From Deltaproteobacteria bacterium (GTDB lineage Bacteria > Desulfobacterota > Binatia > Binatales > Binataceae), in the NCBI GenBank assembly GCA_021799495.1, contig JAJZAI010000031.1, positions 1 through 40,937 on the forward strand: a DNA stretch of 40,937 bases. Direction: 5' to 3'. Of the stretch, positions 1-40,937 are shown one piece after another. A model generated the notes under the pieces. That model was not told where the DNA came from. It did not search any database and was given only the letters and a program-made list of their open reading frames with translations. Position 1 is the stretch's first letter, and every line of letters starts with the position of its first letter. The translations under genes and the position numbers were made by a program.

Positions 1-329
1 TGCGGCGTCGATACGATATGCATGCCCATCGCGCCCGCCGCCTTCGGCATCGTTTTCGCCCCGGCGTAACGCCGCAGGCTCGGCCGGCTGACGCGCTGCA
101 AGCCGCGAATCACCGGCTCCCGCGCGGCCGAATAGCGCAGGCCGAGCAGCAGTTTTTTCTGATACGCCTCGCCGGCGGTTTCGACGCTGGCGAGAAAGCC
201 CTCGGCCAGCAGCGCGCGGCATACCGCTTCGCGCAGGCGCGAATGAGGCGCCTCGACCTGGTTGTATCGCGCATGCATCGCGTTGCGAATCCGGGTCAGC
301 AATTCGGCGATCGGATCAGTCTGCGACAT
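1..329 (-). CDS. rpsH: 30S ribosomal protein S8, truncated by the window edge
   Basis: The first 109 residues of S8 are visible, beginning MSQTDPIAELLTRIRNAMHA, which is the conserved S8 N-terminus. S8 is usually about 130 residues, so roughly the last 20 lie outside the window; the visible part ends in the GMHIVSTP stretch that corresponds to the conserved GIAVLSTS-type C-terminal motif. S8 binds the central domain of 16S rRNA and in many bacteria represses the spc operon. The ATG at 329 is preceded by GGAGG about ten bases upstream and lies 18 bases after the rpsZ stop, in normal spc order L14-L24-L5-S14-S8. The identification is secure. Confidence 0.95.
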   Translation of the reverse strand, partial: MSQTDPIAELLTRIRNAMHARYNQVEAPHSRLREAVCRALLAEGFLASVETAGEAYQKKLLLGLRYSAAREPVIRGLQRVSRPSLRRYAGAKTMPKAAGAMGMHIVSTP

Positions 330-347
330 CTCTTTCCGTCCTCCGCC

Positions 348-533
348 CTACCAGCTCGCCTTGACCACGCCCGGCAGCGCGCCCTTGAGCGCGTTCTTGC
401 GCAGGCACAGCCGACACATCTTGAACCGGCGGTAAAAGGCGCGCGCCCGTCCGCACAGCGGACAGCGATTGTAACGGCGCACCTTGAATTTCGGCGCGCG
501 GGTCGCTTTGACTCGCAGACACGTCTTGGCCAT
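348..533 (-). CDS. rpsZ: 30S ribosomal protein S14, zinc-binding (type Z)
   Basis: This is a 61-residue protein, the length of the short zinc-binding S14 rather than the roughly 100-residue zinc-free form. Four cysteines at 24, 27, 40 and 43 (CPLC and CRLC) make the C+ zinc ribbon, and the C-terminus [12 protein letters not shown] is typical of the family. S14 binds the head of the 30S subunit. It lies 14 bases after rplE and 18 bases before rpsH in the spc-type gene order. No zinc-free paralogue is seen in this window. Length, motif and position agree. Confidence 0.97.
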
Positions 534-547
534 CGTGATTCCCGTTC

Positions 548-1243
548 CTATTCCGCCCGCGGCGCGCCTTCGCGCTCGCCGCCCGCTCCCCGAAACGGCA
601 TCCCGAGCGCGCGCAACAGCGTCAGTCCTTCGAAGTCGCTCGTCGCCGTGGTCCCGATCGACACGGTCATTCCCTTGACCTTTTCGATCTTGTCGAGATT
701 GAGCTCGGGGAAAATCGTATGCTCGCGCAGGCCGAGCGAATAATTGCCGCGCCCGTCGAACGCCTTGTCGCTAACGCCGCGAAAGTCGCGCACGCGCGGC
801 AGGGCGACGTTCACCATACGGTCGAAGAACTCCCACATGCGCTCGCGCCGCAACGTGACCATCACGCCGATCGGCATCCCCTCGCGCAGCTTGAAATTCG
901 AAATCGCCTTGCGCGCGCGCGTCACCACCGGCTTTTGTCCGGTGATTTGCCGCAGCTCGTCGGCCGCCGCGTCGAGAATCTTGACGTTCTCGCGCGCCTC
1001 GCCCAGCGCCATGTTGATGACGATTTTGTCGAGCCGCGGCGCGCGCATCCGGTTCGCGATCTTCAACTCCCGCATCAGCGCCGGCAGAATCTCGCGCTCG
1101 TACTTCAGGCGCAGGCGCGCCGGAATCTTCGGCTCGGGTTCCGTGGGCGCTTGCGCCGCCTGCGCGGCCGCTTCGGGAGCGGTATTGGCCGCGCGCTCGC
1201 GCCTGCCCTTGCCCGCTTTTTCGGTTTTCTGCTCGTCCGCCAT
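548..1243 (-). CDS. rplE: 50S ribosomal protein L5 with an N-terminal extension
   Basis: L5 binds 5S rRNA and helps form the central protuberance of the 50S subunit. The core from about residue 42 ([18 protein letters not shown]) onward aligns with ordinary L5, including [15 protein letters not shown] and the [14 protein letters not shown] region. The protein is 231 residues, against about 180 usually, because of roughly 40 extra residues at the N-terminus that are rich in Ala, Glu, Pro and Lys and look disordered. The ATG at 1243 shares its A with the rplX stop (TGATG), which supports this start and translational coupling. No convincing later start was found at the beginning of the core. Confidence 0.95.
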
Positions 1244-1578
1244 CAGTCGTTACCCAGCGCCTCGCCGCATCGCCGGCAGATCCGCGAGCGCGCGCCGTCG
1301 TCGGCGCGCTTGACCCCGATTCGCACGGGCGCGTTGCAGCGATCGCAGAAATACATCACGTTGCTGATTCTGAGCGGCGCTTCCTTGTCCACGATTCCGC
1401 CCGGACTCTGGGGACCGCGCGGCTTCGAGTGGCGCTTGACCATGTTGAGCCGCTCGACCACCAGCCGCCCTTCGCCGGGCAGCACCCGCAGCACCTTGCC
1501 GGTCTTGCCGCGGTCGCGCCCCTTGATCACCATCACGGTGTCGTTCTTGCGGATCTTGATCTTCGCCGGCGCCGCCAT
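1243..1578 (-). CDS. rplX: 50S ribosomal protein L24 with a C-terminal zinc ribbon
   Basis: L24 is an early assembly initiator of the 50S subunit. The N-terminal KOW segment is [20 protein letters not shown], followed by [16 protein letters not shown]-like L24 sequence. Cysteines 78, 81, 101 and 104 (CDRC and CRRC) form a likely zinc ribbon, known from many bacterial L24 proteins. I place the start at the ATG at 1578, giving 111 residues, because GGAGG lies seven bases before it and the ATG overlaps the rplN stop as TGATG. A GTG one codon upstream is also open. The gene ends by overlapping the rplE start by one base. Confidence 0.96.
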
Positions 1579-1946
1579 CACAGGACCTCCGGCGCGAGCG
1601 AAATAATCTTGAGGAAGCGCTTGGCGCGCAGCTCGCGCGCGACCGGCCCGAAGATGCGCGTGCCGACCGGCTCGCCCTGATTGTCCAGCAGCACCGCCGA
1701 GTTGTCGTCGAAGCGGATATAGCTGCCGTCGTCGCGGCTCACTTCCTTGTGCGTGCGGACGATCACCGCCTTGCTCACGTCGCCCTTTTTAACCTTGGCG
1801 TTGGGAATCGCCTCTTTCACCGCGACCACAATCACGTCGCCCACCGACGCATAGCGCCGGCGCGAGCCGCCCAACACCTTGATACACATCACTTTGCGCG
1901 CGCCGGAATTGTCGGCGACGCTCAACACCGTTTGCGTCTGCACCAT
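1578..1946 (-). CDS. rplN: 50S ribosomal protein L14
   Basis: This 122-residue protein has exactly the usual L14 length and its conserved blocks: [20 protein letters not shown] at the start, [11 protein letters not shown] in the middle, and [13 protein letters not shown] near the end. L14 lies at the 30S-50S interface and is the docking site for ribosome silencing factors. Its TGA overlaps the rplX ATG, and rpsQ ends 16 bases upstream. The order S17-L14-L24-L5 is the standard spc arrangement. Confidence 0.98.
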
Positions 1947-1962
1947 GGCGAATCCGTCCCCT

Positions 1963-2217
1963 CTACCGCGCCGCCTGCTGCAGCACCGCGCTCACCCGCC
2001 AGCGCTTGTGGCGCGACAGCGGGCGCGATTCGATAATCAGCACCCGGTCGCCCTCATGGCATTGCGCCTGTTCGTCGTGCGCCATGTAGCGCTTGCGCTG
2101 GGTCAGGCGCTTGCCGTACAGCGGATGCCGCACCAGGCGCTCGACCTGCACCACCACCGTCTTGGTCATGCGGGCGGAAACCACCGTTCCTTCGCGCCGC
2201 TTAATCCGCTGCCGCAT
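1963..2217 (-). CDS. rpsQ: 30S ribosomal protein S17
   Basis: S17 is a primary 16S rRNA-binding protein with an OB fold. Visible family features are the start [20 protein letters not shown], the [12 protein letters not shown] segment, and [19 protein letters not shown] choose the ATG at 2217, giving 84 residues (the usual length), because AAGGGAG lies about five bases upstream and the S17 fold starts there. An in-frame start at 2238 would add seven unrelated residues. The gene overlaps the 3' end of rpmC by 17 bases, so the two are probably translationally coupled. Confidence 0.96.
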
Positions 2218-2431
2218 CGCCGCTCCCTTGCGCCGCACCGGCGCCGGCCGTCTTTTCCCCGATCAGCGTGAGAATCCGCGCCAGCTCGCGCCGCGCCTTG
2301 CAATAATTCGCCGGATTATCGAGCTGATTGGTTCTGAGCTTGAGCCGCAGCCGGAAAATCTCCTCGCGCGTCTCGCGCTCCTTGATCCGGAGATCGGCGG
2401 GACTCATCTGCCTCAGTTCGCTAAGCTCCAA
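2201..2431 (-). CDS. rpmC: 50S ribosomal protein L29, TTG start
   Basis: L29 sits near the peptide exit tunnel. The 76-residue product starts (M)[20 protein letters not shown] and has the L29 helical hairpin with [20 protein letters not shown] and a final [14 protein letters not shown]. The chosen start is TTG at 2431, which overlaps the 3' end of rplP by 11 bases and is preceded by GGGAGG eight bases upstream; the family N-terminus begins exactly there. The frame is open further upstream but the extra sequence is out-of-frame rplP. A short Gly/Ala tail follows the conserved part. Confidence 0.93.
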
Positions 2432-2846
2432 GGCCCTGCGCCTCCCGTTCCACGACGATCGTCTTGACCGGCAGCTTATGCGACGCAAGCCGCATCGCTT
2501 CCAGCGCGGTCGCCCGATCGACGCCTTCCATCTCGAACAAAATCCGTCCCGGCCGCACCACCGCCGTCCAGCCCTCGGGCGCGCCCTTGCCCTTGCCCAT
2601 CCGGGTTTCCGCCGGCTTCTTGGTGAACGGCTTGTCCGGAAAGACCCGGATCCAGACCCGGCCGCCGCGCTTGATATGGCGCGTCAGCGCGATTCGCGCG
2701 GCCTCGAGCGCTCGCGTATCGATCCGGCAGGTTTCGGTGCTTTTCAGCCCGTAATCGCCGAACGCAAGCGTAACTCCGCGCGATTCGGCGCCGCGCACAC
2801 GGCCTTTCTGAATCTTGCGGTATTTGACTTTTTTTGGCGACAGCAT
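2421..2846 (-). CDS. rplP: 50S ribosomal protein L16
   Basis: L16 organises the A-site region of the 50S subunit. The 141-residue product has the conserved start [19 protein letters not shown], the [10 protein letters not shown] block, [19 protein letters not shown], the glycine-rich [12 protein letters not shown] loop and the VKPG-like RPGRILFEM segment. Length is normal. It follows rpsC by 38 bases and overlaps rpmC at its stop, in standard S10-operon order S3-L16-L29-S17. Confidence 0.98.
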
Positions 2847-2884
2847 CGCTCGCTACCCGTCAATCCCCCGGTTACGCCGCTTTG

Positions 2885-3562
2885 TCATCCCTGCTGCGCC
2901 GCGGCGCCCGCGCGCTTGGCCGCCTCTTCCTGGCGGGTCAGGATTTCGCCGCGGAAAATCCACGCCTTGACCCCGATCACGCCGTAAGTCGTGCGCGCCT
3001 CGGCGAAGCCGTAGGCGACGTCGGCGCGCAGCGTCTGCAGCGGCACGCGCCCTTCGCGATACCACTCCGAGCGCGCGATTTCGGCGCCGCCCAGCCGCCC
3101 CGCGACGTGCACTTTCACGCCCAGCGCGCCCATCCGCATCGCGCGCAGCACCGCCTCTTTCATCGCGCGGCGAAAGGCCACGCGCCGTTCGAGCTGCAGC
3201 GCGATATTCTCGGCCACGAGCTGCGGATCGAGATCGGGCCGGCGCACCTCGTGAATATTGATGAAGGCTTCCTTGCCCTTCATCATCTTCTGGATATCGG
3301 CCTTGAGCCGCTCAATCTCCGCGCCCTTTTTGCCGATCACGATTCCCGGCCGCGCGGTGAAGATATTGAGCTTGGCCTTGTTGGCCATGCGCTCGATCTC
3401 GATGCGCGAAATTCCCGCGTGGTAGAGCCGGCGCTTGATAAAATCGCGCAGCTTCAAATCTTCATGCAGCAGCGCGGTGTAATCGTGACTGGCGAACCAC
3501 TTGGAATCCCAGCTTTCGATTATGCCCAGGCGCAAGCCGCGCGGATGTGTTTTTTGGCCCAT
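2885..3562 (-). CDS. rpsC: 30S ribosomal protein S3
   Basis: S3 forms part of the mRNA entry tunnel. The 225-residue product begins [20 protein letters not shown], has the type II KH domain with the [14 protein letters not shown] loop at about residues 73-86, and the C-terminal [15 protein letters not shown] motif. The tail of about 15 residues is Ala/Gln-rich and variable in this family. It starts eight bases after the rplV stop. Length and motifs are ordinary. Confidence 0.98.
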
Positions 3563-3570
3563 ACCCTGCC

Positions 3571-3909
3571 TCAGGATTCCCGTTCGTCGACCACCACCGT
3601 GAGATGGCTGGTGCGCTTCAGGATCGGCGTGGCGTGCATGTGCGCGCGCTGCATCGAGCGCTTCCAGGTCGGCCCGGTGTCGGCCACCACGCTCTTCACG
3701 AACAGCCGGTCCTCATCGACGTTCTGCTGATCGCGCGCGTTGGCGATCGCCGCGAGCAGCGTCTTGGAAATAATCTTCGCGCCCTTCTTGGGCGTGAATT
3801 CCAGAATCGCCAGCGCCTGATCGACTTTTTTGCCGGCCACCAGCTCGCATACCAGCCTGAGTTTCTGCGGCGAAATCCGCACGAACCGGCTGCGCGCCAC
3901 TGCTTCCAT
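3571..3909 (-). CDS. rplV: 50S ribosomal protein L22
   Basis: L22 lines the nascent-peptide exit tunnel. The 112-residue product starts [20 protein letters not shown] and contains the [21 protein letters not shown] helix region, the [20 protein letters not shown] segment and the conserved [20 protein letters not shown] hairpin. The frame stays open upstream inside rpsS, but the family start and a GAGGG about nine bases before the ATG at 3909 support this shorter form. The rpsS stop lies 26 bases upstream. Confidence 0.97.
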
Positions 3910-3935
3910 CGCGAAACCCTCTTTCCCGTACCCGC

Positions 3936-4229
3936 TCAGGCGCTCTTCTGGCCGCGCACTTCGCCCTTGCGGTCGCCCGCATGGCCGTGGAAGGTGCGCG
4001 TCGGCGAGAATTCGCCGAGCTTGTGGCCGACCATGTTCTCCGTGCAATAGACCGGAATGAACTTGTGGCCGTTATGCACCGCGAAAGTCAGGCCGATAAA
4101 ATCCGGCGTGATCATCGAGCGGCGCGACCACGTGCGGATTATCCGCTTGTCTCCAGCCGTATTCGCCGCGTCCACCTTTTTCTGCAGATGGCCGTCGACG
4201 AAGGGACCTTTTTTAAGCGACCTCGCCAT
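3936..4229 (-). CDS. rpsS: 30S ribosomal protein S19
   Basis: S19 sits in the head of the 30S subunit and contacts tRNA and S13. The 97-residue product shows the family start [19 protein letters not shown], the [20 protein letters not shown] block, and the C-terminal [19 protein letters not shown] motif. Length is normal. It lies between rplB (28 bases upstream) and rplV (26 bases downstream) in the standard S10-operon order. Confidence 0.98.
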
Positions 4230-4257
4230 TTCGATTCCCGAATCCTCCCGCCCTCAA

Positions 4258-5091
4258 TCAGCCCCGCTTGCCGCGCGGCCGGCGGCTGACGATATAACGA
4301 TCCGACGGCTTCTTGCCGCGGGTCTTGTAACCCTTGGTCGGCATCCCCCACGGCGACTGCGGATGATTGCCCTTCGAGCGGCCCTCGCCGCCGCCATGCG
4401 GATGGTCCACCGGGTTCATCGCGATTCCGCGCACGTGCGAGCGCTTGCCCAGCCAGCGGCTGCGGCCGGCCTTGCCGATCGAGATATTCTCATGGTCGAC
4501 ATTGCCGACCTGCCCGACCGTCGCACGGCATTCCGCCAGCACCATCCGCTGCTCGCCCGAAGGCAGCTTGAGCAGAGCGAATTTGCCCTCTTTGGCCATC
4601 AACTGCGCCTGCGCGCCCGCCCCGCGCGCCATCTGCGCGCCCGCGCCCGGCTTGAGCTCGACCGCGTGGACGAAAGTTCCCACCGGGATATGCTTCAGTT
4701 GCAGCGCGTTGCCCGGCTTGATATCGGCCCGTTCGCCGCACTCGACCCGGTCGCCCGGCTTGAGGCCGACCGGCGCGAGGATATAGCTCTTGCGGCCGTC
4801 GGCGTAATGCAGCAGCGCGATATTCGCCGACCGGTTCGGATCGTACTCGAGCGCCGCGACCGTCGCCGGGATGCCGTCCCGGTCGCGCCTGAAATCGATC
4901 GCGCGCAGCCGCCGCTTGTGGCCGCCGCCGCGATGGCGCGACGTCATGCGGCCGCGATTATTGCGTCCGCCCGATTTTTTCAGCGGCAGCAGCAGCGACT
5001 TTTCCGGCGCTTTCTTCGCCAGCTCGGAAAAATCGGCCACCTGCATGAAGCGCTGGCCCGGCGTTCGCGGATTAAGCTGAATTACCGCCAT
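4258..5091 (-). CDS. rplB: 50S ribosomal protein L2
   Basis: L2 is an essential 23S rRNA-binding protein near the peptidyl transferase centre. The 277-residue product carries the [20 protein letters not shown] basic block near residues 38-57, [14 protein letters not shown], and the highly conserved [20 protein letters not shown] loop near residue 225 that includes the histidine required for peptidyl transfer activity. The C-terminus [17 protein letters not shown] is also normal. The rplW stop is 15 bases upstream. Confidence 0.98.
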
Positions 5092-5106
5092 CGTTCCCCG
5101 CGTCGC

Positions 5107-5394
5107 TTAGACGCCCTCGAAAAATTCAATCCGGTCGCCCGCCTTGAGCGTGACGTACGCCTTCTTCCAGTCCGGCTTGCGCCCGGCGATCCGGCCGCGC
5201 CGGCGCTCCTTGCCGAGAAAATTGGCCGTGCGGACTTCAACCACGGTGACTTTGAAAAGATCCTCGACCGCGCGGCGAATCGCATGCTTGTCGGCGCCGG
5301 GCCGCACCCGGAAAACGACCTGGTTCGCCTTTTCGTTGACGATCGTCCCCTTTTCCGTCACCAGCGGGGAAATTATCAGTCCTTCGGCGCTCAT
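5107..5394 (-). CDS. rplW: 50S ribosomal protein L23
   Basis: L23 surrounds the exit tunnel and docks trigger factor and SRP. The 95-residue product has the conserved start region IISPLVTEKGTIVNEKANQV, then VRPGADKHAIRRAVEDLFKV, and a GRKPDWKKAYVTLKAGDRIE C-terminus typical of L23. Its ATG overlaps the rplD stop by four bases (ATGA), which indicates translational coupling. Length is in the usual 93-100 range. Confidence 0.97.
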   Translation of the reverse strand: MSAEGLIISPLVTEKGTIVNEKANQVVFRVRPGADKHAIRRAVEDLFKVTVVEVRTANFLGKERRRGRIAGRKPDWKKAYVTLKAGDRIEFFEGV

Positions 5395-6056
5395 CGCCCG
5401 GCGCTCCCGAGGCGCGCTTCGATCGCCCGCGCCGTCTTTTCAGTCATCAGAAGTTCGTCGTAATTGAGCACGTCGTACACGTTCAAACCGGCGAGCGGAA
5501 GCGTCTTGTGCGCCGCCAGATTGCGCGCGGCGCGGAAAAAATTCTCGTCGCCCTCGCCGATCACGATCAGCGCGTGCTTGAGGCCCAGCGCTTCAAGCGC
5601 CGCCCGGGCCTGGCGGGTTTTCGGCTCCGCCAGCTCCAGCGCCTCGACCACGCAGAGCTTGCCGTTGAGCGCCCGGTCCGAAAGCGCCAGACTGAGCGCC
5701 CGCCGCCACGCCCGCTTCGGCATCTGATACGAATAGTCGCGCGGCTGCGGCCCGAAAATCGTGCCGCCATGACGCCACAACGGCGACCGGGTCGAGCCGG
5801 CGCGCGCGCGTCCGGTACCCTTCTGCCGCCACGGCTTGCGTCCGCCGCCCGAGATCAGGCCGCGCGTCTTGGTCGCCGCGGTGCCGGCGCGCCGCTTCGC
5901 AAGCTGCATCCGGACCGCCTCGAACAGTAGCCCCTGATGGCCGGTGCGGCCAAACACCGCGCCCGCCAATTCGACTTCGCCGGTGCGCTCGCGCGCCGCC
6001 GAATAGAGCGGCGCCTTGACGTTGGCGATTTCCGCCTTGATGCGCCGCTCATCCAT
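5391..6056 (-). CDS. rplD: 50S ribosomal protein L4
   Basis: L4 reaches into the exit tunnel, and in gamma-proteobacteria it also represses the S10 operon. The 221-residue product has the conserved extended loop RRAGTAATKTRGLISGGGRK followed by PWRQKGTGRARAGSTRSPLW and GGTIFGPQPRDYSYQMPK. The C-terminal half carries VYDVLNYDELLMTEKTARAI, typical of L4. I choose ATG 6056, which overlaps the rplC stop by eight bases. Upstream residues in the open frame come from out-of-frame rplC. It overlaps rplW by four bases downstream. Confidence 0.97.
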   Translation of the reverse strand: MDERRIKAEIANVKAPLYSAARERTGEVELAGAVFGRTGHQGLLFEAVRMQLAKRRAGTAATKTRGLISGGGRKPWRQKGTGRARAGSTRSPLWRHGGTIFGPQPRDYSYQMPKRAWRRALSLALSDRALNGKLCVVEALELAEPKTRQARAALEALGLKHALIVIGEGDENFFRAARNLAAHKTLPLAGLNVYDVLNYDELLMTEKTARAIEARLGSAGR

Positions 6057-6723
6057 TGGCTTTCGACTCCATCGCCGCGTCCAGCCGCGCCTGACGGGCC
6101 GCATGGCTCACCACCACCAGCGCGCCGTCCGCTCCGGGCACCGCGCCCGAGACCAGAATCGCATTGTCCTCGGGCAGGATTTCGACCACCTCGAGATTCA
6201 GCACGGTCGCCCGCTCGTTGCCCAGCTGCCCGGCCATCCGCAGCCCCTTGCGCACCCGTCCGGGATACGACCGGTTGCCGATCGATCCGCCGTGGCGGAA
6301 ATACTCGTGGGTGCCGTGGCTGCCCGGAAAGCCGGCGAAATGATGCCGCTTGATCACGCCGGCGTAGCCGCGTCCCTTGGACACGCCGCTTACGTCGATC
6401 GCGTCGCCCGGCTTGAAGACGTCGCTCGCCGCGATCGCCTGGCCGAGTTTCAGTTCGCCTTCGCCGCGGCGCGCGAACTCGCGCGTCGCCACGCCCGGCG
6501 CGACTTCCGCCTTGGCGAAATGGCCGCGCAGGGCGCCGTTGATCCGCGATTGCCGGCGCCGGCCCCAAGTCACCTGCACGGCGTCGTAGCCGTCGGTCGG
6601 GGCGATCTTGAGCTGCGTCACCGCGCACGGCCCCAGCTGGATTACGGTCACCGCGCGCACCTTGCCGGCGGCGTCGCCCACCTGGGTCATTCCCAATTTT
6701 TTGCCAATCAATCCGCTCAGCAC
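6049..6723 (-). CDS. rplC: 50S ribosomal protein L3, GTG start
   Basis: L3 is an early-assembly 23S rRNA protein whose loop approaches the peptidyl transferase centre. The product begins (M)[20 protein letters not shown] and includes [20 protein letters not shown] and [20 protein letters not shown], the hallmark L3 loop with the glutamine-methylation type region, then [15 protein letters not shown]. With the GTG at 6723 it has 224 residues, near the usual length. GGAG lies ten bases before this GTG and the rpsJ stop is seven bases upstream. The upstream open frame is antisense-like rpsJ sequence and is rejected. Confidence 0.95.
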
Positions 6724-6730
6724 GGCGCTG

Positions 6731-7051
6731 CTACTCCAGCTTGATCTCGACGTCGACGCCGGCCGCCAAATCGAGCTTGCCCAGCGCGTCGATCGTCTGC
6801 TGGGTCGGCTCGAGCACGTCCAGAAGCCGCTTGTGGGTGCGGATCTCGAAATGCTCGCGCGATTTCTTGTCGACATGCGGCGAGCGGTTCACCGTGAACC
6901 GCTCGATCCGGGTCGGCAGCGGAATCGGCCCGGCGACCCGGCCGCCAGTGCGCCGGATCGTATCGACGATCTCGCGCACCGACTGGTCGAGCAGCCGATG
7001 GTCGTACGCCTTCAGGCGTATCCGTATCTTTTCGTTCATCCTGTCAGCCAC
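6731..7051 (-). CDS. rpsJ: 30S ribosomal protein S10 (NusE)
   Basis: S10 works in the 30S head and, as NusE, in transcription antitermination with NusB and NusG. The product has the conserved [19 protein letters not shown] start, [20 protein letters not shown], and [21 protein letters not shown] use the GTG at 7051 (106 residues) because GGGAG lies eight bases upstream; an ATG four codons later gives the more usual 102-residue protein but has no well-placed Shine-Dalgarno sequence. A 122-base spacer with two hairpins separates it from tuf. Confidence 0.96.
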
Positions 7052-7094
7052 GTCGCCGGCTCCCGCGCCAACCCCAATCCTGTTTGCCGATGAT

Positions 7095-7161
7095 GGCCGC
7101 GCCCCTGCCGGAAGCGCGGCCGATTATCCGTCCGTCACCGTTCGGCCGGAGCCTCCGGCCG
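7095..7161 (-). other. two inverted repeats in the tuf-rpsJ spacer (possible S10 leader structure)
   Basis: The 122-base spacer between tuf and rpsJ holds two GC-rich hairpins. One pairs 7095-7102 with 7114-7121 (eight base pairs, GGCCGCGC). The other pairs 7143-7149 with 7155-7161 (seven base pairs, CGGCCGG, five-base loop). Neither is followed by a T-run on the minus strand, so they are not ordinary intrinsic terminators. They could be an mRNA leader or processing structure for the S10 genes, or simply GC-rich chance pairing. Confidence 0.4.
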
Positions 7162-7173
7162 TGTCCGGATCGA

Positions 7174-8373
<1,200 letters not shown>

Positions 8374-8409
8374 GACGGATTTTCCTCCGGCTCCTTGCTG
8401 TTCCCGCTA

Positions 8410-10506
<2,097 letters not shown>

Positions 10507-10529
10507 CCCGAAAAAACTTCTTTCCGCCT

Positions 10530-11000
10530 CTACCAGCGGTAATGCGCGAAGGCGCGGTTCGCCTCCGCCATGCGATGAGTATCTTCGCGTTTCTTGACCG
10601 CGCCGCCGCGGTTGTTGGCCGCTTCGAGAATTTCATTGGCCAGCCGCTCGCGCATCGATTTTTCGCCGCGCGCGCGCGCCGCCGTCACCAGCCAGCGCAT
10701 CGCGAGAGACGACCTTCTGAGCGGCCGCACTTCCACCGGCACCTGATAGTTGGCGCCGCCGACCCGCCGCGAGCGCACCTCGACCGCCGGCCGCACGTTG
10801 TCGAGCGCCCGCTTGAACATCGCGAGCCCGTCCTCTTTCGAGCGCTCGGCCACCAGATCGATCGCGCCGTAAAGGATGCTCTCGGCGGCCGATTTCTTGC
10901 CGCGCTCCATCACGACGTTGACGAATTTCGCGACCGTGCGATCGTGAAATTTCGGATCCGCGACCACTTCGCGGACGCGCACTTGTCCTTTTCGCGACAT
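10530..11000 (-). CDS. rpsG: 30S ribosomal protein S7
   Basis: S7 nucleates assembly of the 30S head and in enterobacteria represses the str operon. The 156-residue product shows [40 protein letters not shown], the [20 protein letters not shown] block, and a C-terminus [21 protein letters not shown]. Length and motifs are those of ordinary bacterial S7. It is nine bases after rpsL and 23 bases before fusA. Confidence 0.98.
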
Positions 11001-11009
11001 GAGTCTTTC

Positions 11010-11381
11010 TTACTTGGGCTTTTTCGAGCCGTATTTCGAGCGGCTCTTGCGCCGATCCTGCACGCCGATCGAATCGAGCGTGCCCCTGATCACGTGATAG
11101 CGCACGCCCGGCAAATCCTTGACGCGACCGCCCCGGATCAGCACCACCGAGTGCTCCTGCAGGTTGTGGCCGATGCCCGGGATATACGTGTTCACTTCAT
11201 AGCCGTTGGAAAGCCGCACGCGCGCCACCTTGCGCAAGGCCGAGTTCGGCTTCTTGGGCGTGGTGGTTTTGACCTGCGTGCAGACGCCGCGCTTCTGCGG
11301 CGAACCCTGCAGCGCCGGCGCGCTCATCTTGTAGCGCTTCTTCACGCGCGCGGCGCGAATCAACTGGTTAATCGTCGGCAC
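11010..11381 (-). CDS. rpsL: 30S ribosomal protein S12, GTG start
   Basis: S12 controls decoding accuracy at the A site. The product begins (M)[20 protein letters not shown] and has the [20 protein letters not shown] loop and the [20 protein letters not shown] loop; both lysines whose replacement gives streptomycin resistance are present. With the GTG at 11381 it is 123 residues, the family length. The frame is open for 45 more codons upstream, but those cover the spacer with a strong hairpin and are not S12-like. The Shine-Dalgarno sequence is weak (GAAGACGAAAAC). The gene begins 181 bases after rpoC. Confidence 0.96.
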
Positions 11382-11499
11382 GTTTTCGTCTTCAGCTTTC
11401 CGGCGGCTCGATTTTCCCGCTCCGGACCCTGCGCCCGGAGTCGTTCCGCCCGTCTTGAAGCGCCGCGGAACCGTTCCCGGCCCGGCGGCGCAAACGAAC

Positions 11500-11528
11500 C
11501 CCCCAAGGGCACCCACCGCCCTTGGGGG
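11500..11528 (-). terminator. strong hairpin in the rpoC-rpsL spacer (terminator or leader stem)
   Basis: An 11-base-pair perfect stem (CCCCCAAGGGC at 11500-11510 with its complement at 11518-11528) and a seven-base loop lie between rpoC and rpsL. On the minus strand the stem is followed by TTCGTTTG, a poor but T-containing tract. It may terminate part of the rpoBC transcription or act as an attenuator. It would also lie at the very 5' end of an rpsL message if the candidate promoter just upstream is used. Confidence 0.55.
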
Positions 11529-11537
11529 AAATACAAG

Positions 11538-11562
11538 TATCTATAGGAAACTATCCGTCCAG

Positions 11563-11566
<4 letters not shown>
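11538..11566 (-). promoter_or_regulatory. candidate promoter for the str operon, overlapping the rpoC stop
   Basis: On the minus strand TTGACT (11566-11561) overlaps the rpoC TGA and is followed after 17 bases by TAGATA (11543-11538), or after 15 bases by TATAGA (11545-11540). The spacer is noticeably more AT-rich than the flanking genes. The predicted start would lie about 150 bases before the rpsL GTG and immediately before the strong hairpin. The -10 match is imperfect, so this is a candidate only. Confidence 0.45.
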
Positions 11567-15744
<4,178 letters not shown>

Positions 15745-15775
15745 TCCGCTATGCTCCCTTGCTTCCGGCCGCGGC

Positions 15776-19903
<4,128 letters not shown>

Positions 19904-20029
19904 TTCTACCTCATCCGGCGGCGGGCGCCGATGCGGCGCGCCGCCAGACGGCCACGGCGGCGGCCCGCTCCGGCGCATCCGCGCCGCGCGTTCCGCGCCG
20001 GATTTTGGGACATTCCAGAAAAGCGAGCC

Positions 20030-20060
20030 GGGACGCCCGCGCCAGCCGCGTGCGCGTCCC
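20030..20060 (-). terminator. possible attenuator hairpin between rplL and rpoB
   Basis: In the 203-base rplL-rpoB spacer, GGGACGC (20060-20054 read on the minus strand) can pair with GCGTCCC (20036-20030) around a 17-base GC-rich loop. GGCTCGCTTTTC follows on the minus strand. E. coli has a partial terminator and an RNase III site in the same spacer, so a similar role is plausible here. The stem is short and the T-run is four bases, so confidence is low. Confidence 0.35.
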
Positions 20061-20106
20061 GTTCCCGCCGATATTTATTGCCGGTTGCCGTATGACCCGC
20101 CGGCTC

Positions 20107-20496
<390 letters not shown>

Positions 20497-20584
20497 CTTG
20501 ATCCCTCTCCTTGTGCGTCCGGCCCGCGAGCGATGTGGGAGCGCCCCGGCAAGCCGATTATCTTCGTTCGATTGTCCCGCGCGC

Positions 20585-21115
20585 TCAGGCTCCCGCCGCC
20601 GCGCCCGCCTTGCGGCCGGCCGCGTCAACCAGCCGCGCCAGCGCCGAGCCCGGCTCGTTCAGCAGCCGCGCCAGACGCGTGGCCGGCGCCTGCAACAGGC
20701 CCAGCAATTGCGCGAAAATCACTTCGCGCGGCGGCAGCTCCGCGAGCGCGTTGATCTCGTCGGCGCTGAGCGGCTTGCCGTCGAGCACGCCGCCGCGCAC
20801 CTTGAACTTGGCGCCCAAATCCTTGAGCGAATTGACCGTCTTGGCCAGCTCCACCGGATCGGCGTAGCTCAGGATCAACCCCACCGGACCGCCCAGATGG
20901 CCGTCCAGAGCGGCGAACCCGGTGTCTTTGATCGCGAGCCTGACCAGCGTGTTCTTGGCCACGCGGAACTCGCCGCGCACCGCGCGCAGCTTGCGCCGCA
21001 TCTCGTCCGACTCGCCCGCCGTCAAGCCCTGATATTCCGAAACCACCGCGATCCGCGCGCGGCCCAGATTCTCCGCCAGCTCGGCGACCAGCGCGCTCTT
21101 TTCCGTCTTGTTCAT
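20585..21115 (-). CDS. rplJ: 50S ribosomal protein L10
   Basis: L10 anchors L7/L12 dimers to the ribosome; with L12 it usually represses its own operon. The 176-residue product has [20 protein letters not shown], the [20 protein letters not shown] region, [11 protein letters not shown], and a long C-terminal helix [20 protein letters not shown] that binds L12. I place the start at the ATG at 21115; a TTG two codons earlier is also open. It lies only 18 bases after rplA, leaving no room for a long autoregulatory leader of its own. Confidence 0.96.
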
Positions 21116-21133
21116 CGCCAACCTATGCCGCCG

Positions 21134-21838
21134 TCAGGCCGCCGCCGTGCGCGTCGCCGCCGCCGGATCGACCCGCACTCCCGGCCCCATCGTCGCCGAA
21201 ATCGCGACGCTCCTGATGTAATTGCCCTTGGCGCTGGCCGGCTTCGCGCGGACGATCGCGTCCAGCAGGGCGTGCGCGTTCTCCGTCAGCTTCGCTTCGC
21301 CAAAACTGAGCTTGCCGATCGGCGCATGCACGACGCCGGCCTTGTCCACCCGATAATCGACCTTGCCCGCCTTGACCTCGCCGACCGCCCTGGCGACGTC
21401 GAAGGTGACGGTGCCGACGCGCGGATTCGGCATCAGCCCGCGCGGGCCGAGAATCTTGCCGATTCGGCCGACCGCGCCCATGATATCGGGCGTCGCGATA
21501 ACGCGATCGAAGTCGAGCCAGTTCTCTTCCTGAATCCGCTTGATCAGGTCCTCGCCGCCGACGAAATCCGCGCCGGCCTCGCGCGCCTCGCGCTCCTTTT
21601 CGCCTTTGGCCAGCACCAGCACGCGGATCGTGCGGCCGGTGCCGTTGGGCAGCACTACGGCGCCGCGAACGTTTTGATCCGCCTGGCGCGGATCGACGTT
21701 GAGCCGCACCGCCAGCTCGGCGGTCTCGTCGAATTTCGCGACCTTGTTGCCCACCACCAGGCCAATCGCCTCTTCCAGCGAATAACGCCGGGCGCTATCG
21801 ACCCGCTTGGCCGCTTCGCGATACTTCTTTCCTGCCAT
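21134..21838 (-). CDS. rplA: 50S ribosomal protein L1
   Basis: L1 forms the mobile stalk at the E site and often represses the L11-L1 operon. The 234-residue product starts [20 protein letters not shown] and contains [59 protein letters not shown] (the RNA-binding region) and [20 protein letters not shown]. Length and order after rplK (26 bases) are normal. Confidence 0.98.
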
Positions 21839-21864
21839 CGCCGTCCTGAATCCTTCCGCGCCGC

Positions 21865-22290
21865 TCAGTCGCCGATCTCGATACCCATCGAACGGGCCGT
21901 GCCGGCAACCGAACGGGTCGCCGCCTCGAGATCCGCGGCGGTCAGATCGCGCAGCTTGGTCTGGGCGATCTCTTCGATTTGTTTGCGCGTCACCTTGCCG
22001 ACTTTCTGCTTGTGCGGCGTCGCCGAACCCTTTTCGATTCCGGCCGCGCGCTTGAGCAGGATCGAAGCCGGCGGACTTTTGGTGATAAAGGTGAACGAGC
22101 GGTCGGCGTACACGGTGATCACCACCGGGATCACCAGGCCCTGCATGTTCTGGGTCTGCGCGTTAAACGCCTTGCAGAACTCCATGATATTGACGCCGCG
22201 CTGACCGAGCGCCGGTCCGACGGGCGGTGAGGGATTCGCCGCGCCCGCGGGAATCTGCAACTTAATCTGTCCGGTGACTTTTTTAGCCAT
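21865..22290 (-). CDS. rplK: 50S ribosomal protein L11
   Basis: L11 binds the GTPase-associated centre of 23S rRNA and senses empty A-site tRNA for RelA. The 141-residue product shows [20 protein letters not shown] and [18 protein letters not shown] with the conserved proline-rich linker, [20 protein letters not shown], and the C-terminal RNA-binding domain ending [13 protein letters not shown]. Length is exactly typical. It starts 74 bases after nusG. Confidence 0.98.
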
Positions 22291-22364
22291 CTGGGCCGTA
22301 CTTTCCGGGCGATCGCCGCGCCGTTATCCGCCACGGCGGATGCGGGCGCTGTCCGCGCGACCGC

Positions 22365-22955
22365 CTATGACTTCTCCACCTGCACGAAATCGAGCTCGAC
22401 CGGCGTCGCCCGGCCAAAGATCGAAATCAGCACTCGCACCTTGCCCTTTTCGGGCTTGACCTCTTCGACCGTGCCGTTGAAATCCTGAAACGGCCCGTCA
22501 ACCACCTTGATCGCCTCGCCGACCTCGAACAGCACCTTGGGTTTGGGCCGCAGCGCGCCCTCCTCCATCTGCTGCCGAATCGCGACGACGTCCGACTCGG
22601 GCACTTCCGGCGGCATCGTCGAATGCCCCACGAAACCGGTCACTTTCGGCGTGTTTTTCACCACGTGCCAGGTTTCGTCGTCGAGCTCCATGTTGACGAA
22701 GATATAACCGGGGAAAAACTTGCGGTTGGAAACCTTGCGCTGGCCGCCTTTGCCGAGTTCCTGCACGCGCTCGACCGGCACCACGACATCGCCGAATTTC
22801 TCGCCGAGCGCCCGCGTCTCGTCGTTGAGCTTGAGCGCGCGCACCCGTTCCTCGAGCGCGGTTTTGGCGCGCTGTTCGAAGCCCGAATAGGTATGCACGA
22901 CATACCATCGCTTTTTCGGCTCGGGCCGGGATTCAACCGATGCTTGCTCGGCCAT
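22365..22955 (-). CDS. nusG: transcription termination/antitermination factor NusG
   Basis: NusG binds RNA polymerase and couples it to Rho or to the ribosome through S10. The 196-residue product has the NGN domain beginning RWYVVHTYSGFEQRAKTALE with NRKFFPGYIFVNMELDDETW, and a C-terminal KOW domain around VVDGPFQDFNGTVEEVKPEK ending VELDFVQVEKS. The first 13 residues are an extra Glu/Ser-rich tail. It follows secE by 71 bases, as usual. Confidence 0.98.
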   Translation of the reverse strand: MAEQASVESRPEPKKRWYVVHTYSGFEQRAKTALEERVRALKLNDETRALGEKFGDVVVPVERVQELGKGGQRKVSNRKFFPGYIFVNMELDDETWHVVKNTPKVTGFVGHSTMPPEVPESDVVAIRQQMEEGALRPKPKVLFEVGEAIKVVDGPFQDFNGTVEEVKPEKGKVRVLISIFGRATPVELDFVQVEKS

Positions 22956-23026
22956 TGGCGGCTTTTTTCTTTCGCCGGGACGATCCGCGGTATCGCCGCC
23001 AGACGCGTCCCGAGGCGTAATTTCGC

Positions 23027-23230
23027 TCAGCTAATCAATTGATGGACGACTCGGGTCGCGCCCATATCGACCAGTCCCAGCCACAGCGCCATCACCAGGG
23101 TCAGGATGACGACCACCAGCGTCGCCTGCATCGTTTCCTTGGGCGTTGGGAAGTGGACTTTCGCAAGCTCTTTCCAAGCTTCTTTTACAAAATTCGTGCC
23201 CTGATCGAGGTAACTTTTCAGACTATCCAT
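23027..23230 (-). CDS. secE: preprotein translocase subunit SecE
   Basis: SecE is the small clamp subunit of the SecYEG channel. The 67-residue product has the amphipathic helix NFVKEAWKELAKVHFPTPKE, the conserved surface motif before the membrane, then a single transmembrane segment ATLVVVILTLVMALWLGLVD at about residues 36-55. This is the short one-helix form. No good Shine-Dalgarno sequence precedes the ATG at 23230. The gene sits between tRNA-Trp (89 bases upstream) and nusG, its usual place. Confidence 0.95.
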   Translation of the reverse strand: MDSLKSYLDQGTNFVKEAWKELAKVHFPTPKETMQATLVVVILTLVMALWLGLVDMGATRVVHQLIS

Positions 23231-23319
23231 TTTATGCAGCCATTACAAGCCCTTCGCGCTTCGCCGAGCATCCGTGAGGTCCAGCGCCGCCGACCGCGTG
23301 AGCGCGGGCGACGCATGGA

Positions 23320-23396
23320 TGGCGGGCCAGCCAGGGTTCGAACCTGGAACCTGCGGATTTGGAGTCCGCCGCTCTGCCAATTAGAGCTACTGACCC
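23320..23396 (-). tRNA. tRNA-Trp (CCA anticodon), 3' CCA encoded
   Basis: A full cloverleaf can be drawn on the minus strand: acceptor GGGTCAG pairs with CTGGCCC (one G-U), D-arm GCTC/GAGC, anticodon arm GCGGA-CTCCAAA-TCCGC with anticodon CCA, and T-arm CCAGG-TTCGAAC-CCTGG. The discriminator is G and a genomic CCA follows at 23322-23320. It lies between rpmG and secE, its usual site in many bacteria. Confidence 0.96.
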
Positions 23397-23450
23397 TTAG
23401 CCTCGCATCGTTCGGACGCGGCGACGCCGCGATGCGTCGCCCGGGCGCGT

Positions 23451-23603
23451 CTAGACCTTGGCCTCCTTATGCACAGTATGGCTGCGGCAGGACGGACAAA
23501 ACTTCTTGATAGCGAACTTTTCGGTCTGGCGCTTTTTGTTCTTGCTGGTCGTGTAGTTGCGCCGTTTGCAGCCATCGCACGCCATCGCAATCAGGTCTCT
23601 CAT
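23451..23603 (-). CDS. rpmG: 50S ribosomal protein L33, zinc-binding form
   Basis: This 50-residue protein starts MRDLIAMACDGCKRRNYTTS and continues with KNKKRQTEKFAIKKFCPSCR, the L33 fold. Cysteines 9, 12, 36 and 39 form a zinc ribbon, so it is the C+ form. L33 sits near the E site of the 50S subunit. The gene is flanked by tRNA-Thr(GGT), 54 bases upstream, and tRNA-Trp, 54 bases downstream, which is the standard rpmG-trpT-secE order. The ATG at 23603 has AAGACGT upstream, a modest Shine-Dalgarno sequence. Confidence 0.95.
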   Translation of the reverse strand: MRDLIAMACDGCKRRNYTTSKNKKRQTEKFAIKKFCPSCRSHTVHKEAKV

Positions 23604-23657
23604 ACGTCTTTGTCCTCAAGCGCCGCGCACTCATCGGTCGGCGCGAGAAATTTTGCA

Positions 23658-23730
<73 letters not shown>

Positions 23731-23781
23731 GAACTAAGCCCGTCTTAACCTCAGTATCCGGCACAACAGCCGGGGTTCTGA

Positions 23782-23857
23782 TGGAGCGGGAAACGGGATT
23801 CGAACCCGCGACCCCGAGCTTGGAAGGCTCGCGCTCTACCAACTGAGCTATTCCCGC
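23782..23857 (-). tRNA. tRNA-Gly (TCC anticodon), 3' CCA encoded
   Basis: The cloverleaf has acceptor GCGGGAA/TTCCCGC, D-arm GCTC/GAGC, anticodon arm CGAGC-CTTCCAA-GCTCG with anticodon TCC, and T-arm GCGGG-TTCGAAT-CCCGT. Discriminator T is followed by a genomic CCA at 23784-23782. It is the third tRNA of the cluster, as glyT is in E. coli. Confidence 0.96.
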
Positions 23858-23880
23858 TCTCCTATTCGCGCCATAAAATT

Positions 23881-23966
<86 letters not shown>

Positions 23967-23976
23967 GCACAACCCT

Positions 23977-23989
23977 CGCCATCGGGCCA

Positions 23990-24000
<11 letters not shown>
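23977..24000 (-). other. inverted repeat overlapping the 3' end of tRNA-Thr(TGT)
   Basis: CGCCATCGG at 23977-23985 and its perfect complement at 23992-24000 form a nine-base-pair stem with a six-base loop. The tRNA-side arm includes most of the 3' acceptor strand CATCGGC of tRNA-Thr(TGT). In the precursor this hairpin could compete with the acceptor stem or mark a processing site. No T-run follows. Confidence 0.5.
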
Positions 24001-24061
<61 letters not shown>

Positions 24062-24080
24062 GTCGAGCTTGGAAACTCTC

Positions 24081-24109
24081 TTATTATGCCGCCCTCCGCG
24101 CCAAGTCAA
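24081..24109 (-). promoter_or_regulatory. sigma70-type promoter of the tRNA/ribosomal superoperon
   Basis: On the minus strand TTGACT (24109-24104) is followed after exactly 17 bases by TAATAA (24086-24081). The predicted start is about 12 bases before the first base of tRNA-Thr(TGT). The -35 matches the consensus in five of six positions. No other good promoter was found in the flanking sequence between this site and the membrane-protein remnant. Confidence 0.7.
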
Positions 24110-24174
24110 GAATAGCGCCATTTTCCGCGCAATCAAATGCTCGTTCACGATTTTAAAACACTATCTTGAAACGC

Positions 24175-24393
24175 TTACGACCCCGTCGGCCTGGCGCTTC
24201 GGCCCGAGGCGCCCGCGCTGCGAGACCGGCGGATGAAGCGCGGCAGGAACGCCGCCGCGCCGAGCAACGCCAGCGCCAGGATCCCGGCTTTGATTGCGCC
24301 GGCCTCGCCTGCGGCGGCGGTACGGCCCGCATAGCCAAGCCAGGTGTACGCGATCGCGCCCGGCGCCGCGCCGCGAATTGACCAGATCGGCGT
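24175..24393 (-). pseudogene. remnant of a TVP38/TMEM64 (SNARE-associated) membrane protein, C-terminal end only
   Basis: About 72 codons on the minus strand read like the C-terminus of a TVP38/TMEM64 family membrane protein: RGAAPGAIAYTWLGYAGRTA resembles the conserved PGT-x-x-Y-x-x-LG motif, followed by AGAIKAGILALALLGAAAFL as a last transmembrane helix, a PRFIRR basic stop and a Gly/Ser/Arg tail. The frame stays open upstream, but that sequence is antisense to the zinc-ribbon gene and rnhB and is not membrane-like. No start codon or N-terminal domain fits. I infer a truncated, decaying gene. The family assignment is from recognised motifs only. Confidence 0.45.
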
Positions 24394-24465
24394 GCTTCCC
24401 CATAATCGCGATATTTTCGCGCTCCCGGCGCTTGCGATGCGCCGCCAGATAGCGCGGCAACTCCT

Positions 24466-25005
24466 ATGCGATGCCCACAATGCGGATTCGACGCCGTGGC
24501 CGGCGCGGCCTTTTGCGCGCGCTGCGGCGCGCGCATCTTCGCGCCCAAGCCGGAAGATCGGCGCGAGTACGCGCTGACCCGGATCCTGCCGTCGTGGTGG
24601 CATTTCACCGGGACGATCGTGTTTGCGGCGATCGTCCTGATAGTCGCGGTGGGCGCGGCGGCCGCGCCGAAGGGCGACGCGCGGATCGGCGTCATCGGCG
24701 TCGCGCTGGCCGGACTGTTGATCGCGCGCGTCAGCCTGCTGCGCCGCAATACGAGCTGGAGCCTGACCTCGGACCGGGTGATCGAGCGGCGCGGCTTTAT
24801 CGCGACGCGGCGGCGCGAGATGGAGCTTGCCGACGTGCGCTCGATCGAAGTCGAACGCAGCGCGATGCAGCGGATGCTGGGACTCGGCGACGTCAAGGTC
24901 GCGTCGGCGGCGAGCGTCGATTTCATGATCAAGATGTTCGACATCCCCGATCCCGAACGGATGGCGGAAATTCTGCGCAAGGCGCGGCTCAAGCGGCTGG
25001 CGTGA
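24466..25005 (+). CDS. zinc-ribbon protein with two transmembrane segments and a bacterial PH-like domain
   Basis: The 179-residue product has three parts. An N-terminal zinc ribbon uses cysteines 3, 6, 17 and 20 (CPQC and CARC). Two hydrophobic segments lie at about residues 48-66 and 72-90. The rest, from NTSWSLTSDRVIERRGFIAT to about residue 170, has the pattern of the bPH_2 (YdbS/YdbT-like) domain, including the RREMELADVRSIEVERSAMQ and GLGDVKVASAAS stretches. Function is unknown; such proteins sit in the inner membrane with a cytoplasmic PH-like fold. The gene lacks a clear Shine-Dalgarno sequence. It lies 27 bases before rnhB, so the two may be cotranscribed. Confidence 0.8.
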   Translation: MRCPQCGFDAVAGAAFCARCGARIFAPKPEDRREYALTRILPSWWHFTGTIVFAAIVLIVAVGAAAAPKGDARIGVIGVALAGLLIARVSLLRRNTSWSLTSDRVIERRGFIATRRREMELADVRSIEVERSAMQRMLGLGDVKVASAASVDFMIKMFDIPDPERMAEILRKARLKRLA

Positions 25006-25032
25006 CGCGCCGAGGCGCGGCGGAGGCGAACG

Positions 25033-25668
25033 GTGGCTGGGCGGGCGAATCTCAGATACGAGCGGCAGTTGTGGAAACAGGGCCTCGAAGCCGTCGCCGG
25101 CGTCGATGAGGCCGGGGTCGGGCCGATGGCTGGGCCGGTGGTCGCGGCCGCGGTAATTTTTCCGCCGGAAATATTTATCAAGGGCGTGCACGACTCCAAG
25201 CAACTCACGCCCGCAAAGCGCGCGGAGCTGTTTCCGCGGATTCGCGAGCGCGCCGCGGCGGTCGGCGTGGGCGTCGCGGCGGTCAATGAAGTCGATGAAC
25301 TCAACGTTTACTGGGCGGCGATGCTGGCTTGCGAGCGCGCCCTCATGGAACTGGGCCGCACGCCCGACCACGTGCTGATGGACGGCCGCGCGATTCCCGG
25401 ACTCAAGCTGCCGCAGACGAAAATCGTCGGCGGCGACCGCAAGAGTTTCTGCATCGCGGCGGCGTCGATAATCGCCAAGGTCACGCGCGATCGAATCATG
25501 ACCGCGTACGACGCCGAATATCCCGGCTACGGTTTCGCCAGCCACAAGGGCTACTGCACGGCGGATCACTTCGACGCGCTCGCGCGGCTCGGCCCTTCGC
25601 CGATCCATCGCCGCTCGTTCGCGCCGGTGATGCGCGCCGCCCAGCGCGAGCTGTTCGCCGGCGGATAG
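25033..25668 (+). CDS. rnhB: ribonuclease HII
   Basis: RNase HII cuts the RNA strand of RNA-DNA hybrids and starts removal of misincorporated ribonucleotides. The 211-residue product has the active-site motif AGVDEAGVGPMAGPVVAAAV with Asp25 and Glu26, a third carboxylate in VLMDGRAIPG near residue 117, and a fourth in IIAKVTRDRIM near residue 135. HDSKQLTPAKR and the C-terminal YGFASHKGYCTADHFDALAR with GPSPIHRRSFAP are also typical of the type 2 family. The GTG at 25033 has GGAGG six bases upstream. Length is normal. Confidence 0.96.
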   Translation: MAGRANLRYERQLWKQGLEAVAGVDEAGVGPMAGPVVAAAVIFPPEIFIKGVHDSKQLTPAKRAELFPRIRERAAAVGVGVAAVNEVDELNVYWAAMLACERALMELGRTPDHVLMDGRAIPGLKLPQTKIVGGDRKSFCIAAASIIAKVTRDRIMTAYDAEYPGYGFASHKGYCTADHFDALARLGPSPIHRRSFAPVMRAAQRELFAGG

Positions 25669-25796
25669 CGGGCGGCGCGAGCGCGCGCCGGACCGCCTTT
25701 CTGCTCCACATTGACGCCAGCGCCAGCGCGCGAATCGATTCGCGCGCAACGTCCGCACGCATCGCCTGTGGAAACGGATCCGATCCGGCGCTTACC

Positions 25797-25817
25797 CTAT
25801 CGCCGATGATGCGATAG
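25797..25817 (+). other. small inverted repeat upstream of pdhA
   Basis: CTATCGC at 25797-25803 and GCGATAG at 25811-25817 form a seven-base-pair dyad with a seven-base spacer, 45 bases before the pdhA ATG. It lies in the 193-base rnhB-pdhA gap, in which I see no gene. It could be an operator for the pdh operon or a chance dyad. Confidence 0.3.
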
Positions 25818-25861
25818 TGGTTTACTGGCATCTGGACGACGGCGGCACGGAGGGTTTTTTG

Positions 25862-26881
25862 ATGGCCCTGGAGCGTGAAAAACATATCGCCGAACGAGCC
25901 TTGCTGACGATGACCGAGACGCAGTTGCTCGATCTCTATCGCCGCATGGTTCTGATCCGGCGCTTCGAAGACAAAGTCGCGGAGATGTACAGCCGCGGCA
26001 AAATCACCGGCTTTTGCCATCTCTATGCGGGCGAGGAAGCGGTCGCGGTGGGCGCGATCAGCGCGCTCTACGACAAAGACTACGTGGTCTCGACCTATCG
26101 CGAGCACGGCCATTGCCTGGCCAAGGGATCGTCGCCGCGCGCGGTGATGGCGGAGCTGTTCGGTAAGGCGACTGGCCTTTCGCGCGGACACGGCGGCTCG
26201 ATGCATCTGTTCGACGGCGAGCTACGCTTCATGGGCGGCTACGCGATCGTCGGCGGCGGCCTGCCGCTCGCGGCGGGGCTTGGGCTCGCGGTGCGCTACA
26301 AGGAGGAGCCGCAGGTGGTCTGCTGCTTCTTTGGCGACGGCGCGCTGCCGCAGGGCGCGTTTCACGAAGCGCTCAACATGGCGTCGCTGTGGAAGCTGCC
26401 GGTGATCTTCATCTGCGAGAACAATTTCTACGGCATGGGCACGCTGGTGCAGAACGCGATCTGCCAGGAGGAGCTGTACAAGTTCGCCGAACCCTACAAG
26501 ATGCCCGGCGTGCGCGTGGACGGGATGGACGTGCTCGCGGTTCACGCCGCGACGCTGGAAGCGGCGGCGCGCGCGCGGGAAGGCGAGGGGCCGTCGCTGA
26601 TCGAGGCGATGACCTACCGCTTCCGCGGCCATTCGATGTCCGATCCGGCCGAATACCGCTCCAAGCGCGAAGAGCGCATCTGGCAGGAACGCGATCCGAT
26701 CAAGCATCTGCGGCGCAAGCTGATCCAGGACGGACGCGCCAACGACGCGCGGCTGGCGGCGATCGACAACGAGGTCGCGGCGGTGATCGACGACGCAGTA
26801 AAGTTCGCCGAGGAAAGTCCCGAGCCGGCGCTCGACACGCTCGGCAAGTACGTCTATATCGACGCGGACGGAGCGGAGTAA
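25862..26881 (+). CDS. pdhA: pyruvate dehydrogenase E1 component, alpha subunit
   Basis: This is the alpha subunit of the heterodimeric thiamine-diphosphate E1 that decarboxylates pyruvate and passes the acetyl group to lipoyl-E2. The 339-residue product has GFCHLYAGEEAVAVGAISAL, DYVVSTYREHGHCLAKG, GHGGSMHLFD, and the ThDP-binding motif from GDG at 158-160 to NN at 187-188. YRFRGHSMSDPAEYRSKREE, with the phosphorylation-loop type region, follows. I choose ATG 25862 because GGAGGG lies seven bases upstream; the open frame extends 15 codons earlier. Substrate is inferred as pyruvate from the adjacent lip genes and sequence style; acetoin or another 2-oxoacid is possible. Confidence 0.92.
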   Translation: MALEREKHIAERALLTMTETQLLDLYRRMVLIRRFEDKVAEMYSRGKITGFCHLYAGEEAVAVGAISALYDKDYVVSTYREHGHCLAKGSSPRAVMAELFGKATGLSRGHGGSMHLFDGELRFMGGYAIVGGGLPLAAGLGLAVRYKEEPQVVCCFFGDGALPQGAFHEALNMASLWKLPVIFICENNFYGMGTLVQNAICQEELYKFAEPYKMPGVRVDGMDVLAVHAATLEAAARAREGEGPSLIEAMTYRFRGHSMSDPAEYRSKREERIWQERDPIKHLRRKLIQDGRANDARLAAIDNEVAAVIDDAVKFAEESPEPALDTLGKYVYIDADGAE

Positions 26882-27852
26882 TGGCGCAAATCACCTACCG
26901 AGAAGCGCTCAACCAGGCGCTGCGCGAAGAGCTCGACCGCGACGAGCGGGTCTTTATCATGGGCGAGGAGGTCGGATATTTCGGCGGCGCATTCAAAGTC
27001 ACCGACGGCCTGCTGGCGGTGTACGGCGAAAAGCGCGTGCGCGACACGCCGATCGCCGAACTGACGATCGCCGGCGCGGGCGTGGGCGCGGCGATGGGCG
27101 GACTCAAGCCAATCGTCGAGCTGATGACGATCAACTTCGGCTTGCTGGCGATGGACCAGATCGTCAATCACGCCGCGAAGATCCATTACATGTTCGGCGG
27201 GCGCGCCAAGGTGCCGCTGGTGATTCGCGCGCCGCAGGGCGCGGGCCATCAGTTGGGCGCGCAGCACAGCCAGAGCCTCGAAGCCTACTTCCTGCATTGT
27301 CCGGGCCTGCTGGTGGCGATTCCGGCCACGCCGGCGGACGCCAAAGGGCTGCTCAAGAGCTGCATCCGGCAGGACAATCCGGTGATTTTCCTCGAGCACG
27401 AATCGCTTTACGGCGTCAAAGGCGACGTTCCCGAGGGCGAATATCTGACGCCGCTCGGCCAGGCCAGCGTGCTGCGCGAAGGCAAGGACATCACGATCGT
27501 GTCTTACTCGAAATGCGTGTACGACGCGGTCGCCGCCGCCGAGGCGCTGGAGAACGAGGGCGTGGACGCCGAAGTGATCGATTTGCGGACGCTGAATCCG
27601 CTTGATACGGCGACGGTCGTCGAATCGGTGCGCAAGACCGGCAAGGCGATGGTGGTTTATGAGGGCTGGCGCACGGGCGGCGCGGGCGCGGAGATCGCGG
27701 CGCAGATTTACGAGGCGGCGTTCGACCATCTGGACGCGCCGGTCGAGCGCGTGGCGACGCTCGACACGCCGATTCCCTATAACGCGCGGCTGGAGAAGGC
27801 CGCCCTGCCTGGCGCGGCCGATATCGTCAAGGTCGCAGAGCGGATGGTCTAG
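26881..27852 (+). CDS. pdhB: pyruvate dehydrogenase E1 component, beta subunit
   Basis: This is the partner of PdhA in the alpha2beta2 E1 enzyme. The 323-residue product begins MAQITYREALNQALREELDR and has FIMGEEVGYFGGAFKVTDGL, RVRDTPIAELTIAGAGVGAA, the QIVNHAAKIHYMFGG segment, and PQGAGHQLGAQHSQSLEAYF. The C-terminal transketolase-like domain carries EVIDLRTLNPLDTATVVESV. Its ATG shares one base with the pdhA stop (TAATG), so the two subunits are translationally coupled, which fits their fixed stoichiometry. The next operon gene on this strand, pdhC, begins 422 bases later, after an opposite-strand gene. Confidence 0.95.
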   Translation: MAQITYREALNQALREELDRDERVFIMGEEVGYFGGAFKVTDGLLAVYGEKRVRDTPIAELTIAGAGVGAAMGGLKPIVELMTINFGLLAMDQIVNHAAKIHYMFGGRAKVPLVIRAPQGAGHQLGAQHSQSLEAYFLHCPGLLVAIPATPADAKGLLKSCIRQDNPVIFLEHESLYGVKGDVPEGEYLTPLGQASVLREGKDITIVSYSKCVYDAVAAAEALENEGVDAEVIDLRTLNPLDTATVVESVRKTGKAMVVYEGWRTGGAGAEIAAQIYEAAFDHLDAPVERVATLDTPIPYNARLEKAALPGAADIVKVAERMV

Positions 27853-27870
27853 CGGCGCGCCGCCGATCAG

Positions 27871-28182
27871 TCACGCGGCGCCGCCGGAATCGTGAGTGAC
27901 GGCCGGTGGCGGCGGTTGGGAAAGCGCGTGAAGCCGTCGAATCGCCAGATAACCGAGCACCATCGTGCGCCAGAACCATCGGCGCCGGTCCATCCCGGTG
28001 CGCGCGGTGAGGCCGAGGCAGTAAATCGCCGCGACGCCGTGAACCACGAGGTCGAGCTCGAACAGCACGCGCGCCAGAGCGCCGAGCGGCGTGCGCGCGA
28101 ACGGCGGCGCGATCGCGAAAAAACCCAGCGCCATCCACCAGGCGGCGGCCTTGAGCCAGTCGGACTCGGCAATTTCGTTCAT
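27871..28182 (-). CDS. small predicted membrane protein inside the pdh operon, opposite strand
   Basis: This 103-residue product is not recognised. It begins MNEIAESDWLKAAAWWMALG and has two clear hydrophobic segments (about 11-28 and 42-60), a basic region RTGMDRRRWFWR between 61 and 72, possibly a third short helix at 70-82, and a proline-rich tail. GGAAG lies a few bases before the ATG at 28182. It occupies most of the pdhB-pdhC gap and is transcribed against the operon, ending 18 bases from the pdhB stop. The spacing, signal for translation and membrane pattern support a real gene, but conservation is untested. Confidence 0.6.
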   Translation of the reverse strand: MNEIAESDWLKAAAWWMALGFFAIAPPFARTPLGALARVLFELDLVVHGVAAIYCLGLTARTGMDRRRWFWRTMVLGYLAIRRLHALSQPPPPAVTHDSGGAA

Positions 28183-28243
28183 CGCGCTTCCGTCTCCGCG
28201 GCAATCAGATGCGGCGCCGGTTCCAGCTTGTCGGTTGGACGGA

Positions 28244-28255
28244 CTTGCGCGCAAG
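28244..28255 (+). other. 12-base perfect palindrome in the pdhC leader
   Basis: CTTGCGCGCAAG is a perfect 12-base palindrome ending 19 bases before the pdhC ATG and lying between pdhC and the divergent small gene. It could be an operator shared by both, or a hairpin near the translation start. In DNA this GC-rich a chance palindrome is also possible. Confidence 0.3.
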
Positions 28256-28274
28256 ATACGTAAAGGTTTCATCC

Positions 28275-29789
28275 ATGAGCAACGAAATCGTGATGCCCAA
28301 GCTTTCCGACACGATGGAGGAAGGCAAAATCCTGCGCTGGCTCAAGCATCCGGGCGACGCCGTCCATCATGGCGACGCGCTGGCCGAAGTCGAGACCGAC
28401 AAGGCCGATATGGTGATGGAGTCGTTCGACGACGGCGTACTGGCCGAAATCCGGCTCAAAGAGGGCGAGACCGCCAAGGTCGGCGCGGTGATCGCGATCC
28501 TGCGGCCCGCGGGGGCCGGCGCGGAGGCGTCAGCGGCCAACGGCGGCGCCGAAGCAAAACCGGCCGAGGTCGTGGCCGAACCAGCCGATGAGCCGGAAGA
28601 GGCGACGGCGATTCCGTCGTCGGGACCGCGCCTTGCGCCAATTCGTCCCGCGGCCGCGCGCAAGCGGCGTGGCGCCGAAGCCGACGGCGAGAACCGTCCG
28701 CCGCGCTCCGCGCCGCGCGTGGTGGCGCGCGTGGCGGACCGTGACGAAGAACCCGCCGCGCCGGCGAAAGGCGCGATCGCGGGCAAGGTCGAGGCGCCGC
28801 CGCCGGAATTCCATCCGGCGCTGAGCGCGGTGCGATCCGCCGGGCCGACGGCGATTCCAGCGCCGCCGGCGCGCGACCTGACGATCGCGACGCCGGTAAG
28901 CGACGTTCCGGCGACGTCGGGCGAAGCGGGCAAGCTGCGCGCCTCGCCGCTGGCGCGGCGCGCGGCGGAAGAGGCGGGAATCGATATCGCGCATATTCGC
29001 GGGAGCGGTCCCGACGGCCGCATCACCAAGCGCGACGTCGACAATTTCATCCGCGAACAGCAGCTTTTCAAATTCCGCCGGCTGATCGCGCCGCGCGAGG
29101 GGATGCCGGGAACGCGCGAAGAACTGTCCAAAATGCGCAAGACGATCGCGCATCGGATGGCCCAGTCCAAACGCGAGATACCCCATTTTTACGTGACCGT
29201 CGAAGTGGACATGGAAGAGGCGGTCAAGCTCAAGAGTTCGCTCGAAGCGACCGAGCTGTTTGAAGAGGACATCACCTACAACGACATTATCGTGAAGGCC
29301 ACGGCGCTGGCGCTGTCGCGCTACACGCGGATGAACGCGAGCTACGAGAACGACGGCATCGTCATCTATCCGAACATCAATATCGGGATGGCGGTCGCGG
29401 TCGAAGACGGCCTGATCGTGCCGGTGATCCACGAATGCGAGCATCTGACGCTGCCGGAGATCGCGCGCGCGGCGCATCGGCTGGTCAACAAGGCGGCGCA
29501 CGGCGGCTTCACGTCCGAGGACCTGTCGGGCGCGACCTTCACGATCTCGAACATGGGGATGCTCAACGTCGAGCACTTCGCCGCGGTGATCGTGCCGCCG
29601 CAGGCCGGAATCCTCGCGATCAGCGCGATCAAGGATCGGCCGGTGGCGCGCAACGGCCAGCTCGCGATCGGCAAGACCATGATGATGACGGTCGCCTGCG
29701 ACCATCGGATTATCGACGGCGTGGTGGGCGCGCGCTTCCTCAACGAAGTGAAGCGCTTCCTCGAAAATCCGGCAAGCCTGCTGGTCTGA
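28275..29789 (+). CDS. pdhC: dihydrolipoamide acetyltransferase, E2 of the pyruvate dehydrogenase complex
   Basis: E2 is the core of the complex and transfers acetyl groups from lipoyl to CoA. The 504-residue product has one lipoyl domain (about 1-78) with the modified lysine 43 in ETDKADMVME, a long Ala/Pro/Glu-rich linker, a peripheral subunit-binding domain beginning LRASPLARRAAEEAGIDIAH near residue 220, and a catalytic domain ending in DHRIIDG (His477, Asp481) and FLENPASLLV. The ATG at 28275 begins the lipoyl domain directly; the upstream open frame is unrelated. A weak AAAGG precedes it. The gene is followed 43 bases later by lpd. Confidence 0.94.
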   Translation: MSNEIVMPKLSDTMEEGKILRWLKHPGDAVHHGDALAEVETDKADMVMESFDDGVLAEIRLKEGETAKVGAVIAILRPAGAGAEASAANGGAEAKPAEVVAEPADEPEEATAIPSSGPRLAPIRPAAARKRRGAEADGENRPPRSAPRVVARVADRDEEPAAPAKGAIAGKVEAPPPEFHPALSAVRSAGPTAIPAPPARDLTIATPVSDVPATSGEAGKLRASPLARRAAEEAGIDIAHIRGSGPDGRITKRDVDNFIREQQLFKFRRLIAPREGMPGTREELSKMRKTIAHRMAQSKREIPHFYVTVEVDMEEAVKLKSSLEATELFEEDITYNDIIVKATALALSRYTRMNASYENDGIVIYPNINIGMAVAVEDGLIVPVIHECEHLTLPEIARAAHRLVNKAAHGGFTSEDLSGATFTISNMGMLNVEHFAAVIVPPQAGILAISAIKDRPVARNGQLAIGKTMMMTVACDHRIIDGVVGARFLNEVKRFLENPASLLV

Positions 29790-29832
29790 GCCAGTCGATC
29801 GCGCGGCGGCGCGCGTCATCAAGGAGCGAAGT

Positions 29833-31245
29833 TTGGCTAACTCCAGGTACGATTTGGTCGTGATTGGCTCGGGACCGGGCGGCTACGTCGCGGCGATTCG
29901 CGCGAGCCAGCTCAAGATGCGGGTCGCGGTGATCGAGCGCGATCTGCCCGGCGGCGTGTGCCTGAACTGGGGATGCATCCCGTCGAAAGCGCTGCTCAAT
30001 TCGGCGGAGACGATGGAAGCGATCCGGGGCGCGGGCGCGGAACACGGAATCGCAACGGGCGAGATCACGTTCGATTTCAAGCGCGTAATCGCGCGCAGCC
30101 GCGCGGCGGCCGACAAACTCTCGAAGGGCGTGCGCTTCCTGCTGCGCAAGAACAAGATCGATTACTTCGAGGCGAACGCGTCGATCGCCGGGCCGAATAC
30201 GGTCGCGCTGGCGCCGGTGGCGGGCAAGCCCGCGCCGCCGGCCGAAGCGCTCGCGGCCGAGCGGATTTTGCTCGCGGCGGGATCGGGCGAGCGGCTGCTG
30301 CCGGGGATGACGATCGGCGACGGCGTGATGACCAGCCGCGAAGCGCTGGTTCACGACCGGCTGCCCGCGTCGATCGCGATCATCGGCGCGGGCGCGATCG
30401 GCGCCGAATTCGGCTACTTCTACCAGGCCTTCGGCGCGAAGGTGGCGATCATCGAGCTGGAGCAGCAGATGCTGCCCGGCTTCGACGCAGAAATCGCGGA
30501 AGAGCTGCGCAGGAATTTCGTCAAGCGCGGCGTCAACGTGATGCTCGGGCACGGCTACAAGTCGCTCGCGCGCGACGGCGCGGGATGGAAAGTCGCGCTC
30601 GAAGCCGGCGGCAAGGCGGCGGCGGTCGAGGCCGAAGCGGTGCTGGTCGCGGTCGGACGCGGGCCGCTCAGCCGCGAACTCGGACTCGACCGCGCCGGAA
30701 TCGAAGCCGACCGCGCCGGCTATCTGAAAATCGACGACTCGTTCCGCACCACCTGCCCGTCGATCTATGCGATCGGCGACGTCGCGCGCCCTCCCCTGCT
30801 CGCGCACAAGGCGTCGGCGGAGGGCGTCGCGGCGGTCGAAATCATGGCGGGCGTGCGCGAACCCGGCTTCGATCTGATGAATATCCCCGGATGCATCTAC
30901 TGCGAACCGGAAGTCGCGTGCGTCGGCCTCAGCGAAGCACAGGCGCGCGAGCGCGGAATCGAGGTCAAGGTCGGCAAATTCCCGTTCCGCGCGAACGGCA
31001 AGGCGGTCGCGGTGAATCAGACCGAGGGCTTCGTAAAGCTCGTCGCGAGCAAGCAATACAGCGAAGTGCTCGGATGCCAGATCATCGGCCATCATGCGAC
31101 CGACCTGATTTCCGAGATCGTGCTGGGACGCACGCTCGAAACCACCACGCTGGAGCTGGGCCGCTCCGTCCATCCGCATCCGACGCTGTCCGAATCGATC
31201 ATGGAAGCGGCGCTCGCCGCGGAGGGCGAGGCGATCAATTTCTGA
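29833..31245 (+). CDS. lpdA: dihydrolipoamide dehydrogenase (E3), TTG start
   Basis: E3 reoxidises dihydrolipoamide on E2 using FAD and NAD. The 470-residue product has the FAD-binding GSGPGGYVAA near 12-21, the redox-active disulfide Cys43-Cys48 in GGVCLNWGCIPSK, the NAD-binding IAIIGAGAIGAEFGYFYQ region, the second FAD motif CPSIYAIGDVARPPLLAHKA, and the C-terminal catalytic pair in HPHPTLSE (His449, Glu454). The TTG at 29833 has AAGGAG six to eight bases upstream, and the FAD fold begins at once. It ends four bases before lipB. Confidence 0.95.
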   Translation: MANSRYDLVVIGSGPGGYVAAIRASQLKMRVAVIERDLPGGVCLNWGCIPSKALLNSAETMEAIRGAGAEHGIATGEITFDFKRVIARSRAAADKLSKGVRFLLRKNKIDYFEANASIAGPNTVALAPVAGKPAPPAEALAAERILLAAGSGERLLPGMTIGDGVMTSREALVHDRLPASIAIIGAGAIGAEFGYFYQAFGAKVAIIELEQQMLPGFDAEIAEELRRNFVKRGVNVMLGHGYKSLARDGAGWKVALEAGGKAAAVEAEAVLVAVGRGPLSRELGLDRAGIEADRAGYLKIDDSFRTTCPSIYAIGDVARPPLLAHKASAEGVAAVEIMAGVREPGFDLMNIPGCIYCEPEVACVGLSEAQARERGIEVKVGKFPFRANGKAVAVNQTEGFVKLVASKQYSEVLGCQIIGHHATDLISEIVLGRTLETTTLELGRSVHPHPTLSESIMEAALAAEGEAINF

Positions 31246-31249
31246 GACG

Positions 31250-31957
31250 ATGGATGCTGGGAAGACGCTGGGCGCCGCGTGGATGGGCGTCGTCGATTAC
31301 GCGGCTGCGCTCGAACTGCAAAATGCGCTGGTCGCGGCGCGGATGCGCAATGCGGCCGGCGACACGCTGCTCCTGCTGGAACATCCGCACGTTTACACGC
31401 TTGGGCGCGGCGCCGACGAACGATTCATCACGCGCCGAACGCCGGGAATTCCGATCCATCGCGTGTCTCGCGGCGGCCAGGTGACCTATCACGGACCGGG
31501 CCAGCTTGTCGGCTATCCGATAGTCAGGCTGGAAGGCTCCGAACGCGATGTCCTGCGCTACCTGCGCAAACTCGAAGCGGCGATCATGGCGACGCTCGGC
31601 CGGCTGGGAATCGAAGCGGCGCGGCGGGCCGGGATGACCGGCGTATGGGTCGGTCCGCGCAAGATCGCCTCGATCGGCGTCGGCATCCGGCGCTGGACGA
31701 CGCTCCACGGCTTCGCGCTCAATGTCGCGACCGAGCTCGCCTACTTCGACGCGATCGTGCCGTGCGGCATCGAGGGCTGCCGGATGACGTCGATCGCGCG
31801 CGAAGGCCGGCCCGACGCGACGGTTCGCGGGGTTGCGAATCTGGCCGCCGACGCATTCGCCAGGGAATTCGGCTATTCGTCATCGGAGATCGTCGCGGCC
31901 GATCGGCTCTGGAACCTGCTTGAATCCGCCAGCGGCGGCTGCGAAGCTCGAAAGTGA
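31250..31957 (+). CDS. lipB: lipoyl(octanoyl) transferase LipB
   Basis: LipB moves octanoyl from acyl carrier protein to the lipoyl domain of E2 and related proteins. The 235-residue product has EHPHVYTLGRGADERF, the RGGQVTYHGPGQLVGYPIV substrate loop, the catalytic lysine 138 in GPRKIASIG and the catalytic cysteine 172 in PCGIEGC. Length is normal. It lies four bases after lpdA and six bases before lipA, so lipoate assembly enzymes are expressed with the E2 that they modify. Confidence 0.96.
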   Translation: MDAGKTLGAAWMGVVDYAAALELQNALVAARMRNAAGDTLLLLEHPHVYTLGRGADERFITRRTPGIPIHRVSRGGQVTYHGPGQLVGYPIVRLEGSERDVLRYLRKLEAAIMATLGRLGIEAARRAGMTGVWVGPRKIASIGVGIRRWTTLHGFALNVATELAYFDAIVPCGIEGCRMTSIAREGRPDATVRGVANLAADAFAREFGYSSSEIVAADRLWNLLESASGGCEARK

Positions 31958-31963
31958 ATCGCG

Positions 31964-32836
31964 ATGGCTGAGAACGCGCAACGGAAACATCCAGACTGGA
32001 TCAAGGTGCGCGCGCCCGCGTCGCCGGAATATTTCCGCACGCGCGCGCTGCTCGCCGAATTGAAGCTTCACACCGTATGCCAGGAGGCCTGCTGCCCGAA
32101 TATCGGCGAATGTTTTTCGCATCGCACGGCGACGTTCATGCTGATGGGCGACGTCTGCACGCGCAACTGCCCGTACTGCGCCGTCGCGCACGGCAAAGCC
32201 AGGCCGCTCGATCCCGATGAACCGCGGCGCATCGCCGAAGCGGTCGCGCGGCTCGGCTTGAATCACGTCGTCGTGACTTCGGTCGATCGCGACGATCTGG
32301 CGGACGGCGGCGCCGCGCACTTCGCCGCGGCCGCCGGAGCGATTAAAGCGCTGCGGCCGGGCGCGCGCGTCGAAGTGCTGGTTCCAGATTTCAAGGGCGA
32401 GCGCGCGAGCGTCGAAACCGTCGTGCGTTCACCGATCGACATCTATAACCACAATATCGAAACCGTGCCGAGTTTGTACCGGCGATGCCGTCCGGGGGGC
32501 CATTACGAGCTTTCGCTCGCGGTGCTCGATCACGCAAAGCGCTGCGCGCGGGGATCGGGGCGCGAGATTCTCACCAAAGCGGGCTTGATGCTCGGGCTGG
32601 GCGAGGAACGGAACGAATTGATGCGGGTGCTGGAGGATTTGCGCGGCGTCGCTTGCGACATCCTCACGCTTGGGCAGTATTTGCGGCCCTCGCGCGACCA
32701 TCTGCCGGTGGTGCGCTACGTTCCGCCGGCGGAATTCGCCGAGCTGCGCGACGCCGCGCGCGCGCTGGGCTTTCGGCACGTCGAATCCGGCCCGCTGGTG
32801 CGCAGTTCCTATCATGCATGGGAACACGTGAACTGA
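31964..32836 (+). CDS. lipA: lipoyl synthase LipA
   Basis: LipA is a radical-SAM enzyme that inserts two sulfurs into the octanoyl chain. The 290-residue product has the auxiliary-cluster motif CX4CX5C at cysteines 39, 44 and 50 (CCPNIGEC), the radical-SAM motif CTRNCPYC at 65, 69 and 72, SVDRDDLADGGAAHF, NHNIETVPSLYRR, KAGLMLGLGEE, and the C-terminal RSSYHA whose serine ligates the auxiliary cluster. A GCGATGG context gives a weak Shine-Dalgarno sequence; translation is probably coupled to lipB. It is the last gene of the plus-strand operon. Confidence 0.96.
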   Translation: MAENAQRKHPDWIKVRAPASPEYFRTRALLAELKLHTVCQEACCPNIGECFSHRTATFMLMGDVCTRNCPYCAVAHGKARPLDPDEPRRIAEAVARLGLNHVVVTSVDRDDLADGGAAHFAAAAGAIKALRPGARVEVLVPDFKGERASVETVVRSPIDIYNHNIETVPSLYRRCRPGGHYELSLAVLDHAKRCARGSGREILTKAGLMLGLGEERNELMRVLEDLRGVACDILTLGQYLRPSRDHLPVVRYVPPAEFAELRDAARALGFRHVESGPLVRSSYHAWEHVN

Positions 32837-32855
32837 CGCCGGCGCCGGCGTTCAG
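32833..32855 (+). other. GC-rich dyad at the lipA stop
   Basis: CTGACGCCGGC and GCCGGCGTTCAG pair with a single bulged base across the lipA stop codon. No T-run follows on the plus strand, so it is not a standard intrinsic terminator. It could limit 3' degradation or assist Rho-independent stopping weakly. The rest of the 32837-32961 gap holds no gene that I can see. Confidence 0.3.
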
Positions 32856-32961
32856 TCCGATCCGCCGCGCAAAACGCCACGCGCGCGGCGGCTTGCGAGA
32901 AACCAATCAACGCGGGAGCGCGCCTTGACGGCGCGGCAATCGTCGCCCCGATCGAACAAAA

Positions 32962-32992
32962 AGGGCCGCGAACCAATCAGGTTCGCGGCCCT
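32962..32992 (-). terminator. intrinsic terminator of the cofC-mla operon
   Basis: A 13-base-pair perfect stem AGGGCCGCGAACC (32962-32974) with its complement at 32980-32992 and a five-base loop is followed on the minus strand by TTTTTG. It lies 30 bases beyond the mlaA stop. Strong stem plus T-run make it a convincing Rho-independent terminator for the minus strand. The plus-strand side has no T-run, so it is unlikely to be a good terminator for lipA. Confidence 0.88.
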
Positions 32993-33021
32993 GATTCAGC
33001 CGCCGCCTAAAGCCTGCGGCG

Positions 33022-33777
33022 CTATTCTGCTTCGACCTCCTTGAGCGAGGCGGCCCGTCGCTGCATGTAGCCGTCCTGCACCGCGCCGTACAGGTCGATC
33101 GCGTACCGATCGACCTCTTCAAACAGGTTCAGGTGCAGCGATCGATAGTTGATCGCCGGCAAAACCGTATTTCCGGCGCCCGCCGGCAGCCAGATGTACC
33201 ACGGGACGAAATACGACAGCGGAAACATCGCGCCGTCCGCCGCGATGCCGACGGTATCGCGAATGGTCGAAGGTCCAAGGAACGGCCACACGACATACGG
33301 ACCCGTCGGCACGCCGTAATAGCCGAGCGTCAGGCCAAAGTCGTCGTCGTGCTTTTTGAGGCCGAACCAGTCGTCGGCCACGTCGAAGAAACCGCCAACC
33401 CCTAGGGTGGTGTTGATTCCGAATCGGGCCAGTTCGCCGCCGGCGTTGGCGACGTGCAACTGGGCGAGATTGTTGACCATCCGCGGGATGAAATTGACGT
33501 TTGAAAAGAAGTTGCCGACGCTCACGCGCACCGGACGCGGCGCAATCGCGGCATAACCGCTCGCCACCGGATGCATGATGTACTTGTCGAGCTTCAGGTT
33601 GAACCAGAACATCTTTTCGTTGAACGGCGCGAGCGGGTCGCCGTAGGGCTGCGCATACTCGCCTGGAGGACCGGGCGGAGGCGGAGCCTGGTCGGCGCTG
33701 AACGCCGGCGCCGCCGCCATCGCGAGGAACAGCGCCGCCGCCACGATAATGATCTTCTTCAAAATCAGCCCTCCCAT
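33022..33777 (-). CDS. mlaA: MlaA/VacJ-family outer-membrane phospholipid removal protein
   Basis: MlaA forms an outer-membrane ring that removes surface phospholipids and hands them to MlaC. The 251-residue product has a signal peptide (LKKIIIVAAALFLAMAAA, cleavage after about residue 28 at AFSA), then DPLAPFNEKMFWFNLKLDKY, FFSNVNFIPRMVNNLAQ, RFGINTTLGVGGFFDVADDW, KHDDDFGLTLGYYGVPTGPY and VVWPFLGPSTIRDTVG, the VacJ hallmark blocks. Unlike E. coli MlaA it has no lipobox cysteine. The ATG at 33777 has CGGAG just upstream; a GTG 33 bases earlier is open. A 118-base gap separates it from mlaC. Confidence 0.94.
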   Translation of the reverse strand: MGGLILKKIIIVAAALFLAMAAAPAFSADQAPPPPGPPGEYAQPYGDPLAPFNEKMFWFNLKLDKYIMHPVASGYAAIAPRPVRVSVGNFFSNVNFIPRMVNNLAQLHVANAGGELARFGINTTLGVGGFFDVADDWFGLKKHDDDFGLTLGYYGVPTGPYVVWPFLGPSTIRDTVGIAADGAMFPLSYFVPWYIWLPAGAGNTVLPAINYRSLHLNLFEEVDRYAIDLYGAVQDGYMQRRAASLKEVEAE

Positions 33778-33895
33778 TCCACTCCGTTTTCCAAGCCACG
33801 CTTGCACCACTGATTATCTGCCCTTCGCATCCGTGAAGGAAACGCCGCGATTCACAACAGTCATCCTATCGGACGTTTACGGGAACAATTTACAG

Positions 33896-34621
33896 CTAAT
33901 TCGCTCCACCGAGCAACGACGCCAGCTCCTGCTGCTTCGATCGCAGATCGGCCATCAGCTTGTCGAAGCCCTGATCGTTGATCACGCGGTTAAACTGATT
34001 GCGATAATTGGCGATGATGCTGATCGCGTCCACGGTGACGTCGTAGATCTTCCACGCGCCGTCCTGCTGCAGCATCAGATAGTTCACCGCGATCGGATTT
34101 TTGCCCGGCTCGATGATGTTGGTGTTGATCTGGACGTATCCCGGCGCCAACTGCGATTGGCCAACGAATTCGACTTTTTGGCCCGAATAATCCTGAATCT
34201 TGCTCAGGTAGGCGTCTTCGATGAACGCGGTGAAAAGATGCGTGAAGTCCTGCCGCTGGGCGGGCGTCAGGCTGCGCCAATGATAACCCAGCGCGGACCG
34301 CGACATCTCGGTGAAATCGAAGTTGTTCTCGATCGCCTCGCGCAATTCCTTGCGGCGCTGAACGACCGGCATCGATTTGTTCGCGAGAATCGCGAGCGCA
34401 TGATCGACGGTCGCCTTCGCGACCGCCATCGGCGCGCCTCCGGTATCGGCGCGGGCGACGCCCTGCGCCCGTATCATGCCGAGCATCGCCACCGCCGCAA
34501 GCACCGCGGCGATTCGGCCCGCGGCCGCGCGGCGCGAGCGCGTCCGCGCAATTACCGGACGTTCGACCGCGAAAACGCCGTGGTTCATTATTGATAGTTT
34601 ACCGCTCATCACCTGCTTCAT
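33896..34621 (-). CDS. mlaC: periplasmic phospholipid-binding protein MlaC
   Basis: MlaC carries phospholipids through the periplasm between MlaA and MlaFED. The 241-residue product has an unusually long N-region followed by a signal helix GRIAAVLAAVAMLGMIRAQG with likely cleavage near residue 58 (ARA). The mature part shows RRKELREAIENNFDFTEMSR, LGYHWRSLTPAQRQDFTHLF, DYSGQKVEF, NYLMLQQDGAWKIYDVTVDA, and SIIANYRNQFNRVI, the MlaC/Ttg2D pattern. The ATG at 34621 overlaps the mlaD stop by four bases. Later in-frame ATGs at residues 5 and 12 would shorten the N-region. Confidence 0.94.
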   Translation of the reverse strand: MKQVMSGKLSIMNHGVFAVERPVIARTRSRRAAAGRIAAVLAAVAMLGMIRAQGVARADTGGAPMAVAKATVDHALAILANKSMPVVQRRKELREAIENNFDFTEMSRSALGYHWRSLTPAQRQDFTHLFTAFIEDAYLSKIQDYSGQKVEFVGQSQLAPGYVQINTNIIEPGKNPIAVNYLMLQQDGAWKIYDVTVDAISIIANYRNQFNRVINDQGFDKLMADLRSKQQELASLLGGAN

Positions 34622-35085
34622 TTCCCGCCGCCGCTTTTGCCGCCCGAGCCGGCATTGTTGATAAACGAGCCAATCGCGTTCTCGAGCACGAAGGCCGATT
34701 GGGTTTGCCGAATCGTTCCGCCCTCTTTCAGGTTTTCGCCCGCACCGAGCGCGATCGACACATATTTGTCGCCGATCAATCCGCTGGTCAGGATCGACGC
34801 GATCGCTTCGCTGTCAACGTCCACGCCCCGCCAGATGAACAACCCCACATGCGCGCGATTATCCTGCAAGCCGATCGCCGTCACCCGGCCCACCTTGACG
34901 CCGGCGATCTCGACATTGTCCCCGGATTTCAAGCCCGCGATATTGTCGAAATTGGCGTATAGCGTATATCCCGGCCGCGGAAACAATTCGACATTTCCGA
35001 GCTTGACCGAAAGCACGATCAGCGCGCTGATGCCGATCAGCGCGAAGATTCCGACGATTAGCTGGGTGGTTCGACTCGCGTACAT
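34618..35085 (-). CDS. mlaD: MCE-domain membrane protein MlaD
   Basis: MlaD forms a hexameric MCE ring on the periplasmic side of the MlaFED transporter. The 155-residue product has one transmembrane helix at about residues 8-27, then the MCE domain GYTLYANFDNIAGLKSGDNV followed by EIAGVKVGRVTAIGL, and a Gly/Ser/Lys tail. SILTSGLIGDKYVSIALGAG is the conserved end of the domain. It is slightly shorter than the E. coli protein. It overlaps mlaC by four bases and starts eight bases after mlaF. Confidence 0.95.
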   Translation of the reverse strand: MYASRTTQLIVGIFALIGISALIVLSVKLGNVELFPRPGYTLYANFDNIAGLKSGDNVEIAGVKVGRVTAIGLQDNRAHVGLFIWRGVDVDSEAIASILTSGLIGDKYVSIALGAGENLKEGGTIRQTQSAFVLENAIGSFINNAGSGGKSGGGK

Positions 35086-35093
35086 TTCACACT

Positions 35094-35894
35094 CTATCGG
35101 GCCGCGGCCGCCAGCGGTTCGTCGATTCCCGAAGCGCGGCCGGCAAGGAAGAGTTCGAAGTTTTCATTGTTGGCCGCCCGCACCTCCGCAACCGTGCCAT
35201 TGAGCGCCATGCGTCCCTGATGCATAAACGCTATCCGATCGGAAAATTCAAACACCGCCGGCACGTCGTGGCTGACCATCACCGCGGTCAGGCCAAACTG
35301 CCGCTGCGTGCCGCGGACCAGCTCGTGAATCTGATGGGTGCGAGTCGGATCGAGTCCGGTGGTCGGCTCGTCGAGCATCAGGATTTTCGGCCGCCGGATC
35401 AACGCGCGCGCCAGCGCGGCCCGTTTCTGCATGCCGCCGCTCATCTCGGAAGGAAATTTCCGCTCCATTCCTTTGAGACCGACGGCGGCCAGGACTTCCC
35501 CGACCCGATCGGCGATTTCCGGTTTGCCCATCCGGGTCAACTCGACCAGCGGAAACGCCACGTTGTCGAAAACGGTCATCGAATCGAACAAGGCGCCCGC
35601 CTGGAAGAGCATCCCGAACTTTTCCCGCACGTCGTTTTGCAAACGGCCGCCCAGCGCGGTCACGTCCACGCCGTCAATTACGATCGTTCCGGAATCGGGC
35701 CGCAGCAGCAGGTTGAGATGCTTCAGCAAGACGGTTTTGCCGCATCCGCTGGGACCGACGATCGTCGTGATCTGTCCGGTCGGACAATCGAGATTGACGC
35801 CGTTGAGCACCTGCTGCCGGCCAAAGCGGCGGCGCAGCTCGCGCACGCTGATGATTGCGCCGGGTGCGCCCGCGTTTTGATTCGTCGTCGCCAT
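35094..35894 (-). CDS. mlaF: ABC transporter ATPase MlaF
   Basis: MlaF powers lipid movement by the MlaFED complex at the inner membrane. The 266-residue product has the Walker A GPSGCGKT at 47-54, a Q-loop in REKFGMLFQAGALFDSMTVF, the signature MSGGMQKRAALARALIRRPK, Walker B ILMLDEPTTGLDP and the switch histidine in VMVSHDVPAVFEF. These features, with the phrase GALFDSMTVFDNVAFPL, are typical of the MCE-linked ATPases. It follows mlaE by 25 bases. Note that no MlaB (STAS) partner is encoded nearby. Confidence 0.96.
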   Translation of the reverse strand: MATTNQNAGAPGAIISVRELRRRFGRQQVLNGVNLDCPTGQITTIVGPSGCGKTVLLKHLNLLLRPDSGTIVIDGVDVTALGGRLQNDVREKFGMLFQAGALFDSMTVFDNVAFPLVELTRMGKPEIADRVGEVLAAVGLKGMERKFPSEMSGGMQKRAALARALIRRPKILMLDEPTTGLDPTRTHQIHELVRGTQRQFGLTAVMVSHDVPAVFEFSDRIAFMHQGRMALNGTVAEVRAANNENFELFLAGRASGIDEPLAAAAR

Positions 35895-35919
35895 CCGCGT
35901 CTATACGAACTCGGCAGTT

Positions 35920-36696
35920 TTACAGAAGCACGGAGGTCAGAAAATAGTCCCAGACCAGAATCAGCACGCTCGAGAGCACAACGGCCTCGGTGGTGGCGCG
36001 GCTGACGCCGGTCGCCATCCGTCGCGCGTTATAGCCCTTGTAGCAGCAGACCCACATCACGACCACGCCGAAAACCAGCGCTTTGTAAAGGCCGATCGCG
36101 ATGTCGTGAGGGCCCATGTTCTGCTTGATGCCGTTGAAGAAGGGGCCGTTCGGCGCGCCCATCAGACCGACGCCCACCGCCCATCCGCCCCAGATGCCGA
36201 TCACGTCGAACAGGCCGGTAAGCAGCGGAAAGCTGACGATTCCCGCCAGCACCCGCGGCGAGACCAGATACTGGACCGGATTGATCGCCATCACGCTCAG
36301 CGCGTCGATTTGTTCCGTGGCCTGCATCGAGCCCAACTCCGCGGCCATCGCCGAACCGGCCCGCGCGGTGACCATCAACGCCGCCAGCACGGGACCCAGC
36401 TCCCGCACCAGCACCAGCGCGACGACCGTGCCGAGCGCGCCTTCGGAGCCGAAACGGCTCAGGGTGTTGTAGCCCTGCAAACCCAGCACCATCCCGGTGA
36501 ACAGGCCGATCAGGCCGACGAGAAAGAACGATTCGGCCCCGATCGAACGCAGTTGGCGAATCGCAAGCCGGGGCTTGTACGGCGGCGCCGCAAGGTAAAA
36601 CAGCGCTTCGGCAAGGAAGATGACAAACGCTCCGAGCGCCGCCACACGGTCAATCACAAAAGCGCCAAGGCGCTCAATCATCGCCACAATAGACAC
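35920..36696 (-). CDS. mlaE: ABC transporter permease MlaE, GTG start
   Basis: MlaE is the membrane permease of the MlaFED transporter. The 258-residue product has GLFTGMVLGLQGYNTLSRFG, then the family hallmark ALVLVRELGPVLAALMVTAR, AGSAMAAELGSMQATEQIDA, and MAINPVQYLVSPRVLAGIVS, with about five hydrophobic segments across the length. The GTG at 36696 has AAAAGGCGG upstream; an ATG five codons later is an alternative. It starts 13 bases after cofC, so cofC and the mla genes appear to form one transcript. Confidence 0.95.
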   Translation of the reverse strand: MSIVAMIERLGAFVIDRVAALGAFVIFLAEALFYLAAPPYKPRLAIRQLRSIGAESFFLVGLIGLFTGMVLGLQGYNTLSRFGSEGALGTVVALVLVRELGPVLAALMVTARAGSAMAAELGSMQATEQIDALSVMAINPVQYLVSPRVLAGIVSFPLLTGLFDVIGIWGGWAVGVGLMGAPNGPFFNGIKQNMGPHDIAIGLYKALVFGVVVMWVCCYKGYNARRMATGVSRATTEAVVLSSVLILVWDYFLTSVLL

Positions 36697-36709
36697 CGCA
36701 TCCGCCTTT

Positions 36710-37354
36710 TCAATTGATCATACCGAGGCGCGCGATACGGCTGAAGGTGTGCGTCATACTCTGCGTGCGCGCGAACTCGATCAAATCCTCGGGCGCGTCG
36801 ATATCGATCGCGGGCCGCGGCATCGGCACGATCTCGCAGGCTATGCCGCGCGCGCGGCAGCTCTCGCGATGGCGCGCGAGGCTGAAGCGTCCAAAGCTGG
36901 TCGGAATCGCGGCGGGCGGACGGCGCACGATGATGTTGGTGCCCGAAAGATCGCGCGACGGAACCAGCGCCACCGCGCGCTCGGCCGCCGGCAGCGCCGC
37001 GAAGGCGTCGTCAACGTCGCCCGGCGTGATCAGCGGACAGTCGGAAAGCAGCGTGCACAATTCGGTCGCGCCCATCCCGGTCAACGCGTCCGCCCCGATG
37101 CCCGCAGCGACATTGAGGCCGCGCGGAAATCCTTCGTCGATCGCGATCGCGCCCTGCGCCCGGGCGAGCGCCAGCAATTTCGCATCGGAGGTGATCACAG
37201 CGACCGCGGCGGGAGCGCGCGCGCCCAGCGCCGCCGCCAAAACGTCGCGATACATCGCTTCCGCCAACGCGGCGCGTTCCGCGTCCGGCAACGCCGGCGC
37301 CAGCCGCGTCTTGGCGAAGGCGAGCGCCTTCGCGGCGATCAGTACGGCGCGCAC
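36710..37354 (-). CDS. cofC: CofC-like nucleotidyltransferase (coenzyme F420 biosynthesis type)
   Basis: The 214-residue product starts (M)RAVLIAAKALAFAKTRLAPA, the family N-terminus of CofC (2-phospho-L-lactate or phosphoenolpyruvate guanylyltransferase), with the nucleotide-binding lysine region AKTRL. LLSDCPLITPGDVDDAF is the metal-binding segment and ALVPSRDLSGTNIIVRRPPA plus AIDIDAPEDLIEF are typical of the family. The frame is open upstream, but homology starts here. The GTG lies where transcription from the promoter at 37362-37390 should begin. It is first in the mla operon. A generic MobA-like nucleotidyltransferase is the alternative. Confidence 0.78.
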   Translation of the reverse strand: MRAVLIAAKALAFAKTRLAPALPDAERAALAEAMYRDVLAAALGARAPAAVAVITSDAKLLALARAQGAIAIDEGFPRGLNVAAGIGADALTGMGATELCTLLSDCPLITPGDVDDAFAALPAAERAVALVPSRDLSGTNIIVRRPPAAIPTSFGRFSLARHRESCRARGIACEIVPMPRPAIDIDAPEDLIEFARTQSMTHTFSRIARLGMIN

Positions 37355-37361
37355 GGCGATT

Positions 37362-37390
37362 CTTATAGCCCATGCATATGCCGTCGCCAA
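37362..37390 (-). promoter_or_regulatory. promoter of cofC-mla, apparently giving a leaderless message
   Basis: On the minus strand TTGGCG (37390-37385) is followed after 17 bases by TATAAG (37367-37362). Seven bases further on is the GTG of cofC at 37354, which is where a sigma70 start would fall. The -10 matches five of six consensus positions and the -35 four of six. No Shine-Dalgarno sequence precedes the GTG. Confidence 0.6.
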
Positions 37391-37414
37391 CCGCAGATCG
37401 CGGCCGGGCGCGGC

Positions 37415-37443
37415 TTGACAGATCGCGCGGGCCGGCGAAAAAT
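37415..37443 (+). promoter_or_regulatory. candidate promoter of the TPR-SH3 lipoprotein gene
   Basis: TTGACA (37415-37420), a perfect -35 match, is followed after 17 bases by AAAAAT (37438-37443), four of six matches to the -10 consensus. The predicted start lies about 105 bases before the ATG at 37556. It is divergent from the cofC promoter, with the two -35 boxes 24 bases apart. Confidence 0.5.
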
Positions 37444-37555
37444 CCTTGATGCCGCCTGAGTGGTTGGTGGGGGATAGCCTCTGGCGGCCGTGCTCGTTTG
37501 CAAGAACGCCCAAAAACCATTTCGACGTCCTGAAGCCAAACAAAGGAGTCCGCTC

Positions 37556-38470
37556 ATGCCAGGGACCGGATCGCGCCGCGCCCCCGAATTCTTCTCGTCC
37601 TTCATCCCGGTTGCCGCAATCGCGACGCTATGCGTCTTTATGGCGGCCGCATGCGCGCATAAGTCGTCGGTGGACGATCTGCTCGCGGCGGGCGATCAGG
37701 CGATGCAGAACACCAAACTGGCCGACGCCGAAAGCGACTACGCGCAGGCCGCGTCGCTCGCGCCAAACGATCCGCGGCCGCACGTCGCGCTCGGCAATCT
37801 CTACGTCTTCGAGCAAAAGCCGTCCCAGGCGGAGACGGAATATGTGAAGGTGCTGCAACTCGATCCGCAAAACGCGCCCGCTCACGCGGCGCTGGCCAGC
37901 CTCTACGCCGGCCAGTCGAAGCTGGGCGCCGCCGAGGAACAATATCGCGCGGCGGTCGCGATCGCGCCGACCAACGCCGCCTATCGCATCGATCTCGGTT
38001 CGCTGCTGCAGCGCGCGAATAAACTCGACCAGGCCGAAGCTCAACTGCGCACTGCGGCCGGCCTCGATCCGAAGAACGCGCACGCGCATCTGGCCCTCGG
38101 CAAGCTGTTCAGCACGATGCCGGGGCATGGCGAAGAAGCGCAGTCGGAATTCGACCAGGTGCGCGCGCTCGATCCGTCGTTGCTGCCGGCCGCGCCGCCC
38201 GCGCCCACTCCCGCGGCGACCCCTGCGGCCGGCCTCGGCGCGCCCGCCCCGGCGAACCCTGCGGCGACCGCAAAAGTCCGTCCCTTGAACCGGCGCTTTC
38301 TGTTGACGCACAACTCCCCGGTCTATGAAACTCCGGACGAGAGCGCGACCGTCGTCGCGCAGGTGCATCGCGGCAAATTCGTCCACGTGACCGGCATCAC
38401 GGGACAATGGTTCCGCATCCAGCTTCGCAACGGGACCGTCGGCTTTATACCGCTGGCCGCCGCGGAATGA
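37556..38470 (+). CDS. TPR-repeat lipoprotein with a C-terminal SH3-like domain
   Basis: The 304-residue product has a signal segment FIPVAAIATLCVFMAAAC with a plausible lipobox cysteine, then about four tetratricopeptide-like repeats at roughly 40-180 (NTKLADAESDYAQAASLAPN, QSKLGAAEEQYRAAVAIAPT, ANKLDQAEAQLRTAAGLDPK), a Pro/Ala-rich linker, and a bacterial SH3-type domain FLLTHNSPVYETPDESATVV ending GTVGFIPL. Such proteins act as scaffolds in the envelope; no specific partner is known. The ATG at 37556 has GGAG seven bases upstream. The frame extends 22 codons earlier. Confidence 0.8.
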   Translation: MPGTGSRRAPEFFSSFIPVAAIATLCVFMAAACAHKSSVDDLLAAGDQAMQNTKLADAESDYAQAASLAPNDPRPHVALGNLYVFEQKPSQAETEYVKVLQLDPQNAPAHAALASLYAGQSKLGAAEEQYRAAVAIAPTNAAYRIDLGSLLQRANKLDQAEAQLRTAAGLDPKNAHAHLALGKLFSTMPGHGEEAQSEFDQVRALDPSLLPAAPPAPTPAATPAAGLGAPAPANPAATAKVRPLNRRFLLTHNSPVYETPDESATVVAQVHRGKFVHVTGITGQWFRIQLRNGTVGFIPLAAAE

Positions 38471-38531
38471 GCGCCCGGCGCGCCAGATTTACGGTCGCGA
38501 CAATACCCGCAAGCGCAGGAGGAGAATCGCG

Positions 38532-39233
38532 ATGGCATCGGTGAACGAACATGAGGTCAGCTTTGCCGGCAAAGCAGGCGCGCTCCGCGCTCATATGGCC
38601 GAACCGTCTGGCGCCGGCCCCCATCCGGCGGTGATCGTCGTTCAGGAATGGTGGGGACTCGACGGCCATATCAAGGACATCGCGCGGCGGTTCGCGGCGG
38701 AGGGTTATTTCGCCGTCGCGCCGGATCTCTACTCGCGCCAAGGCAACAAAGTCACGAACGATCCCAACGTCGCGGGGGAATTGATGGGCGGTCTGGCGAT
38801 GGCCGATGGAATCGACGATCTGCTCAGCACGATCAGCTGGATCAAGACGCAAAAGGCGGTCAATCCGTCCAGAATCGGCGTGACCGGCTTCTGCATGGGC
38901 GGCAGCTACGCTACGCTGCTGCCCTGCGTCAGCCGCGATATCAAGGCCGCCGCGCCTTTTTATGGCGAGATTCCGCCCGACGAAAAACTCCGCGAGCTGA
39001 ACTGTCCGATTTTCTACGCTTATGGCGAGAACGACGGATGGATCCAGCGCGCCGACGTTGACCGGCTCGCCGCCGCGCTCAAGAGTTTTGGCAAAAAAGG
39101 CGAGGTCAAGGTGTACGCGGGATGCTCGCACGGCTTTTTCAACGACACGCGCAAAGACGTGTACGCCGCCGCGGCGGCGCGCGACGCCTGGACCCGAACG
39201 CTCAAGCTGTTCGATGAGAATCTAAAGCATTAA
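38532..39233 (+). CDS. dienelactone hydrolase family alpha/beta hydrolase
   Basis: This 233-residue protein belongs to the dienelactone hydrolase family, whose typical members hydrolyse 4-carboxymethylenebutenolide. The nucleophile is Cys121 in GFCMGGSY, with Glu39 in QEWWGLDG, Asp168 in YGENDGW and His200 in CSHGFFND, the full cysteine-type triad and accessory Glu. No signal peptide is seen, so it is probably cytoplasmic. GGAGGAG lies about seven bases before the ATG at 38532, which starts 61 bases after the TPR gene. The actual substrate cannot be read from the sequence; no chlorocatechol genes are near. Confidence 0.92.
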   Translation: MASVNEHEVSFAGKAGALRAHMAEPSGAGPHPAVIVVQEWWGLDGHIKDIARRFAAEGYFAVAPDLYSRQGNKVTNDPNVAGELMGGLAMADGIDDLLSTISWIKTQKAVNPSRIGVTGFCMGGSYATLLPCVSRDIKAAAPFYGEIPPDEKLRELNCPIFYAYGENDGWIQRADVDRLAAALKSFGKKGEVKVYAGCSHGFFNDTRKDVYAAAAARDAWTRTLKLFDENLKH

Positions 39234-39314
39234 ATTAGATTTATCGGCGGGCGGTTCCGCGCCAAGGCCGGCCGCCGGCGCGACGCCGTCGCCCGCCGCG
39301 CGGCGGCGCACCGG

Positions 39315-39794
39315 TCAACCGCGCCGCGCCTGAAAAAATTCCGTGAGCAGGGCCGACGCCTGCGCCGCCATCAGGCCGCCGTGAACTTCGACGCGATGGT
39401 TCATCCGGCCGTCGCGGCCGAGGTCGAAAACGGAACCGAACGCGCCGGCCTTTTCATCGCGCGCGCCGTAGAATACTCGCGCGATCCGCGCGTGAATTAT
39501 CGCGCCGACGCACATCGCGCAGGGCTCCAGCGTTACGTAAAGATCGGCATCCGGTAATCGGTACGCGCCGCGCGCCGCCGCCGCCGCGCGAAGCGCGACG
39601 ATTTCGGCATGCGCCGTGGGATCGTTCGCCGCGATCGGCCGATTATGCCCCGCGCCGACGATCGCGCTGCCGATCGCGACGACCGCGCCGATTGGAACTT
39701 CGCCGGCCGCCGCCGCGCGCCGCGCCTCGGCCAGCGCCGCCGCCATCAGCGACGCGTCGCCGCGCGCCGCCGGATTTTCGTTCGCCGTCCTCAT
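39315..39794 (-). CDS. tadA: tRNA-specific adenosine deaminase TadA
   Basis: TadA converts adenosine 34 to inosine in tRNA-Arg(ACG). The 159-residue product has the zinc-binding and catalytic motifs His62-Ala-Glu64 (TAHAEIVALR) and PCAMC with Cys92 and Cys95, plus ARVFYGARDEKAGAFGSVFD and the NHRVEVHGGL segment specific to TadA rather than cytosine deaminases. No clear Shine-Dalgarno sequence precedes the ATG at 39794; Met17 is an alternative start. It converges on the hydrolase gene and diverges from the rhodanese gene 23 bases away. Confidence 0.93.
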   Translation of the reverse strand: MRTANENPAARGDASLMAAALAEARRAAAAGEVPIGAVVAIGSAIVGAGHNRPIAANDPTAHAEIVALRAAAAARGAYRLPDADLYVTLEPCAMCVGAIIHARIARVFYGARDEKAGAFGSVFDLGRDGRMNHRVEVHGGLMAAQASALLTEFFQARRG

Positions 39795-39817
39795 GATGGT
39801 AAATTCTAACCGACGGA

Positions 39818-40189
39818 ATGAGATTTAGTTCACCTGTCGATGAGGAAATCACGCCGTACCGCATGAACAGAATCCCTGAAATCGAACCGTCCCAATTGCA
39901 AGCCCGGCGCGATCGCGGCGAAAGTCCCAGCGTGCTCGACGTGCGCGAGCCCGAAGAAATCGCGATCGCGCCTTTCCCCGGAGCAACCCATATTCCGATG
40001 GGCGACATCCCGGCGCGTATCACCGAACTCGATCCGGACGCCGAATGGATCGTTGTATGCCATCATGGAGTGCGCAGCGCGCAGGTCGCGGCCTATCTGG
40101 CCCGCGCCGGTTTCGCGCGCGTGATCAATCTGAGCGGCGGCATCGACGCATGGTCCGAGGAGGTCGATGCCGCGGTTCCGCGTTACTGA
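39818..40189 (+). CDS. single-domain rhodanese-like protein
   Basis: This 123-residue protein has one rhodanese domain: IEPSQLQARRDRGESPSVLD then VREPEEIAIAPFPGATHIPM, and the active-site loop CHHGVRSAQVAAYLARAGFA with Cys81, followed by VINLSGGIDAWSEEVD. It may carry sulfane sulfur, and resembles GlpE and small cytoplasmic rhodaneses. The ATG at 39818 is the first in frame; the ATG at 39863 is an alternative, starting just before the domain. Neither has a strong Shine-Dalgarno sequence. The gene precedes the nitrilase gene by 33 bases, so the two are likely cotranscribed. Confidence 0.9.
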   Translation: MRFSSPVDEEITPYRMNRIPEIEPSQLQARRDRGESPSVLDVREPEEIAIAPFPGATHIPMGDIPARITELDPDAEWIVVCHHGVRSAQVAAYLARAGFARVINLSGGIDAWSEEVDAAVPRY

Positions 40190-40222
40190 GCGATCGGAGC
40201 CTGAGGCAAGGAGCCAATGCCC

Positions 40223-40937
40223 ATGACGATTATCGCGGCGGCGGTGCAAATGACCACCCGGAGCGACAAGCCGGCGAATCTCGACCGCGCCGAGCATCTG
40301 ATTCGCCTTGCCGCCGCGCGCGGCGCGAATTTCGTCGCCCTGCCCGAAACCTTCAACTGGCGCGGCAAACGCGCGGAGGAAGCCGCGGCCGCCGAAACCC
40401 TCGAGGGCGAATCGCTCGCGCGGATGGCGCGGCTGGCGCGCGAACTGGAAATCCATCTGCTCGCCGGCTCGATCGCGGAAAGCGTTCCGGGCAGGGACAA
40501 GCGATTCAATACTTCGGCGCTTTTCGGTCCCGACGGCGCGCGCATCGCCGTCTATCGCAAGATTCATCTGTTTGACATCGATCTGCCCGGCCGCGTCACC
40601 ATCAGGGAATCGGACGCCAAAATGCCGGGCGCGGAAGTCGTGACCGCCGCGACCGCGATCGGCAAAATCGGGATGAGCGTGTGCTACGACCTGCGCTTTC
40701 CCGAATTGTACCGGCGTCTCGCCTTCGGCGGCGCCTGGATCATCGCGATTCCGAGCGCCTTCACTTTCCCGACGGGCGAAGCCCATTGGGAAACGCTGAT
40801 TCGCGCCCGCGCGATCGAAAACCAATGCTACGTGATCGCGCCGGCGCAGTTCGGCCTCAACGTCCACGGCTTCAGCGACTACGGCAATTCGATGATCGTC
40901 GATCCGTGGGGCTGGGTGATCGCGCGCGCGCCCGATC
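40223..40937 (+). CDS. carbon-nitrogen hydrolase (nitrilase superfamily, Nit-like), truncated by the window edge
   Basis: The 238 visible residues start MTIIAAAVQMTTRSDKPANL and contain the nitrilase triad Glu42 (ALPETFNW), Lys113 (YRKIHLFDIDLPG) and Cys154 (SVCYDLRFPELYRRLAF). RESDAKMPGAEVV and RARAIENQCYVIAPAQFG are typical of the Nit1/Nit2 branch, whose characterised members hydrolyse deaminated glutathione; that substrate is an inference here. The family is about 270 residues, so some 30 remain outside the window. I choose the ATG at 40223 because AAGGAG lies nine bases upstream; the ATG at 40217 is too close to it. Confidence 0.93.
   Translation, partial: MTIIAAAVQMTTRSDKPANLDRAEHLIRLAAARGANFVALPETFNWRGKRAEEAAAAETLEGESLARMARLARELEIHLLAGSIAESVPGRDKRFNTSALFGPDGARIAVYRKIHLFDIDLPGRVTIRESDAKMPGAEVVTAATAIGKIGMSVCYDLRFPELYRRLAFGGAWIIAIPSAFTFPTGEAHWETLIRARAIENQCYVIAPAQFGLNVHGFSDYGNSMIVDPWGWVIARAPD

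Follow-up and report, generated by a model that had tools for sequence, protein, structure and literature searches.

A Probably Relocated cofC Gene at the Head of an mla Operon

The first gene of the mla operon described here very probably encodes a working, vertically inherited CofC, which would have been relocated once and then kept in its new place, its link with the Mla proteins being one of expression and not of chemistry. The window (the whole analysed stretch of DNA, 40,937 nucleotides long) contains homologues of MlaE, MlaF, MlaD, MlaC and MlaA together, each with a Pfam match, MlaF being recognized by a general ABC ATPase model and by its position. The features of the region are as follows:

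32962..32992, minus strand: intrinsic terminator, a 13-pair stem followed by TTTTTG
33022..33810, minus strand: mlaA (PF04333, 218 bits)
33896..34621, minus strand: mlaC, periplasmic carrier (PF05494, 168 bits), with a 4-nt overlap with mlaD
34618..35085, minus strand: mlaD, short single-MCE type (PF02470, 63 bits; TIGR04430, 131.6 bits, slightly below the cut-off of 135)
35094..35894, minus strand: mlaF, ATPase (PF00005; the NCBIfam model PRK11831, MlaF, is second-best and below its cut-off)
35920..36696, minus strand: mlaE, permease (PF02405, 274 bits; TIGR00056, 247 bits, over the cut-off of 212)
36697..36709, minus strand: cofC-mlaE spacer of 13 nt in the sequence, with the SD-like AAAGGCGG
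36710..37354, minus strand: cofC, GTG start, 214 aa, predicted phospho-acid guanylyltransferase of F420 synthesis (TIGR03552, PF01983)
37355..37555, no strand assigned: divergent intergenic region, presumed location of the operon promoter
from 37556 (likely ATG; open reading frame listed from GTG 37490), plus strand: TPR/SH3 protein, gene next to cofC

The original prediction placed cofC 13 nt from mlaE, followed on the same strand by mlaF, mlaD, mlaC and mlaA; both the coordinates and the order are right. The one terminator that it put at the end of the operon is real by pattern, and its stem is the longest of seven pattern matches in the region (chance expectation 5.7 ± 2.4).

Conservation and Expression of the cofC-mlaE Pair

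In the window's family, cofC is adjacent to mlaE and co-oriented before it in all 39 genomes where cofC was found; hence, the pairing is more than chance, and the possibility that it is unique to the window's genome is ruled out. The conservation of the cofC-mlaEFDCA order among relatives, which had been proposed as a check, is thus borne out. Measured between match ends and not from start codons, the gap between the two genes is 19-58 nt in 32 of these genomes and 156-329 nt in the other seven; in most of the family loci fetched, the spacer is 10-40 nt. When a junction is counted as kept if its gap is below 700 nt, cofC-mlaE is kept in 19/19 fetched family loci, like mlaE-mlaF (19/19), and the flanking junctions are less kept (DLH-TPR in 11/18, mlaA-lipA in 9/14). 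The divergent TPR gene lies within 700 nt of cofC in 16 of 18 loci. Only two close loci, L045 and L046, emerged when the named genome collection was scanned, and in each of them the gene order is the same from DLH through LipA.

Spacing and conservation suggest that cofC and mlaE lie on one transcript. After its arrival, cofC would have been retained at the head of one transcription unit, cofC-mlaEFDCA, in which cofC and the mla genes would share one promoter and one message but no chemistry. This promoter is probably located in the divergent region 37355..37555; upstream of cofC, the minus strand showed no sigma-70-like site. The seven long gaps count against a single operon, as they leave room for a separate promoter, and the genomes that carry them include G235 and G242, which form the family's deepest branch in the tree. 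Even so, it is unlikely that the two genes are neighbours transcribed separately, with shared ancestry of the locus as their sole link: they are co-oriented in every genome, the spacers of most fetched loci are short, and at the junction a promoter-like site occurs just once and overlaps the start of mlaE, such sites being near chance in the region (3 found vs. 1.3 ± 1.1 expected).

Location of cofC in Other Families

The cofC-mlaE pairing is not class-wide; within the class, it was observed in a single family. Among 78 cofC genes of other families, 42 are near coaD, 32 are beside cofE and four are undecided (three are incomplete or lie at the end of a contig, coaD being on a different contig, and for one, G207, no coaD was found). 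The cofC of G266 is counted as being beside cofE, though its contig may be foreign. No mlaE was present, among the matches listed, within 24 kb of cofC on the same contig in the 70 of these 78 genomes with an MlaE place; the other eight had no MlaE place among the matches listed, and MlaE paralogues near cofC may be missed by a test of this kind. Nor did any mlaE match turn up in the cofC loci read in other families, 22 in all. In a phylum sample, nine of 198 genomes matched, and no mlaE match occurred in the loci of the four that belong outside the class, a weak test with flanks of only ~1.2-1.5 kb.

In the window's family, rsmD-coaD is without cofC in 8/8 loci examined, and the CofC proteins form one clade (99/97). 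Two changes, the minimum for three states, account for the cofC locations on the tree, which was rooted at the midpoint and to which locations were assigned by family, after the loci had been read. With this root, the direction of the move was probably from the coaD side to mlaE: cofC would have moved once, in the ancestor of the family, from a source site probably beside rsmD-coaD to a position directly upstream of mlaE.

There is precedent for a cofC gene that lies apart from the rest of the F420 genes. In Mycobacterium smegmatis, according to the part of PMC7253369 available, the cofC-type gene fbiD (MSMEG_2392) is likewise apart from fbiB (1829) and fbiA (1830); the same part mentions no mla genes next to fbiD.

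The idea that the pairing indicates a link between F420 and lipids is not supported, since the pair is seen in one family and cofC has two different homes in the others. It is decidedly unlikely that envelope lipid maintenance and the CofC/CofD step, in which FO is made charged and non-diffusible, are deliberately placed under common regulation, for example with cofactor retention and membrane barrier going up and down in step. Selection for a link could also underlie a retention as strict as within the mla operon, and the mostly short spacers agree with this, as does the negative charge of the phospho-acid, which blocks diffusion through membranes (review PMC8498797, available in part). However, cofC is not seen near mlaE outside the family, though other families own both genes, and CofD, which CofC requires, is absent from the operon. 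Moreover, retention alone is non-specific because the divergent TPR gene is kept beside cofC almost as well, and none of the papers searched contains both cofC and mlaE. It is very improbable, in turn, that one shared message couples the F420 synthesis of the family to envelope lipid homeostasis. If it were, the step from permeable FO to retained F420 would be set together with phospholipid retrieval, and one promoter would handle both a leaky envelope and cofactor loss.

Identity of CofC and the F420 Pathway

The gene encodes a CofC, not a MobA-like enzyme, the alternative that the original prediction had considered. In the NCBIfam search, the protein exceeds the cut-off of the TIGR03552 equivalog model (136.2 bits vs. 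105), and the next family, TIGR04282, reaches 29 of the 134 bits that it requires. In Pfam, PF01983 matches with 71 bits (cut-off 22); the MobA-like NTP_transf_3 (PF12804) stays at 20.1 bits, below its cut-off of 27. The closest solved structures are those of CofC/FbiD (7p97, 6bwg and 2i5e), the top match having E = 1.3e-14.

The protein is like CofC/FbiD in sequence family, in length and at all eight positions that contact PEP or Mg. These residues (K9, L80, D105, T139, G155, S158, D184 and D186) were mapped onto FbiD by a phmmer alignment to 6bwg, and the FbiD list (K17, L92, D116, T148, G163, S166, D188 and D190) was taken from the parts available of PMC6450877 and PMC8764529. The eight positions are identical in 48/48 rows of the window's family, which include some genomes twice. 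At the position marking 3-PG enzymes, Mycetohabitans has S162, FbiD has G163 and the window protein has G. Because of this glycine, an enzyme of the PEP/2-PL type is predicted; a 3-PG-type CofC appears disfavoured, as the diagnostic serine is replaced. CofC would use GTP to convert a phospho-acid, either PEP or 2-phospholactate, into the activated form for CofD.

The one PF01983 match in the window's genome is the window cofC, which is the sole CofC detected there. As in other organisms with CofC/FbiD, the partner genes are present: cofG, cofH, cofD and cofE are clustered on another contig (G000:C80:37315-41439), each over its NCBIfam cut-off, with 446 bits for CofG (cut-off 213), 452 for CofH (374), 314 for CofD (257) and 268 for CofE (181). 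The search for these genes suggested by the original prediction thus found all four, and its reservation that F420 genes might be absent does not hold. The difference lies in the neighbourhood, as cofC heads an mla operon and is not grouped with F420 genes. The genome also encodes 70 luciferase-like domains over the cut-off, a family that comprises F420- and FMN-dependent enzymes. That a CofC-fold nucleotidyltransferase was recruited to lipid or envelope chemistry, with F420 production lost, is scarcely credible: its location in the mla operon and its remoteness from studied CofCs, reflected in the E-value above, would fit, but the equivalog cut-off is exceeded, the eight FbiD positions are invariant in the family rows, and this only detected CofC occurs together with cofGHDE and the luciferase-like domains.

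In 21 genomes of five related families, cofH and cofE are present and no CofC was detected; the full cofGHDE set occurs in all eight loci read from such families. A protein of ~225 aa with CxxC/HxxH adjoins cofG in CofC-less families. It gave no Pfam or NCBIfam match over the cut-off in the six tested, and a fold search with its model (mean pLDDT 85.6) found nothing better than E = 0.07. As a general CofC replacement it was rejected, being absent from the two f4 loci read. Another enzyme may perform the CofC step in these families.

Composition of the Mla Set

In Escherichia coli, mlaB to mlaF form an operon and mlaA is separate. The window shares MlaE, MlaF, MlaD (short type), MlaC and MlaA with this system but has the order E-F-D-C-A, with mlaA inside the operon and cofC in front. 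The top NCBIfam model for mlaC is HpnM (119 bits, under the cut-off of 160). The MlaA translation contains zero cysteine and hence no lipobox, which sets it apart from MlaA as a lipoprotein.

A PF13466 search of the window's genome returned no separate MlaB-like STAS gene above the cut-off. The best match (19.9 bits vs. 29.2) lies in an open frame of equal length, directly upstream of the MlaE paralogue at C76. The original prediction had contrasted the missing MlaB and the included mlaA with E. coli. The contrast stands for this genome, but it is not remarkable: of 20 loci read in the other families of the class, 12 have mlaA within their mla cluster, and MlaA, MlaB and MlaC are sparsely distributed among diderms, according to the available part of a survey (PMC10665443). 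The arrangement with mlaA recurs in the class and is ordinary, and the Mla proteins would carry out ordinary phospholipid transport.

Significance

A biochemical link between F420 and Mla is not supported, and annotators should be cautious not to infer an F420-lipid pathway from cofC-mlaE. Rather, cofC is a gene of the F420 pathway that can change its place, and a single class contains three stable homes for it. Therefore, a cofC missing from the F420 cluster may still be present elsewhere in the genome, and function should not be deduced from gene neighbourhood here. The enzyme itself looks ordinary, and its odd neighbourhood looks like the result of a lasting relocation, not of a shared function.

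Locus layout and identity of CofC

On the minus strand, from 37354 to 33022, lie cofC, mlaE, mlaF, mlaD, mlaC and mlaA, in that order. The gene order, the 13-base gap between cofC and mlaE and the end terminator of the original prediction were all recovered in the window sequence:

36697-36709, minus strand: cofC-mlaE spacer, 13 nt, with SD-like AAAGGCGG
32992-32962, minus strand: terminator with a 13-pair stem, 3' of mlaA

A TPR/SH3 gene is divergent from cofC, and lipA/lipB are convergent with mlaA.

Judged by its sequence, the first gene is cofC, as proposed: its product reaches 136.2 bits against TIGR03552, where the cut-off is 105, and 71 bits against PF01983, where it is 22; three solved structures match significantly, all of them CofC/FbiD-type proteins. 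A MobA-like identity is ruled out by the score on NTP_transf_3 (20 bits, cut-off 27). The eight FbiD positions contacting PEP or Mg (excerpts of PMC6450877 and PMC8764529) correspond to K9, L80, D105, T139, G155, S158, D184 and D186. All eight are identical in 48/48 family rows of the alignment (some genomes give two), and five are invariant across all 70 CofC rows; the variable ones are K (R in 6), L (E in 6) and G (E in 5). Because G155 stands where 3-PG enzymes carry a serine, the enzyme is predicted to use PEP or 2-phospholactate.

The window cofC is the sole PF01983 match in its genome (assembly 98% complete). The remaining F420 genes are all present on another contig, C80:

37315-38526: cofG, 446 bits (cut-off 213)
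38460-39782: cofH, 452 bits (cut-off 374)
39709-40674: cofD, 314 bits (cut-off 257)
40687-41439: cofE, 268 bits (cut-off 181)

Directly 3' of cofE lies a polyprenyl diphosphate synthase gene (L063:10450-11460), an order also seen in three other family genomes read (L137, L138, L139). Luciferase-like domains give 71 matches in the genome, 70 of them over the cut-off. This protein family takes in F420-dependent and also FMN-dependent enzymes. For 3.4 Mb, 70 such domains seem a high number; several are in tandem, e.g., on contigs C26 and C55.

Mla components

The original prediction also singled out a missing MlaB and an included mlaA. Both hold for the window's genome, where no free MlaB-like STAS gene exceeds the PF13466 cut-off, but the arrangement is nothing special. 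It is unremarkable because, of 20 loci read from other families of the class, 12 have mlaA inside the mla cluster (one of the 20 being too short to judge), and because MlaC, MlaA and MlaB have only a sparse distribution among diderms (excerpts of PMC10665443).

The window MlaA (33022-33810) has no cysteine and, hence, no lipobox; a crude motif scan found no lipobox-like string in 28 of 31 MlaA of class loci (L064-L124) either. This "lipoprotein" may here be secreted without a lipid anchor. The window MlaC (33896-34621) scores higher on HpnM, a hopanoid-associated membrane protein, than on E. coli MlaC (119 vs. 57 bits), both below cut-off.

Conservation of the pairing

Across the class, CofC is matched in 117/148 genomes (E <= 0.001) and MlaE in 146/148 (E <= 1e-20). 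The pairing is not confined to one genome: cofC was found in 39/41 genomes of the family, in all 39 co-oriented and directly upstream of mlaE. Measured between match ends, the gap is 19-58 nt in 32 of them and 156-329 nt in 7. Assembly completeness is 83% and 53% for the two genomes in which cofC was not found, and orthologous mlaE is absent among their matches listed. The predicted order extends downstream, with mlaF, mlaD and mlaA in 19/19 family loci fetched at length and mlaC in 18/19. As a control for gene-order conservation at large, junctions were compared in the same loci: counting a junction as kept at a gap below 700 nt, cofC-mlaE and mlaE-mlaF were both retained in 19/19, TPR-cofC in 16/18, DLH-TPR in 11/18 and mlaA-lipA in 9/14. 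Since cofC-mlaE is kept as faithfully as mlaE-mlaF, cofC behaves like an operon member, although the divergent TPR gene is almost equally faithful.

Among the 78 cofC genes from other families of the class, none was seen paired with mlaE. Forty-two are near coaD (families f2, f79, f83-f87, f90), 32 adjoin cofE (f5, f88, f89, one in f81) and four could be assigned to neither home. The place of MlaE is known, among the matches listed, for 70 of these 78 genomes: it is on the same contig in 7, at least 24 kb away, and on other contigs in the rest. No mlaE match occurs in the 22 other-family cofC loci read. In the 16 from the coaD group, cofC is divergent from rsmD-coaD. A thiolase gene separates them in the four f79 loci, and most of the 16 have an aminotransferase 3' of coaD. 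The six from the cofE group have the order cofG(-cofH)-cofD-cofC-cofE. In the window's family, rsmD-coaD lacks cofC in 8/8 loci examined, including the window's own genome.

F420 genomes with no detected CofC

In five related families, 21 genomes (f3 1, f4 7, f80 5, f81 6, f82 2; G253-G258, G092, G056, G259-G263, G264, G265, G267-G270, G271, G272) match cofH, over cut-off in 20 (partial in G254), and cofE in 21/21, while the window CofC as query matches 0/21. Seven give a weak PF01983 match. Three of these were tested, and all belong to TIGR04282, with 175, 165 and 156 bits (cut-off 134), rather than to CofC, where they reach 41-47 bits (cut-off 105). The lack of a CofC match may reflect a pathway gap, a divergent CofC or a replacement. 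In the eight loci read (L125-L131, L144), cofGHDE is complete. A protein of ~225 aa, in which CxxC and HxxH are invariant, adjoins cofG in six of these clusters and is found in 0/10 F420 clusters of CofC-bearing genomes; it gave no family over cut-off and no convincing fold match:

L125:2757-3431
L127:2080-2751
L128:1943-2635
L144:2294-2977
L129:8811-9569
L131:8835-9782

Replacement of CofC by a non-orthologous enzyme is possible in these families.

Evolution of the predicted cofC-mla operon

In the CofC tree (58 rows, rooted at the midpoint), the 36 family rows form one clade (99/97). The three cofC locations need two changes, the minimum, and the rsmD-coaD site, the most widespread with the midpoint root, is probably the ancestral home. 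On the deepest family branch (G235, G242), the cofC-mlaE spacers are 299 and 264 nt. This would suit an insertion whose gap was tightened afterwards, but a second branch also has long spacers.

A functional link between F420 and Mla is unlikely. CofC links GMP to a phospho-acid, CofD passes the product to FO, and CofC activity depends on CofD (excerpts of PMC8498797); Mla carries phospholipids between membranes (excerpts of PMC10665443) and is not needed by any step of the CofC/CofD chemistry. Among the papers searched, none has both cofC and mlaE, and one, on archaeal hydrocarbons, has both Binatota and F420. In mycobacteria, the cofC homologue is likewise detached from the other F420 genes, by locus tags (excerpts of PMC7253369). 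In the simplest account, cofC would have landed in front of an already expressed mla operon and then stayed; from their spacing, cofC and the mla genes would share expression. The observation is correct, the enzymes are ordinary, and the operon is unusual, family-wide but not class-wide.
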